In this document: piece by piece, positions 1-64,000 of the stretch
Layout: each line of letters starts with the position of its first letter
Numbering within the stretch: the stretch's first letter is position 1
Source of the DNA: Acanthamoeba lenticulata
Lineage: Eukaryota; Discosea; Longamoebia; Acanthamoebidae
Assembly (NCBI GenBank): GCA_002179805.1
Contig: NAVB01000414.1
Coordinates: 1 to 64,000, forward strand
DNA length: 64,000 nt
Direction of reading: 5' to 3'
Program-made: the position numbers and the translations under genes
The notes under the pieces: generated by a model
The model's input: the letters and a program-made list of their open reading frames with translations, nothing else
The model's database searches: none
Told to the model about the DNA's origin: nothing

Positions 1-38
1 GGGGGGGATTATGTGTGACTGACGCCGAACAACCGCAG

Positions 39-600
39 GTGATCGACCTCACGCTGACCGGCGTCGAGGCGCCCAGCCAGCAATGGGCCAACAAGCGGCT
101 GACTGCCGTCAAGCTCGAGGTGCGCATTCAGTGCACCTGGCCGCCTGAAGCGAGCGCTTTGCTGATTCCCCCCCCCCCCAAAACCCGCTGTCTCGCAGAC
201 CCAGTGCAAGCAGGTCAAGGAGAAGCTTGGAGCAGCTCTGCTCGATTCGCCATCGCAGGCCAAGATTACCTCCGACTTTGCGTCATTCCCCTCGGCCCAG
301 CTCACCAAGGTACAGAGTTAAGGCCCCAATCACACGCTACCCCGCGCGGGGCGCCTGTACTCAGCCGTGTTGTGGTGTGCATCCTTGTTCGTGTCGCAGA
401 CGCTGGCTCAGGCGCAGCCCGTGGGCAAGCTGGCTCTCCCGCTGATGTCGGCGTCGCCCGCTGGCGAGCAGCAGCAGACCAAGGAAGTGCGAACGCAGAT
501 GCAGGACCTGCTGGGACGGCTCAGGCACGGCACGAGCAACCGAACACGCGTGGTCCTCAACTCGCGGCAGCTGCAGCACGTCCATTCGCTGGTCCTCTAG
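39..600 (+). CDS. 3' end of an unidentified multi-exon gene
   Basis: The window opens inside an intron; an acceptor (..ACCGCAG) at 36-38 starts an exon at 39. Three exons can be joined: 39-119, 199-309 and 400-600, with GT donors at 120 and 310 and AG acceptors at 198 and 399, ending in TAG at 598-600. The joined C-terminal ~130 residues read VIDLTLTGVEAPSQQ..., TQCKQVKEKLGAALL..., TLAQAQPVGKLALPL... and end HSLVL. They are amphipathic and helix-prone, with no recognisable motif. GC-rich third positions and clean splice signals support a real gene. I do not recognise the family; the N-terminal part that would identify it is outside the window. Confidence 0.6.
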
Positions 601-798
601 CCGATCCCTCCCACTCGAGTACTACCTTGAGAACAAAGAAAAACGTCTTCTTCTTGCGGCCGTGCGGGGGCGTAAATCGCTTGTGCAGATCATGTTTTTG
701 TACAATGGTACACCTACAAGGGGGGAAAGGATCCTCGAGAGAACGTCCTTGGATCAAGGAAGGAGGGGGGAGACGAAAAGAGCAGCTGTACAACTAAA

Positions 799-1209
799 CT
801 AAAGGAGGGGCATGAATTTCTTGACCTGTTCTGGCGGAATCTTGACGCTCACGAAGTAGAGCAACCAGTTGGTTTGTTTGATGAAGTGCCACTCGGAAGT
901 GTCGTTGGTGATGGAAATGAAGTTTTGGTTGCAGTTTGCCGTGCGGGCCTCGAGCGTCTTGCCATCGAAGACGGCGTCGGCGATCTTGTAGCGTATCGTC
1001 GTCGTGCCGACGTTGTTCTCGAGGAGGAAGGTAACCTTGAGCACGTCGTCTTTCGATTTCATGGGCAAGGGCGGGAGATCGGAGGTGTAAACAAAGACTT
1101 GGGGTGGTGTGTCTTGCGTCTTGCGCACCCGAATGTCAAAGAATGAATGCTCGCCCATTTCATTCAACTGCAGCACCCCGTTCCAGAAGAACGATCTGCG
1201 TGCCTCCAT
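799..1209 (-). CDS. unidentified 136-residue protein
   Basis: Single-exon reading frame from ATG at 1209 (MEARRSFFWNGV...) to TAG at 799-801. The frame stays open further upstream to about 1446, but that part is Arg/Ser-rich and less codon-biased, so I chose the ATG that begins the ordered-looking sequence; a spliced 5' exon is possible. The protein contains several beta-like hydrophobic stretches (SFFDIRVRK, PQVFVYTSDLP, VLKVTFLLEN, WLLYFVSVKIP), suggesting a compact beta-rich fold. No family is recognised. It is convergent with the preceding partial gene and divergent from NOC4. Confidence 0.5.
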   Translation of the reverse strand: MEARRSFFWNGVLQLNEMGEHSFFDIRVRKTQDTPPQVFVYTSDLPPLPMKSKDDVLKVTFLLENNVGTTTIRYKIADAVFDGKTLEARTANCNQNFISITNDTSEWHFIKQTNWLLYFVSVKIPPEQVKKFMPLL

Positions 1210-1627
1210 CTTCTCGCGCGGTTCTTCACGATGAGCAGCTCCCAAATCGACGGTTGAGGAAGCTCGCTGACGCGGACTGATCTGTCGTTGACTACGGAAA
1301 ACCATTAAAGAAAAAAACCTTCGAAGCTTTTTCCTCGACAAGAGAGCCAGCAGCCTCATCGCGGGCAGGGGAATTGGTGCAGAGCAGCGTCCACTCTCTG
1401 TGCCAACAATTGGGGTGGGTAGACTGCCCACATCAGTGGTCACCAAACTACAGCTGCTGCGGTTTGTTGGTTGGCAGGATGTGCTCTGACGAACGAACGG
1501 TCATGGCCCAAAAAATCAAACAGAGAAAATGGGAAATAAAAACAGGCGGGAGGAAGAAAGAAGGAAGGGCCGAAAACACGGACCGGGTTGGATTAATCGC
1601 AAGATTCCTGCGGAGGAGTAGGAGAAC
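1210..1627. promoter_or_regulatory. divergent intergenic region
   Basis: About 420 nt between the start of the small minus-strand gene and the NOC4 start codon. It holds no convincing exon; some frames are open but have poor codon character. It presumably contains both divergent promoters, and I see no clear TATA or initiator element that I could defend. Confidence 0.4.
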
Positions 1628-4600
1628 ATGGAAGGGAATACAAAGAACGTGAACCCTGCAGTCAAGGCCGAAACGGAGGCCAAGCAGAGCTCCGTGCAGG
1701 ATGAACGCACCATCCTCACCAACATGCACAAATTGGAGAAATCAGTTGTTGAAAAGGGGCAACTTGATGCGATTACTTCACTTCTCCAGACCTGCACAGT
1801 ATGTGTTATCATAATCTCTTCCATTTTTTGACACAAAATTGGTGTGACAGATGAAATTGTCACTTTGCGATTCATCTCCGTCGTTTTGGAACGCTCATTC
1901 TTCCCGTTGCTGCACAACAGGACGTCAACTCGACCTCAACGGTGACCTACAACACCGTGCGAGCGCTGCAGCGTGTCTTCACGCATCTGATAAGCAAGCA
2001 GGTGTTAGACTTGGGGGCTCGCAAGGAAGGTCCCAAGACGCTGGCCAAAGACGAACGCAAGACCGCCGCACGTGCCCACTTCAAGCGCTTTGTGAGTGTC
2101 CTTATCGGCCTCCTTGTTCACCGGCACGACCAAGTCAAGGTCTGTCTCTGCCACGCCACAGCACTTTGTTTTTTGTCCGATGCAGGCCGCTAACGCTTCT
2201 CCGTTTGGTGCCTTTTCCCCTTAGGCGACGGCGTTGAAGGTAGTGCTGGAGTTTTTGCAGAAGAAGACCACCATCCAGAACACAGCCAACTCGGAATACA
2301 CGTTCCCTTTTAAGCACTTTGCGCACATCATCGGTGCGTTGCTTGCCCATTCTCGCCCACCCTTGGCGTTTGGGGTTCGCGGGTTGAGGGCTCACGCGCG
2401 CATCTGCCACTGCCTCAGAGAACGTGCTTCGAGAGAGCAACGGCAACGAGACCGGTCTGTTTACCCTGTTTGTCACCAAGTTCTTGGCCAAGTACTATGA
2501 CATCCGCTACTACACCCTCAAGTCCCTCAAGTACGGCCGTCCTGTTGTCTTTACGGCGCTTTCTGGACAACGCTGATTGCCGGGCTGCTTCACGGCAAAC
2601 AGGGAGGCGTGCCAATTGAAGAAGGCTGCCCTCCGAGGCGCAAAGACTGGGCCTGCGGACGATGTGACCGCCATGTACCTCCTCCTGCAGAAGGTGAAGC
2701 TGCCCACGTCCGATAGCGAGATCACCTCCTTCTGGATCCCGGTCACTGAGGCCGCCGGTCAGCTGCCTGAGATCGCTCGCGTCACCAATAAGCAGAAGAA
2801 GAAGGCCAAGGTACCTTGCCAGGCTGCCCAAACATTGTTTTGTTTTGCTTTTTCTAATTGATGCATAATTTATAATTTATTTTCTGATTAATATGTTTAG
2901 AATAATGCGTTCCTGAGCGAGGAGCTCAAGCGGGAGAAGCACCGCGTCGCTGTCAAGCAGCGCGCCAAGAAGCGTCGCGGCAACTTGGCCGTCAAGTTTG
3001 TTACGGGCTACAAGACAGTCTTTGAGTCGTGCCTGCTCGCCTTCCTCTCACTCCCGCTGACCACTCCCATCTACAAGGTCTGCTTCTCTCCCTCTATGTC
3101 CTCTCTGCCCTGTTATTGCCGCCTCTTATGTTGGTGTCTGCACGTAAAAAAAATAGGATGTCCTGCGCCGGATGGATACCCACATCCTGCCGTGCATGAC
3201 GCAGCCCATCCGGCTGCTCGATTTCCTGAAGGACTCGTACGACGAAGGCGGCGTCATCTCGCTCTACGCTCTGCACGGTCTCTTCATCCTTATCACCAAG
3301 CACAACCTGTACCAGCCTCCCCGCGAGCTCTTGTTCATGTTGATTGTCCTGTTCACTGGTTCTGGGCTGACCGTCGCCCGTCTTCGTCATCGTCATCGAC
3401 AGGGACTATCCCGAGTTCTACAAGAAGCTGTACAGCTTGTTCCAGCCCAACATCTTCCACGTCAAGTACCGGGCCAAGTTCTTCAAGCTTGTCAACGTGT
3501 TCCTCAAGTCCTCGTACGTGACCGACTCGCGCCTGGATGAGTGAGACCACACTTCCAACCAACTCACTCCCGCGCACGCTGAAAACGCGCACAGGCATCT
3601 GCCGGCCTACCTGGTCGCGGCCTTTGTGAAGCGACTGGCGCGGATGGCCCTGCACGCGCCTCCGTCGGGCGCCCTCTTTGTGATCGCCTTCGCCTACAAC
3701 ATGCTCAAGAGGCATCAGCAGCTCCAGATCATGATCCATCACGGTGACCCCACGGCCCACAGCGGCAACCTCCTGCCCGACGACCCCAGGAAACGTATGT
3801 CTTCTTCGCTGATCTTTCTTCTTGTCTCGCCGAGACTGACCTTTTTTATTTTTTATTTTGTATTTTTTATTCTGTTTCTTCTTGGGCCAGCGACGGGAGC
3901 GGGAAAGCAGCAAGCGGGCCCCGTCCTGCTTCTGGGCTCAGACGCAGAGGCCGCGCTCAACGGCGACGACTCGGCTGTGCTCATGCTGAACGGTGACGAC
4001 GCCGAGGGCAAGAAGCGCAAGCGAGAAAACGACAACGACGATGGCGAGGCCACCGAAGGGGCTGCGGCGGCGCCCGAGGAGAAGAGCGAGGCCAACGGCG
4101 AGGCCACACAGGGCGAGGGGCAGGTGAAGAAGAGGCGAAGGAGGCGACGAGGCGGAGCCCAACAGCAGCAGAAGGAGGAGCAGGAGCAGAAGAATGGAGA
4201 GCTCGAAGAAGCCTCCGAGGTCAAGGATGACGACGCTGCTGCAGCGCCGGCGGAGAAGGAGGAAGAGGAGGAGAAGAAGGCTGCTGTGCCGGCGCCCGCG
4301 AACAAGGGGCCTATCGAGGAGGACGAGGCCGCGCTGGGGCGGTATCTGCACGCTGGCTCGGCTGGCAGCGATCCGTTCGTGTTTGAGGAGCTCGACCCGC
4401 AAAAGTGCCACGCCATCAAGAGCTCCCTGTGGGAACTCAAGGCCCTGCAGCACCACTACGTGCCGCAGGTGAGCAAGCTGGCCAAGATCTTTGATGATCC
4501 GCTCGTGAAGCAGCCGTTCGAGCTCGAGGACTTCCTCGACCTCTCCTATCTCTCGGTACCCCTTTCCCCCTTCTCGTTCCGCTCCCTCTCCTTTCATCTG

Positions 4601-4776
4601 GTGGTCCTGTTCGAGCTTGCGGCCTCACCAAGCGCTTTGCTTTCTATCCCACGCCGTAGTTGTTTGAGGCTCATGTGAAGAAGAAGACAAAGTCGACGGC
4701 GGCCTTGGCCTACCAGCCTCAGGAGACACTCTTTTCCCCGTCAGACTCCTTCCAGTCGGACTGGGCCCTGGAGTGA
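1628..4776 (+). CDS. NOC4: NOC4/UTP19-like nucleolar complex protein
   Basis: Nucleolar factor for 40S subunit maturation (NOC4-NOP14 complex). It starts at ATG 1628 (MEGNTKNVNPAV) and ends at TGA 4774-4776. About ten exons join cleanly. HEAT-like N-terminal exons (LQRVFTHLISKQVL, ALKVVLEFLQKK, PFKHFAHIIENVL) lead into the CBF domain: NLAVKFVTGYKTVFE, LRRMDTHILPCMTQP, HNL|DYPEFYKKLYSLF (intron about 3309-3402) and VFLKSSYVTDSRLDEHLPAYL. The C-terminus FELEDFLDLSYLSLFEAHVK is typical of NOC4. An Ala/Glu/Lys/Arg-rich insert of about 140 residues (about 3890-4320, including KKRRRRRRGG) sits between the CBF core and the C-terminal piece and is unusual in length. The family assignment is firm; some exon edges are approximate. 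Confidence 0.9.
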
Positions 4777-4948
4777 TCCACGCCTGTGATGCGCCCCATT
4801 ACTGTTGAAGAGATTAATGTGGTGATTCCTGCTTGTGTTCCTTCTTCTTGCTGCTGGGGTGGTGAGGTCAGCCAAATGCTTGGCATTCCGCCCGCTGCGC
4901 ACGAACCTGTCGTCGTGGAGTGTGGTCGGAGCAAGCACAGCGAAGCAG

Positions 4949-7900
4949 ATGGGGAACCAGCTGGAGCGAGAGCACGACGTTGGGCCCGTAGTGGCGACGG
5001 GTGGGCCTGAGGGGATATGGTTCGCCCTGCCACCGGGCCGCCAGCGATTAGGTTGTGCATCCTCCTCATCGCTCTCGCGATTTCTTGGGGGGGGGACATG
5101 CAGGAAGATCTACACAGCAAAGAAGAAGGAAACTGGCGAGCCTATGTCCATTTGGGTATGCAGCTGGTTTGCTATGCAGGAATGAGGTGCCGGAGAGCTG
5201 ACCTCAAGGGCACTACACCCCAGGTTTTTGAAAAGAAGCAGCTCGAGAAGCACCCTCGTGACGTGCAAGAAGCTGTACTGGCGATGCTGCGAGCAGACGT
5301 ACCTACGCCATTCTTCTCCTTCCCAGATTGCATGTGCGCAGCACCCACACCCTAGCCACTGCACACACGCGCGCAGGTGACCAACCTCAGTCGCCTCGTT
5401 CATCCCAACGGTACACCATCGTGGCGCCTCCGCTGTTCCTCGCTGTGCTCTGCCGGGTGAGGCCGAGGCAGAATGCTTGACCTGACTTTGCACCTGTCCC
5501 TCCCCCCAAACAGTGGTGCGAGTGCTGCAGCCTCTCATGGAGACCAGGGCGTTGCTCGTCGCGCAGACCGAGCCCATCTTTGCCTCCCTGGCCAATGGTT
5601 CGTGCCCCCCTTCCCTCAATTTCTCCCTCGTCTTTCACTCGTCAGCTATGCCTGCGCACTCAACACTGCCCACCAGTGCTGCGGGACTTCACGGGCTTGC
5701 CCAAGGTGCCAGCGGCCCTGGAGAACTTTGAGCTCGACCCCCTCGAGGTAGCCTTCTTCTCTCTCTCTCTCCCGCAGAAGCGGGCATGGCACCTGGCGGC
5801 TCCACCATGTGCCCTGACGCAATCGTGTGGACCAGGCCAAGCTGGGCCTCCTGGAACTGGCCGAGGGACTGGCTTTCCTGCATGGCCACGCGCGCATCGT
5901 GCACCGCAACGTGTGCCCAGAAAGCATCTTCCTCACGCAAAAGGTCTTTCTCTGTCCATCTTCTCTCTCCTGCCCTCTCCGGTGCTCCTCTGCGCTGACG
6001 CTCGACCTCGTCCAACCAATGGTTGACGATGCTCATGGCGCTCCAAAGGGCATGTGGAAGCTGGCCGGGTTCCACTTTGGGTTGTTCCTGTCGGCCCGCC
6101 AGGCCGGTGACCCGCTCCGGCTCGACTACCGCGAGTTTGACTACAAGCCGCCATTCCGCGTGTCGCCCAACCTGGACTACATGGGCACGCCGCTTTCTAT
6201 TATTATTCTTCTTCTTCTTCCAACAGCCGTCTTTGCCTCGTTGGCTCACTGGAGGCCCCGCGCAGCCCCGGAGGCGGTCCACGGCCACTGGGACCCGGCC
6301 ACCGACGTGTGGAGCCTGGCCATGGTGGCCTGGCAGCTGCACACCCGCCGGCCGCCCCCCTCCACCCGCAACAACCTCCTCACCCACCGCGTACGCCCTC
6401 TCACCTCCAAAGAAAGCTTCGTGCACGATGGCGCCTGACGTGTGCGGGCGGTGCGATCAGGCCGTCGTTGAGCGCCTGCGGACCATGGACTGGAGCCAGT
6501 TCCCGGACTCGCTGCGGGGTGCCTCCTCTCTCCTCCTCTCTCCCTCTCTCTCCCTATGTCTTGATCATGCGTGCGTGGGGCTGGGCTCACCCCTCAGTCC
6601 GTGTGTGTGTTTGGGACGTGTAGACCCTCTGCGGCAGATGCTCTCCGAACAGCCACACCAACGGCCCGGTACCTCTTCCGAAGAAGAAGAAGAAGAAGAA
6701 GAAGAAATGGAAAAGTGATTCCGGGCCCTCTCACGCGCAGACGTGGCCACGCCTGCATTTTTCCGTGAATCCGTGTGGTGGTGGTGGTGTGGGGGGACGC
6801 AGAGGTGCGCACGTTCCTGGAGAGCGCCTACTTCAAGGATACGCTGCTCCTGGCGCTGGTCTTTCTCAACGACCTCATCACCAAGGTAAATGCCCCCTTT
6901 GACCGCCGTCGCCGTCGCTCCGAGTGTGACCTCAACCGAGATGTGACGCATGCAGGACCAAGCGAGCAAGCTCAAGTTCTTCAAGGGCCTGGCCTCGGTC
7001 CTGCCCCGCTTCTCGCCGCGCCTGATCAAGGACAAGATCATCGCCTCGCTGTTGGGCGAACTGGTACCGCCTGGCCTATGGACGCACTGGCTTGTCGACG
7101 CCGCGGCTGACGCTGACGCAAACACCTGTTGCCATTGTCGTTATTTCGGGGCGCTAGGCCCGGAGCGAAGGGGAGCTGCAGGCGCTGGTGCTGCAGAGCG
7201 TGCTGGCCTCTTCGCGCACCTGTCTGACGGCGTCCGAGTTCTCGCGGATCGTCCTCCCGGCCCTCCTCCCGCTCATCACCCCCGAGGCCCCGCTCCCCTG
7301 TGCGCCTCTCCTGCTCCTCTTCTCCTTTGTTTATTGGTTTACTTTATGTTTTGTTGTTTTGTTGTTTTTGGTTTTTCTCAAAGCCGGCGACGTGTGGCAC
7401 AGGCGTGCTCCTATTGCTGGGCGAGCTCGAGACGCTGGCCAAGCTGGCGCCACCTGGCGACGCCACCCAATGTACGATGCCTTTGAGGGTTCGAGCACGC
7501 TCGTTCTTGGGCTCAACGATCAATCATCTCTGCAGATTTGGTGCCGCTGGTCATCCGTGCGCTGGAGGCGCCCAACCCAAAGCTCAACGAGGAGGCCCTC
7601 AAGCAGCTGCCCAAGGTCCTCTCTCCCTCTCTCCCTCCCTCGTCACCCCACCGCTTCACTCCCGCGGCTCACCACGGCCGGAACGCAGGCAATGCGCGTT
7701 TTCGAAGTCGCGGCGGTGCGCGACCTTCTTGTGCCGCGCCTGGAGCACCTCATGGCGCACACCCGGTTGGAGCCCATCCGCGCGCGCATTCTCATCACCC
7801 TCAAAGGTCCGCTCCCTGACCCGCTGCCCTCCTCTGGACCACGCCTCGCGCTGACTGCAATTTGGGGGTTGGAGGACGATGTAGACGTGGTCGAGATTGT

Positions 7901-9089
7901 GGACAAGTCGACCGTCGCCGAGCGCGTGTTGGGGATGGTCGACACCTGCCTTGCCATCGACCGCTCTGCGCCAACGCTCGTGCGTCCACTTCTGTCCCCC
8001 CCCCTCTGACTTGCGCGGGAGCCCGGCTCTGACATGGGGGGTGGAGAACAGATGCGCTGCCTCGTCGTGTACGACCTGATCGCGGAGAAGGTGGGAATCG
8101 AGATCACGGCAGCCCGCATTCTGCCCTTTGTCTCGCCGCTCCTCCTCGAGCCGCAGCTCGGCGCCAAAGAAGTGCGCCCACAGGCCACCGCTCCTTCTCT
8201 ACTCGCCGAGACCGGCCTCCTCAGTCGTCGTGCGGGCGCGGGTGGGGCTGTGCTGCCGCTGCTGGGTGCAGGTGGGGTTCGTGGCGGAGCGGATCAAGGG
8301 CATGGTGGACCGCGTCGCCGAGGTGCGGCTCAAGCGCATCACCGCAGCAACCGAGCAGCAACAGGCGGCCCAGCCCAACGGGGCCCTCAATGCCGAAGCC
8401 GACTTTGAGGCCGTCGTCGCGTCGGAGAGCGTCAAGAAAGCCGCTGACCGTGCTCGTTCCCACGGCCCTCCGCCTGTACACGCCTCTTCGCCGTCGATGC
8501 CCGCCGGCGCGCCGTCCAACTATGACGGCGCTGCGTCGCTGGGAGGGCCCTTTGCTTCGCTCTCCCTGCATGGCGGGCCCTTCCCCTCGTCCCACACTGC
8601 TACTGCTGCCCCGAGCGCCCTGCCCGCGCTGACGCAGCCATCGGCGCCACAAGTTTCTGCACCTGTGACAGGTCCTTTGGCGGCGGGCACGCTCACGCTC
8701 CCCATGGGGCAACCGCACCCGCAGCCGCCAGCTGCTGCAGGCTCGCGCTCGGTGAGGTCTGGATCCGTCGGCTTCCCCATGCCACCGCGCGCCAGCCATC
8801 CGGCCACCCTGGCGCCTTCGCTGGCCGCCCCGTTGACGCCGGGGCTCGGCTCCACCACCATCTCGCAACCTCTCCAACCTCTGGTATGTACATACATACC
8901 TGCCGCTCAAGTTCCTTAGCGCCGAAGAGGAGCAGCTCACTGGTATGCATGTAACAGTCAGCTCAGCCATACCAGCAGCCGCTCCAACCTCTGCGAGGAG
9001 CGCCGCAGACGGGCCAGTTCCTCGGCGCGCCGCCACCAGGCGCATCAGGCGTGCGGCCACCACTGGACAACTCGACGTCGCTCCTCTAA
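4949..9089 (+). CDS. SCYL2: SCYL2-like (SCY1 family) pseudokinase
   Basis: SCY1-family pseudokinase; in animals SCYL2/CVAK104 works with clathrin on endosome/TGN traffic. It starts at ATG 4949 (MGNQLEREHDVGPVV) and the first intron (5020-5103) rebuilds PEGIWKIYTAKKK. Next come VFEKKQLEKHPRDVQ and VRVLQPLMETRALLVAQTEP. The kinase motifs are degenerate: the catalytic loop reads VHRNVCPESI (HRN instead of HRD) and the DFG position reads AGFHFG, while DYMAPEAVHGHWDPATDVWS keeps the APE/DVWS landmarks. HEAT repeats follow (about 6800-8400), then a Pro/Ala/Gln-rich tail ending in STSLL. The APE motif is rebuilt only if the intron 6185-6265 uses a GC donor (GCACGC..GCAG). This gene shares the window with clathrin heavy chain. 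Confidence 0.88.
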
Positions 9090-9181
9090 GAGAAGAGCTC
9101 GCGTGCAGCGCGCACGTCGCTCTACCAGGAGCCGAGAGACAAATAATACAAACAAAAAGGTTTTTGTTGCTCGGTTCAACG

Positions 9182-10564
9182 TCAACCGGTCGTGATGTTT
9201 TGCAGGGCGGGAGGCTTGACGTCGAGCGGCGCTGGTGGATTCTTCTCCTCCCACTTGGTGCCGATCTTGTTGAGGATCGACGAGATTTCGTCGTCGCTCA
9301 TCTTGTTCCACACTATGTACAGGTCCAACAACGTCTCCACCACCGCCCACACCTGTCATGGACGCGTGTGTGTGTGTGTGTAAGCGCCTCCATAGTCCAA
9401 AGACCGGCAGACAAGAGGCCGGTCGCGTGTGACGTACATCCTTCATGTCGACGTTGAGGGTGGCCAGCCATGGTCGGAGGTTCACGCCGTCCTTGTGCGC
9501 GACCATGACCATGGCGGCCAGCACCACGATGTGCGGCGGATACATCAGCATCACGTCCGTCCGGTAGGAGTCGTTCACCAGATACCTGACATGCCATCCC
9601 CCCAACCACGCCAGCATGAGCACGCGACGCACGCATGCACGGGGGCGGTCGGTCCGACGGGCATACCAGGCGTTCTCGAGGAAGGATGGGCCTAACCCGG
9701 CGTCGCTGGTGTATTGCGTGAGAGCCCGGTACGGGTGGTACACGATCTGGTGATGGCATGTGGATGAGTACGCTACTCATGTGGGGTCGGTGGACCGGAA
9801 AGGATTACGATGGGAGACAACACGGACGAACCATTTTGAAGTTCATCTCCTCCATGATAAAGTACTCGCTCTCGAGGATCTCGCTCATCGAGTACGGCCA
9901 GTTGTTCTTCACTGCACTCCCGCTGCGCGTGAGGAGAAGTCGACAGGACAAGCAGCAAACATAGGGGGCAGGGAGGAACTGATTTCGCTGGCCTGGGAGG
10001 CGAATTGCTTGGCGTGGGTCATGCACTCTTCGATCTTGGAGGCCAGGTACAGGCACCCAGGCGCGAACAGCCGTGGGTCGTACTCCACAAAGCTGTTCCT
10101 GCACGCGGCGAGCTTGGTGAGCAGCAGGTTGAGGAGGGAGCGCATCGTCACACGAGCCAAGTGGCCTGCGTGTGCCACCGGGGGGTGGGGGGGGTGGCAG
10201 GAGCAGGGCCGTACGTGAGATACAGACGGCGAAAGTAAATGCTGGCGGTCGCCACCACACGCTGGCGGAGGTGCAACTTCTTTCCCATGTGCTGGATGAC
10301 TGCATGCGGCCCAGTCAGGCTTAGGGGGCACTGTGGAAAGAGGGAAGTGCAGCACCATCACAAAAGTAGATCTTGGCTTTGGTCACTTCGTCATGGGAGA
10401 GGTAGCTCCGATCGTTGGGGTTGCAGTTCAAGATTTTGTCCTTCCCCACGAGCCATGTGCTTTATCCCCACGAATGAGTACAAGGCCACCCAGGAACTCC
10501 CCTCCTTGCCCTTCCATGTGGGGTGGACGCACTCATGAGACGAGCTCCAAAAGCTGGCCGCCAT
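9182..10564 (-). CDS. CCNC: cyclin C (Mediator kinase module)
   Basis: Partner of CDK8 in the Mediator kinase module; nuclear. ATG at 10564 opens MAASFWSSSH, the family N-terminus. Further exons give DEVTKAKIYFCD, VIQHMGKKLHLRQRVVATAS (first cyclin box), NSFVEYDPRLFAPGCLYLAS and KIEECMTHAKQFA, then ILESEYFIMEEMNFKM|IVYHPYRALTQYT, YLVNDSYRTDVMLMYPPHIV (second cyclin box) and WAVVETLLDLYIVWNKMSDD, ending NITTG at TGA 9182-9184. The final exon is in a frame that a simple ORF scan would miss. About six exons. Convergent with SCYL2 (gap about 90 nt) and followed upstream by the DHHC gene on the same strand. Confidence 0.9.
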
Positions 10565-10701
10565 CCAGGAGCAATCTTCGTTTTTTGTTTTTGTTTTGTT
10601 TTTGTTTATTTTAAAATTAAATTTAAAGCTTTTTCTTTTTGTTGTTTTGTACAAGAAGACCCCTCGTGGTGGTGAGGAGCAGGCGGTTGTGAGGCTCACC
10701 C

Positions 10702-12837
10702 CTAGTTGGTATTGCTGGTACTGTCGTCTCCCTTGCCATCTTCTGTTCGCCCCTCCTTGCCCTTGGCTTTGTTCTGCTTTCCAGCTGCTTTGGTGACGCC
10801 GTTTTCTCGCTGCCCCTTCTCCATCTCCTCGAGCTCAAAGTCGCCGTTCTCCCTCTCCTTCACCTTGGCCGTCTTTCGCTTGGTCGACTTCCGCTCCTCG
10901 CCTGTATGCGTCATCGCCATTCATCGTCAAATAAACGTGAGAAGCGGGTTTGCAGGCTAGGTTGGCGGCGTACCCGAAGTGTCTTTTCGTTTCCGTCCGG
11001 GCCAGGCTTTCCTTCGGCACTTCTTCTGCTCGGCCTCGTCAACGAAGCTCCTGAAGTCAAAATTGCTGTTGTGTCCCCCCCCGCCCCCAAAGCCAACAGT
11101 CCGTCAGACGCCGTCGCACATCAGGTGTGCAGACGGAGGGAATTGTGGGGGGGGGGGCAGGGCGCGGAGAGGACGCGGAGCGGGTATGACCTGGGGATCC
11201 GTGGCCCGCAGACGATGGTCAGCCAGTTACCCAGGAGCCCCTTGGAGTGGGGATTCTTCTTCTTTTTGTACAGGCCTTTCAGCTGCACATGAGATGACAC
11301 GACACAATCGTGCCGTCAACAATACCATCACAGTGCTTAACAGGAGAGACGAGTTTTGCGCTACCTTTTCGTTGGTGGTCTGGCCAGCGGAGATGAGCGT
11401 ACAGTGGAAGATCCCGAGGAACCCGACCAGCCCGAGCGCCAGCAGGCAGTAGGGCACCATGAATCCGCTTGAATGCGGTTAAGGAGAACAAAGAAACGCG
11501 TTTGGGGGTTTTGGGGGGGGGGAACGCAGCCAGAGGAGGGTTGGAAAGGGAGAAAAAGAAGAAGAAAAAGGATACGAGCACCAGCCGCCGTATTTGAGGA
11601 GATGAGTGAATATATCGACGCCCTCCTGGTTGTCCACCTCGTCCATGATGATGAACACCAGGTGCACTACCGCGATGCACAGCATGTAGACGCTGCCTGA
11701 ATGTTTGTGCGGTACGATTTGAGCAAGGTGAAGACAGAGCGAGAGCAAAGACGTGAGAGAGAGAGAGAGAGAGAGCGCGCGCGCGCGCTCAAACAGGCGA
11801 GGCAGCAAAAGTGCGTACTTAGGATGGTGCACCAGACGAAGGCGAAGAAGGTTTGGTAGTTCCGCCGGCCCACGCAGTTGCCGAGCCAGGGACGTGACGC
11901 CATGCGGTTAAGGGAAAAAAACTCAAAGCATTCGCGCAAGAGGAAGGAGAGACATGAGAGACTGCGTTGAGAGGGGGAGGGGACACGATCGTGGCGGAAA
12001 GGGATATAGTGGTGGTCGAAGCGGTCCACACAGTTGTTGCACACTGAGCAGTGGATGGCGCGTGGCGGTCGGTAGATGTGGCATGTCTCTGTAGTGCCAA
12101 AAGAGCGATCAGAAGGAGAAGAGCATCGCGGCAGAGGGGGCGGTGGCCGGGGAAGCCCGGCGTGCTGCAAAAAGCCAAGCGCAGCCGTACCGCAGTACTT
12201 GATGCGAACGTTCTCGCCGTGAAGGTTGATCTTGATGGTCTCTGGTGGCTTCTTGCGCTCGTAGTCCCATGGGTTGTCTGCCGACGATAAATGAACAAAA
12301 AAGCTTGGCGGTGAGTAGTGCACAAGAAGCGAGCGAGCCGTGGCGGGCGGCAAAGAGGAAAGAGGGAGCCAAAGAGGAAAGAGGGAGCCAAAGAGCAGAG
12401 GCGGGAGCACCTGGATCGTATGCAAATTCGAGGCCACGAGGGATGATGCCAGGATCTCGATACCGCGTGAGCAGCATAAACGTGATTGAGGCGACTGCGA
12501 GGACGAGGAAGCCCAGTAACGGCGCAAGCGCCACATACCAGCCGAACCTCACGAATAAATAGGGCCAACTGCATTTGGAAGAGGTGTTGAGTGCACCACC
12601 CGTGGGTGAGCAGCATCCAGGGATTGGATGGCTATCAAAATTTGATGTTCTGGCGCTTGAAGCGAATAAAAAAAAAAACTACCAAGGCGCAACGTACATG
12701 AAGGCACATGAGAGAATGAAGGGCAGTAAGATGAAGGAGAGTGCGAGGTAGAAGTAGAGCCTATCAGGGCCGGCGATGAGACGACCGCCGCACTGAAATC
12801 TATTTCGGGCGGGCCAGGTCTGATATAATCTTTTCAT
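10702..12837 (-). CDS. DHHC-type protein S-palmitoyltransferase
   Basis: Integral membrane S-acyltransferase of endomembranes. ATG at 12837 gives MKRLYQTWPARNRFQCGG then GRLIAGPDRLYFYL, the plant/amoeba PAT N-terminus, followed by TM1 and TM2 (LALSFILLPFILSCAF|IWPYLFVRFGWYVALAP). DPGIIPR, the Cys-rich PPRAIHCSVCNNCVDRFDHH|CPWLGNCVGRRNYQTFF and TM3/TM4 follow. The tail is Lys/Glu-rich and ends STSNTN (TAG 10702-10704). DHHC is only complete when a U12-type AT-AC intron (11894-12007) is removed, and a second U12-type intron (11468-11575) lies in the TM region; the others are ordinary GT-AG introns. Family call is firm; the substrate is unknown. Confidence 0.9.
11468..11575 (-). other. U12-type GT-AG intron in the DHHC gene
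   Basis: The donor is GTATCCTTTTT, a full match to the U12 donor consensus. The branch region TCTCCTTAACC is a full match to the U12 branch consensus, with the branch A at 11479, 11 nt before the terminal CAAG. Splicing joins TGC TC to C GGA TTC ATG, giving WCSGFMVPYCLLALG in frame. Length 108 nt. The branch segment CTTAACCGCAT is shared with the AT-AC intron about 320 nt upstream in the same gene. Confidence 0.88.
11758..11790. repeat. GA/GC dinucleotide microsatellite
   Basis: A run of GA repeats followed by a GC repeat in an intron of the DHHC gene. On the transcribed strand it reads GCGC then a long TC tract. Other simple tracts of the same style occur at 9370-9380 (GT), 19805-19832 (TC), 29096-29113 (GA), 37139-37156 (TC) and 41962-41990 (TC), all in introns or intergenic DNA. 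Confidence 0.85.
11894..12007 (-). other. U12-type AT-AC intron in the DHHC gene
   Basis: On the minus strand the exon ends ..GAC CAC CAC T, the intron begins ATATCCCTTT, has a branch-site match CCCTTAAC (branch A at 11908, 14 nt from the 3' end) and ends GTCAC; the next exon begins GTCCCTGGCTCGG. Splicing gives CAC TGT CCC TGG = H-C-P-W, completing DHHCPWLGNC. No GT-AG pair restores this motif. The intron is 114 nt (38 codons) with no in-frame stop, so retention would insert 38 residues and remove the catalytic cysteine. Confidence 0.88.
12351..12395 (+). repeat. 19-bp tandem duplication in a DHHC intron
   Basis: The unit CAAAGAGGAAAGAGGGAGC occurs at 12351-12369 and 12370-12388, followed by a partial third copy. 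It lies in an intron between the DPGIIPR exon and the DNPWDYERKK exon and lengthens that intron. On the transcribed strand it is a pyrimidine-rich tract. Confidence 0.9.
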
Positions 12838-13191
12838 TCCTCTTGACGGGAGGAAGGGCAAGACTATCTGCAGATCCCCTCAGGGGGGGGGCAACTAAGT
12901 TGTATTGTGGCTTGGGCTCAGAAGGCGTGCTCGAGATGCATGGCACGCAGGCCCAATCCTCAGAATCCAAGTTAATTGTCCACACCCCTGTCTCGTATCT
13001 CGTGTGGTTCCCAGTCTCTTGCGCGTCCCTCTTCCAAACCCCCAAAAATTCTTTTCCTTTCGATTTTTTCTATTTCGGAAGCAATGCATTCGGCCAATCG
13101 TTTAGCGCGCCCGTATATTTAATTGAGCTGTTGCGCTTCGAAAACAGCTTGCATTTGGGCCTGTGCACGTGAAACGGACACCCCAAGAGTG
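12838..13191. other. intergenic region, 354 nt
   Basis: Lies between the 5' end of the DHHC gene and the 3' end of the unidentified gene at 13192 (both minus strand). It contains a G9 run near 12880-12892 and an AT-rich stretch near 13040-13090. It probably holds the DHHC promoter/5' UTR; no exon or RNA gene recognised. Confidence 0.4.
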
Positions 13192-15147
13192 TCAGACCTG
13201 GCAAGGTACACCATGGTGTGCACGTGGCGATCGTACCGTATACGTCACGGCGCGGTAGGAAGGCGAGCAGAGTGGCTTGCCGAGCTCAGCCAGGTTGCGG
13301 GAGAGCCCGATCTCGTTCAACTTGCGTGTCGCGTAGTTGAGGTTTGTGCTCCACAACCTTGTCGGCTTCAAGCCTGCAACACCCCGAATCGGAAGGTCAT
13401 GGAGACCATCCCACACTACCGACAAAGAAGGTCGGCGTTACCTTGTGGCTTGGCCTGGACCTCTGCTGTAGATCGCGCTGTCTGGGTCAGCCGTTCAATC
13501 AACATCGCGTTGAGCGTCTTGGGCTTAGCGTGTGATATGTAGGTCACCACATGAGTGTTTGATCCATTGCCAAACGACAACTGGCTCCTGCACGCACGTG
13601 ATGTTTCAGCATTCTGTGTGTGCATCAGTTCGCGGCGCAGGAAGTAGTCGCTTTGAGTACTGAGCCTGTTGCAGTTGGAAGGGTGTGAAGGATCGAGCTA
13701 GAAGCTCATCGATGGTGCTGGCCACTCGCTGTGTGGTCTCAGCGACGCATTCTGGTTCGGGTCCTGAACTGCCGGGCGGATAGAGGGGCAGCGGGATGAT
13801 CACGAAGCAATCACGATACACCACAAATGTGGGATCTGTCTTGGTGGACGGGCCGTAGGGCATGCTATCGCGCTGTTTTGGGGCAATCACGATGGGTTCT
13901 ACTCGGACCTAAACGAGTCGCCACGTTAGCAATAGAATCAGAATGGACGAATTTGCAAGTGGGACTCACCCGAGGCACATTGGCCAAGTGCCTACGCAGC
14001 ACAGCGCTCCACTCTGCATAGGCCCCGCGTCCTTCGATGGCATCATTGATCGAGACCACCTTTTTCGCACGCGGATAATTGCGCGCTGTCGATCGCGTGT
14101 GAGGAGACACGTGAAGGACGGCAAACAGGTGCGCACAGTACCTGTAAACTTGAGGCACTCGCCTCGCACGATGTCCGAGTGTCGGCCGACAGAAGACAAG
14201 ATGTCCATCACGTTGTCCAGGGCGATGGCGCTCACCAGCAATCGTTCGCACAACTAAACGCAAGAACAACAAAGGATTGGTGGTAAACATGGCTCAGAAG
14301 GCTTATGATTAAGTGGGTCGCCTCGTCGTACCTCCTTGAGCGATGCCATCGGCACCTGCTCGTCGACTGGCGAGTCAAGGACATTCGCGGGTGCAGGAGG
14401 TAGCGTGATATCCTCTCTTTGGTTTAGATCAATAGATGAGCTCAAGGGTTCGTCGCCGTCGCGAAGAACAAGACGCAAGTCATCGAAGATGCCGACAGGT
14501 TGAGTCCTTTCCGACGTTTGTGAAGAGGGTGCAAGCAACTCGGCTCGGCTGGGGAGCGTGGGTTGGGCGAGCCTGCGGACGTGCGTCGGCGAGGTAGAGC
14601 TCGACTGCAGCTGGGAAAAACTGCTTGGCGGTAAGTGCGAGCGGAGTACCGCGCTTGAGCTTGTGGCCATGGGTGGCCAACGTGATGTCATGGACGGCGG
14701 CTCGCTCTCTTTGAATGGATCGTCGCCAGGTGGCGCCGCGGTGGGACGGTTGGTAACAGTGGAGAGGTCAATCATCTCGACCGCCTCTATGAAGTGCTCT
14801 GTCTGCTCCTCCAGCTTGACGAGCAGAGGTTGCGCCTGGGGGCCCTGTTGTTTCAGTCGGTAGTGCACCACCGCCGCTATGACAACGTAAATGGAAGTGA
14901 GTGCTTGGCCAACTCCCCTCTACTTCCTGCCTCCTCAGAGGAACATGACGTTGGGGGTATTGCCGCCTCGTACCATCAGGCCACACTTTGATCTTCTCCT
15001 TGGCCATGACCAAGAGCTGAGAGTTGCCTGGAGTTGCGATCAAAATACAGTTATCGAGAGTTTGTTTTTTTAAAAGCATTATGTACCATTGGCTGTGAGT
15101 GCCATGCTGACATCAGGCGCAGAAAAGTTGTAGGCGCTCATGTGCAT
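13192..15147 (-). CDS. unidentified multi-exon protein
   Basis: Start chosen at ATG 15147 (MHMSAYNFSAPDVSM); an in-frame AT-rich hydrophobic extension upstream is more likely UTR or intron. Exons join as TANG|NSQLLVMAKEKIKVWPD|AAVVHYRLKQQGPQAQ, then a Ser/Pro-rich stretch. Next come LCERLLVSAIALDNVMDILS, RNYPRAKKVVSINDAIEGRG, RRHLANVPR|VRVEPIVIAPKQ, TFVVYRDCFVIIPLPLYP, VTYISHAKPKTLNAMLIERL and WDGLHDLPIRGVAGL. The last exon has no long ORF and ends near 13192. The mix of alpha/beta core-like segments and low-complexity linkers suggests a soluble multi-domain protein. No family recognised; the exon model is provisional. Confidence 0.5.
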
Positions 15148-15297
15148 CTCTTCCACCAGGTTTATCTTCTCACCAGGCGCAACAACATAAATTGCAAGAG
15201 AGGAAATAGTCCAGAAAATGATGAAGAGAGACTGGAAAAATAAAGAAGCGCCGTTTGTACAGACAACGAAAACGAAGGAGGCGAGGGCCTCGTTCAA

Positions 15298-16239
15298 TTA
15301 GTAATCAAGGCCAAGCAGGCCCGCGCCCGCGCTTTCTCCATCGGAGTCGGCATCAGCCTCGGCCTTTGGCTCCACGGAGCTTGGAAGGACCGAGGGCACA
15401 GAAGGGGAGGGTGGTGGTTCGGACTTGACCTTCTTGGCCGGCGGCGCAGCAGCAGCCGCCTTCGGCTTGACCACAACAGGAACGAAGGGGAAGAGCGTTT
15501 TCCTCTTCTTGGACTCGGCCGCGGGCGGCGGCGGCGGCTGTGCGACCTTGGCAGGAGCGAGGGGTGCAACCAAAGCGGGATCAAGAGGCTTGCTGAAGGG
15601 ATCAGCATCATCATCCTCATCGTCGTCGAGGCGTTTGACGTGCTTGCTGCGAAAGTGAGTCTGCACCAGTTGCTCTTCCTCCTCCAGCTCCTTTTGCAGG
15701 GCCTGTTGGGCGCGCTCCTCGATAAGCTTGTCCAGGTCGAGCCTGGCGTTGCGCGTGTTGAGACTCTTGATGTCAGCAAGAGCATCGAGGATGTCGAGCT
15801 CCACCTTGGAGTCCAATGTCTTGTTCTCGAGCTGCTTCATGACATCACCTTCCTCCTCGCGCTTCCTCTGCTCCTTGGCTTCTTCGATCTGGCTCTCCTG
15901 GTTGCGCCAGGGCTCAAAATTTCGCGAGACGTTGAGCTCCGCAACGTAGTCCGCCTTCTCGGGGTCGGTTTTGATGGTGAATTCGCCCTTGCAGCGTGTG
16001 CACTTCATGTAGAAGCGAAAGATCTTGATCCCAAGGTATTCCTCTCCCGCCACTGTCTCCTTCTTGGCATTGAACTTCTTTCCTCGGTAGAGATACTCGC
16101 CGCAGGTGAGGCAGCGCACGCTCATGGGCAACATCATGCGCACTGTTTGCTGATCATTCTTGGGCTTCTTCCCTCGTGGGATGAGCGAGGGATCGAAATC
16201 GGGCGGGTAGTATTTGTTAATCACCTTACGTTCTCCCAT
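15298..16239 (-). CDS. YJU2: YJU2/CCDC94 (CWC16 family) splicing factor
   Basis: Spliceosomal step-I factor of the CWC16 family. Single exon of 313 residues from ATG 16239 (MGERKVINKYYPPDFDPS) to TAA 15298-15300. It has the family N-terminus, the zinc-binding pairs VRCLTCGEYLYRGKKFNAK and FYMKCTRCKGEFTIKTDP (CxxC...CxxC), NVSRNFEPWR, and a long charged coiled coil (EAKEQRKREEEGDV...LEEEEQLV). The tail is basic/proline-rich, with KKRKTLFPFVPVVVKPK, and ends in LLGLDY. Length and domain order are normal for the family. It lies only about 150 nt upstream of the next minus-strand gene. Confidence 0.93.
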   Translation of the reverse strand: MGERKVINKYYPPDFDPSLIPRGKKPKNDQQTVRMMLPMSVRCLTCGEYLYRGKKFNAKKETVAGEEYLGIKIFRFYMKCTRCKGEFTIKTDPEKADYVAELNVSRNFEPWRNQESQIEEAKEQRKREEEGDVMKQLENKTLDSKVELDILDALADIKSLNTRNARLDLDKLIEERAQQALQKELEEEEQLVQTHFRSKHVKRLDDDEDDDADPFSKPLDPALVAPLAPAKVAQPPPPPAAESKKRKTLFPFVPVVVKPKAAAAAPPAKKVKSEPPPSPSVPSVLPSSVEPKAEADADSDGESAGAGLLGLDY

Positions 16240-16417
16240 CTTCTTCTTGACGCTGCAAAAAATCACACAGAGGCCAATGTGCAACACAGCGTGTGCCCCC
16301 AACGTAGTTACTGAAATAGTCGTGAAAAAGTTGCACAAGAAACCTCAACTGAAAACAATGTTTAATTTCCTTTTTCTTTCTTCTTGGTGCCCGTGTGTGG
16401 TTGTTGGCTACCAACAA

Positions 16418-19400
16418 ATGGCGGGCGATGAGGGCCTGCAGAAGCTTTATGGCTTGTTGGAGGCCATGCTGGCGGAGCAAACAGATCTAGGGCACCACTT
16501 GGATGGGCAGCTCCAGCACGTTGCAGTCGAACACGAACAATCACCGGAAAATGAACACGGAAGCGAACAGCAAGGAGCAGCAAAACTAAAAATGATTCTC
16601 GACAATCTGCAGGGTGTGGCCGCCGCCGGCGACAAACTACAGCTCGATTTGTCGCAATTTGATCGATTCCTCGGCACCAAGCACACTCCCTCCATTCGCA
16701 ATGATGAACAGCTCGCCCGGTTGGAAGAACATGTCGTCCAGCTGGCCGCTGCTCATCACGACTCAGAGGCCCAGCTTATGGAGCTTGATCAAGTGCTCTC
16801 AGCCTGCTTAGACGGCCTCCAAGTACACGACCGGAGCTCCGCGCCCGCAGTCATGACTCCTGCTCGTACGTATTCGTGCGTTAGTGTCCCGCACGAGAAG
16901 CAATCGGTGGCCCAGACTCATAACACGATCTGTTCACGGGTGGTCCTCCACAGAGGAGGCTCAGCTTGCTGCCGAAATAGAGGCCACGCAGAAGCTGCTG
17001 CAGGAGGAGCGCGCACGTAACGGCGAGCTTGATCGCACGATTGCTTCGCTACGACAGGCCCTCGAACAAGGTATGGCCCCACGTCGTTGTTAGCTGACTT
17101 GCGGTTGCTCATATGATTCTACCCCGTACGTGTGCGTGCTGTACAGACCAGCAAAAGACTTCTGAACTCGAGCGCGTGCTCGGTGAGCAAGCACAAGAAG
17201 CACAGCGTGCCGCCGCAGACCGGCGCAAGCTGCAAACCGACCTCGAAGAGGCTCAAAGCGCCCTGAAAAAGGTTCGTTCCAAACACTCAGCGAGGCTTTC
17301 AAGATAGGGTGAGCTTACCATAGTGTCCTGACTGCGTAGGAGCGAAAGCAAGCAACGTCGGCCAAGAAGCGGCAGGATGAAGAGAATAAGCAGAACATGA
17401 AAGCTTTCAAGGAGCTGCGGAAGGAGCTCAAAGAGCAATTCGCTCAAATAGAATCGCTGGAGGCGCAGGTCGAAGAGCTCAACAAAGCGCTTGCCGCCGA
17501 GAAGGAGCACGCGCAGGTTCTCCAGAGGAGGCAGCGGCAATCGATGGAAGAGCAGGCCAAGGAGCTGCTGGAGCTTATGAGGGTCGCTCGCACCGAGGCC
17601 GCTACCTCCAAGGCGGCAGCCGCGCAGGCTGACAAGCGTGCCAGCGACGCCGAGGAGCGCGTAAGGATGCTCGAAGAACAGCTAGCGCAGAGGCCGGAGT
17701 TCGTACCGACAGAGGCGCAGCAGAAGGAACCTATGCACGACGAACCCGTTCCCGAGAAGGCCCCCACGATGACGGTCGAGCTCGAGGAGGAACGCCAGCG
17801 ACATAGGGAGCAGGTCGAATCGCTCACGCAGCAGCTCGCGCGGGTCAACGAGGAGCTGGACCAGCTCCGGGCTGCGCAAGTGGCCAGCGACGAACGGGAG
17901 AGGCTCGCGACCGTGCGTGCTGGCGAGGTGGAGCGGGCGCTGGAGCTGGCCACCGGCCAGTGGGCCCAAGAGCGCAGCCGGAGCGAGCAGAGCGCCGCCG
18001 AGCAAGGCGCGGCGCTGGCGCAGCTACAGGCCCGAGTGGCGGCCTTTGAGAAGCAGCTGCCTGACATCGAGCGCGACGCCGAGCGTCGTGGCCGGGAAGC
18101 AGGTGCTCGAGCTCACCATTTTTGCTTCCATTACTCCTTTTTCGTTTTCCATCTTCTTTTATTCTTGTATTGTTGCTGGGACAGAGCGTGTGCAAGCAAG
18201 TCACATTTCACACGTCTAAGCGCCAGCATAGATTTTATTCCTTTATTTATTTTATTTTATTTTATTTTTATTATATTGAGTTATTACAATGTGCTGCTGA
18301 CTCGGGTCCAATCCTTGTTGTTGCGATGAAGCGCAAGGCGAGGCGGAACGACTTCGAGCTGAACACGCCCTGCTTGGCCAACGACTGAAGGAGGCCGAAG
18401 CTGAGCTCCGCGCCTCCAAGGCTGAGGCCGACTCACTGCGCGCGGAGACGCACGAGCTCGCCTCGCGTGGAGGCGGCAGCGGCGGCGGCCCGCCGGTACG
18501 ACGGAAGCTCGAGCTGGAGCCGACGACGCCTGTGGCTTCGGCCGACAAGAGGGTACGGCGGCGAAGTGAGCCCGACAAGGAACAGGACATGACCGACCTC
18601 CTACAGAGTGACGAGTTTCACACGCGACCTCGCGCCCTGGCGCCCCATGACGACGATGGCGACCTCTCTGATGGGCACAGCGTCCGGCACGCGCAGCACC
18701 ACCTCGTTGGCGGACCCGAGGACCAGATATCTGCCGCCGGGGAGCTCCCGCCTCCTGGCGCCGATCATAAGGCCGACCCCGTCGAGCATCTTAGCGAAGA
18801 ACTTGTGCGCCTCCTCTATAGCCATAGACAGCGGAGGCGCGCGCGTACTCACTCGGGCGACGACACAGGTGCTTTATATCTTCAGGAGCCTCCCCGCGCG
18901 CGACCTTCTCGGCCTGACGCAGGTCAACCGCAGGTACCGTCGGTACGGATGTTCCCCCTCTCTCCTCGTCTTCCCGCGGAGCCTATTCCTTTAAGGTGTC
19001 GGTGAGACTCACTGACGCCTCCCCCTCCCCCTCCCGGCGACGCAGGATCGCGAGCGATGCGGCGCTGTGGCGACCCAAGTGCGAACGCCTTTGGTATTTT
19101 GAGGAACGGGACGTGGCGACGTATACCGGTTCTGGTACCCAGCCCCCCGCCCTCGCTGCGCGGTGAGCAAGGATCGCGCTCATAACATTTTTCGTCTGCA
19201 CAACAAACAGACTGGAAGAAGGTCTACCTGTACCGCTACACGCACTACAAGCAGGTCTCGTGCGCCGTCATCGGTGACGCAGACGTCGGCAAAAAGACCC
19301 TCATCACCGCGTTTGAAGGTAAGCTCTTCCCCACCGCGAGAGGTCCCTTGTTCGAGCGAATCGATGCTGACGCCGGGCTGCGGGGGGGGGGGAGTACAGG

Positions 19401-19799
19401 CATGGTCACGCAGCAGGGCTGGAACCGGGGCCAGGAGAAGGTCGCCGTGACCGTCACCGTCGATCGCATCCTGAGTGTTCCGACCATGTTCAACCTCACC
19501 GTGTTGCACGCCGACTGTACGTTCAGCTCTCGAGGCAACGACTCGCCGCGGGTCGGTCTGGCCTACCAGAGATGTCGATCTCACCTGCTTTACGCGGGGC
19601 GGTGGGACGTATAGCGTCGGACTTGGGCGAAGGGCTCACTCAGCGGTTAAGCGAGCACCTCGCGCGCAAGGCGCTTGACGTGATTCTCGTGTGCGTCCCG
19701 ACCACCGGGAGCGTCGAGGCCACCAACGAACGGTTTGTTCCGCACCCCGTGTGGCCGTCATGTGACAAGCTCGCTCACGCCTCGCCTGGTATTTTGTTG

Positions 19800-19833
<34 letters not shown>

Positions 19834-20695
19834 GCTTTGAGGTGCTGGAGAGGAGCGTCCTGCCGGCGCTGAAGACGCTGTGCCCCGACGTACCGTGCAT
19901 CCTTGTGGGCACGGAGGCCGACGCCAAGGACGACCAGTGGCGCCACCCGACGGCCCTGCCCATGAGCTTCTCCCAGTTCACGGAGAAGCACCACTTCCGG
20001 GCCATCACCTTCACCTCGGCCATGAGCAACCGGTATGGGCTGCTCGCTGCTGGTTTGGCTTGGCTGTCCGCTCCGCTGACCTCAGTGTCTCGCAAAGGGG
20101 CTTGATGGACCTGTTCGAGATGGCCCAGAGCCTGGTGCCCACGCCCCCCCTGCGGCGCAAGGAATCCGACCCGGCCACGCCCTCCGGAGGTGTCCACGCG
20201 CGCAAGGTGTTGCAGGAAAAGAAGCCCCCGCGGAGCACCGCACTCAGCGCGCGGGCGTCAGCCCAGTTCCCAGAGGGCGCCAGCCCGCTCCAGACTTCGC
20301 CCTCGTCGCCGCGCCGCCAGTTGAGCCCCGGCCGCGCCGTGGCCGCCGCCTTCGGCCTCGGGGGGCTGTCGGTCTCGACCCCGACGCTCAGCCAGCGGAC
20401 TTCGGCGCCGTCCACGCCCATGGGCGGCTCCGTCGATGCGTCTGGCGTGGTTTCACCCTACCCTTATCAACCGTCGCCGACGACGCCGCTGGCCGCCACG
20501 ACGCCGTCGCCAGGCGGGGCCGGCGACCGCCGCTCTAGTACGCTCCTGTCGTCGGCCTCGTCGGCGGGCGCCACGCCGACGCCGACGCGCACGGGCGTCT
20601 CCCGCGGCTTCAGACGCAACAGCAACCTGCGCTCGGCGGTCTCGGCCGACACGCCTCCCCGTCCCCAACGCGACACCAAGTGCCTTCTCCAGTGA
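16418..20695 (+). CDS. coiled-coil / F-box / degenerate Rho-like GTPase protein with CaaX box
   Basis: Start set at ATG 16418 (MAGDEGLQKLYGLLEAML); an in-frame ATG at 16358 is less likely. About 12 exons, about 1,070 residues. Residues ~1-720 are long Glu/Gln/Ala-rich coiled coil. Intron 18805-18868 (GTGCGC..CACAG) joins VEHLSEEL to VLYIFRSLPARDLLGL and TQVNRR|IASDAALWRPKCERL, a clear F-box. After another intron comes DWKKVYLYRYTHYKQ and a Ras-superfamily-like domain: CAVIGDADVGKKTLITAF (G1-like), LDVILVCVPTT, LCPDVPCILVGTEADAKDD (G4 position TEAD, not NKxD) and FTSAMSNRGLMDLFEMAQ. The Mg-binding Ser/Thr after the P-loop Lys is Lys, and DxxG is lost, so GTPase activity is unlikely. The tail is Ser/Pro-rich and ends CLLQ, a CaaX box, so membrane anchoring is inferred. 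The F-box implies an SCF ubiquitin-ligase role. Confidence 0.78.
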
Positions 20696-20877
20696 GTGCA
20701 GTCGTTGCGTGTACATATATACAGAAGCCCTCCCCGTTTCGTGTCAAAAGGGAGAGACAAGAGAGGTCTTTGTGAGAAGACGAGAAATGGAAACACTACT
20801 GCTTTTATACACACAAGCTGCTTGCGATAGGCAGAGCGCTGCATCGATCGGATCTGTACATCAAAAGCGCGCCGCGT

Positions 20878-21744
20878 CTACATGGAGGACGTCGCGGGCG
20901 GGAGCGGGGGCGGCGGAAGGTGGTTCGGCGTGGGCAGCGCCGCAGGGAGGCGGCCTCGGGCGTCAGCGGCAGGCGTTGGAGGCAAAGGCCGGAGTGTGGA
21001 GGGCGCAGCCTCATCGGTCGAGGGCGGGGGAGGGGCCGAGGCCTCGAGTGACACCACGCGCACAGAAGAGCACTCCTCGTTGTCGTACTTGCTGACGCGC
21101 GCCCGCGGGTCGGGGCACATGGCCAAGTGGGCATTGATGAAATCGTCCGTTGTGCGTCGGAAGGTCTCCAAGTGAGGCGCGCTGATCTCCACGGCGTCGT
21201 TGCTGGCCCGCTTCTTCTTCTTCTTTTCCCTCTTGGCCTTGACCTGTTTCACCACGGCCTGCTGGGCCTGGCGCGCCTTGAGGATGTTGATGCTGGTCTC
21301 CACTTGCTGTTCGCGCCGTTGACGTTCGGTCTCGTCATCGCCGCCGTGGACTGGCTGCGGGTTGAGCCAGGACGGAGTGAGGCATCCGATCCGGGCACAG
21401 CCACATGAGAAGATGGACTCGCCCCCTCGACCGCGGTGGTCCTCGTCGTCAAGGTCTCGGTCCAGCCTCTTGGAGGCAAAGCAGTTGGTGACCGAAAACG
21501 AGACGAGACAAGGGCTCTTCATCGGTTCTGTTTTGCGCGAGCAAGGAGGATGAAGGCCATGTTCTCGCTCCCATTCGTTGCTGCCTCGCTCTGGCTTGTT
21601 GTGGTGGTGATGAACCTCATCATCAGCCAGAGCGTCTCGGCGGCCGAAGCACCCACCCGCACCGAGAGAGCAGAAGAACAGGTCTCCCTCGTAGTTGGTG
21701 GCTTCGTCGTGTATCCTTCTCTCAATGCCTTGCCCGTTTCCCAT
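20878..21744 (-). CDS. unidentified charged/proline-rich protein
   Basis: An open frame of 288 residues runs from ATG 21744 (MGNGQGIERRIHDEATN) to its stop codon at 20878-20880 (..PPATSSM). The downstream part is the better supported: RLDRDLDDEDHRGRGG, a helical ETERQRREQQVETSINILK stretch, basic KREKKKKKRASND, LETFRRTTDDFINAHLAM, then a Pro/Ala-rich tail. The 5' part is doubtful: an alternative start is ATG 21522 (MKSPCLVSFSVTN). Reading frames on both strands between 21520 and 21744 look partly coding, and a second minus frame there also has high GC3. No family recognised. The gene is convergent with the F-box fusion gene. Confidence 0.45.
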   Translation of the reverse strand: MGNGQGIERRIHDEATNYEGDLFFCSLGAGGCFGRRDALADDEVHHHHNKPERGSNEWEREHGLHPPCSRKTEPMKSPCLVSFSVTNCFASKRLDRDLDDEDHRGRGGESIFSCGCARIGCLTPSWLNPQPVHGGDDETERQRREQQVETSINILKARQAQQAVVKQVKAKREKKKKKRASNDAVEISAPHLETFRRTTDDFINAHLAMCPDPRARVSKYDNEECSSVRVVSLEASAPPPPSTDEAAPSTLRPLPPTPAADARGRLPAALPTPNHLPPPPLPPATSSM

Positions 21745-22070
21745 CTGGCTTTAAGTTTGTGGTGGAGTCTGTAGCTGGATGATGAACTGGCCGGCCGTCT
21801 GTGGCGAGAAGAAGGATGTGCGTAGCCTGCTGTCGTGACGATGTGTTTGTTAGCCTGTTCTCTCCCTTCTTGAGCCTGCACAAGGACATGTCCGGCAGGA
21901 GCTGGTTGTGGGACTCGCGGTTACTGCAAGCCAATAGGAGTGAGCATGGAGTCAGGCTGGGAGCCGTCACAGGCAAGTCTCGGAGGCTCGGGGAGAGGCT
22001 GGGCAAGAAAGAAAAAGCCACGTTTATGCAATCTTTTCCTTTCCTTTTTGCCTGGTGGGCAGAATGGTTA
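21745..22070. other. intergenic or 5' region, about 330 nt
   Basis: Lies between the unidentified minus-strand gene and the 3' end of the chalcone-isomerase-fold gene. Minus-strand frames are open across parts of it and could be unrecognised 5' exons of the gene at 20878, but no splice model is convincing. No RNA gene seen. Confidence 0.3.
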
Positions 22071-23245
22071 TCAGCTTTGCTTCATCCACTCGGCCAAAGT
22101 GAGGCCCCACTTCTCCTTGGCCTCGGGAGTCTTGGACTTCTCGCCCAAGTAGACGTCGAAAAAGGCTTGGCTAAGCGCAGGCGAGTGCACGACGCCCACT
22201 TTCTCGCCATCAATCGTCACTGCACAGTCAAAGGTTCAAAAGCACGAAGGAGAGGATGTTACCATGCGCAATTCGCAAGGACGTGAGCTGACGGCAATGG
22301 CGGCACGCGTACCGGTGAGGTCTCCGTTCTGGTGCCACGTGAAGTCGATCAGCATGCCCTTCTTGAGCTGGGCCGGGAAGAAGTTGCCAAACTGCTGAAG
22401 GGCTTCTTCCTTGCGCTCTGCCATCCGTGCAGCCACGGTCGCCACGAGGCCGTTGCGCAGGTGCGAACCCGAAGTGTCGCTCGTCGGAATGAGCCGGATG
22501 GTCTTAGTACAGGACGCATCTCGCAGCGCGTTGTACATGGCCTGGTTCTTCTTCAGCTCCTCAGGCGCTTGATCCTGTGCGTACGCGCGTAAGCTTTTGC
22601 AGCGGGCAACGAGCGTGGTGGGAGGTCGCGCACCTTGAAGGCCGCAAGGGCGCCTCGGGCGTCCTTTGGGTCGACGTAGAGGGCGATGGCGTAGGTGGTG
22701 AAAAAGACGTACATCGTCCGAATGCCCACAGCTAGCACTTGGCCTTTTAGAGTGTAAAAAAAAAAACAGTGAGATTTGAGGTCAAAGCCGGACCGAGTCC
22801 TGACGTACCCTCTGTGGACTCATCAAGACGCAGTTTCTTGGGGAAGAGGAAGCCAGAACGTTCCTCTTTGACGGTGTCCTCCGTGGGCACTTCCGCAGCA
22901 TGCACAGAAGCGAGCAGGGAGGGAGAGCGCTTGTTGCTGCTGCCATAGGCACTCGCCAGGGTCGCCAGGGCCAAGCCACTCGCCAGACCCCAACCCCAGC
23001 TTGTGGTTTGTCTCGCGAAAGCACCTCGCTGTGCGAAGTCGATGTCAGTAGTGACTTACTTGTGGGTGGCCCACGAACACGATTGACGCGCAACATACCG
23101 CTTGATTACTCACACATCTCCGCGCAGAAGAAGCGAAGAAGGAGAAGCGGGCTTCGTAGCTGAGGGTGGCACTCACTCCCGCAGAAGCACGATGCAAAGA
23201 AGCCCGCTGGCTCGCCCAAGCTCCGACTGATGACACTCGCCGCAT
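22071..23245 (-). CDS. mitochondrial chalcone-isomerase-fold protein (AIM18/AIM46-like)
   Basis: Chalcone-isomerase-like fold. Start ATG 23245 gives MRRVSSVGAWASQRASLHRA, rich in Arg/Ser/Ala with almost no acidic residues, a probable mitochondrial presequence. Exon 2 adds FARQTTSWGWGLASGLALAT, a possible inner-membrane segment. Later exons carry RSGFLFPKKLRLDESTEG, QVLAVGIRTMYVFFTTYAIA, LYVDPKDARGALAAFK, DASCTKTIRLIPTSD, QFGNFFPAQLKKGMLIDFTW and VVHSPALSQAFFDVYLGEK, ending WMKQS (TGA 22071-22073). This matches the CHI fold, with the architecture of fungal mitochondrial AIM18/AIM46. Flavonoid chemistry is not expected; fatty-acid binding or a structural role is inferred. Divergent from the RNB gene. 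Confidence 0.8.
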
Positions 23246-23610
23246 GGTACTCTCTCTTGCCCGGGCTCTGTCTGAGAGAGACGAAAAAGAATAAAAAACA
23301 GTTTCTTTCTTTCCGCAGTGCGTCAAAAAGAGCAAGCCGTGTAACGAACCGCTGTGGAATTCGGGGAACGGGGCCGTCTTTCCGGGCTTTTTCTGGTCAG
23401 GCGCAGCTTGATAAGCCGCGAAAGGCATCTTTGAGAATCTTGTTGAGGTTACAGACCTAACGTCTACACGGTACAACAGCAGCGTGCAAGGAAGACCAGC
23501 GCTTGGTCACACAGGATCCACTTTCTTCCTGCCTCTTTCAGATCAAGAGTTATTTTTAGGGTGTTTATTTTTTGCAAGCTTCGTTCGACGTCGTCACGGC
23601 AGAGAAAAAG
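23246..23610. promoter_or_regulatory. divergent promoter region
   Basis: 365 nt between the start codons of the chalcone-isomerase-fold gene (-) and the RNB gene (+). Local AT-rich segments near 23280-23310 and 23550-23575 contrast with the GC-rich flanks. No convincing exon or RNA gene; it probably contains both promoters. Confidence 0.4.
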
Positions 23611-26600
23611 ATGAATCCCAACACTCGAAGTGTGCTCAGTTCGTGGTTCTCGGGGGAGGAGCGATCCTCCGCGCAATCCATGCCTTCGCAAGAGGCGCCC
23701 GACTACATCTACGCACCTATGCACCACAAGATGGAAAAGCGTGGCGCTGGGCGTGGTAGAGGTGCGCCTCACGGCGCCCGAGCCCCACGAAGTGCCGGCC
23801 CGAGCCCTATCCGTCCGAGTCAGCCAGGACGCGGTCCCAATGCTGGCTCCTACCACCATGCTACTACGACTGAGGATTATGGCGTTGACGGCCGCGCCGT
23901 GCCGCGTGGTCGACAGCTGCGTGGCTCCAAGGAAGGCGGCTTTTCTGAGCATGGTGCTCTTCCGACGGATGTGCACAAAGGTGCGTTGTTGTTGTTTTGC
24001 ACACACAGTGCGACGCGCATGTGGGCCCGCTTCTGATTTGAGATGCGCTTCGCACAAAAACAACAACTCAGCAAACGCGCGCAGCCACAACGCCGAGCCT
24101 TTCGATTACCACCAAGTCTCGCCTGCCGTAGAGAAATCATGGCGAGCGCCACGATCGCATCCATCATCTGCTCCAACAACACCCCACAAGTCGCGTCCCC
24201 CTCTCAAGCAGCGGCGATCGCGATTTAAGGAGTATCTATCCTCCGAGGACATCGAGAAGGGTCTCAAAGACGGCACTCTACTCGAGGGCGTGCTCCGCGT
24301 TAACCATAAGCGCATGCGACTCGCCTACGTGTCCGTGGAAGGATTCGACAAGGATGTTCTCATCGACGGCATCTATGCACGCAACCGCGCGTTCGAGGGC
24401 GACACCGTCGTCATTAGACTCAACGACCCCAGCGAGTGGGAAGTGATCAAGGAGGACAAGGACGAGGATGAGGATGCTGTTACCGACAAGGAGGAGGATG
24501 ATGATGAAGAAGAAGAAAAAGAAGAAGAAGAAGAAGAAGAAGACGATGAAGACGAAGCGGCCGATGCGGTGTTGAAGCCTGCACCCCTCAAGCTTGTCGA
24601 CGATTCCCTGGTCGATGCTATGAGCGACACCGACGACGATCTCGCTGAGGTAAACGTGGACGTAGTCAGCCAGGCCGGCACCGGTGAGTCGACTGTGGTC
24701 GAGTACAAGGAGGCCATCGACGCTGAGGAGGCTGTGTCTTCTCGCGGCTGGTGGCAGCCCAGCCCGGCCACGCCGGTCGAGGCCGCTGTGGTCCCGCCCG
24801 CTGTAGAGGTCCCTGTCGCGGTACCCATCGACGTCGCCGAGAACCGTCAAGCTGGCAAGCGGTGCTGGCGGTGCCAAGAAGTCGGCCACATCGCACGCGA
24901 CTGTACCAACGCTGAGAAGCCAGCGGCCAAGACGCCCATCAAGGCGGCCAGCACTAAGACTCCCGCCAAGCAGCAACAGCAGGGCGAGACTAAGGAGCCC
25001 CTCGGAGAAGGCGAGACGGCAGGCAAGCTGCGGCGGACAGCCAAGGTGGTGGCCATCGCCAAGTCCAGTCACATCGAGGAAATGGTCGGGTACCTCAAGC
25101 CGTGCGGGTTGGCCGAGGAGGAGATCGGGAAGGGCAACTTCTACGCCTTTTTCGTGCCGCTCGAGAAGCGGATGCCGCGCATCCTGGTGCCCGTGAAGCG
25201 CCTGTCAGGCTCGCTTATCAGCCACCCGGACGAGCTGACCACCAACCTGTTCGTGTGCAAGCTCACCGGATGGCCGTCGTCGAGCAGCCACCCGCGCGGC
25301 GAGCTGGTCAAGAACATGGGCCCGTCGGGCGACATGGAGGTCGAGCTGCGTGTTCTGCTGCAGGACAACAACATCGATTGGGAGGACAGCTTCACGCCGG
25401 ACGTGCTGGCTTGCCTGCCCGTCGTGCCCGCGCCCCCTGCGCGCTGGGCGATCCCGAACGAAGAGGTGGCCGCGCGACGGGACTTGCGCCGCGAGCGCAT
25501 CTTCACCATCGACCCGGCGACAGCCAAGGACATGGACGATGCCGTTTCGTGCAAGCCGCTGCCGGACGGCTCCTACCTCGTGGGCGTGCACATTGCCGAC
25601 GTGACCTACTTTGTCAAGCCCGACACGCCGCTCGATCTCGACGCGCGCAAGCGCGCCACTACCGTCTACATGGTCCACAGGTCGATTCCCATGTTGCCGC
25701 GCCTACTCTCGGACAACATGTGCTCGCTCGTCCCGGGCGAGGACCGTCTGTCCTTCTCCGTGACATGGCGCATGGACAAGGAGGGCCGCGTGCTCGAGGA
25801 GCCCTGGTTCGGGCGCACCATCATCCGGTCGTGCGTCAAGATGTCCTACGAGGCCGCGCAGCAGATGCTCGACGGCACCTTCACCGAGCCCTCCACTGAG
25901 CCCGCCGGTGATGCCGCTCCGGCACCCGCTACCAAACGGGGCGTGGTCTTTGCCAAAGACTCGACAGCCCCGGAGCACCGTGTGGAGCAGATCGTAGAGG
26001 ACGTGCGCGTGCTCAACGGCATGGCCGAGGCACTGCGGCGTCGCCGGTTCGAGGATGGCTCGCTCACGCTCGACGACGCCAAGATGTATTTCTGCCTGGA
26101 CGAGATGCAGATGCCCACCGACGTGGGCACCTACGTGCGCACGGCGAGCCACTTCCTGATCGAGGAGCTGATGCTGCTGGCCAACAAGAGCGTCGCTCTC
26201 CGCATTCACCAGGCCTACCCCGACCGGGCCCTGCTGCGCCGGCATCCGCCCCCGAACGACAACAAGCTGGCCGAGTTTGTGACCATGTGCAAGGCCAACT
26301 CGATCGAGTTTGACACGAGCTGCTCCAAGGGCTTCCAGCGCTCACTCGATCAGCTCAAGCATTTGCCGAATCCGGACATCGCCGCCGTGGTCACTCGCCT
26401 GGCCATGAAGCCCATGTCCGTCGCCAAGTACGTTTGCACCGACGAGGAAGCCACCGATGGGACCTACCACCACTACGCCCTCGCCTTTGACCACTACACC
26501 CACTTTACGTCGCCCATCCGCCGCTATGCCGACGTCATCGTCCACCGTCTCCTCGACGCCTGCCTCCAGGCCCAGCCGGCGCCGTTGGACAAGGACGACC

Positions 26601-28081
26601 TGTCCTCCATTTGCGACAACTGCAACATGCGCAAGAACAAGGCTGACAAGGCCCAGGACAAGTGCGACCTCGTCTTCCTGTGCACGCTGCTCAAGAACCA
26701 CCCGCCCAAGGACCTCGAGGCCACAGTCATCACCGTCAACAGCCGCAGCTTCGAGGTCTACGTGCCGCTCTACGGCGTCGAGAAGCTCGCCCACGCTGAT
26801 GACATGCCTCTCGCCAAGCTTGACCACGACAAGAAGAACCAAACCCTCTTCCTCCACTGGCGTGCCGCAGCCGCCGCTTCTTCGGATGCCGTTGACGCTG
26901 CCGCCGATGGCGACGCCGACAACGCGCCGGCCGAGGTCACCGACGATGACGCGGACAAGGCCGGCGATCAGAAGCAGTCCGCCAAGCCCCAGAAGAAGGA
27001 CAAGCGGAGGATGCAGAAGAAACAGGCCAAGTTCGAGGGCAAGACCGTCGTGCAGGAGATCAAGCCCTTCACCCGCCTGCGTGTGCGACTTTACCCCGAC
27101 CTGCAGCGTCGGCCTATCGACGTGCGCCTCGTAGTCGTCCCGCCGGAGGGCGTCGCCGTCCCGGACACCTACTACAACGCGCCTGAGTCGGTCTCGCGCG
27201 CCGCTACGCCCGCCAAGCAGGCGCATGGGCGCAAGCAGCACCAGCCCTCGACACCGACCCATAGGCAGCAGCATCAGCCGCACCAGCCGGCACGACACCA
27301 GCCGCACCCGCAAGTCCTCCACGTGGAGGATGACGAGGAAAGCGCCATCGAGGACTGGGTCAAATCAGTGCGCGAGGATGACGCGCGGCAGAAGCAGCAG
27401 ATTTGGGACCGTATCGCACTCTTCCTGAACGATCCGACGCAGAGCAAGCTGCACCTGCCCGCTGAGCTGACCGCCTTCGAGCGCCGTCTGGCGCATGAGA
27501 TCGCCGAGGACCACGGTTTGCATCACCACTCGGCGAATTTCTTCTGTCCCGAGACGGGCGCCAAGGAGCGCCGTCTCACGCTCTTCAAGCAGGCACCTCA
27601 AGCCTCTGCTGGCGGCCGCTCACACTCGCGCTCAGTTCCCGGTCCTGCGGCTCTCGACGCCGCGGGTGTGGCTGACGGTGCTGATGGCGTACCAGTTAAG
27701 ACTCCGACCAGAGGCAAGAGGCCACCCAAGCCCAAGTCGGCCGTCCGCGCCCATCCGATGCCCCAGCACCTCGCGGGTGAAGGGGTTCCGCTTCCTGCCG
27801 ACGGCGCAGACCACCAAGCGGCTGCTGCCCCCCACAAGAAGAAAGTTGCCCGCGGCACGCGAACCAAGGCCAAGGAGCGCGCTGAAGCTGTGAAGGGTCA
27901 ACTCGAGGCCGCCGGCATCGATCTGCCCGACGAGGGCGCCGCGCCGGCCGAGGTGCGCACCCGGGTGCACCGCCCGAAGCGCGCACCTAAGCCCCGTGCC
28001 GTCAAGCCCGCTGCCGTCCAGCCGCCGGTGGAGCAGCAGCATCCAGTGGTGCACGACGTGCCCCAACAAGTCGAGGCCTAA
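23611..28081 (+). CDS. DIS3L2/SSD1-like RNB protein with CCHC knuckle and R3H domain
   Basis: Two exons (23611-23980 and 24072-28081; intron 91 nt) encode about 1,459 residues, starting MNPNTRSVLSSWFS. There is no PIN domain, so it belongs with DIS3L2/SSD1 rather than DIS3. Cold-shock domain 1 begins FKEYLSSEDIEKGLKDGTL. An acidic run (about 248-286) and a zinc knuckle CWRCQEVGHIARDC (about 385-398, CX2CX4HX4C) interrupt the N-terminal half. CSD2 follows. The RNB domain (about 590-1000) has TIDPATAKDMDDA with the full set of catalytic Asp residues, and HFTSPIRRYADVIVHRLL. An S1-like barrel follows, then at about 1235-1290 ELTAFERRLAHEIAEDHGLH, an R3H signature. The tail is basic and low-complexity. 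Predicted 3'-5' exoribonuclease or RNA-binding repressor; cytoplasmic location inferred. Confidence 0.88.
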
Positions 28082-28480
28082 GCCACGAGTGACACGGGGA
28101 GGAGAGGAAGTGGTGCGTTCTAGAATGTGTACATAGGTGTCGCGTTGAGCGCGTGATGCCTGCAGCAGCAGCGTAAAAAGCTTTTTGTGGGCCGAAGCGA
28201 ACGCTTTCGCTTGATTCGCAGTAAAGAGGACGCTCCCTTCTCCCTGTTGTTTGTGCGCCGCTCTCTCTCTTTTCTTGCGGGGGGGGGGGTAGATTCGGAG
28301 CGTGGTCCATTTGCCGAAAATTTCGCCGGTACGTGCGGCGTAACGCTCGGCGAGCGGTGAGCCAGACTCTGGACTTGGGGCGCAGCTGGCTGGCAGCCAC
28401 AACACAAAACACCAGACGTCTGACCCACCCACACACCAAACCCACCAAAGGCGACCACAAGCAAACACCACTTCCGTAAA
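28082..28480. other. intergenic region, 399 nt
   Basis: Lies between the RNB gene stop and the next start codon. It contains a G12-class run around 28270-28281, a short CT-rich tract before it and a CA-rich stretch just before the ATG. No exon, tRNA or other RNA gene recognised; probably the 3' UTR plus the next promoter. Confidence 0.4.
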
Positions 28481-29020
28481 ATGTCTCAAAGCATGGCGAA
28501 CGACGAGCTCGAGCGTGTTGTGGACTTCCTCGAAAAGATTACCGATGAAGGCCTGGGGGACCCTGCCGAGCGCATGCCCTGGCTGGCTGTCAAGGATGAC
28601 GGTCTCTTCGACTATGACGACGTCAACAAATCTACCACCGCCACCGCCACCGCCACCACCGCCACAACCACCACGGCCACTTCGTCGAGTGCATCGGAGC
28701 CTACGAAGGCCCAAGCCAAGCCCAAGGCTCAGCTGAAGGACAAGCAAGGAAAAGGGGCGGGTCCTTCGCAAGCTTCGAAGGGAGGCAAAAAGGAATCACG
28801 CATGCAAGCAGCTGTTGGCGAGGCGAAGAAGCCGGCAGGCCAGAAGGAAGAAAAGAAGACAGTCAAGTTGCGAGTGGCCGCACAAAAGCCGAAACAGCGC
28901 CCCCAAGCCGACCAGAGGAGGTCTGAGAAGGAGGCTGACCGCAGCGAAGTGGTCGGAACCGCCCGCAACGACGCTCCAAGGCCCGAAGAGCAGAAGAAGG
29001 GCTGGCTCGGCCTATTCTGA
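28481..29020 (+). CDS. unidentified 179-residue Lys/Gln/Ala-rich protein
   Basis: Single exon from ATG 28481 (MSQSMANDELERVVDFLEK; an alternative internal Met is at residue 5) to TGA 29018-29020. The first 55 residues are ordered-looking (LERVVDFLEKITDEGLGD, MPWLAVKDDGLFDYDDV). Then come a Thr/Ala repeat coded by a CCACC-type microsatellite (about 28630-28690) and a basic, low-complexity stretch rich in Lys, Gln and Ala; the C-terminus is KKGWLGLF. The composition resembles intrinsically disordered nucleic-acid- or ribosome-associated proteins, but no family is recognised. Confidence 0.65.
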   Translation: MSQSMANDELERVVDFLEKITDEGLGDPAERMPWLAVKDDGLFDYDDVNKSTTATATATTATTTTATSSSASEPTKAQAKPKAQLKDKQGKGAGPSQASKGGKKESRMQAAVGEAKKPAGQKEEKKTVKLRVAAQKPKQRPQADQRRSEKEADRSEVVGTARNDAPRPEEQKKGWLGLF

Positions 29021-29149
29021 TCCGCGCTTCTTGCAGCTGATAAAAATTTCAAACTATTCGCCTTTTCTTTCTGTGCACAGTGGTTGTTGATTGTGAAGAG
29101 AGAGAGAGAGAGATTAGAGCTGTGGTGTTCGGACGTACGTCAGAGGAAA

Positions 29150-32100
29150 ATGAAAAGGTTCCTGACACCGTGGGCTGCCGTCCGAAGCCGTCTAGCAACA
29201 CCGTGCGGCGCTGTTTTCGCACTGCGCCGGCTGCATGTAGGCCGCAGCCCCACCCGCTTAGCCCCTTACCTGGGCGAAGTTGCAGGTGCCTCCCCCCCCC
29301 TTCGAGTACTGTGCTCGAACGACAACCCCTCCTCACCATGTTGTTAATGCGTGGTCGGCAGAGGCCCACGTCAACCTGCTGCCCAAGACCCACGTAGACC
29401 ACGTGCCAGCTCGACCAGAACCAGACCACCTGCCTCTTCCCATCCACCCACCGGCCAACCCGCACGCCATCACGCTGCTCTCGCACGTTAAGGGCGAGCG
29501 CTCCACACCGTTAATTAGCAAGCCCATCGGAGCCTTCTTTGACGATCAGGTCGACCTCTACGGCGACAAGGAGGTCCTGCGGGTCGTACATCAAGACATC
29601 CGCTGGTCTTGGACGGAGCTGCAGGTACGGCGCCTGTGACGGACGATTGCAACGCCCTTTTGTTGCTAACCGCCGTTGGGCTGTGCCTCCGGAGTAGCGT
29701 CAAGTCGATGCCTTTGCGCAGGGCCTGCTGGACCTGGGCTTCGAGAAAGGCGATCGGCTGGGAATATGGCTCCCCAACATGGCCGAATGGGTACGTTGGC
29801 GTGTGAGCGTTTCCAGCTGTACTATCGCCTATTGCTCCCTCACTGCTCTGCTCACTCCAGGTAGTGGCTGAGTTTGCCACGGCAAAGACGGGCATTATTT
29901 TGGTCAACGTCAACCCGGCCTACCGTCTGCATGAGCTTCAGTACGTAGGCTCTCGTCGACCAGCAATAGACCAAAGGCTCCGTTCTCATCGCGATGCGGG
30001 TCTGTGCAGACACTCGCTCAACCTGGTGGGATGCAAGGGTCTGATCCTCACGGACCGCCTCAAGTCTAGCGACTACTTTGCACTTGTCAACGAACTCATC
30101 CCCGAACTTGCTCACAGTACACTGCCTTCGTCCTACAAACTGATTCCGATTGTGCTGATCGCTGAGCCGTGTTGTTCCTTCACAGGCGCACCTGGAGCGC
30201 TCCACTCATCAAAGGTGCCCACCCTCAAGCACCTGATCCAGACCACCGACCAGCGCGTTTCCGGTACCCGTCTCGTCTGTTCACCGCCCACCTAGATTCA
30301 AAGGACATGTGTCTGTTTATAAATTGATGCTTGTGTCTGTGTGCCGTGCCTGGTGATCAGGTATGCATCGCTACGTGGATCTCCTGTCGGAGAAGGCAGG
30401 CAGTACAGCGGGCCGGCAGGCACTTCGGACACTCGCCCAGATGCAGCATGTCGACGATGCCATCAACATTCAATTCACATCAGGCACCACCGGTTTGCCC
30501 AAGGTTCAGCCTCTTGGCTTATGGGCTGGCATCGCCACAGCACATCATTCTGACTGAACGCCACCGCGCGGCGTGACCAGGGCGCGACATTGTCGCACCT
30601 CAACATCCTCAACAACGGCTTCTTCGCCGGTGAGCGGATGGGCCTCACCCCCAACGATGTGCTTTGCATTCCTGTGCCCCTCTACCACTGCTTCGGACTC
30701 GTGCTCGGTATCGTCGCAGGGGTCGATATTGTGGCTTTTCCAATAAGGCTCGTTTAACGCTCACATGCGCATGGTACGGGCAGGTAACTTGGCGGCCTGC
30801 ACGCATGGATCCAAAATCGTGTACCCGTCGCCCTCCTACGACCCCGTCAAGGTGCTCGAGGCGGTTCAAGCCGAGAAGTGCACCGCCCTGCACGGCGTGC
30901 CCACCAGTTCGTTCCCTCCAAACTTTGTGGCACTTTCTGTTGCCCAAGCTGATGATCGGCCCTGGTCGGGTCCTGGGCCGGCGCAGTGTTCATCGCCGAG
31001 CTGGAGCATCCGCGCTTCAAGGAGTTTGACCTGAGCTCGCTCCGCACAGGAATCATGGGTGCGTCCCTTGCTCTCGATCGTCGCGACGCTGGACGTGCCA
31101 GCTCATACAGGACTGACCGTGGCTACGGCCTATGTGCAGCGGGCAGCCCGTGCCCAATCGAGGTCATGAAGCGCGTGGTGAAGGAAATGCACATGAAGGA
31201 CGTGACCATCACCTACGGCATGACCGAAACCTCCCCCGGCAGGTACACGCGCTAATCCCTTAGCGATAGTGCCGTTGCGGCCACGCTTCATGATCATCAT
31301 TTCGTCTGGTCTGCATGCAGCTTCCAGACAGAGCGAACCTCACCACTGGAGAAACGAGTCGAGACCGTGGGGCGAGTGCATCCCCACACAGAGGTACACC
31401 TCGATGATCATCGCTCGCCGACAGCACGCATGAGACCTTTCTGAACAACCTGCTGCGGCAACGTCATGGCTATGTGCAGTGTAAGATCGTTGACTTCGAG
31501 GGCAGGACGGTCCCTGTGGGACACGTCGGTGAGCTGTGCACAAAGGGCTACCTCGTGATGAACGGCTACTGGAACAATCCCGCCAAGACCGCCGAGGCAA
31601 TCGATGCGGGCGGGTGGATGCACACTGGGGACCTCGCTGGTGCGCGCCCTGACGGTCCTGTTGTTGCCCTGGGGACTGACGCTAGAGAGGCGGCGTGGCT
31701 GGCTGAGGACAGTGTTTGATGAAGACGGGTACTGCAAGATCGTGGGCCGAAGCAAGGATGTCATCATCCGCGGAGGCGAGAACGTGTACCCGCGAGAGGT
31801 TGAGGAGTTCCTCTACATGCACCCGGCTGTCGAGGACGTGCAGATCATCGGCGTCCCCGATCGCAAGGTATATATATATACATCCATCCCGCGGGCTGCA
31901 CTCCTCCCGCGGTGTCGTCTCACTGCTGCGCGCGTCGTCGTCATAGTACGGCGAGAAGGTCTGCGCGTGGATAAAGAGGAAGGGCAACTCTGAAGCGCGA
32001 GCCGTGGCAGCGGAGGACATCCAAACCTTCTGCAAGGGCCAAATCGCACACTACAAGGTTCGTGATGAGCGGGGGAGGGACCGACGTCTCGACACATGTG

Positions 32101-32252
32101 TGTCTTGTTGACTGGCAAAACAGATTCCTGAATACATCGTGTTCAAGGAGGAGTTCCCGATGACGGTGACGGGCAAGTACATGAAGCACAAGATGCGGGA
32201 GATCACAGTGGCTGAGCTTCAGCTTGAGAAGGAAGTTGTCACAACTGCTTGA
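29150..32252 (+). CDS. ACSF2: ACSF2-like mitochondrial medium-chain acyl-CoA ligase
   Basis: Adenylate-forming fatty-acid:CoA ligase. ATG 29150 gives [18 protein letters not shown], an Arg-rich mitochondrial presequence-like start. Exons carry [49 protein letters not shown] and the AMP-binding loop [16 protein letters not shown] (intron about 30502-30579). Then [60 protein letters not shown] and [18 protein letters not shown] follow, and near the C-terminus [10 protein letters not shown] with the conserved catalytic Lys. It ends VVTTA (TGA 32250-32252). About a dozen short introns, several with weak acceptors. Domain order and length are normal. Confidence 0.9.
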
Positions 32253-32461
32253 CCTGTTGCCGGTCCTAACCGCAGCCCAAGTAGCCGAAGATCGTAACGT
32301 CATTGCGCCGACCAATGGGCATACAGAGGAAATGCGTAGCACTTATCTGCAAAAGATAATAAATATATAATAAAACTTTTCTTACCCGTGGAGCGGAGAC
32401 CCTGACTCGCAGCTGGAGGAAGAGCGTGCTCGCAGGGAGTCGCGCCGTTCCTTGCGAGGGG

Positions 32462-35400
32462 ATGGAGAGGGACTGCCTGTTATCGATAAATCCGATTGAT
32501 GAAGGGCGAGTCACTGAGGAAGGTTGGCCAATATCACTGGGCCACAAAGGAAATGAAGACGCACAGGAGCAAGTGGACCCCCAAGCCCTGCTCATTGCAG
32601 CTACCTTTGTCTCAGACGCCGTGAACGGGCGGCTTGAAGAGCACCGAAACGACCCCGCAAGCCTCAAGTAACCCCGCAGCTCCTTCCCCCTTATTCCCTT
32701 CCTCATAAGCTAACCTGCTCGCTTCAGGTTGTACCGAGCATACAAACGCGGGCGGTCTCAACTAGCATGGAAGATCTTCATCTATATTGACCTGCTCCTC
32801 GCCCTCATTGAACCTCCCTACACGGTCACACCTCCATTTTCCGGCGTACGTCGTATCGCCCAAGTCGTGCAGCACCTACGGAACGAGCTAACACGAACGC
32901 TGCTTCAGCTGTCGGCCGTCATTGAGGTGGTGTGCATGCTTGCGCTGCTGGTGGAGCTCGTTGTCCGCTACCATTTCCTCGAGCGACGCGCCTTCTTTCG
33001 CAGTTCCAAGATCATCACCCAGGCTTTTGTTATCACCGTACGTCACTGCCCCTGCAGCCGCCCCTGTCCGCGTCTCTTGACTTGGTGTTGTTGCGAGCAG
33101 GCCACCTTAGCCGACGTGATGCTGAGCAGCGCAACTGGCAACAGCCTGCGTCTCACGCGCTACCTCCGCCCGTGGCTGTTGTTCTACTCGTCGCGCCTGC
33201 TCCGCACCGCAGCCAACACCATCCGGCGCATCTTGTTCAGTCTCTTCGATCTCTTGCTGCTCATCATGCTCGCCATCATCCTCTTTGGCAGCGTCTGCGC
33301 CGTCATTTTCTTCGGCAGGTCAGTGCCCCTCCGCCCTTCCCCTCTTTCCCCGGCGGGGCCTCACCCTTTGTGATGGCTGCTCAGTCGCGAGGGCGAGCTG
33401 TACTTTCCCGACCTGTTCACAGCATACATCAACCTATACTTTGGCCTCTACTCCCTCAACTTTCCCGACATCGCGTACATTCCATCACCGACTCCCGCAG
33501 CCGCACCGTTGGCGTGCAGTCTGAGACGCTGAACCTATTCGTCGTCGCTCGGCAGGGCGCCGGCGTACCGCGAGAGCCACTGGTGGGTGCTGCTGTTCGT
33601 GGGCTATGTGCTGGTGGTGGCCTGGTTCCTCATGTCGATCGTGCTGGCCACCATCTACACGGTCTACAAGAGCGGCCTCAAGGGCGAGGTGGCGCAGGTG
33701 CTCTACCACCAGCACCAACGCCTTGCCGCCGCATGGCAGCTTTGCGGCTGCCAGATGTCTGGTCATCTGTCCTGGTCCGTGTGGCAGCAGCTCTTCGCCG
33801 TTTTCAAGCCTCGCTTCAAGCCTGAGAAGGTACCATTCCGTTCTTTCCCCCCCCTCCCCGTCGCTTTTCGTTCTTCGCCGCTCATTATTGCTTTCGCGGT
33901 GATGGCACACCCGTAAGGTGGCGCTGCTCTTCCAGATCCTAGACAAGGGCCAAAAGGGTCACCTCCGTATGTGGCGCCTGCTCGATGGCGATGTCGTGAG
34001 GGTCTCGTGCGCAACTCACTCCGCGGAATGATGCCATCATGATCGGGTGTGCTCAACAGGGTACAGAGAATTCCTGCGGCTCGTGGACCTGCTCACGTAC
34101 CGCGTACGCCGGATCCATGTGGGCCCACATATCTTTTGCCGCATGTGCCCGTCCCTTTACCACTCCCGCGCCAGCGAATACTTCCGCAAGATTGTTCTCC
34201 ACAGGCACACACGCTCGCGCCCCTCCTCCTCCTCGTCCACCGCACTAAATCCTGGTGTGTTGCTTCGTTCTGCTGGCTCAAACAGATTCGCATCATGGGC
34301 GGTTGACGCGGTGATCGTGGGAAGCGTGCTGGTGCTGCTCGTCGAGCTGCAGCTACAACTTATCGGCGACAATGTCACCTCCGAGGTCCCTCCTCTGGCA
34401 CTCTGCTGTCTCTCACCTCTCCCGAATCGGTTGATTTGACGTGTGATCTGTCGTGTACACACGATACACGCAGATCCGGTTCGAGAACCACGCATCTGAG
34501 TACATCCTCTTCTCGGTGCTCTGGTTTGAGTTCTTCTGTCGTATCTACGCGCTGGGCCCCTCGGCCTACTGGCGCTACCACTGGCACAAGTGCGTGTGGA
34601 ATAGAACCGCGCCCTCTCGTACAGCTTTTGCGTACAGTGTGAGTTCGATTGTTGCTTACCCATCGGCCCACTCGACACATAGGTTCGATGTGCTCCTCCT
34701 CGCGTTCGTTTCCACCGGATTCGGCGTTCTGCTGGCCGAATACGCCACGCCAATTGGTGCGCACTCTCCCTTCTCGAGAGGGATGGGGTGGAATGTCGAG
34801 AGCCAGTCCAAACTGATCAGTCGGCTGACGTTGTGATGGGCGAACAGACTGGGTGAAGGTGATCTTCATTGGGCGACTGCTGCGGCTGACGCGCCTCTTC
34901 TCGCGTGTGCGGCGATTCCAATCGACGCTACGCGCCATCTATGACGTCATCCCTGCGCTCAGGCCCATCCTCCTGACCCAAGTGGTATCCATCCATCGCG
35001 CACTCCTGCTCCCCTTCAACCGCTCAAACAACAAACTCACACGGCGGCCTTGGGGGGGGGGACAACAGGTGCTCTACTACGTGTTCGCGTTGATCGGAAT
35101 GCAGGCCTGGGCGGGCGAGATCACAGAAAAGAACCCCGCGCTCAAGGGCACCATGTTCGCGGAGCTGCACTACTACTTCCTCAACTTCAACTCGTTCGTC
35201 GAGGCTCTCTTCACGCTCTTCCACATCAACGTCATAAACAACTACAACGGTACGCGCACTGTCTGAATCTCGACCTTGAGGCGCCGCCCTCCGCGATGGC
35301 TGACCTCAGCCCTCCTTCTCCTCACTCTGAAACATTCCAGTCACGGCCATGGGCTACGCCGCGGTGAGCGGCAGGCCAGCGTGGCTCTTCTTTGTCATCT

Positions 35401-36278
35401 TCAACCTGCTGGCAGTGATCATCATGTTCAAGTACGTGCGCGCCCATTCTGCTTCTCTCAGCTCCAAAGCTTGCGCTCCGTTGGTGACTTGACCCTCCCC
35501 AACCCAAAGTGTGATGGTGGCCTTCATTATCGAGGCCTTCCAGAAGCGGGAGCAGAAGGCCCGCACGGTCGACGCCATGCGCAAGCGAATCAACAAGGTC
35601 GTGGCCCGGTGCGTGAAGCTTCAAGGGCGCCCTTGGTCTATTTTCCGGCCCCTCGTGCACTGCTGACCGCGCGCGGTCGGTTTGAGCAGAAGCGAGGAGG
35701 AGGACGGGCTGCACGCGTGGAGCGTGCGCGAGAGCCGCGACCCGTTTCACATTCTGCGCCGGCTGCTGCTGGACGAGATCCTCGCGGAGGACGAGACCAG
35801 TGCGTGGCTCAACTACGTTGGCGAGCACGACCTTCACGACAAGACCAAGAAGAAGAAGAACGGGACGAGACGGGGCCTGGCCGACAGTGAAAGCGAGAGC
35901 GATGACCAGGTGTGCGACGAGGGCTCGTCCGAGGAGCCCGCGTTGAAGGGGCGGGGCGCCCGCGGCGGTTCCATCTACATCGCACCACACCACGAGTCCG
36001 TGGCCAGCAACAACGCCTTCGCCAGCTGGGACGACGACTCGGGCGTGCGCGCAACCACCGCGCAAGAGGGCGACGACACCGGGCTCGCAGCCTCGCCGCT
36101 GACTGCGAAGAAGCGAAGGCTCGGTGTGTCAGAGGTGGGGAGCAAGATCCGGCGGGCTTGGGCACGGCAGTGGAGAAGCGCCAAAGGCACGGGCAACCGA
36201 TTCTACATTCCGAGCATCACTCGCGATCGCTACAACAACCTGCGCATCGTTTGGGAGGACGAAGGAGACCTGGGCTAA
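32462..36278 (+). CDS. two-pore cation channel (TPC family)
   Basis: Endolysosomal-type voltage-gated cation channel with two six-helix repeats. Start ATG 32462 (MERDCLLSINPIDEGR). Repeat I: AWKIFIYIDLLLALIEPP, VIEVVCMLALLVELVVRY, the S4-like TGNSLRLTRYLRPWLLFYSS and pore region INLYFGLYSLNFPDIAYI. The linker has EKVALLFQILDKGQKGHL, an EF-hand-like but degenerate loop. Repeat II: WAVDAVIVGSVLVLLVEL, ILFSVLWFEFFCRIYALG, S4 FIGRLLRLTRLFSRVRRF, and pore FVEALFTLFHINVINNYN, the NNxxV-like TPC filter, then AWLFFVIFNLLAVIIMFN. The cytosolic tail is acidic and basic, with no further domain. At least 12 introns; the intron before LYYVF has a G9 run close to its acceptor. Subcellular site and ligand are inferred from the family. 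Confidence 0.88.
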
Positions 36279-36445
36279 AAAGAAAAGCAAAAATAAAGTA
36301 AAAGAGAAACTTCCAGCAATAAAAAAAAAAAAACAACCGGTTTTGGTGGCCAAAGCCTGCCCCGAACGACGAAAATAAGCACTTTTCACCGCAAGAGAAG
36401 AGGAACAAAACACACGAGGGTCTACACACACGCTGCGTCGTGAGC

Positions 36446-37410
36446 ATGAGTTCTGAGGAAGACAGCGTGAGCGTTGATGTGCCTGCTCGAGGTATGCCCA
36501 AACCAAACTACTTTTCTTACGTTTAAAAACTATTTACAAAATTGTAGTAAAAAACGAAGAGAAAGCCCAAAAGGAAGACGAAGGAGAGGAAGAAGAGGAG
36601 GAAGACAACGAGAGCGACGGAGACTATGAGGACGACGACGATGACGACGACGAGTTGAGTGAGCTGAGCGACGAGGAAGAAGGCGGTCCTGACCCCAACT
36701 TGGTCGCTATCCCAGTGGCGCTACTTTCTGGCAACACAGGTGGGCACGTTGTCTCTCGCTGGGACCCTGACGCTCGTCCACCTCCTCATCATCACCACTC
36801 TGTCACACGATGGTGCACGTTTTCTCCTCCACGCAAACAACTCTCCAGTTACCCTCACGGTAGATCCCGAACGGACGACTGTGCGACGCTGCATCAAGCT
36901 GGCCTTTGGTTCGCTTCTCCCCTCCCTGACCTCCTTCGCTCCAGCCTGCCCTGGCGACTCGATCTAAGCCGGCTCGTCGTGGAGCGCAGCACTTCACCCC
37001 CCGGGCGTGTATACAAACAGGCGGCTGGAACTTTGGCTGGCCAATGGCGGAGCCAACGCCACACGGCCGCTCGAGCGCGGCAAGAAGCTATCAGACTATG
37101 GAGTCGGCCCCAGTACGCGCTTTTCTCTCCTCCCTTTCTCTCTCTCTCTCTCTCTCGCTCTCTTCCCTTTCACACGTCGCTGAGCTTGACCATGTGGCCA
37201 ATGGTTTCGCATCGCCACGCACGTTTTCCAGACAATGGTGTACGATTGCAGTACAGGTATGGCAAGTCGAAGCTGTGCAAGTGCTGCGAATGTGTCGGAA
37301 TCTCGCTGCTCGTGGTGGCCTTCGTCCTAACGTGCGGTTTTTGTTGCTGGGGGTGCAAGCTCTGTTGCTCCCACTCCTGTCGGCGGAAATGCCTTCAGTG
37401 CTGGCGCTAA
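36446..37410 (+). CDS. acidic, ubiquitin-fold-like protein with cysteine-rich membrane tail
   Basis: Small spliced gene from ATG 36446 (MSSEEDSVSVDVPAR) to TAA 37408-37410. The N-terminus is strongly acidic (EGEEEEEEDNESDGDYED; ELSELSDEEEGG). Joined exons then give LLSGNT|VTLTVDPERTTVRRCIKL, AF|ALHPPGVYTNRRLELWL, ANGGANATRPLERGKKLSDY, GVGP|NNGVRLQYRYG, a pattern like a ubiquitin fold (strand, helix, Pro-Leu-x-x-Gly-Lys-x-Leu-x-Asp-Tyr). The C-terminus is LCKCCECVGISLLVVAFVL followed by CGFCCWGCKLCCSHSCRRKC and LQCWR: one hydrophobic segment framed by about 14 cysteines, a likely palmitoylated membrane tail. The UBL call is a fold-level guess; I do not recognise a named family. Confidence 0.6.
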
Positions 37411-37763
37411 GCGAGGAAAGAGAGTAACTCTCTTACTGTCATCATCTCTCTTACTGTCATCAATACAAACCTCTGTTGTAGTTATAACACAAGCGTGCTT
37501 GTCCTGGTCTAACGTTGATGGTGCCCCGTTGCTCAAAGTGCCCCACTTCATCTTAATGGTAGGTTCATTAAAAGAGTCTCCCACTCACGATTGCGCACGG
37601 CCACCAGGGCTTTTTCGTCCTATCGGAGAGGTCCCTCGTGTAATGGTCTTAGCGCACACCAATCATCCACCTTTGAGACCGACCCGTTCAATCAAACCTT
37701 TCAAGACACAGCAGTTCTTTCTTCTCCACCCTGAAGTGCATCTCACACGGCGAGGCTTGCTCC
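37411..37763. other. intergenic region, 353 nt
   Basis: Lies between the Cys-rich tail protein and the surface glycoprotein gene. It contains a direct repeat of CTCTCTTACTGTCATCA (about 37429-37462) and otherwise moderately AT-rich sequence. No exon or RNA gene recognised. Confidence 0.4.
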
Positions 37764-39736
37764 ATGGCCAGGAAGACCTTACAGAAACCGATCATGGTGT
37801 GGGCAGGCTTGCTCCTGCTCGCGCTTGGAGCAGTGCAACTCGCAGAGGGCGTCGTGTGCGGCGAACTGGTCTCCACGCTCAAGTTCAACTCTTCATTTCC
37901 CAACAGTTACCACTATTGGAATCACGCTCAGCTGTTTGAAGTCACCTCTCCCATCACGGTCTACTCGTTCAATTTTGCGTCTCGCGGTATGTATGGATGG
38001 CCGTTTGTCTGGCTTGCTCGCACTTACCTGCTGCCTGATGTGATCATGGGAGTTCAGAGACCACGTCGAAGCCAGTTAGCGCGGCCGTATGCTCCTACTA
38101 CGACCAAACGAAGCCTGGAGAGCCCCTGGCCACCGGTTCGCTCAGCGCGAGCGCATATACTACAAAGGCGAGTGTGTACTACGTCTACGTGTTGTCGACA
38201 ACTGAGCCTGACGGCCTTCGTCTCGACCCAGGCTTCTACTGGGTCGTTTTTTCTTCTCCCTTTGCAAACCAGACCATTACGATACCCTACATCAACACTA
38301 CCTCATACAGCACGTCGGCCACCGTTGTACTCCACAATGGAGCTCAGGCCACTACTTTCAATGGGTCAGTTTGGACTCTTGATCGGGAAACTTATCGTCT
38401 AAACATTACGGGCTGTGACTTGCTGGCCTCGCCATCGCCCTCTACCTCACCCTCGCCCTCACTCTCGCCCTCCCCCTCCGTAACGCGTTCTCCGACCTTA
38501 TCGCCTTCTTTGACCCCGACCAGCACACCCTCACCTTCACCTTCACCGTCACCGTCACCGTCACCCTCACCTTCACCTTCACCGTCACCGTCACCGTCAC
38601 CGTCACCGTCGTCTTCCTTGACTCCGTCCTCATCGCCGAGCAGCTCTCCATCTGCATCCTACTCCCCCTCCCAGACGGCATTGCCTACTCAGACGCCGTC
38701 TTCCACGTCCTCGCCAGTACCAGTGGCGACGCCAGACTTGATCCTGCTTCCCAACGCGACGGCTAGCTTCGGGGACGCGGTTGCTGTCAACCTGACCGCG
38801 CTTCTTTCCACTTACTTGAATGACTCCAAGTCCCTCACGGTGTCCTCGCAGTTCATCGATCTTGTGGCTGGCAACACCTCCCTTCCCACCGGTACGAGTG
38901 TCCACGCGCAGCATAGCCATGAACATGCGCAAACTGATTTCTGTCTTGTTTTATGAATAGGATTTGTTCGTGCGGTTGAGAATGATACGGCAGACAACAT
39001 CTACACTGCCACCATCGACGACGTCGCGGCAATTGAACAAGTGTTTGCCTTCCACGCTGACCCTGCGCTCGATCGTGAGTTCGCCGGGACCAAATTCAAC
39101 TTGAGCGCGAGCACCGTCAAGTGGTCCATCAACATCTCCGCGGCAGAATCCAGCTTTGGAAGCGAGGGTGTCGTTCTGCGCTACTCCCTTGCAGGGATGA
39201 TCGACGGCTGCGGTCCGGACCGCACACTTAATGCCGTCGAGTCCCTCCAGTGGCGCGCAATGCCGCAGAGTGAAATGACCACCTACTTTCTCTCCTATGA
39301 GTGCTCCTCTCCCTCGACGCCAACGGACGAGGCCACGTCAACGAGAAGAATGGGCTGCGCTGTGGAGTTGTTCGACAAGGCGATCATCGACGGCCATGTT
39401 GCGCCCATCACCCACAACGTCCTGCTTCTGACGTCGGCGAGCAACACGTCTGCGGCATCGACCTTCGTGCTGGAGCTGAAGTTCCCGAAGTTCGAGAAGT
39501 CGGTGGAGTACGATCCGAGCCTCAGCCTGGGCCTCCTTCTTGGCCGTGACGAAGACGGAAGCGGGTCAGGCAGCGGCAGCGACAACTTAGGCCTCATCGT
39601 GGCCGTCTCGGTGGCCGTGCCCGTGGCTATTGCTCTTGTGCTGGTGGTCATCGTAGCGGGTGTCATAGTGCTGCGTCGCCGACAGCGAGCGTCTGTCATC
39701 CGCTTGCGCAGGTCCACCCACTTGAACAACTTGTGA
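37764..39736 (+). CDS. Ser-Pro-rich type I membrane glycoprotein
   Basis: Three exons (introns about 37986-38054 and 38893-38960). ATG 37764 gives MARKTLQKPIMVWAGLLLLA with a signal peptide ending near LGAVQLAEG. The ectodomain has many Asn-x-Ser/Thr sites (FNSSF, NQTI, NTTS, NGSV, NLTA, NDS, NTS). A central region is almost pure Ser/Pro (SPSPSPSP..., about 38430-38680), mucin-like and probably O-glycosylated. A second globular part (FAFHADPALDREFAGTKF, VLRYSLAGMIDGCGP) follows. A Gly/Ser linker precedes one TM segment VAVSVAVPVAIALVLVVIVA and a short basic tail RRRQRASVIRLRRSTHLNNL. Likely a cell-surface protein; partner unknown. No family recognised for the globular parts. Confidence 0.82.
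38515..38612 (+). repeat. TCACCN hexamer repeat coding Ser-Pro
   Basis: Imperfect tandem repeat of six-base units TCACCT, TCACCG and TCGCCG within the glycoprotein gene. The period of six bases codes alternating Ser and Pro, so length changes keep the frame. Shorter runs of the same type extend to about 38430 and 38690. Confidence 0.9.
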
Positions 39737-39856
39737 GGAAGAAGAAGGAGAAGAAAAGAAGAAGGCAGGAAGAAAAACAGTACCATCTGAAAATGGAGTT
39801 TTTGGGGGGCTTGGACCGGAGGTTGGCCACCTTGTTCTCGTCACCAAGCAAGCAGT

Positions 39857-40971
39857 ATGGAGCAGTTAGGCATGGTAATGCAGGGCTTCTTGGAGCGCTT
39901 GCCGGATGACCGCACGGCCAACTGGCCGCTGGTGGACTTTAATGTTGCGCTTGGCGCAGCCACGCTCTACTGCGCCACGGTTGTTGTGTTGCCGCGCCTT
40001 TTGCACGGGTCAGCCAGCACCACCAAGGCAGCAGCGAGTGCGGACAAGAACGGGACCAAAGTCTCAGCGACTGGAGAACTTCGCACCATTCGCCTGGTGT
40101 ACAATGCGTTCATGAGCCTTTTCAACGCCTACCTCGTGTTTGAAATGCTCCACCAGGCCTACCTCACCACGTGGTTTGGTCCTATCGTACCTGGCGAGCA
40201 GGGTCTTGGGGTGCGTTTCCCCTTGTATTGGGTTGTCCCTCAAAGTCCTTTTTTTTTGGACTTAGCTTCTTCCGGGCTCGCTTTGCGCAGATGGCCAGAG
40301 TGCTCTACTTGTATTACCTATCCAAGGCATTTGAGTGGATCGACACGGTACCACATTCTCTTCTTGAAGTCCTTTGGTTGGAGTACAGCAAGTTGTATAA
40401 CAGCGGAGAACGGGCGCCCACTACAGGTGATCATGATCGTGCGTGGCGCGCAGCGTCAGCTGACATTCCTGCATATTTACCACCATGTGGGCACCTTCCT
40501 CGTGTGGCGCTTCAACATTGCCTACTACCCTGGCGGCGTACGTTTTCTTTTGTGACATGTTGCTCGCCCGCTTGCATTGACGCGTTGCGCACAATCCAGG
40601 AGTCCTACCCGTCAGCCCTATTGAACTCGCTGGTGCATGTGATCATGTACTACTACTACTTTCAGTCCACACGGGGAGTACAGCTATGGTGGAAGATCTA
40701 TCTCACCCGCCTCCAGATCTCTCAACTTTTCTCGTTTGTATTGCTGGGTACGTGGTCGTCTGCTTGCCTTCCACAAATTTGGAGTCCGCGCTCAACGTCT
40801 CGTTGGCTCCACCTGGCAGGTCTGTACCTGCTCTTTACCAGCGAACCCAAGCATCTTTACATCGGCGCCATAAACGGGGGCTTCGCTCTCACCCTCCTGG
40901 TCCTGTTCTTCCAGTTCTATTCCGCCAGCTACCGCCCATCATCTTCCACCAGGAGGCGCAAGCAGGAGTAA
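39857..40971 (+). CDS. ELO-family very-long-chain fatty-acid elongase (3-ketoacyl-CoA synthase)
   Basis: ER membrane condensing enzyme. ATG 39857 (MEQLGMVMQGFLERLPDD) and TAA 40969-40971. Exons give IRLVYNAFMSLFNAYLVFEM, then MARVLYLYYLSKAFEWIDT|VIMIVRGAQRQ (intron about 40351-40425). The catalytic box TFLHIYHHVGTFLVWRF contains HxxHH. Then LNSLVHVIMYYYYFQSTRG, WKIYLTRLQISQLF and a last hydrophobic segment follow. The C-terminus SSTRRRKQE is basic, as is common for ER retention. Five to six introns. Substrate chain length and unsaturation cannot be read from sequence by eye. Confidence 0.9.
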
Positions 40972-40986
40972 TAATAATAATAATAA
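40972..40986 (+). repeat. TAA microsatellite at the elongase 3' end
   Basis: Five consecutive TAA triplets directly after the elongase stop codon. They would be in the 3' UTR, with AATAAA-like hexamers overlapping the run. Confidence 0.8.
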
Positions 40987-41037
40987 ATGTTTTCTCTCTT
41001 TTTTTCTGTTTTGTTATTGTTGCGGCCTTGGTGCAAG

Positions 41038-42489
41038 ATGAGCACCGGGGTTGCCTTGCCCACTGTGGCGGACGGAGCACAAGCTGGTGAGCCCTCTGCC
41101 GCATTGTGCAAGTTTTGGTCCAACGGCAAATGCACCAAGGTTTTTTCATGAAGAAGCTTCTCACTTTTGATCTTGCGCGAGCACCTGCACCCACACGGGA
41201 CGGTCAGGGGGACAGCTGTCGCTTCCGCCACGCTTTCCTCGATGACGTTGAGGAGAAGCACATACGAGAGCTGCAGCGGCACAGGGAGACGTTGAGGCAG
41301 CGGGAGCACGACCCCCTCGACCCGTTTGAGGACAAACTCCCTCGCTCCACCCGGGCGCTCGTGTACTTCCACTCTCCCATGCTTATACAGCGCTTTTGCA
41401 TGTAGCTCCATGTTGCTCCCTCAGGTTTGCCGAGTGGCTTGTGCGAACGTTTGGAACGGAACGGCTCCGGGAAGGAAGCGGCGTGGTGGATGTGGCCGGC
41501 GGCAAAGGCCACCTCGCTTTTCAGCTCCAGTGCACCGAACACGACGTGCCTACGACCCTCATCGAACCTCGCTACGCCAAGCTGCATCGGAAGCAGATCA
41601 AGTGTGGCCCTCCCTTCTTGCTTCTTGCTGCTCGAGTACTGATGATGATTGGCTTGCGTCAGGCTTCTGAAGAAACAACGAAAGCCCGTCTTTCGTCAGC
41701 TCTGTGCCCTGTTCGAGCCAACCCTGTGGACACCACCAGATCCTTCATCACTTCCTCTTTCATCTTCGTCACCACCCAACAAGCGACGCCTCGTCAGCGT
41801 TGATGAAGGACAGGAGGGCAGTAGCACCATGGTGAGCCCAGCATTTGCTGTCGAGCTTCTCCCATCAGAGGCGGCCTACGAGATCCTGCGCGACTGCTCT
41901 GTCGTGGTCGGCCTCCACCCCGACCAAGCCACAGAGCCGGTACTGCATCCTCTGTGTGTGTCTCTCTCTCTCTCTCTCTTTCTCTCTTTTTCCCACCTGC
42001 CTTTTTACGTCACTTCTAATGAAAGGATAGATTGTGGACTTCGCATTGGAGCACAATAAGGGCTTCGCTGTGGTACCCTGCTGTGTCTTCCCTTCCTGCT
42101 TCCCTGATCGGTCCGGTTTCCCCCCTCCTCCTCCCCCTTCTGGCGTTACACACACGAGCCCGTAATAATCCATCCTCGCCTTGCGTAGACGGCTGGCCGA
42201 CGGAAGTCGGGTCGTTGTATTCGATGAATTTATTCGGTACGAGGAACACAATGTGATCACATTACTGGTTGCTGACGATTTTCTACCTGCAGGTACCTGC
42301 AAGAGAAGGATCCCCGCATTCGGGTGGCCTATGTACGCGCAAGCTTCCCCCCACACATCCAAAGCAACACTTGACGGAGCACTGCTTCCTTGTTCTCTGC
42401 AGCTGGAGATGGCAGGTAGAAACAAGGTGCTCTATATGCGTCCTGAGGAAGACCGCCCACCATGTGTTCCGGAAAGTAAAAAGAGCTGA
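41038..42489 (+). CDS. CCCH zinc-finger plus SAM-methyltransferase-like protein
   Basis: ATG 41038 (MSTGVALPTVADGAQAG) to TGA 42487-42489. The first two exons join to make one CCCH finger, CKFWSNGKCTK|GDSCRFRH (C-x7-C-x5-C-x3-H). Then come EKHIRELQRHRETLRQRE and a Rossmann-like domain: RFAEWLVRTFGTERL, SGVVDVAGGKGHLAFQLQ (SAM-binding motif I, D-x-A-G-G-K-G) and TTLIEPRYAKLHRKQIK. Later exons give EILRDCSVVVGLHPDQATEP, VDFALEHNKGFAVVPCCVFP and LEMAGRNKVLYMRP. The D-x-A-G-x-G motif and VVPCCVFP block resemble RNA-directed or unassigned class I methyltransferases related to the TRM13/METTL25 style. Substrate unknown; a role in tRNA/RNA modification is a guess. Confidence 0.75.
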
Positions 42490-42540
42490 CCCACCGGGTT
42501 CCGAACACGATTTTGCTGCAAACACAAACTCAAAAAAATT

Positions 42541-42613
42541 TGAGGACGACGTGACTTGAACACGCAGCCTTCTGATCTGGAGTCAGACGCTCTACCAGTT
42601 GAGCTACGCCCCC
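42541..42613 (-). tRNA. tRNA-Trp (anticodon CCA)
   Basis: The minus strand folds as a 73-nt tRNA. The acceptor stem GGGGGCG pairs with CGTCCTC (two G-T wobbles), the D arm is GCTC-AACTGGTA-GAGC, and the anticodon arm is TCTGA-CTCCAGA-TCAGA with anticodon CCA. The T arm is GCGTG-TTCAAGT-CACGT and the discriminator is A. A- and B-box-like promoter elements are in the usual places. No intron. It lies about 50 nt after the methyltransferase-like gene and about 140 nt before the MFS gene, on the opposite strand. Confidence 0.93.
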
Positions 42614-42754
42614 GAGTTACTTGATTACAGGAATTACAGAAGGGCGACAGCTTCAGCCATCACCGGCTCCGTCTTCTGGCTCGCCGCCAACACAGTCCCT
42701 GGACCTGCCCGCCCCATACGTGGCGCATCAACACCGCGTGCCGCTCTACCCGAC

Positions 42755-44984
42755 ATGGGGCCCAATCCCGTGCAGTCTGCCGCTTCCGATGCTTGGTGGC
42801 GCTGGCGCATTTTCCTGAGCCTTTATGCGGGGTATGACCCACCACAACCTGCGCCAACCTTCTTGTGTTCTGCAACCTAACACTTCATAATCACTGTACA
42901 GTTGCGTAGGGTACTACTTCACCCGACGCAGCTTTACCCTAGTTCTGCCAGCACTGCTGCAAGATCCTGCCTTTTCTCACCTCTCCAAGGATGAGGTCCT
43001 CCCCCCTTTGTGATTATTATTATATTTTTTATCGATTTATTTTAGTCGTTATTGATTTCGTGTACTCTTGTAACAGGTGGCCATCGTGGGCACGGTTATG
43101 AATATGGCGTATTCCTTGGGCAAGGTCTGTCTCGGGGTGATGGCCGATGGCCTGTCCCCTCGCTTCAACTTGTGCTTCGGGCTGCTCATATGCGCGTACT
43201 CTCTGCGCCATTTTGCTCCTTGTTCTCCACATACGCCGTGCACCTCACCGTCTTCCTGTTCCTTCAGAATCACCAACCTCTTGCTGTCGCAGAGTTCTTC
43301 ACTTTTTTTGTTTGCGGTCTTCTGGGGCATTAACGGCTTCCTTCAAGGAGGCGGCTGGGTGCGCCCACCCCCTTTGCTCCACGGTGGCGTCCCATCCAAT
43401 CTAACGTGGCCATGCTCCTGCCGCCTCTGCCTGGCCTCAGGCTCCGTGCTCGCAGCTGCTCATTAGGTGGTTTCCTCGCGGGGTACTAGCCAAGCCACTT
43501 GCCCCGCGCGCTGGCGCATCAGTGGCCACGCAAGCGCTTCTAGAAAGCTCACGCCTGTTTTCACACACAGACCGTGGGCACCGTCTGGGGGTTCACCACG
43601 ACGAGCCAGAACGTGGGCGCTGCGCTCGTGACCCTTCTTTGCTCCTACCTCTCCGAAGAGTACGTCAAGGCCTGGCGGGCGGTGGATCAGCCTACCCAGC
43701 AAACTCACACAGCGCGTTGGAGCACAGGTTCGGCTGGCGGACGGCAATGTGGATCCCGGGCGTCTGCGGCTTGGTGGCGTGCGTCATTGCCGGATGGGGC
43801 GTGCGCGATTCTCCTATCGACGTTGGCCTCCCGCCTGTAAATACGAGCGAAGTGGTCGCTGAGGAGGCGCGCGAGGAGTCCCAACCGAAGACGCAAGTCC
43901 CGCCCATCGTCATCGACTCCAAGGACTGGAATTCGAGCAGCAACGGACGACGGCGTACTGCCAGTGGCGGTCTACAACAGCAACCGATCAGGACGGTGGA
44001 GGCGACCAGCGGCTTACCCATAGACAACGATAGTGGGCCCATTTCGTGGCTCGATAGCTACGTGGTCCTTTTGGCCCTGGCCTCTTGCCTCATCTACATC
44101 ATTCGAGTGGGCATTTCGGACTGGTATGGCTGCCGGTTCCCCCTTCTTTGCTGAAGGTCACTCGGCGCTGACCTGAAACGGCTGTTTCTCGGCCTCGCGC
44201 CACCGCAGGGCTCTTCTGTACCTCGTCGAACGCAAGGGCTTTAGCCAGCTCGCAGCGGGCAGCTGCCTGGCCTGGTTCGAACTCGGGGGAATCGTCGGTG
44301 CAACGGCCTCGGGTGCGTACCCTCCACGCCTCTCCATTAATGTGGACCCTCCGCCGCGGCACTGACCGATGAAGTCTTTTCTCCTGCAGGCATGCTTTCC
44401 GACCGGTGGTGCGAAGGCAAGCGCGGGCCACCGATTGTGCTGCTTGTGGCAGGTATCGTGCTGGTCGTGCCCGCCCTGCAAGCCTCGACCGACCCGTTCG
44501 CCTGCTCGTTGCTCATTTTTGCATTGGGCTTTCTCCTCTACGGACCGAACATGGTACTACACTCCCTCCAGCAGATGGCTTTTCGAGAATCTCCTCACTT
44601 TGCCAACTGCCGGCCTCTAACCTCTGCTCTCTTATTCACGTTCCACTAGTTGATCGGCATCTTCGTCGCCGAAGTGGCCCATCCTCGAGCCAAGGCCACT
44701 GCGCAGGGGTACGTGCGCGGAAGGACCAATGTGACGCCGTACCGATGCATTCCCTGCTCACGCTGCTCGTGGGGCATTTGCTCTTTTTTCCGCCCAGGTT
44801 GACCGGAGCATGGGCGGGCGTGGGAGGCGCGCTGGCCGGCTATCCACTCGGGTTGGTGGTGTCCAACTACGGATGGGACCACTACCTCACAATATTGGTG
44901 GTCAGCTCCGTCCTCATCATCGTGTGCATCATGCCCTTGTGGGAAGTGACGCAGCCCAAGAGCGGCAAATACAAAGCGCGGTGA
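42755..44984 (+). CDS. MFS transporter, organophosphate:phosphate antiporter type (SLC37/GlpT-like)
   Basis: Start ATG 42755 (MGPNPVQSAASDAWWRWRIF). Joined exons give FLSLYAG|CVGYYFTRRSFTLVLP, VAIVGTVMNMAYSLGKVCLG, VMADGLSPRF, the substrate-binding GINGFLQGGGW|APCSQLLIRWFP, TVGTVWGFTTTSQNVGAALV and RFGWRTAMWIPGVCG. A Ser/Arg-rich cytosolic loop (about 43830-44040) follows, then GGIVGATASGMLSDRWCEGK, RGPPIVLLVAG and LIGIFVAEVAHPRAKATAQG. The C-terminus is YGWDHYLTILVV and then VTQPKSGKYKAR (TGA 44982-44984). The N-terminal YYxxR-like segment and GxLSDR loops fit the OPA subgroup of MFS (sugar-phosphate or glycerol-phosphate exchange). About ten introns. The exact substrate is not determinable. 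Confidence 0.85.
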
Positions 44985-45679
44985 GTTTCGCCGGTGCAGT
45001 AGAGAAAGAAAGAGGAAGGACGACGTCGAACTCCGACAAAACCACAGCCTGTGACTCTCCGGAAGGGAACATAAGGCCAGTAAGGAGGCTCTACTTAGAA
45101 GAGAGATACACCCACACACACACACCCCTCAAGAACTCATATCCCGACCCGTTTTGCCGCTTGCTTGGAGTACACCTCTACCTCCGCCATGCCGCCCGTT
45201 TCTGCTGCCCCACAGTCCACACGGCTTAACACCAAAACCAATGCAGCCACCGGCCAAGCTCCTTCTCGGCACTTCTTCTTATTCATCTCGGATCGAGGTT
45301 AGAATCAACGTTGACCTCTAGCCCGGCGACGAGCAACGTTTTTGGACACCCACACGAGAGCCCAACGCGCAGTGGAAAATTCCGAGGAATAAACCGCGCG
45401 AGGCCGGAACCTTAAGAAGGCACTCAGTCGTGGTGCGGACCAATTACGGTACGGCATACCCAACGCCGTCTTGCGCGGACAAATCTGGCACACGACGTCG
45501 GCAGCTGGCTTACGTGTTTGGTTTGTTCCTTCCTCCCCCCGCGGCCACACGCAGCATCAGAGCGATCGACAAGCGAGATCTTCACGGCGGAAGAAGAAGA
45601 AGAAAACGAAACACACAACTCGAGTGGCATCTCTCTCGCTCGCTCCCTAATTCTTCACTTCGCCTGACACTCATACATC
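44985..45679. promoter_or_regulatory. clathrin heavy chain upstream region, 695 nt
   Basis: The longest intergenic stretch in the window. It contains a CA repeat (about 45108-45127) and a GAA-rich tract (about 45590-45610), and otherwise no exon or RNA gene that I recognise. It probably holds the promoter of the clathrin gene; a CCAAT motif is present near 45440. No clear TATA box seen. Confidence 0.4.
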
Positions 45680-48600
45680 ATGTCGGCCCTGCCCATTCAG
45701 TTCAAGGAGATCGCCCAGGTATAGAACACTCTAGTTTTTGTGGAGTCCCTGTGCGCTGTGCAAAAAACTGGGCAGACTCGTTGATCCACAAAAATGCTGC
45801 TGCTGCTGCCAGCTGGATCTTTTGACTTTCGTTAACCTACGAATCATCTTTTCATGGCCTCGCGCAGTTGGGCGGTCCTCCCTACACGATCAATCCCCAG
45901 TCCATTGGGTTCGCTACGCTTACCATGGAGTCGGAGAAGTATGTCTGTGTCCGTGATCAAGTGGGCGAAGAGCGCAATGTCGTCATCATCGATCTCCAGA
46001 ATCCAGCCAACATCGTGCGACGACCGATCGCTGCTGATTCGGCCCTGATGAACCCTGTGCACAACATCCTTGCACTCAAGGGTATTAAAAAACACCCTCT
46101 ATGGCCAATTTTCACAGTGCGCACAAAAGCTAACTTGAAGCTTGTTCCTCCCCGCAGACACTCAGAATTTGCAGATTTTCAACATCGGTGAGCGCCAGAA
46201 GCTTAATGACTGCGTTATGAGCGAGCCGGTCGAATTCTGGAAGTGGATTTCCGATTCTAAGCTAGCACTCGTTACTGCTACTTCAGTCTACCACTGGTCG
46301 ATGAATGGTTCTCATAAGCTTCTTTTTCTTTCGTTTCGTCGCAGTTGTTTTGTTCGCGCAATTGCTGATGTCTGTTTTTTTTTTTCTTTCTTTCTTTTCT
46401 CGTTCAGATGGTGCCAAACCGCAGAAGATCTTTGCGCGTCACCAATCGCTCGTGGGTACCCAGATTATCAACTACCGTGTCGATCAGGCGGAAAAGTGGT
46501 GTGCTGTGATCGGCATCACGCGGAAGGACGACCGCATTGCCGGCGCCATGCAGCTCTACTCGGTTGAGCGCAAGGTGAGCCAGGCGCTCGAGGGTCACGC
46601 GGCCTCCTTCTGCAACTACCATACGGAGGGATCGACTCGCAACTCGACCCTCTTCTGCTTCGCGACGCGCACAGCGGCATCGGCCAAGCTCTACATTCTC
46701 GAAGTGGGCCAGACCGAAGGCGCCGGCGGCGGCTTCGAGAAGAAGCAGAGCGATATTTATTTCCCGGCTGAGGCCGCGCAGGACTTCCCGGTCGCGCTGC
46801 AGGTGAGCGATAAGTACTCGGTGGTCTACATGATCACCAAGTTCGGCTACATCCACATCTTCGATATCACGACTGGCAAGCTCCTCTACATGAACCGCAT
46901 CTCGGCCGAGACCATCTTCGTGACGGCACCGCAGGTGTCCACCGGTGGCATTATCGGCGTCAACCGCAAGGGTCAAGTGCTCTCTGTCACCATCGACGAG
47001 AACACGATTGTGCCCTACATTTGCACCCAGCTCAACGACTTTGACCTGGCCATCAAGTTCGCGACCAAGAACAACCTCCGCGGCGCAGAGGAGCTTGTCG
47101 CGAGCCAGTTCAACCAGCTCTTCCAGCAGGGTCGCTTCAAGGAAGCCGCCAAGGTGTGCGCCGACTCGCCACAGGGCATGCTTCGCACGACGCAGACTAT
47201 CCAGATGTTCTCGCGCCTGCCGGCCTCGCCCGGCCAACCCTCGCCGCTGCTCCAGTACTTCTCCGTGCTGCTCGAGAAGGGCAAGCTCAACAAGGTCGAG
47301 TCGCTCGAGCTCGCCCGTCCCGTCCTTCAGCAGGGCCGCAAGGAGCTCCTCCAGAACTGGCTCAAGGAGGAGAAGCTCGACTGTAGCGAGGAGCTCGGCG
47401 ACCTCGTCCGTCCCTACGACCCCAACCTCGCCCTTTCCATCTTCTACCTGGCCGACGCCAAGGACAAGGTTGTCCAGTGCCTCGCCGACAGCGGCCAGTA
47501 TGACCGCATTCTTCTCTACGCCGAGAAGACCGGCTACACGCCGGACTTCATGTTCATCCTCAACAGCCTCGTCCAGACCAACCCCCAGGGCGCTGCCAAC
47601 TTCGCCGCCAAGCTCCTCTCCGGCCCGCAGGCATCGCGCATCGACGTCAACCAGATCGTTGATCTCTTCCTGCACCGCAACATGGTCCAGGAGACCACCT
47701 CGCTCCTGCTCGACGTCCTTAAGGGCAACAAGCCTGAGGAGGGCCCGCTCCAGACCCGCCTCCTCGAGGTCAACCTCCTGCAGGCGCCTCAGGTGGCTGA
47801 TGCCATCATGGGTTATGAGATGCTCACCCACTACAACAAGCCCTATATCGCCCAGCTCTGCGAGAAGGCTGGCCTCTACCAGAGGGTGCGCTCTACTCTT
47901 TCGTATCCCGTTATTTATTTATTTTATTTTTTCTCTCTGGTGATGGCAAAATAATCTTTGAGACCATACGTCCTGGCCTTTTGGCCGGGTTGCTGACACT
48001 TAGCATATACTGAAGATCTTTCTATTTTTGTTCAATTCCTCCCTCCTCAATTATTGTCATTTGGCTGACCACACATCCACACACAAAACCAATTTTTTCC
48101 TTCTGTTTTCAGGCGCTGGAGCACTACACCAACATCGCCGACATCAAGCGTGTGATGCTCAACACTCACGCTATCAACCCCGAGTTCCTGGTCAACTATT
48201 TCGGTCAGCTCTCGGTCGAGGACAGCCTGGACTGCTTGAAGGAGCTGATGCGCGTCAACCCGCGCCAGAACCTGCAGACGGTTGTCGCCGTCGCAACCAA
48301 GTACTCGGAGCAGCTTACTCCGGCGGCGCTTATCGATCTCTTCGAGACCAACAACAGCTACGATGGCCTGTACCACTACCTGGGCGCCGTGGTGCCCTAC
48401 TCTCAGGAACCTGAGGTGCACTTTAAGTACATCGAAGCCGCCGTCAAGATGAACGCCCTGCGCGATGTCGAGCGCATCTGCCGCGAGAGCAACTTCTACG
48501 ACCCCAAGAAGGTCCGCGACTTCCTCAAGGAGGCTCGGCTTCCAGATCAGCTGCCCCTCATCATCGTGTGCGACCGCTTCGACTTTGTCGAGGAGCTCAC

Positions 48601-51600
48601 CCGCTACCTCTACGCCAACAGCATGATGCAGTACATCGAGGTGCGCTTCTCCTTCCCTTCCCCCCCCAACTCTTTTTAGTCGCCTTGTACCCAAGCTGAT
48701 GATAAAGTGAGCTCCCTCTACTGATTTGCGCCATGAGGAAAAGCTCGAACCGGAATCAAATTATTATCTGATTATTACCGAGGCCTTTTTTTTAATGGTT
48801 TCATTTTCTGTGTTGTACCCTGCTGACGAACTCTTGTGTCTTGACGTGGTCCACAGGCTTACGTGCAGAAGATCAACCCTATCAACACGCCCGCCGTGGT
48901 TGGTGCTCTGCTTGACGTGGACTGCGGTGAGGATTACATCCAGAAGCTTATCATGTCCGTCCGCAATCTGTGCCCGGTCGACGAGCTCGTGGCGGCGATC
49001 GAGAAGCGTAACCGCCTGAAGCTGCTGCTGCCCTGGCTCGAGGCCCGCGTGGCCGAAGGCAACCAGGAACCGGCCACGCATAACGCGCTCGCTAAGATCT
49101 ACATCGACCTCAACCGCGACCCGGAGAAGTTCCTCACCACCAACACCTACTACGATAGCCGCGTTGTTGGCAAGTACTGTGAGAACCGCGACCCGCACCT
49201 GGCCTTCCTCATCTACAAGCGAGGTACTGCTTCACCGACCTCTTTTTTTCCCGTTCTTTTTGTGTTGTCTTGTCGTTCGTTTTACGTGTCTAGCTGATGA
49301 TAAAGTGAGCTCCCTCTACTGATTTGCGCCATGAGGAAAAGCTCGAACCGGAATCAAATTTTTGTCTGATCTATTTCTTTTGCCGCTCATGCGTGTCCTC
49401 TTTTGTGTTGAATCTCTTCGTTGACACTTTTTTTTTTTATATACTTTGTTTTCGTGCACCAGGCCTGTGCGACGATGAGCTGGTGGCAGTAACCAACAAG
49501 AACTCGCTGTTCAAGAGCCAGGCTCGCTACTTGGTGGAGAGGCAGAGCCAGGACCTGTGGCTCAAGGTGCTTGACGACAACAACGAGTTCCGTCAGGCTG
49601 TGCTCGACCAGGTGGTGCAAACGGCCTTGCCCGAGAGCAAGAACCCCGACGAGGTCTCGGCTGCGGTGAAGGCCCTCATGAACGCCGACATGCCCAACGA
49701 GCTCATCGGTCTGCTCGAGAAGATCGTGCTGGAGCCCTCTGACTTTAGCAACAACAAGAACCTCCAGAACCTGCTCATTCTCACCGCCATCAAGGCCGAC
49801 AGCTCACGGGTCATGGCCTACATTGACCGCCTGGATAACTTCGATGGCCCCGACATTGCCACCATCGCTGAGGGTGCTGGTCTCTTTGATGAAGCGGTTG
49901 CCATCTACAAGAAGTTCAAGCTCCACCCGCAGGCCATCACCGTCATCCTCCGCGACCTCAACGACCTCGAGGCTGCCGTTTCCTTTGCCTCGCAGATCAA
50001 TGAGCCTGAGGTCTACTCGCTCCTCGCCAAGGCTCAGCTCCAGAACAACCTTGTCTCCGACGCTATCGGTACTGTCCCGCCTCCTCTCCTCTCTCCTTTC
50101 TCTCCCAGTTGCCAAGTGCGCGCAAAAGGATGTATTACAGTTTATCCCTGTCCGAGATGACACAAACTATAATGTGGACTCAATCTAGCAATTTCTGATT
50201 ACGCCGCTTCGTTTTAGCTCTCTCTCCTCTCTTCACCTCTTGCTGCATGCCCGTTAGCTAACTCAGCCTCTTTACTTGTACACCAGAGTCGTACATCAAG
50301 GCCAACGACCCGGAGAACTACGTCGATGTTATCGTGGCGTCTGAGCGCGAGCAGCTGTGGGACCCGCTCGTCAAGTTCTTGCAGATGTGCCGCAAGAAGG
50401 TGAAGGAGGCTCATATTGAGTCAGAGCTGATCTACGCCCTGGCCAAGGTCGACCGGCTCGCCGAACTCGAGGAGTTCATCTCTGGCCCCAACTGCGCGCA
50501 GATCCAGCTTATCGGCGACCGGTGCTTCGAGGAGGGCATGTACGAGGCGGCCAAGCTCCTGTTCAGCAACATCCACAACTTTGCCCGCCTGGCGACCACG
50601 CTCGTCAAGCTTCAACAGTACTCGTCCGCCGTCGAGGCCGCCCGCAAGGCCGGCAGCACCAAGACCTGGAAGGAGGTCAACCTGCACCTCATCGAGGTCA
50701 AGGAGTTCCGTTTGGCCCAGATCTGCGCCCTCCACATCGTCATCCACGGTGATGAACTCGACGAGCTTGTCTGGCGATACGAGAGCCGCGGCTACTTTGA
50801 GGAGATCATCTCCGTCCTTGGTATGGCTTTTCTTTCCGTCCGTGCCTGTGTCTTGGTTGTCCGGCCTTCTTGTCTCACTTTAACCTTGGTCACACAGCGT
50901 CGAGCTTGGGACTGGACCGTGCGCACAAGGCCATGTTCACGGAGCTGGCGATCTTGTACTCCAAGTACAAGCCGGAGAAGCTGCAGGAGCACTTGGAGCT
51001 TTTCCCCGACCGCATCAGCCTGCCCAAGGTCATCCGGTGGTGCCAGACCAACTCGCAGTGGAAGGAGCTCACCTACCTGTACAAAGCCAGCAATGAGTAT
51101 GAGAATGCCGCGATGACCATGATCACCCATCCCATCGAGGCCTGGGACCACAATGAGTTCAAGAGCGTCATCAGCAAGGTGCAAGCCCTCGAGACCATCT
51201 ACAAGGTACACTCTTCCTCTATTTCCCTCAGCCCACTCCCCCTCTTGTCAGAGAAGTGCGCACAAAAGGATGTATTACAGTTTATCCCTGTCCGAGATGA
51301 CACAAACTATAATGTGGACTCAATCTAGCAATTTCTGATTTCGCCACTTTTTACCGCTTTAGTCTTGCTCTCTTCTGTTCCTATACGTGATGTACAACTG
51401 ACTCGTGTACGTGATTGATGACTAGGCCGTGCGGTTCTACCTGTCGGAGCACCCGCTGCAGACGAATGACCTGTTGAACGTGGTGAGCAGCAAGGTCGAC
51501 CACACTAAGGTGGTGGCTGTGGCGCGGGACATGAACCTGCTGGCCCTGATCAAGCCCTACCTGACGTCGGTCCAGTCGGAGAACGTGGCGGCCGTGAACG

Positions 51601-52391
51601 AAGCCCTCAACGAACTGTACATCGAAGAAGAAGACTACGACTCACTCAAGACCTCGATTGAGACCTACGACAAGCTCAACCACCTCGCTCTGGCGCGCAC
51701 GCTCGAGAAGCACGAGCTGCTCGAGTTCCGCAGAATCGCCGCGCAGCTCTACAAGCAGAACGGCGAGTGGTCCAAGTCGGTGGAGCTGAGCAAGTCAGAC
51801 GATCTCTTCCGCGACGCCATGCAGACTGCGGCCGACTCAGCCAACCCGGACGTCGTCGAGGAGCTGCTCCGGTTCTTCGTGTCCAAGGGCGACGCCGAGT
51901 GCTTCGCTGCTTGTCTCTACACCTGCTACGACTATGTCAAGCCCGACGTCGTGCTGGAGCTTGCCTGGAAGCACGGCCTCACCGACTTCGCCATGCCCTA
52001 CCTCATCCAAGCCATCCGCGAGTACACCACCAAGGTCGACCAGCTCGTCGAGGCCGCCAAGCCCAAGAAGGACGACAAGAAGCCTGAGGACGGCGCCCCG
52101 GTCCACTTCCCCGGCGTCGGCCCCGGCGGCGAGTTCTTCCCGCCGGCTGGCATGGTCCCCATCATGACCGGCGCTGGCCCCATCGCCATGGTGCCCACTG
52201 GCATGCCCCCGCAGGCCTTTACCGGCATGCCCGGCGGTGTCGTGCCCATCATGCGGCCCGCCATGACCGGTCTCCACCCTGCCGCTCCCGGCTCGGGCAG
52301 TTTTCCCTTTGCCCGCCCCGGCATGCCCGGCGTTCCCCACCCTCTCGGCGCCTCGCCTCTCGGCCAGCCGCCCGCTCCCTTCTCCCAGTAA
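45680..52391 (+). CDS. CLTC: clathrin heavy chain
   Basis: Coat triskelion leg. Ten exons, about 1,729 residues, ATG 45680 ([13 protein letters not shown]), TAA 52389-52391. The N-terminal beta-propeller has [49 protein letters not shown] and [16 protein letters not shown]. The linker ([17 protein letters not shown]) and CHC repeats ([53 protein letters not shown]) follow. The C-terminus is the trimerisation region, then a Pro/Gly/Met-rich tail ([18 protein letters not shown]) ending FSQ. Domain order and length are canonical. Introns in the 5' half are short, but five in the 3' half (47886-48112, 48641-48856, 49224-49462, 50069-50286, 51206-51425) are 216-239 nt and carry ncRNA candidates; the short one at 50821-50897 has none. 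Confidence 0.96.
47938..48017 (+). ncRNA. weak box C/D snoRNA candidate in a clathrin intron
   Basis: Inside the 227-nt intron 47886-48112. C-like box GTGATGG (47940-47946), a hairpin CCTGGCC-TTTT-GGCCGGG, a first CTGA at 47993-47996 and a second CTGA at 48010-48013. The intron is as long as the four neighbouring introns that carry duplicated elements. There is only one copy, the C box is imperfect and no strong guide match was found, so it is tentative. Confidence 0.3.
48693..48775 (+). ncRNA. box C/D snoRNA candidate, copy 1 (18S guide)
   Basis: In clathrin intron 48641-48856. Box C TGATGA (48697-48702), D' CTGA (48721-48724), C' ATGAGGA (48733-48739), D CTGA (48768-48771); C to D spans 75 nt. 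The nine bases GCTCCCTCT just before D' and the eight bases CCGGAATC after C' are, in order, the two halves of GCTCCCTCTCCGGAATC, the exact reverse complement of the conserved 18S rRNA segment GATTCCGGAGAGGGAGC. The D+5 rule points to the first G of GGG. This would be the site known in human 18S as Gm436, guided by SNORD100 (from memory). Confidence 0.85.
49291..49373 (+). ncRNA. box C/D snoRNA candidate, copy 2 (18S guide)
   Basis: In clathrin intron 49224-49462, about 600 nt downstream of copy 1. Box C TGATGA 49295-49300, D' CTGA 49319-49322, D CTGA 49366-49369; the 75-nt C-to-D distance is the same as copy 1. A 69-nt core is identical between copies, with changes only in the loop before D (TTATTAT versus TTTTTGT) and in the flanks, while the surrounding intron has diverged. 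Confidence 0.85.
50114..50209 (+). ncRNA. structured intronic RNA candidate B, copy 1
   Basis: In clathrin intron 50069-50286. A 96-nt element starting AAGTGCG and ending CGCCGCTT. The ends can pair (AAGTG with CGCTT, one U-G pair). It has a CTGA D-box at 50195-50198 just inside the closing stem, a weak C-like GGATGTA after the 5' stem and an internal GAGATGA at about 50153-50159. Possible box C/D snoRNA with a degenerate C box; class uncertain. Guide target not identified. Confidence 0.65.
51254..51349 (+). ncRNA. structured intronic RNA candidate B, copy 2
   Basis: In clathrin intron 51206-51425. It matches copy 1 at 93 of 96 positions with no gaps. One change turns the terminal-stem U-G pair of copy 1 into U-A (AAGTG with CACTT), so pairing is kept. 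CTGA at 51335-51338. The flanking intron sequence is unrelated between copies. Confidence 0.65.
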
Positions 52392-52646
52392 TTGTAGCGA
52401 TCTCGTCCTGTAGAAGAAAGCTTTCTTTGTCCCCTATCACTCTTTAGTTTACTGTGGCCAAGTGGAAGCGTCGCCGAATCGTCGGCAAACTTGGCACTTG
52501 CGACCCACGGCTAGCCGTGTAGAAAAAAAAAAAAAAACAAAGAACAAAAACAATTAAAAAGTAGCCGACTGAATAATTTCGAGTAAAAAAAGTATGGTAA
52601 CGGCTCACAAATCTCTGCTGTTTGCCCGCCAGAAGTACCAAGATTA

Positions 52647-55153
52647 ATGGAACCAGAGCTGGTGGGGGGCAGGCGAAATGCACCTCGCCGCACCGATGAT
52701 TTCTTGAAGGCGTTGGAAAACTTGCGCCACACGCATGTGCAGTTGAAAGAAGGTAAGAAGGAAAACGTTTCAAGTTTTGGCTGGATTTGATGACCTTTGC
52801 TTTCTTTCGTAGAGCTCAACCAGGAGCTGGTTGATGAACGCACGAGAGCCGATGGACTCGAGCTTGTGGTCGAGCGGTACCGGTCCTCCCCCAACGGGTT
52901 TCTCTAGATTGACTGAACTTGCTGGCGAGTAGCTTGGAAGGGGACAAGCAGGAACTACTGGTGCGATGTGAGCGGCAACAAAGAACCTTGGACGAGTTTC
53001 GTGAGTGGAGTGAGACCGTTATGCAGCTCGCTGCCGCCGCCGCGCCGCCGTGCCAGTTGTCTCTTCCTTTGCCTCCCACGCTCGACTTTATCTCACGAGA
53101 AACCAAAACCGAACGTGGCTGGCTGCGCAAGTACGCCTCTCTCTGACCAGAAAGAGCGTGCACGAGCTCACTCTCGGCACCCCACAGGTCGCCGGCCATG
53201 GAGAAGGAGGCCGCGCCTCCAGGAACGCAGCGCAGCACTCCATCGTCACGTAGCCAGGGGCGGCTACTCAACCAGAAGTCACCAGCAGAGGCAGTCCTGC
53301 TTCTTCCACCTCGGCCTATGACGACAGCCACACCCACCAAGGAACTCCATGAGGTCCGCTGCCTCTCCTCCAGCGTAGACCACGCCTGAGATTTGACGTC
53401 CTCGTCCTGTCCACACAGGGCAGGGGAAAGGTAAAGGCCGCTGCCTTGGATACCAACCCGTCGTTCAAGAAGGTGGGCTCCATCCAACGATTACTCAAGG
53501 AAATGGACGAGAAGATGGAATGGAATGCCGACTCGCAGCTTCCCCCAACAGCTGGTTCGCGTGCCTCTTGCTCGGCCAGCCTTTCTGGCCCCTTTTCGGC
53601 AACTCACCGCCTCTCCCCGCCCACCCAGCTCCTTCAATGGGCTCGCCGCGCTCGAAGATGATCCACACCATCACAGACGACGAGACGACCGAGCACGATG
53701 AGGCCGAAACGGAGCCGTCGGTCAAGGAGATCGACGTCGATAAACTACCGCCCCGGCGACCACCACAACCACCGCCAACGCTGACGCCAGTGACACTGGC
53801 GGGCGGTGGTGACAGCGGCGGCGACAATGACGATGACGACCCACTGCTGTCGCCCAAGAACGTCATCAACCGCATGCTGTCCTCTGCAAAAGCGAGCCCC
53901 ATTGATGGGCAGCCGCCCCTTCAAAAGGCCTCAGCAGTCGATGACCAGCAGGGCGAAGAGGAGGAAGACTCGGTGGAGACGGCCAACATCTCAATGTTTC
54001 TGCGCGACGACACTTCTGCGGCCGCTGGCGATCAGCGAACCGCGCGTCAGCTCATGGTGGAAGTTGATGCTGAGAGCGACACCCAAGGCGACCCGCTCTT
54101 TCAGGAGCAGCAACAGCTCAAAAACGGCTTGTCCGACGGCTCAGGCCCGGAAGTGGAGATCATCGATGTCGACGCCCTGCCGGCTCGGCGAACCAAGGCT
54201 CCCACTGGCAGCAAACGGAAGAAGAGGGATGCGGGTCCGGCGTTCCGGGGCCGCAAGCGACAGCGCTCGGCAGCCGCGACGATTGTCGACTGCCAGCCCG
54301 ATTTTGGCGATGAGGAACTGCTGGCTCCCAGCAACGACGCAGCCGCTGTTACAGCGCGCCCGCGCGGGCGGGGACAACGGAAGAACGCCCCGCGGCTGCC
54401 ACCCGTCGTCCGTCAAGAAGACGCGTTCAACGATGATGGCGACGGTGAAGATGATGAATACTCGACCGTCTACGTGGGCGGCAGCAGCGAAGAGGAGCGC
54501 CAGGCCGAGCGCACACGCCGATCCGATCGACGACGCAAGGAGGCCGATGACCTGCGCGCCTTCCGCGCCCTCCTCAAAGAGGGAACCGGCATCGTCGGGC
54601 CGGTGCCTCCTCCACCGCCTCTTATTGCGTACAGCGCCAGGGCCAATGGCGACGGCGACGACAACAACGACCCCGAGGGGCTGCAGGCTGGCCGGGCGGT
54701 TGCCCCTGTTCCGGCAGGCCCGCCGCCTCGGCGATCGTTTGGCCTGCAGCCCGCTGGGCCCTTGCTGGAGCCCCTGCAGCGGCGGGAGCGGACGGGCAAC
54801 GCCGAATACGCGCGTGTGGAGGTCGTGCGCAAGAAGGACGAGCGCGCCTTGCTCCCCGGACACGAGTGTGAGGAGTGCGCCAAGGTACTCGCGCTCAACC
54901 ACGTCGTGGGTGCAGCTTTCTGCCTTGAGGCTCATGCGTGTGTCTTGTGGTGTTGTGTGGACAGTTCTACGACGCGATACGCGAAGGTGGGCTCGAGTTT
55001 GACAGGAAGCTGTTCGTCAACAACTGCTCGCGCCACCGGAGCGCCTACGCGGCACCCGACACGCCGCCCCACTTCTGGGATCTGTCCTTCCCCGAGACGC
55101 AGCCGGGCACCCCGCCCCGCGAACCCGCGCCCGAACAACAGCGACGGCCGTGA
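52647..55153 (+). CDS. CtIP/Sae2/Com1 DNA-end-resection factor
   Basis: Nuclear cofactor of MRE11-RAD50 that starts homologous recombination. ATG 52647 (MEPELVGGRRNAPRRTDD). The first exons build a coiled coil: FLKALENLRHTHVQLKE|ELNQELVDERTRADG, LELVVER|LEGDKQELLVRC (acceptor GAGTAG near 52930), ERQQRTLDEFREWSE. A long disordered middle follows (DETTEHDEAETEPSVKE, IDVDKLPPRR, ..EIIDVDALPARRTK), with several SP/TP sites. The C-terminal hallmark is YARVEVVRKKDERALLPGHE, CEECAK|FYDAIREGG, then NNCSRHRSAYAAPDTPPHFW and DLSFPETQ. It ends QRRP (TGA 55151-55153). CxxC and the RHR element match the family; cell-cycle phosphorylation is likely. The 5' exon chain is provisional, the C-terminus secure. 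Confidence 0.85.
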
Positions 55154-55330
55154 TCTACCCTCTCTGGAGAGACCCGCGGAAGCGAACTGCTCTTGCGGCA
55201 ACCTCGAATTTGAAGGGAAACCACGGCGAACAAAGAGAACAACAACCAGGAAGCATCGATTTTTTGTACAAAATCAGTGATCAGAGAGATCCAACACATC
55301 TTCTTCCAGCAGGAGGGGTTTGCTTTCTCC

Positions 55331-58300
55331 ATGGAGAAGATGAAGGGACGCGCATCAGCGTTTGAACGACGCAAAATCTTCTCCAAGACACGGGCGGAAT
55401 CGCTTCAAGTGCCGGGGATCACGACTGAACAGGCCAGAGATGAGACGGGCCACTACGCCTGCATGGCGGCGCGCACGGCCCTCATCTTGCCCTTCACTTG
55501 GGAGGACGACTCTGTGTCGGCGGACAACTGGACCAAGAATCTCCTGAAACGCTCCGTGCGGGACAAGGCCACGGGCCGCCGTGTGCCCCTGTGGGAGCAC
55601 AACCAGTCGCTGCCCCTCGAGACTGCCGAGCTTTCGTCCCACTTCCGCCAGATCGTCGGGTGGACCGAGGAGGTGCGCCGCGCGGCCCACGTCGAGGCCG
55701 TCCATGCGCGCCGCCGCCTCGACCTGCCCGAGGTCTCCCCCACCTCCAGCGATGCAGCCGTCAACGCAGCAGCCGATGCGAAGCAGTCGCAGCAACAAAA
55801 CGACAAGCTCGACGAAGTGGATGTGCCAGACGCTGAGGAGGAGCCCGGGGACGACGAGGACGTAGTGGACGAGGATGGCGAGATGGAGGATTCGAGCGGA
55901 GACGAAGACGAGGACGACGAGGCGCACCGCCGCAAGATGGAAGTGTGGAAGTGCAGCCGGCTGCGGCTCACCCCGACCGCGCTGGCCTCGGTCTTCCCCG
56001 AGCCGGCCCTGTGGGCGGCTGACATGCAGGGCCACTCTAACACCGTGGCCTTTGACAACTCGAGCCACCTGGCCTTCCTCACTTCGACCACCAACCTGCT
56101 CCGGCCAGTCCCGGCCACGCCTACCGGCGGCGGCGTTGGTCCGCCCCAGCCGCGAGCAGCCTCGACGGCGGCTACGCCCGGCGCCAAGCGCAGTGATGCC
56201 ACCAACGACCAGCACGAGGCCGAGGAAGAGCGCGACATCGACGATGACGACGACACAAGTGTTGAGGCGGCACCGGCGCCGCCGGTCCAGCCGGTGTCGC
56301 GCATGCGGCAGTCCGAGGCCAAGCCACTGCGCGCTCCCCTCAGGACGCCCATGCGGCGCTCCGAGTCCCCGCGGCCCGTCACCCCGCAGCTCCGCTTCAC
56401 GCCGCTGACCGCCACCATGCCCGACTCACCGTACGGTGTCACACCCTTTGGGCCCAATCGCGCGCACGACAGGAAGGGCAGCCACAATCACACTCACACT
56501 TATACATCACAGGTTCACGCCAAGCGGGCCGTCGACGGTGGCGGCCCTGGACGGCAAGACGACGTCGATCCAGATCGGAGTGCCGTGCGTGGAGCTCGTG
56601 CTCTACCCGATGGGCGGCGGCCTCCTGGTGTTCCACATCGACTGGATGCCGGCCTCGCGCGGGAAGAAGCTCACCGTCGACGAGCTCCGGCGGTGGCTCT
56701 TCCTGGTCAAGTTCCGCCACCGGGTCAAGAAAGTGTTCCTCGGCTGGACGCTGGGCCCGAGCAACCCGGCCAAGCTCCTCACCCCGCGCAGCAAGCGCAA
56801 CGAGCGCAACGCGGCCCCCGTCCTGGGCAAGCTCGCCGGCTCCATGTACGGCCTCCCGTGTGCCTTTTGTCCCGTCTACCCATGGCTGACGTGGAGCCGG
56901 GCTTGGATTTTGGGGTCGGCGACAGCAATGGCGAGGAGCTGATCTCGCTGGCGACGATCGGAAACTGGCTGTTGCATCTACCCCACGAGTCAGAGCTGCT
57001 ACCGCCCCATCGCGTCTCTCACGGCACTGTATGCATCCACCATCGCATTTGCTGTTTCGTCTCGCGAGGCTGACATGCACGCGGGGGGGGGGGAGGACGA
57101 GGACAGCACGCCAACCACCACTCGACGGTCGTGTTGGATCGCGAGCCGACAGAGGAAGACCTGCAGGAGTACCTCTTCCACCTCACCCGAGGTTGTCCCT
57201 CTTCCCTTCTTCTTTTTCCTCCTTCCCCGCCATGCCAACGTGACTCATGACTGACCGACCACTACTTGCGGGCCTCTTGTCGTCCAGCGTTCGGCCAACG
57301 CAACCGGCCTCCGCCAATGAAGCGCTCGGAGAACCGGCTCGACCAGACCCTCGTCCATCGACAGGTGGCCATCTGCCTCCTCCTTGCCTTGCCCTCCCAT
57401 TGCCCTTGTGGCCCATCTTACGCCTTCGCGTGAGCGCAGAACCGATACATCGGAATCTCGCGAGAGGGCTCCGTGGCGGTGAGTTGGCCGACGGACGACA
57501 CAAACGTGCAGTTCGAGCGGGTGACCTGGCCCAAGCTCTTCCAGGGCATCTACCTCATCCTCGCTCTCCACGCGTACGAGCCCCAGCCAGCGCGCCGCTG
57601 CCGCTCTTGTCTGTGCTCACCTGGCCAATCATGGGCTGCGCGGGCGTGCATGGGCCGGCTTGCGCGTTGTTGGGGCGCCATGCAGACGCGGCGAGGCCGT
57701 CGTACTGTCGGAGCTCTCCAACCTCTCAGGTGCGTCCCGCGAGAGGCGCTGCCTCCCTTCTCCAATGGATTGCCCCCCCCCCTCTCACACGCCGAGACTT
57801 GACGCGCAATACAGCGAGCGCGGCGGAGCACCTGCGCCTGGACTGCACCGACAACATCGAATACCTGGAGCGCCACCGTGCCGAGCTGCGCTATCTGGCG
57901 GTGCGTAACAACATCAACAACACAGCCCTGGGCGTGGGCTTCTCTCGTTGCCAAAAGGCATGGCTGACGCAGTGCGCTGCCGCATCAGATGTTGATGATC
58001 AAATACTCGCTGGGCATGAGCAGCGACGACTGCGGCGGGCTGTCCGAGTACTCCAACTTCTTCTCCACCATGCGCAAGGTGCTGGGGATCCCAGAGGCCA
58101 GGCAGGAGATCCGCGACGAGATCCAGGATGTGCTGGGTATCGTCGAGTCGGGGTACATGGAGGAGCAGCGGCGACAGACCCGGGAGGAGAAGCGCGCCAG
58201 CAAGATGCGCGAGTATGCCCAGCAGCTGCGGGAGACCAGGCGATCGGAGAAGACAAAGCGCATCGAGACGCTCATCTCCGTGATCGGTGCGGTGACGATC

Positions 58301-58838
58301 CCGATCGTGGTGGTGTCGGGCCTGCCGCTCGAGGTGATCGCCCCGCCAGCGGTCTCCTTCTGGCACATGCTGATCGTCGTCGTGCTCACGTCCCTCCTCT
58401 TCGCCGGGGCCCTCCTCTACTGGCAATACGCCCCCAATTCCGATGAGCTCGACCACATGCCCGTCTTCGGTGCTCGCCCCTCTCCCCGCCCTGGCCCGTG
58501 TCAGCCGTCGCACAAGGCTGATATCATCCCATCCCTTCTTTCTGCCAGGGCTCGAGGGCGAGGAGAAGATAGCTTCTCAGCAAGGCGGTGGTGGCGCGGC
58601 CTGCCTGACAGCCGGTGGTGTCGCGAACGACTTGGGCCCGGGCGTGACGCCGTATCGCACGCGGAGCCGGGCTGGCGCCGATCCAAACATTCTCTTGACT
58701 GGCCTGCGCTCCATGCGCTCGCGGGGCAGCGGGGAGATTCAATCTGTGCTGCGCTCGAACAAGGCGCGCAAGGCCGTCTCCTACGGTGCTATCGATATCG
58801 AAGCACCCATGACCCCCTTTGCTCCCAGTCGGCCATGA
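55331..58838 (+). CDS. unidentified large protein with C-terminal membrane helices
   Basis: Start chosen at ATG 55331 (MEKMKGRASAFERRKIFS). A first long exon includes acidic DEEDVVDEDGE-like runs, EVWKCSRLRLTPTALASVF and a Pro/Ser-rich stretch with many SP/TP. The next exons give LDGKTTSIQIGVPCVELVLY, LLVFHIDWMPASRGKKLT, LFLVKFRHRVKKVFLGW, EPGLDFGVGDSNGEELI and STVVLDREPTEEDLQEYLFH. Then NRYIGISREGSVAVSWPTDD, HLRLDCTDNIEYLERHRAEL and MLMIKYSLGMSSDDCGGLSE follow. Then a coiled coil (EEQRRQTREEKRASKMREY), and two TM segments, LISVIGAVTIPIVVVSGLP and LIVVVLTSLLFAGALLYW. It ends MTPFAPSRP (TGA 58836-58838). The coiled coil plus two TMs is CorA-like in outline, but the GMN motif is absent. Not assigned. 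Confidence 0.6.
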
Positions 58839-58905
58839 ACCCGAAAAAGAAATTGGCTGGTTAGCTTTTTCTCCACATCTTTTCCTGTTTTTGCTGCGGG
58901 CCAAG

Positions 58906-59877
58906 ATGGAGGACCCAACGACAACGGTGGAAGAAGGGCGGACGCAGGACGCGCTGCAGCACTTTACGGGCCTGGTAGAGGCGTTTTATGAGCGGCAACA
59001 TGGTCAGGTGGACAACGAGGAGTTGCCGTCCCTGGCTGTGCTGCAGATTGTCTTGGACGCCTATGAGCGCTGCAAAGGCGCCCACGACAGCAACTTTATT
59101 GACACGGCTGGTGGCGACGTGAATGCCGCGGTAGAGCACCTGCGGCTGATCGGTTTCGAGGTAGAGGGTGATAACGGGGACAAACGCCGCATGCAGGTGA
59201 GACGACCAGCAGCTATGGACGTGGAAGAGTACGAAAGAGCCAAGAACCACGCTCGTGCTGCCTTCCACGCTCGGCGCGCCCGCCAGCGTGAGTCTGCCTT
59301 CGTCGCAAGCCTCACTTCCTTATTTGCCAAGGCTGATGGAGACGAAGTCCCGCACCAGCACGCAAGGCACGACTTCGAGCTGGAACCGGCCAAAGCGGCT
59401 CTGGCGGCTTTTGTGCGACGACACCGTGGAGCTGTGGGGGTTTGGCCCTTTATCAAGGGCCTTCGACAGGTGCTCGAGATGCAGCAGCGGCGGCCACATC
59501 AGGTGCTCGAGTGGACCGTAGCCGCCAGCATCTTCACCGAGAGCGTGCCGGATCGTGATGACGCGCTTGTCCTCCTCCGTGATCTCCACTTCCAACTCGT
59601 AAGGCTAGTAGGGGACAACCGTGACGAGGCCAGTGACGGCACTACAACGGTGGTGTGGCAGGTCTGGGCGGAAATGAGTGACCGCGAGGCCGCTGCTCTG
59701 GTGGCAGCCACGGGCACCGGCGGGTTCATCAAGAAAGCGCCTGGAGCACCCACAGGCAGCGTCACTGTCAGTGATGTACCGCGACTGCCGAGACAATCGG
59801 CGAGCTCTCCACCGTCGTCCGCCTCTTCTGTCTCCCTTCTGAAGCTGCTGAAAAACAAGATGAAGATAGCCACATAA
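58906..59877 (+). CDS. unidentified 323-residue intronless protein
   Basis: Single exon, ATG 58906 (MEDPTTTVEEGRTQDALQ) to TAA 59875-59877. Features: HFTGLVEAFYERQHGQV, LAVLQIVLDAYERCKGAH and AAVEHLRLIGFEVEGDN. The last of these is like the PUB-domain end (helix then xGFE), which would suggest a p97-associated protein, but this is weak. Then AKNHARAAFHARRARQRE, a basic helix, KAALAAFVRRHRGAVGV and LEWTVAASIFTESVPDRD. The C-terminal half is Ser/Pro-rich and ends NKMKIAT. Unusually for this window the gene has no introns. No family assigned. Confidence 0.6.
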   Translation: MEDPTTTVEEGRTQDALQHFTGLVEAFYERQHGQVDNEELPSLAVLQIVLDAYERCKGAHDSNFIDTAGGDVNAAVEHLRLIGFEVEGDNGDKRRMQVRRPAAMDVEEYERAKNHARAAFHARRARQRESAFVASLTSLFAKADGDEVPHQHARHDFELEPAKAALAAFVRRHRGAVGVWPFIKGLRQVLEMQQRRPHQVLEWTVAASIFTESVPDRDDALVLLRDLHFQLVRLVGDNRDEASDGTTTVVWQVWAEMSDREAAALVAATGTGGFIKKAPGAPTGSVTVSDVPRLPRQSASSPPSSASSVSLLKLLKNKMKIAT

Positions 59878-60074
59878 ATGATTATCAGTACCCCGGTCAA
59901 ACCCGTGAACCAGCTGACGGGCCAGCTCAATCAGTCATGCCGCGTTTGCCATCAGCTCAATTTTTTTCAACTCACCACGGTCAAGTTCATCGTGACACCA
60001 ACCTAGCAAGTGTCTATGAGAAAGTAAGGTTATGAATGTATCCATATATTTACAGTTCTGTTCCCATTCGGTGC

Positions 60075-60572
60075 TTACTTGACAGTGGCCTTAGCACGAA
60101 TCTTGCTCACTACGTCCTCTTGGTCGAGGTCGGCTACGGTGGCCGCCTGCACCGGCAAGCTCATGCCGTTGGCCCACCCGTCGATGAGGCTCTTGGCACC
60201 CTTGGAGAACATGCTCGCCCGCATGCGGTCCTTGATTGAGTGGCCGTCCTCTGGTGCCCAGAGGACAAACACCATGCGAGACCTCACCACGCCATCGGAC
60301 TCGGCACGCCAAGGCACCTGTGCCACGGCCATGCGGCACTTGTCGCGGGGAAAGCTCGCCACCAGGTCATCCCAAGTGCTCTTTTCGGTGGTGGAGGCCA
60401 CGTCGGGTGTAAGTGTCGCCTCCGAGCCCTCGGCGAACTTGAACGTGCAGAAGGGCACATGGGTGAGGGCCGCGTCGGGATTGTTGAAGTCAAAGCGACG
60501 AGCTACGGCCTGCACGACGGAGCGAACGTCGTCGGTAAGCTTGACAGCTCCACTTCCAGAAGTGATCGACAT
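60075..60572 (-). CDS. divergent ADF-H (cofilin/actophorin-like) protein
   Basis: Single exon of 165 residues, ATG 60572 (MSITSGSGAVKLTDDVRS) to TAA 60075-60077. The order SVVQAVARRFDFNNP, THVPFCTFKFAEGSE, LVASFPRDKCRMAVAQVPW, RSRMVFVLWAPEDGHSIK and DRMRASMFSKGAKSLIDG follows the ADF-H fold. The FVLWAPE..KDRM..S segment corresponds to the actin-binding long helix. It is more divergent than a typical actophorin (longer N-terminus, less basic), so it may be an ADF-like protein of different function. It lies head-to-tail with the SDR gene and is convergent with the preceding plus-strand gene. Confidence 0.75.
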   Translation of the reverse strand: MSITSGSGAVKLTDDVRSVVQAVARRFDFNNPDAALTHVPFCTFKFAEGSEATLTPDVASTTEKSTWDDLVASFPRDKCRMAVAQVPWRAESDGVVRSRMVFVLWAPEDGHSIKDRMRASMFSKGAKSLIDGWANGMSLPVQAATVADLDQEDVVSKIRAKATVK

Positions 60573-60906
60573 GTTGCTTGTTGTTGGTCGAGTGGAGCGC
60601 TTGGTGTTGGTTGCTTTGCTCGTTTGTTGGTATGATGCCTGGTGAGCCTCACACTTGTTTTTATGGTGGCCATCTTCAAGGAAGACCCAGCAGGCCCTGG
60701 ACAAGAAGGCCTGTTCCATGAAGCTGGCGTCCTTTCCTTTGATGGCGCCTCTTCACCTAACTCGACCAAGAATAGACAAGAAAATATTGGGAAATGAAGA
60801 GAAAACAGCTTCAAAACGTGCGCAAGGTCGGTGTCGATGATCTGTCGCTCCTCAATGGACAAGGGCGTGCCGTACTTTATTTTGCAGAGGCCATCCGAGC
60901 AAGGGA
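60573..60906. other. intergenic region, 334 nt
   Basis: Lies between the ADF-H gene start and the SDR gene stop. It includes an AATAAA-type hexamer on the minus strand downstream of the SDR stop and a minus-strand CT/GT-rich stretch. Short open frames on both strands lack coding character. No RNA gene recognised. Confidence 0.4.
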
Positions 60907-62328
60907 TCACAGCTTGGCGGGGACGCTGCTCATGCTCAGCCCTGGGTCGTCCTGTTCAGCCACCAGCAGCGACGGAAACTGCTTTGGCAGGAGGCGCATG
61001 GGTTCCACTTCGGGATCCACTCTGACATCGCGCACGGCAGTCAACACATGCACGACAACCACGAGAGCTTGGCCCATGTGCATGTGTACCGGTACTTGAC
61101 AAAGTCTGCATCAGTGAAGCCCTTGTGCTCGCGGAGGTAGTCTTCGTCGATCAGCGCCGCGCCGTTGAAGCGATCGGCCGGTTCGTCCGCGATCGCCGCC
61201 ACGGCGTCCGCAAAGATCGTGGCCTTGCGCATGATGCCAGCCTTGCTGCCCATCTTGACTGCCACTTGACTTTCTGAAACACGCAGTTTGTCCTTGAGGA
61301 TAAAAAATATAAATGATTAAATAACCACGAGTGCCAGTGCCGTACCGATGGCAGTAGCAGGCCAGAGGGCGGTGATGGCCACGCCAGTCCCCTTTAACTC
61401 CTCTGCCAGCCCGTGGACGAGCACGGTCATGGCCACCTTGCTCATGGCATAGGCCACCTGCGACGCGACAATCACGGCCACGACGAATACGTTAGACGGC
61501 AACTCTCCCGATGAGGAAGAGAGGAGGAGGAGCAACAGACCTTGCCTCGGAAGAAGCGCGAGTAGATGGGCGGGGAGATGAGTAGGAAGCGGCCGGATCC
61601 CTGTTGACGGAAGTGCGGCATCACAGCCTTGACCGTGTGATAGCTCCCTCGGGCGTTGATCTGTTGCAGCAAGTCAAACCTGTCGTCATCCTCTTGGTCA
61701 TCACATGAAATCAGGTTATTGATTGGGGGGGGGGAAGAGGACGCACCGCTTGGTGTCAGTTTGGTCGATCTTGGCCCACCAAATGGCGCCCGCGTTGTAG
61801 ACCACCAGGTCGAGCCGCCCAAAGTGGTGCAGGCATTGCTGAACTGCCTTTTCGATGGCCTCGTACGACCTGCCTTGTTTGGTGGTCACCAAGCTGCACG
61901 TCTCAGTTGCAAGGAGCAGCAGAGCTTCCCGCACCTGACGTCGCACACGATGGGCAGGGCCGTGTCCCACTCCCTCTGCTGCTTCTCCTCTGTGGTCTGT
62001 TGGAAAGAAAGAAGAGGGGGGCTACTCAGCTGTTGTCTAGTCGGGAGAGGCAACGCTGAGCTTATAATATACCGTGGCGAGAGCTTCAGCCTCTCGTGCC
62101 ACCGAGTAGATGGTGCCTGGGAGCTTGGGGCTGTCCTCTTGTGACTTGGCCGCCACGCCCACCCTGATGCAGCACCCCAGACCGAAGAGTGAGCGCAAGT
62201 GGTGGCCGGGCCATGGCGCTACAAGAAGGGTCTTGCCTCCAGCCACCCTGCGCCATAGTGAGGCAAATCTGCCGGCCAATGCCTCGCGAAGCCCCCACCA
62301 CCAGTGCCACTCGCCTTGTTGTTTCCAT
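60907..62328 (-). CDS. HSDL2-like short-chain dehydrogenase
   Basis: Classical-type SDR. ATG 62328 opens METTRRVALVVGASRGIG (TGxxxGxG variant GASRGIG). The next exon, reached through a GC-AG intron (62164-62236), gives QGGWRVGVAAKSQEDSPK, then LPGTIYSVAREAEALA. Later exons carry LDLVVYNAGAIWWAKIDQTD (NAG), QQINARGSYHTVKAVMPHFR, FLLISPPIYS, the catalytic YAMSKVAMTVLVHGLAEEL (YxxxK) and ALWPATAI|ESQVAVKMG. The C-terminus KATIFADAVAAIADEPAD, NGAALIDEDYLREHKGFTD and EPMRLLP is like hydroxysteroid dehydrogenase-like protein 2, but there is no SCP2 domain. It ends SSVPAKL (TGA 60907-60909). Peroxisomal or mitochondrial location is not certain. Confidence 0.85.
62164..62236 (-). other. GC-AG intron in the SDR gene
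   Basis: The minus-strand donor is G|GCAAGACC and the acceptor ..CATCAG. Splicing gives GGT GGC TGG AG|G GTG GGC GTG GCG, reading QGGWRVGVAAKS, the expected SDR beta-2 segment. The nearest GT donors leave the wrong frame. Length 73 nt. Confidence 0.75.
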
Positions 62329-62440
62329 CTTGTGGTTGAGATTTTAAAGGTTTTCTGTTTTTTGTTTTCTTTTGCTAGAAAATTTTCTTGGAAAAGCTTG
62401 TAACAAAATTCTGGAACAAGAGCTTGCCAGAATAAGAAGG

Positions 62441-64000
62441 ATGCAAGGAAGGCCGGCTCGAGACATCACCACACTACCTCTGCCGCCCACTCTTAAGAAT
62501 AAGATCGTTCATGCAGGTTTTCGTGATGTGCGCGATTTCGACGGGTACCGAGCCGTGGAGCTGGCCAAAGGTTCGTCTTTGGTTTCGACTTGTAAATTGA
62601 ACCGTAATTTACACACGGTTCAACTGTTCCTTCTGCCGCGACAGAACTACGGGTTACGCAGGAGGAGGCGTTAAGCATTCTGCGAACGATCAAGGAGAAC
62701 ACGGGGGTGAGCCGCACCACGAGCGGTTCTCTTCTATCAGGTGCACCTCTTCTTTTCTCCCTCGTATGCGAGGACGTACGGTGAGTTGCTAAAGGGCTGC
62801 TGTGCAAGGGTAGAGGGCAAGACTGCATTCGAGATGATAACACAGACGGAGAACCGGTTTGTACGCACGCTGTGCGCGGACATGGACCAGATGCTGGGCG
62901 AGGGCGTGCCTGTGGGGCAACTCACCGAATTCTGTACACACCCACCTTTCTTTCTTCTTAATGGCGTGCCCTGACTCCTCCTACTACTACTACTGCGTGC
63001 TTCCATCAGGCGGCGTGCCCGGAATTGGAAAGACACAGCTGGGGTGCGTCGGTCCAGCTTGTTCCTCTCTCTCCCTCTCTCTAGCTCGTTCTGCTTGTGT
63101 TTCTAGAGTGCACCTCACCCATGTACGTTCTGGCTCAAATGCGTGCACAGAATGCAGCTAGCCACGTCAGTACAGATCCCCAAAGAGTTTGGCGGTTCGG
63201 GGGGACACTGCATCTACATAGGTACGTCACTCTGCTTCGCGTAATGCATGGAAAAGTTTTGACTTGGTATGCGTAATTTGGCGCGCGCCCGCGTCCAGAC
63301 ACAGAGGGCAGCTTCGCTGTGGAACGAGTCATCGAGATGGCACAGGCGATCATCAATTTTTTGCAGCAGCAGGCACAGGTTCGTCCGCGTGGCCCGGCAG
63401 GATCCGTTGTAACTCCATTTGTTGGTATCTTTCTTACGTGGCGCTTGCTCTCTGTCTCTCTCAGGAGAGCAACGAACCGGAGAAACTGCGGGCTGCTGCA
63501 GCCCTCAATGTGGATGACATGCTGCGCAGCATCCATTACTACCGAATACACGGCTATGTGGAGCAGATCGCACTCCTGAACACGCTCCCCGCTTTCCTAC
63601 GGGAGCACCCTCAGGTACTTTGAGTTCAGCCTGTCGTCCGACTGGAGAGAGTGCCTGACAAAGGGAGAGCGACCGCCAATTCGCGTGGAGATAGGTTCAG
63701 CTGGTGGTCATTGATAGCGTCACCTTTCACTTCCGACACGACTTCGACGACTACATCGCACGCACCCGTGTCCTGACAAGCATGGCTCAGACTCTTATGT
63801 CGCTCGCCGACGAGTTCCGTCTAGCAGTGCGCGCCTCCCCGCCATGCGTCTATTACCCAGCCAAGTGGTGCTGACATTCGCCGCGCAGGTGGTGTTGATC
63901 AACCAAGTGACGACCAAGGTGACGGAACGCAATCCGGGGAGCGCGCTCATGGGCGATAGCAGCAGTAACCAGCTGATCCCGGCTCTGGGCGAGAGCTGGG
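62441..64000 (+). CDS. RAD51C: RAD51C (RAD51 paralog), truncated by the window end
   Basis: Start ATG 62441 (MQGRPARDITTLPLPPTL). Exons give LKNKIVHAGFRDVRDFDG, ELRVTQEEALSILRTIKENT (helix-hairpin-like N-domain), then TAFEMITQTENRFVRTLCAD, MLGEGVPVGQLTEFCGVP and the Walker A GVPGIGKTQLG. Next: MQLATSVQIPKEFGG, CIYIDTEGSFAVERVIEMAQ, HYYRIHGYVEQIALLNTLPA, Walker B VQLVVIDSVTFHFRHDFDDY, FRLAVVLINQVTTKV and SNQLIPALGESW, where the window stops. Segment order and the FIDTEGSF-like motif match RAD51C. ATP-dependent strand-exchange paralog for homologous recombination. The C-terminal quarter is missing. Confidence 0.92.

Follow-up and report, generated by a model that had tools for sequence, protein, structure and literature searches.

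A SNORD100-like box C/D snoRNA candidate in two adjacent introns of a clathrin heavy-chain gene of Acanthamoeba lenticulata

Two adjacent introns of a clathrin heavy-chain gene in the amoeba Acanthamoeba lenticulata carry an almost identical short element, which raises the question of what this element is and how one gene came to hold it twice. The locus is part of a 64,000-nucleotide stretch of DNA (contig NAVB01000414.1, positions 1 to 64,000, assembly GCA_002179805.1), called the window here. Judged from the DNA sequence, it is highly likely that both elements are box C/D snoRNAs encoded within introns and homologous to SNORD100, and that they would guide Gm436-type methylation of 18S rRNA with the help of an accessory pairing.

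The host gene and the two introns are located as follows.

45680..52391, forward strand: clathrin heavy-chain host gene (10 exons, 9 introns, 1729 aa)
48641..48856, forward strand: intron 5, host of SNORD100-like copy 1 (GT..AG borders, frame kept)
49224..49462, forward strand: intron 6, host of SNORD100-like copy 2 (from the joined-exon gene model)

Splicing the exons in silico yields a single reading frame with zero internal stops, and the gene is complete within the window. Pfam clathrin domains were found in all four exons scanned (the gene has 10). Among the best 120 of 2708 protein matches, the top match (JGI) shows 91% identity, while the top organism-named match is the clathrin heavy chain of Balamuthia mandrillaris (63%). 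A tRNA-Trp gene with anticodon CCA is found at 42541-42613 on the reverse strand. Intron 1 (45719-45867) contains a 10-bp inverted repeat, TTTTTGTGGA..TCCACAAAAA; it was considered as a structured element and rejected, as its folding is not above that of shuffles (z -0.59).

The elements, and the boxes and pairing stretches of copy 1, are listed below.

48694..48772, forward strand: SNORD100-like box C/D snoRNA candidate, copy 1 (RF00609, 21.8 bits against a 58-bit cut-off)
49292..49370, forward strand: SNORD100-like box C/D snoRNA candidate, copy 2 (RF00609, 25.5 bits, E 0.0024 for 271 bases)
48697..48702, forward strand: box C core TGATGA, copy 1
48711..48719, forward strand: D' guide GCTCCCTCT, copy 1, complement of 18S AGAGGGAGC
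48721..48724, forward strand: box D' CTGA, copy 1
48733..48739, forward strand: box C' ATGAGGA, copy 1
48750..48757, forward strand: putative accessory pairing stretch CCGGAATC, copy 1, complement of 18S GATTCCGG adjoining the guide duplex
48768..48771, forward strand: box D CTGA, copy 1

The first-pass annotation of this DNA had described a 69-nt identical core (48694-48762 and 49292-49360) in two otherwise different introns, with ordered boxes and equal spacing. The core is real, and the alignable element common to introns 5 and 6 extends further, to 79 nt, 77 of which are identical. The two mismatches, at 48763 and 48766 in copy 1, lie just before box D and fall outside the guide, the boxes and the accessory stretch. 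Both copies contain boxes C, D', C' and D in this order with D near the 3' end, all boxes of copy 2 being found at +598 from those of copy 1, and the distance from the start of C to the end of D is 75 nt in each, as had been claimed. The introns do differ otherwise: the flanks of the two copies are unrelated, with 2 of 10 identical bases per side, and near-identity extends no further than the borders expected of the snoRNA. The sequence preceding box D is taken as a presumably unused guide because it differs between the copies. Beyond introns 5 and 6, no SNORD100-like element was found in the 48.5-Mb assembly (1825 contigs) by DNA search or with a C-guide-D' pattern, and viral contigs gave no match to the snoRNA pattern or to the rRNA pieces.

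SNORD100 (HBII-429, RF00609) is the best Rfam match of the element. In the RF00609 alignment the C core, the guide with its D' box (GCUCCCUCUACUGA) and the C' box (AUGAGGAAA) are identical and occur in the same order, and the guide, the D' box and the predicted 18S nucleotide, placed on the 18S of another eukaryote, are those of SNORD100. At 25.5 and 21.8 bits, both copies fall far short of the 58-bit gathering cut-off, so that the case is carried by the guide and boxes in their order; the element is therefore called SNORD100-like and is not assigned to the Rfam family itself. Searching the whole assembly with RF00609 reported only copy 2 (E 0.097), and of 14 prokaryotic control genomes 8 also gave matches in this loose search, all below the cut-off. 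The Rfam scan that scored the two copies also returned two snoRNA matches that look like chance, at 19.1 and 18.7 bits, one within an exon (52229-52283, reverse strand) and one downstream of the gene (52543-52605). Whereas SNORD100 is hosted by RPS12 (PMC3412847), a host that is common in animals and not required for the assignment, the amoeba element is hosted by the clathrin heavy-chain gene. It further differs from SNORD100 in its two copies, its accessory stretch CCGGAAUC and its sub-cut-off score.

The 18S of the organism itself was not found in the assembly by 18S pattern search, DNA search or LSU pattern search; its place was therefore taken by the 18S of L050 and L055, two eukaryotic contigs that are listed within bacterial assemblies. 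The guide GCTCCCTCT pairs over 9 bp with AGAGGGAGC in the 18S of both contigs, leaving one unpaired A before D'. The methylated base is set relative to box D' by the D'+5 rule. With this single A between guide and D', the rule predicts the first G of the GGG run as the methylated base, which is base 388 of the L050 18S. Base 436 of the same 18S is an A, and yeast Am436 is tabulated as equivalent to human Am484 and plant Am438 (PMC8817022); base 388 would thus correspond to human position 436 and plant position 390, if the numbering of L050 follows that of yeast. SNORD100 guides human 18S G436 (PMC12288042; PMC3412847). In plants, AtsnoR30 (Gm390) and AtsnoR58 (Gm391) are tabulated against human Gm436 and HBII-429/SNORD100, with no yeast entry in that table, and HBII-429 is also tabulated there against Am484 (PMC3511168). 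The amoeba element is likened to the two plant snoRNAs by this tabulated target. The kind of guide is already known, a point that the first-pass annotation had missed, and the Gm436 site is methylated in animals and plants.

It had also been proposed that the guide and the stretch after C' together form an exact complement of one conserved 18S piece, split by the D'-C' part. This holds for GATTCCGGAGAGGGAGC in the 18S of other eukaryotes. A scan of genome contigs for this 17-mer returned 53 loci. Eleven of these also hold a second of 8 conserved rRNA strings, and the other 42 hold no second string. One of the 11 (L044) was rejected as an 18S locus, lacking 18S flanks by eye, which leaves 10 with 18S context; since the 17-mer was itself the query, these 10 loci give no measure of its conservation. 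The L055 rDNA (2182-8000) comes from a divergent protist and is found on an 8.5-kb contig in a Caedibacter MAG, its source possibly being the host of the Caedibacter symbiont.

Following C', the stretch CCGGAATC is perfectly complementary to the eight 18S bases that lie immediately upstream of the guide duplex. Known box C/D snoRNAs show accessory base-pairing of this type, a second rRNA pairing beside the guide target, and the arrangement here would be equivalent. When the 28-nt C'-to-D segment was shuffled base by base, 14 of 100,000 shuffles had an adjoining match of at least 8 nt to the L050 18S; this test of abutment was framed after the match had been seen. A chance match, with the 9-bp D' guide working alone, is an alternative to accessory pairing, if a somewhat unlikely one. 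If the 8-nt match may lie anywhere up to 60 nt away in either direction, 1,275 of 100,000 shuffles produce one, and the C'-to-D segment finds 8-nt complements at two of 1740 places in the L050 18S, namely the adjoining site and 1182-1189. The metazoan SNORD100 consensus in the RF00609 alignment is without CCGGAAUC, and the two amoeba copies are too similar to serve as an independent test. Published accounts describe such extra pairing in over half of box C/D snoRNAs; mutating it had no effect for U18, although it had one for snR13. What speaks against chance is the exact abutment, so rare among shuffles, and the near-identical geometry of a further candidate in intron 4.

47936..48017, forward strand: snoR66-like C/D candidate in intron 4 (RF00202, 23.4 bits, cut-off 43)

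This candidate contains a guide, TAATCTTTGAGAC, at 47952-47964, directly followed by a degenerate D' box (CATA). The guide pairs perfectly over 13 bp with positions 34-46 of the L050 18S, and the predicted +5 base is 18S C38. Further downstream, AGCATAT pairs with 18S 26-32, and one unpaired base, 33, separates this pairing from the guide duplex; a 7-bp match with a gap of at most 1 base is found in 66 of 20,000 shuffles, and a match with zero gap is absent. Plant snoR66 (RF00202) has UGAUGGCA and UCUUUGAGACC in common with the candidate. Dictyostelium CD35 (SSU Cm38, PMC8817022) has C38, the predicted target of the candidate, as its methylation site, a likeness at the level of the target; the table in that paper gives no plant, human or yeast counterparts for Cm38.

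Taken together, this would make the SNORD100-like element very probably a guide that directs a methyl mark onto 18S rRNA. We propose that the snoRNAs are expressed as part of the clathrin pre-mRNA, would be released from its introns upon splicing and would then bind the C/D core proteins. By the D'+5 rule they would direct 2'-O-methylation to the G that opens the GGG run in 18S AGAGGGAGC (human Gm436; plant Gm390), while the 8-nt accessory element after C' would pair with the 18S bases just upstream. Accessory and guide pairing combined would thus hold 17 contiguous rRNA bases by two segments that flank the D'/C' motif. The earlier interpretation as a methylation guide with extra pairing stands as a prediction from box anatomy, target and pairing, with the D' guide, D' and C' shared with the RF00609 alignment, and common descent with SNORD100 would be probable.

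An external stem as good as that of copy 1 is formed by 8 of 500 shuffles, and one as good as that of copy 2 by 475 of 500. A hairpin between guide and C' (48708-48748), which would hide the guide, is matched by 76 of 1,000 shuffles, and the SNORD100 consensus forms a similarly weak one (45 of 1,000). Without a clear terminal or external stem and with two changes before box D separating it from copy 1, copy 2 might be suspected of being a recent, dying duplicate, so that a single copy would be an active snoRNA. We regard this as unlikely: the boxes, guide and accessory stretch are intact in both copies, the changes miss all predicted functional bases, and it is copy 2 that scores higher against SNORD100 (25.5 versus 21.8 bits).

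The first-pass annotation had placed snoRNA candidates in two clathrin introns, an observation that proved right and understated. In addition to the intron 4 candidate, a different duplicated pair is found in introns 7 and 9.

50114..50209, forward strand: snoR38-like C/D candidate copy 1 in intron 7 (RF00213, 22.5 bits, cut-off 45)
51254..51349, forward strand: snoR38-like C/D candidate copy 2 in intron 9 (RF00213, 19.1 bits)

The element common to introns 7 and 9 spans 96 nt, 93 of which are identical, and none was found elsewhere in the assembly. In intron 7 the guide TTATCCCTGT is located at 50142-50151, followed by D' CCGA and by D at 50195. The snoR38 family (plant snoR38, SNORD38 and yeast snR38; RF00213) has the guide UAUCCCUGU before D', as in introns 7 and 9, which differ from it by one extra U inside the guide stretch and by their low scores. 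For intron 9, the Dictyostelium model DdR1 gives a slightly better E-value (0.66) than snoR38 (1.1). The site of the snoR38 family is LSU Gm4362 in human, Gm2815 in yeast and Gm3148 in Dictyostelium, where the guide is CD6 (PMC8817022), and by analogy the predicted target of the amoeba candidates is the second G of LSU ACAGGGAUAA. One of the differences between introns 7 and 9 changes a U-G to a U-A pair in the terminal stem. Terminal or external stems as good as those observed occur in 255 of 500 shuffles for intron 4, 71 of 500 for intron 7 and 32 of 500 for intron 9.

With three further introns containing weaker C/D candidates, five of the nine clathrin introns look like likely snoRNA hosts. 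Mammalian intronic C/D snoRNAs favour a certain distance from the 3' splice site. In introns 4, 5, 6, 7 and 9, the end of box D is 99, 85, 93, 88 and 87 nt away from the 3' splice site, respectively, a narrow range that is partly due to the similar length of these introns (216-239 nt). Introns 1, 2, 3 and 8 returned zero Rfam matches and contain no C-like box (at most 1 mismatch) with a CTGA 40-120 nt further on. An alternative in which the repeat is no guide RNA and instead acts from within the introns on splicing or regulation of the clathrin gene is highly improbable. In its favour is the spacing to the 3' splice site, which is similar in all five introns. Against it, the guide, D' and C' agree with those of a known snoRNA whose 18S target fits, another intron pair carries a different guide-like element, and the four other introns show neither an Rfam match nor a C-like box with CTGA.

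If the elements are snoRNAs, their arrangement bears on how they spread. Two guides are each duplicated within the clathrin gene, one in introns 5 and 6 and the other in introns 7 and 9, and each would have been copied to another intron of the same host gene. Identity ends at the snoRNA borders and the spacers are as conserved as the guides, a pattern that speaks for the snoRNA alone having been copied recently, or gene-converted, and not for an old intron duplication. Retroposition is known for snoRNAs, and in sponge ribosomal-protein genes snoRNAs are duplicated in neighbouring introns (PMC3412847). A broader reading would combine a clathrin gene that hosts multiple snoRNAs (five of nine introns), intron-to-intron spread that is probably RNA-mediated, since identity ends with the snoRNA and the flanks are unrelated, and a SNORD100-like guide that gained a lineage-specific arm clamping 17 18S bases; we put this combination forward tentatively, at somewhat less than an even chance.

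Among the literature matches listed, none reported clathrin as a snoRNA host, in agreement with the initial remark that a clathrin heavy-chain gene is not known to have been described in this role, and none dealt with Acanthamoeba guides, judged by title and start of abstract. What is new at this locus is a candidate amoebozoan Gm436 guide, predicted from sequence, together with its unusual clathrin host and its duplication within one gene. In the set of Dictyostelium C/D snoRNA genes studied in PMC8817022, all but CD38 lie outside introns, and according to the same source snoRNAs are more often found within introns in those eukaryotes whose introns are larger. That one amoebozoan gene has five C/D candidates, all of them within short introns (216-239 nt), runs against this trend. 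Among the 17 high-confidence SSU sites listed there for Dictyostelium, none matches Gm436. The amoeba candidate suggests that the Gm436 guide was lost en route to Dictyostelium, rather than being absent from Amoebozoa. Through its role as host, a membrane-traffic gene, and not a ribosomal one, would be tied to ribosome modification. Finally, two guides that may have been caught after copying within a single gene would allow the mode of snoRNA spread to be studied.
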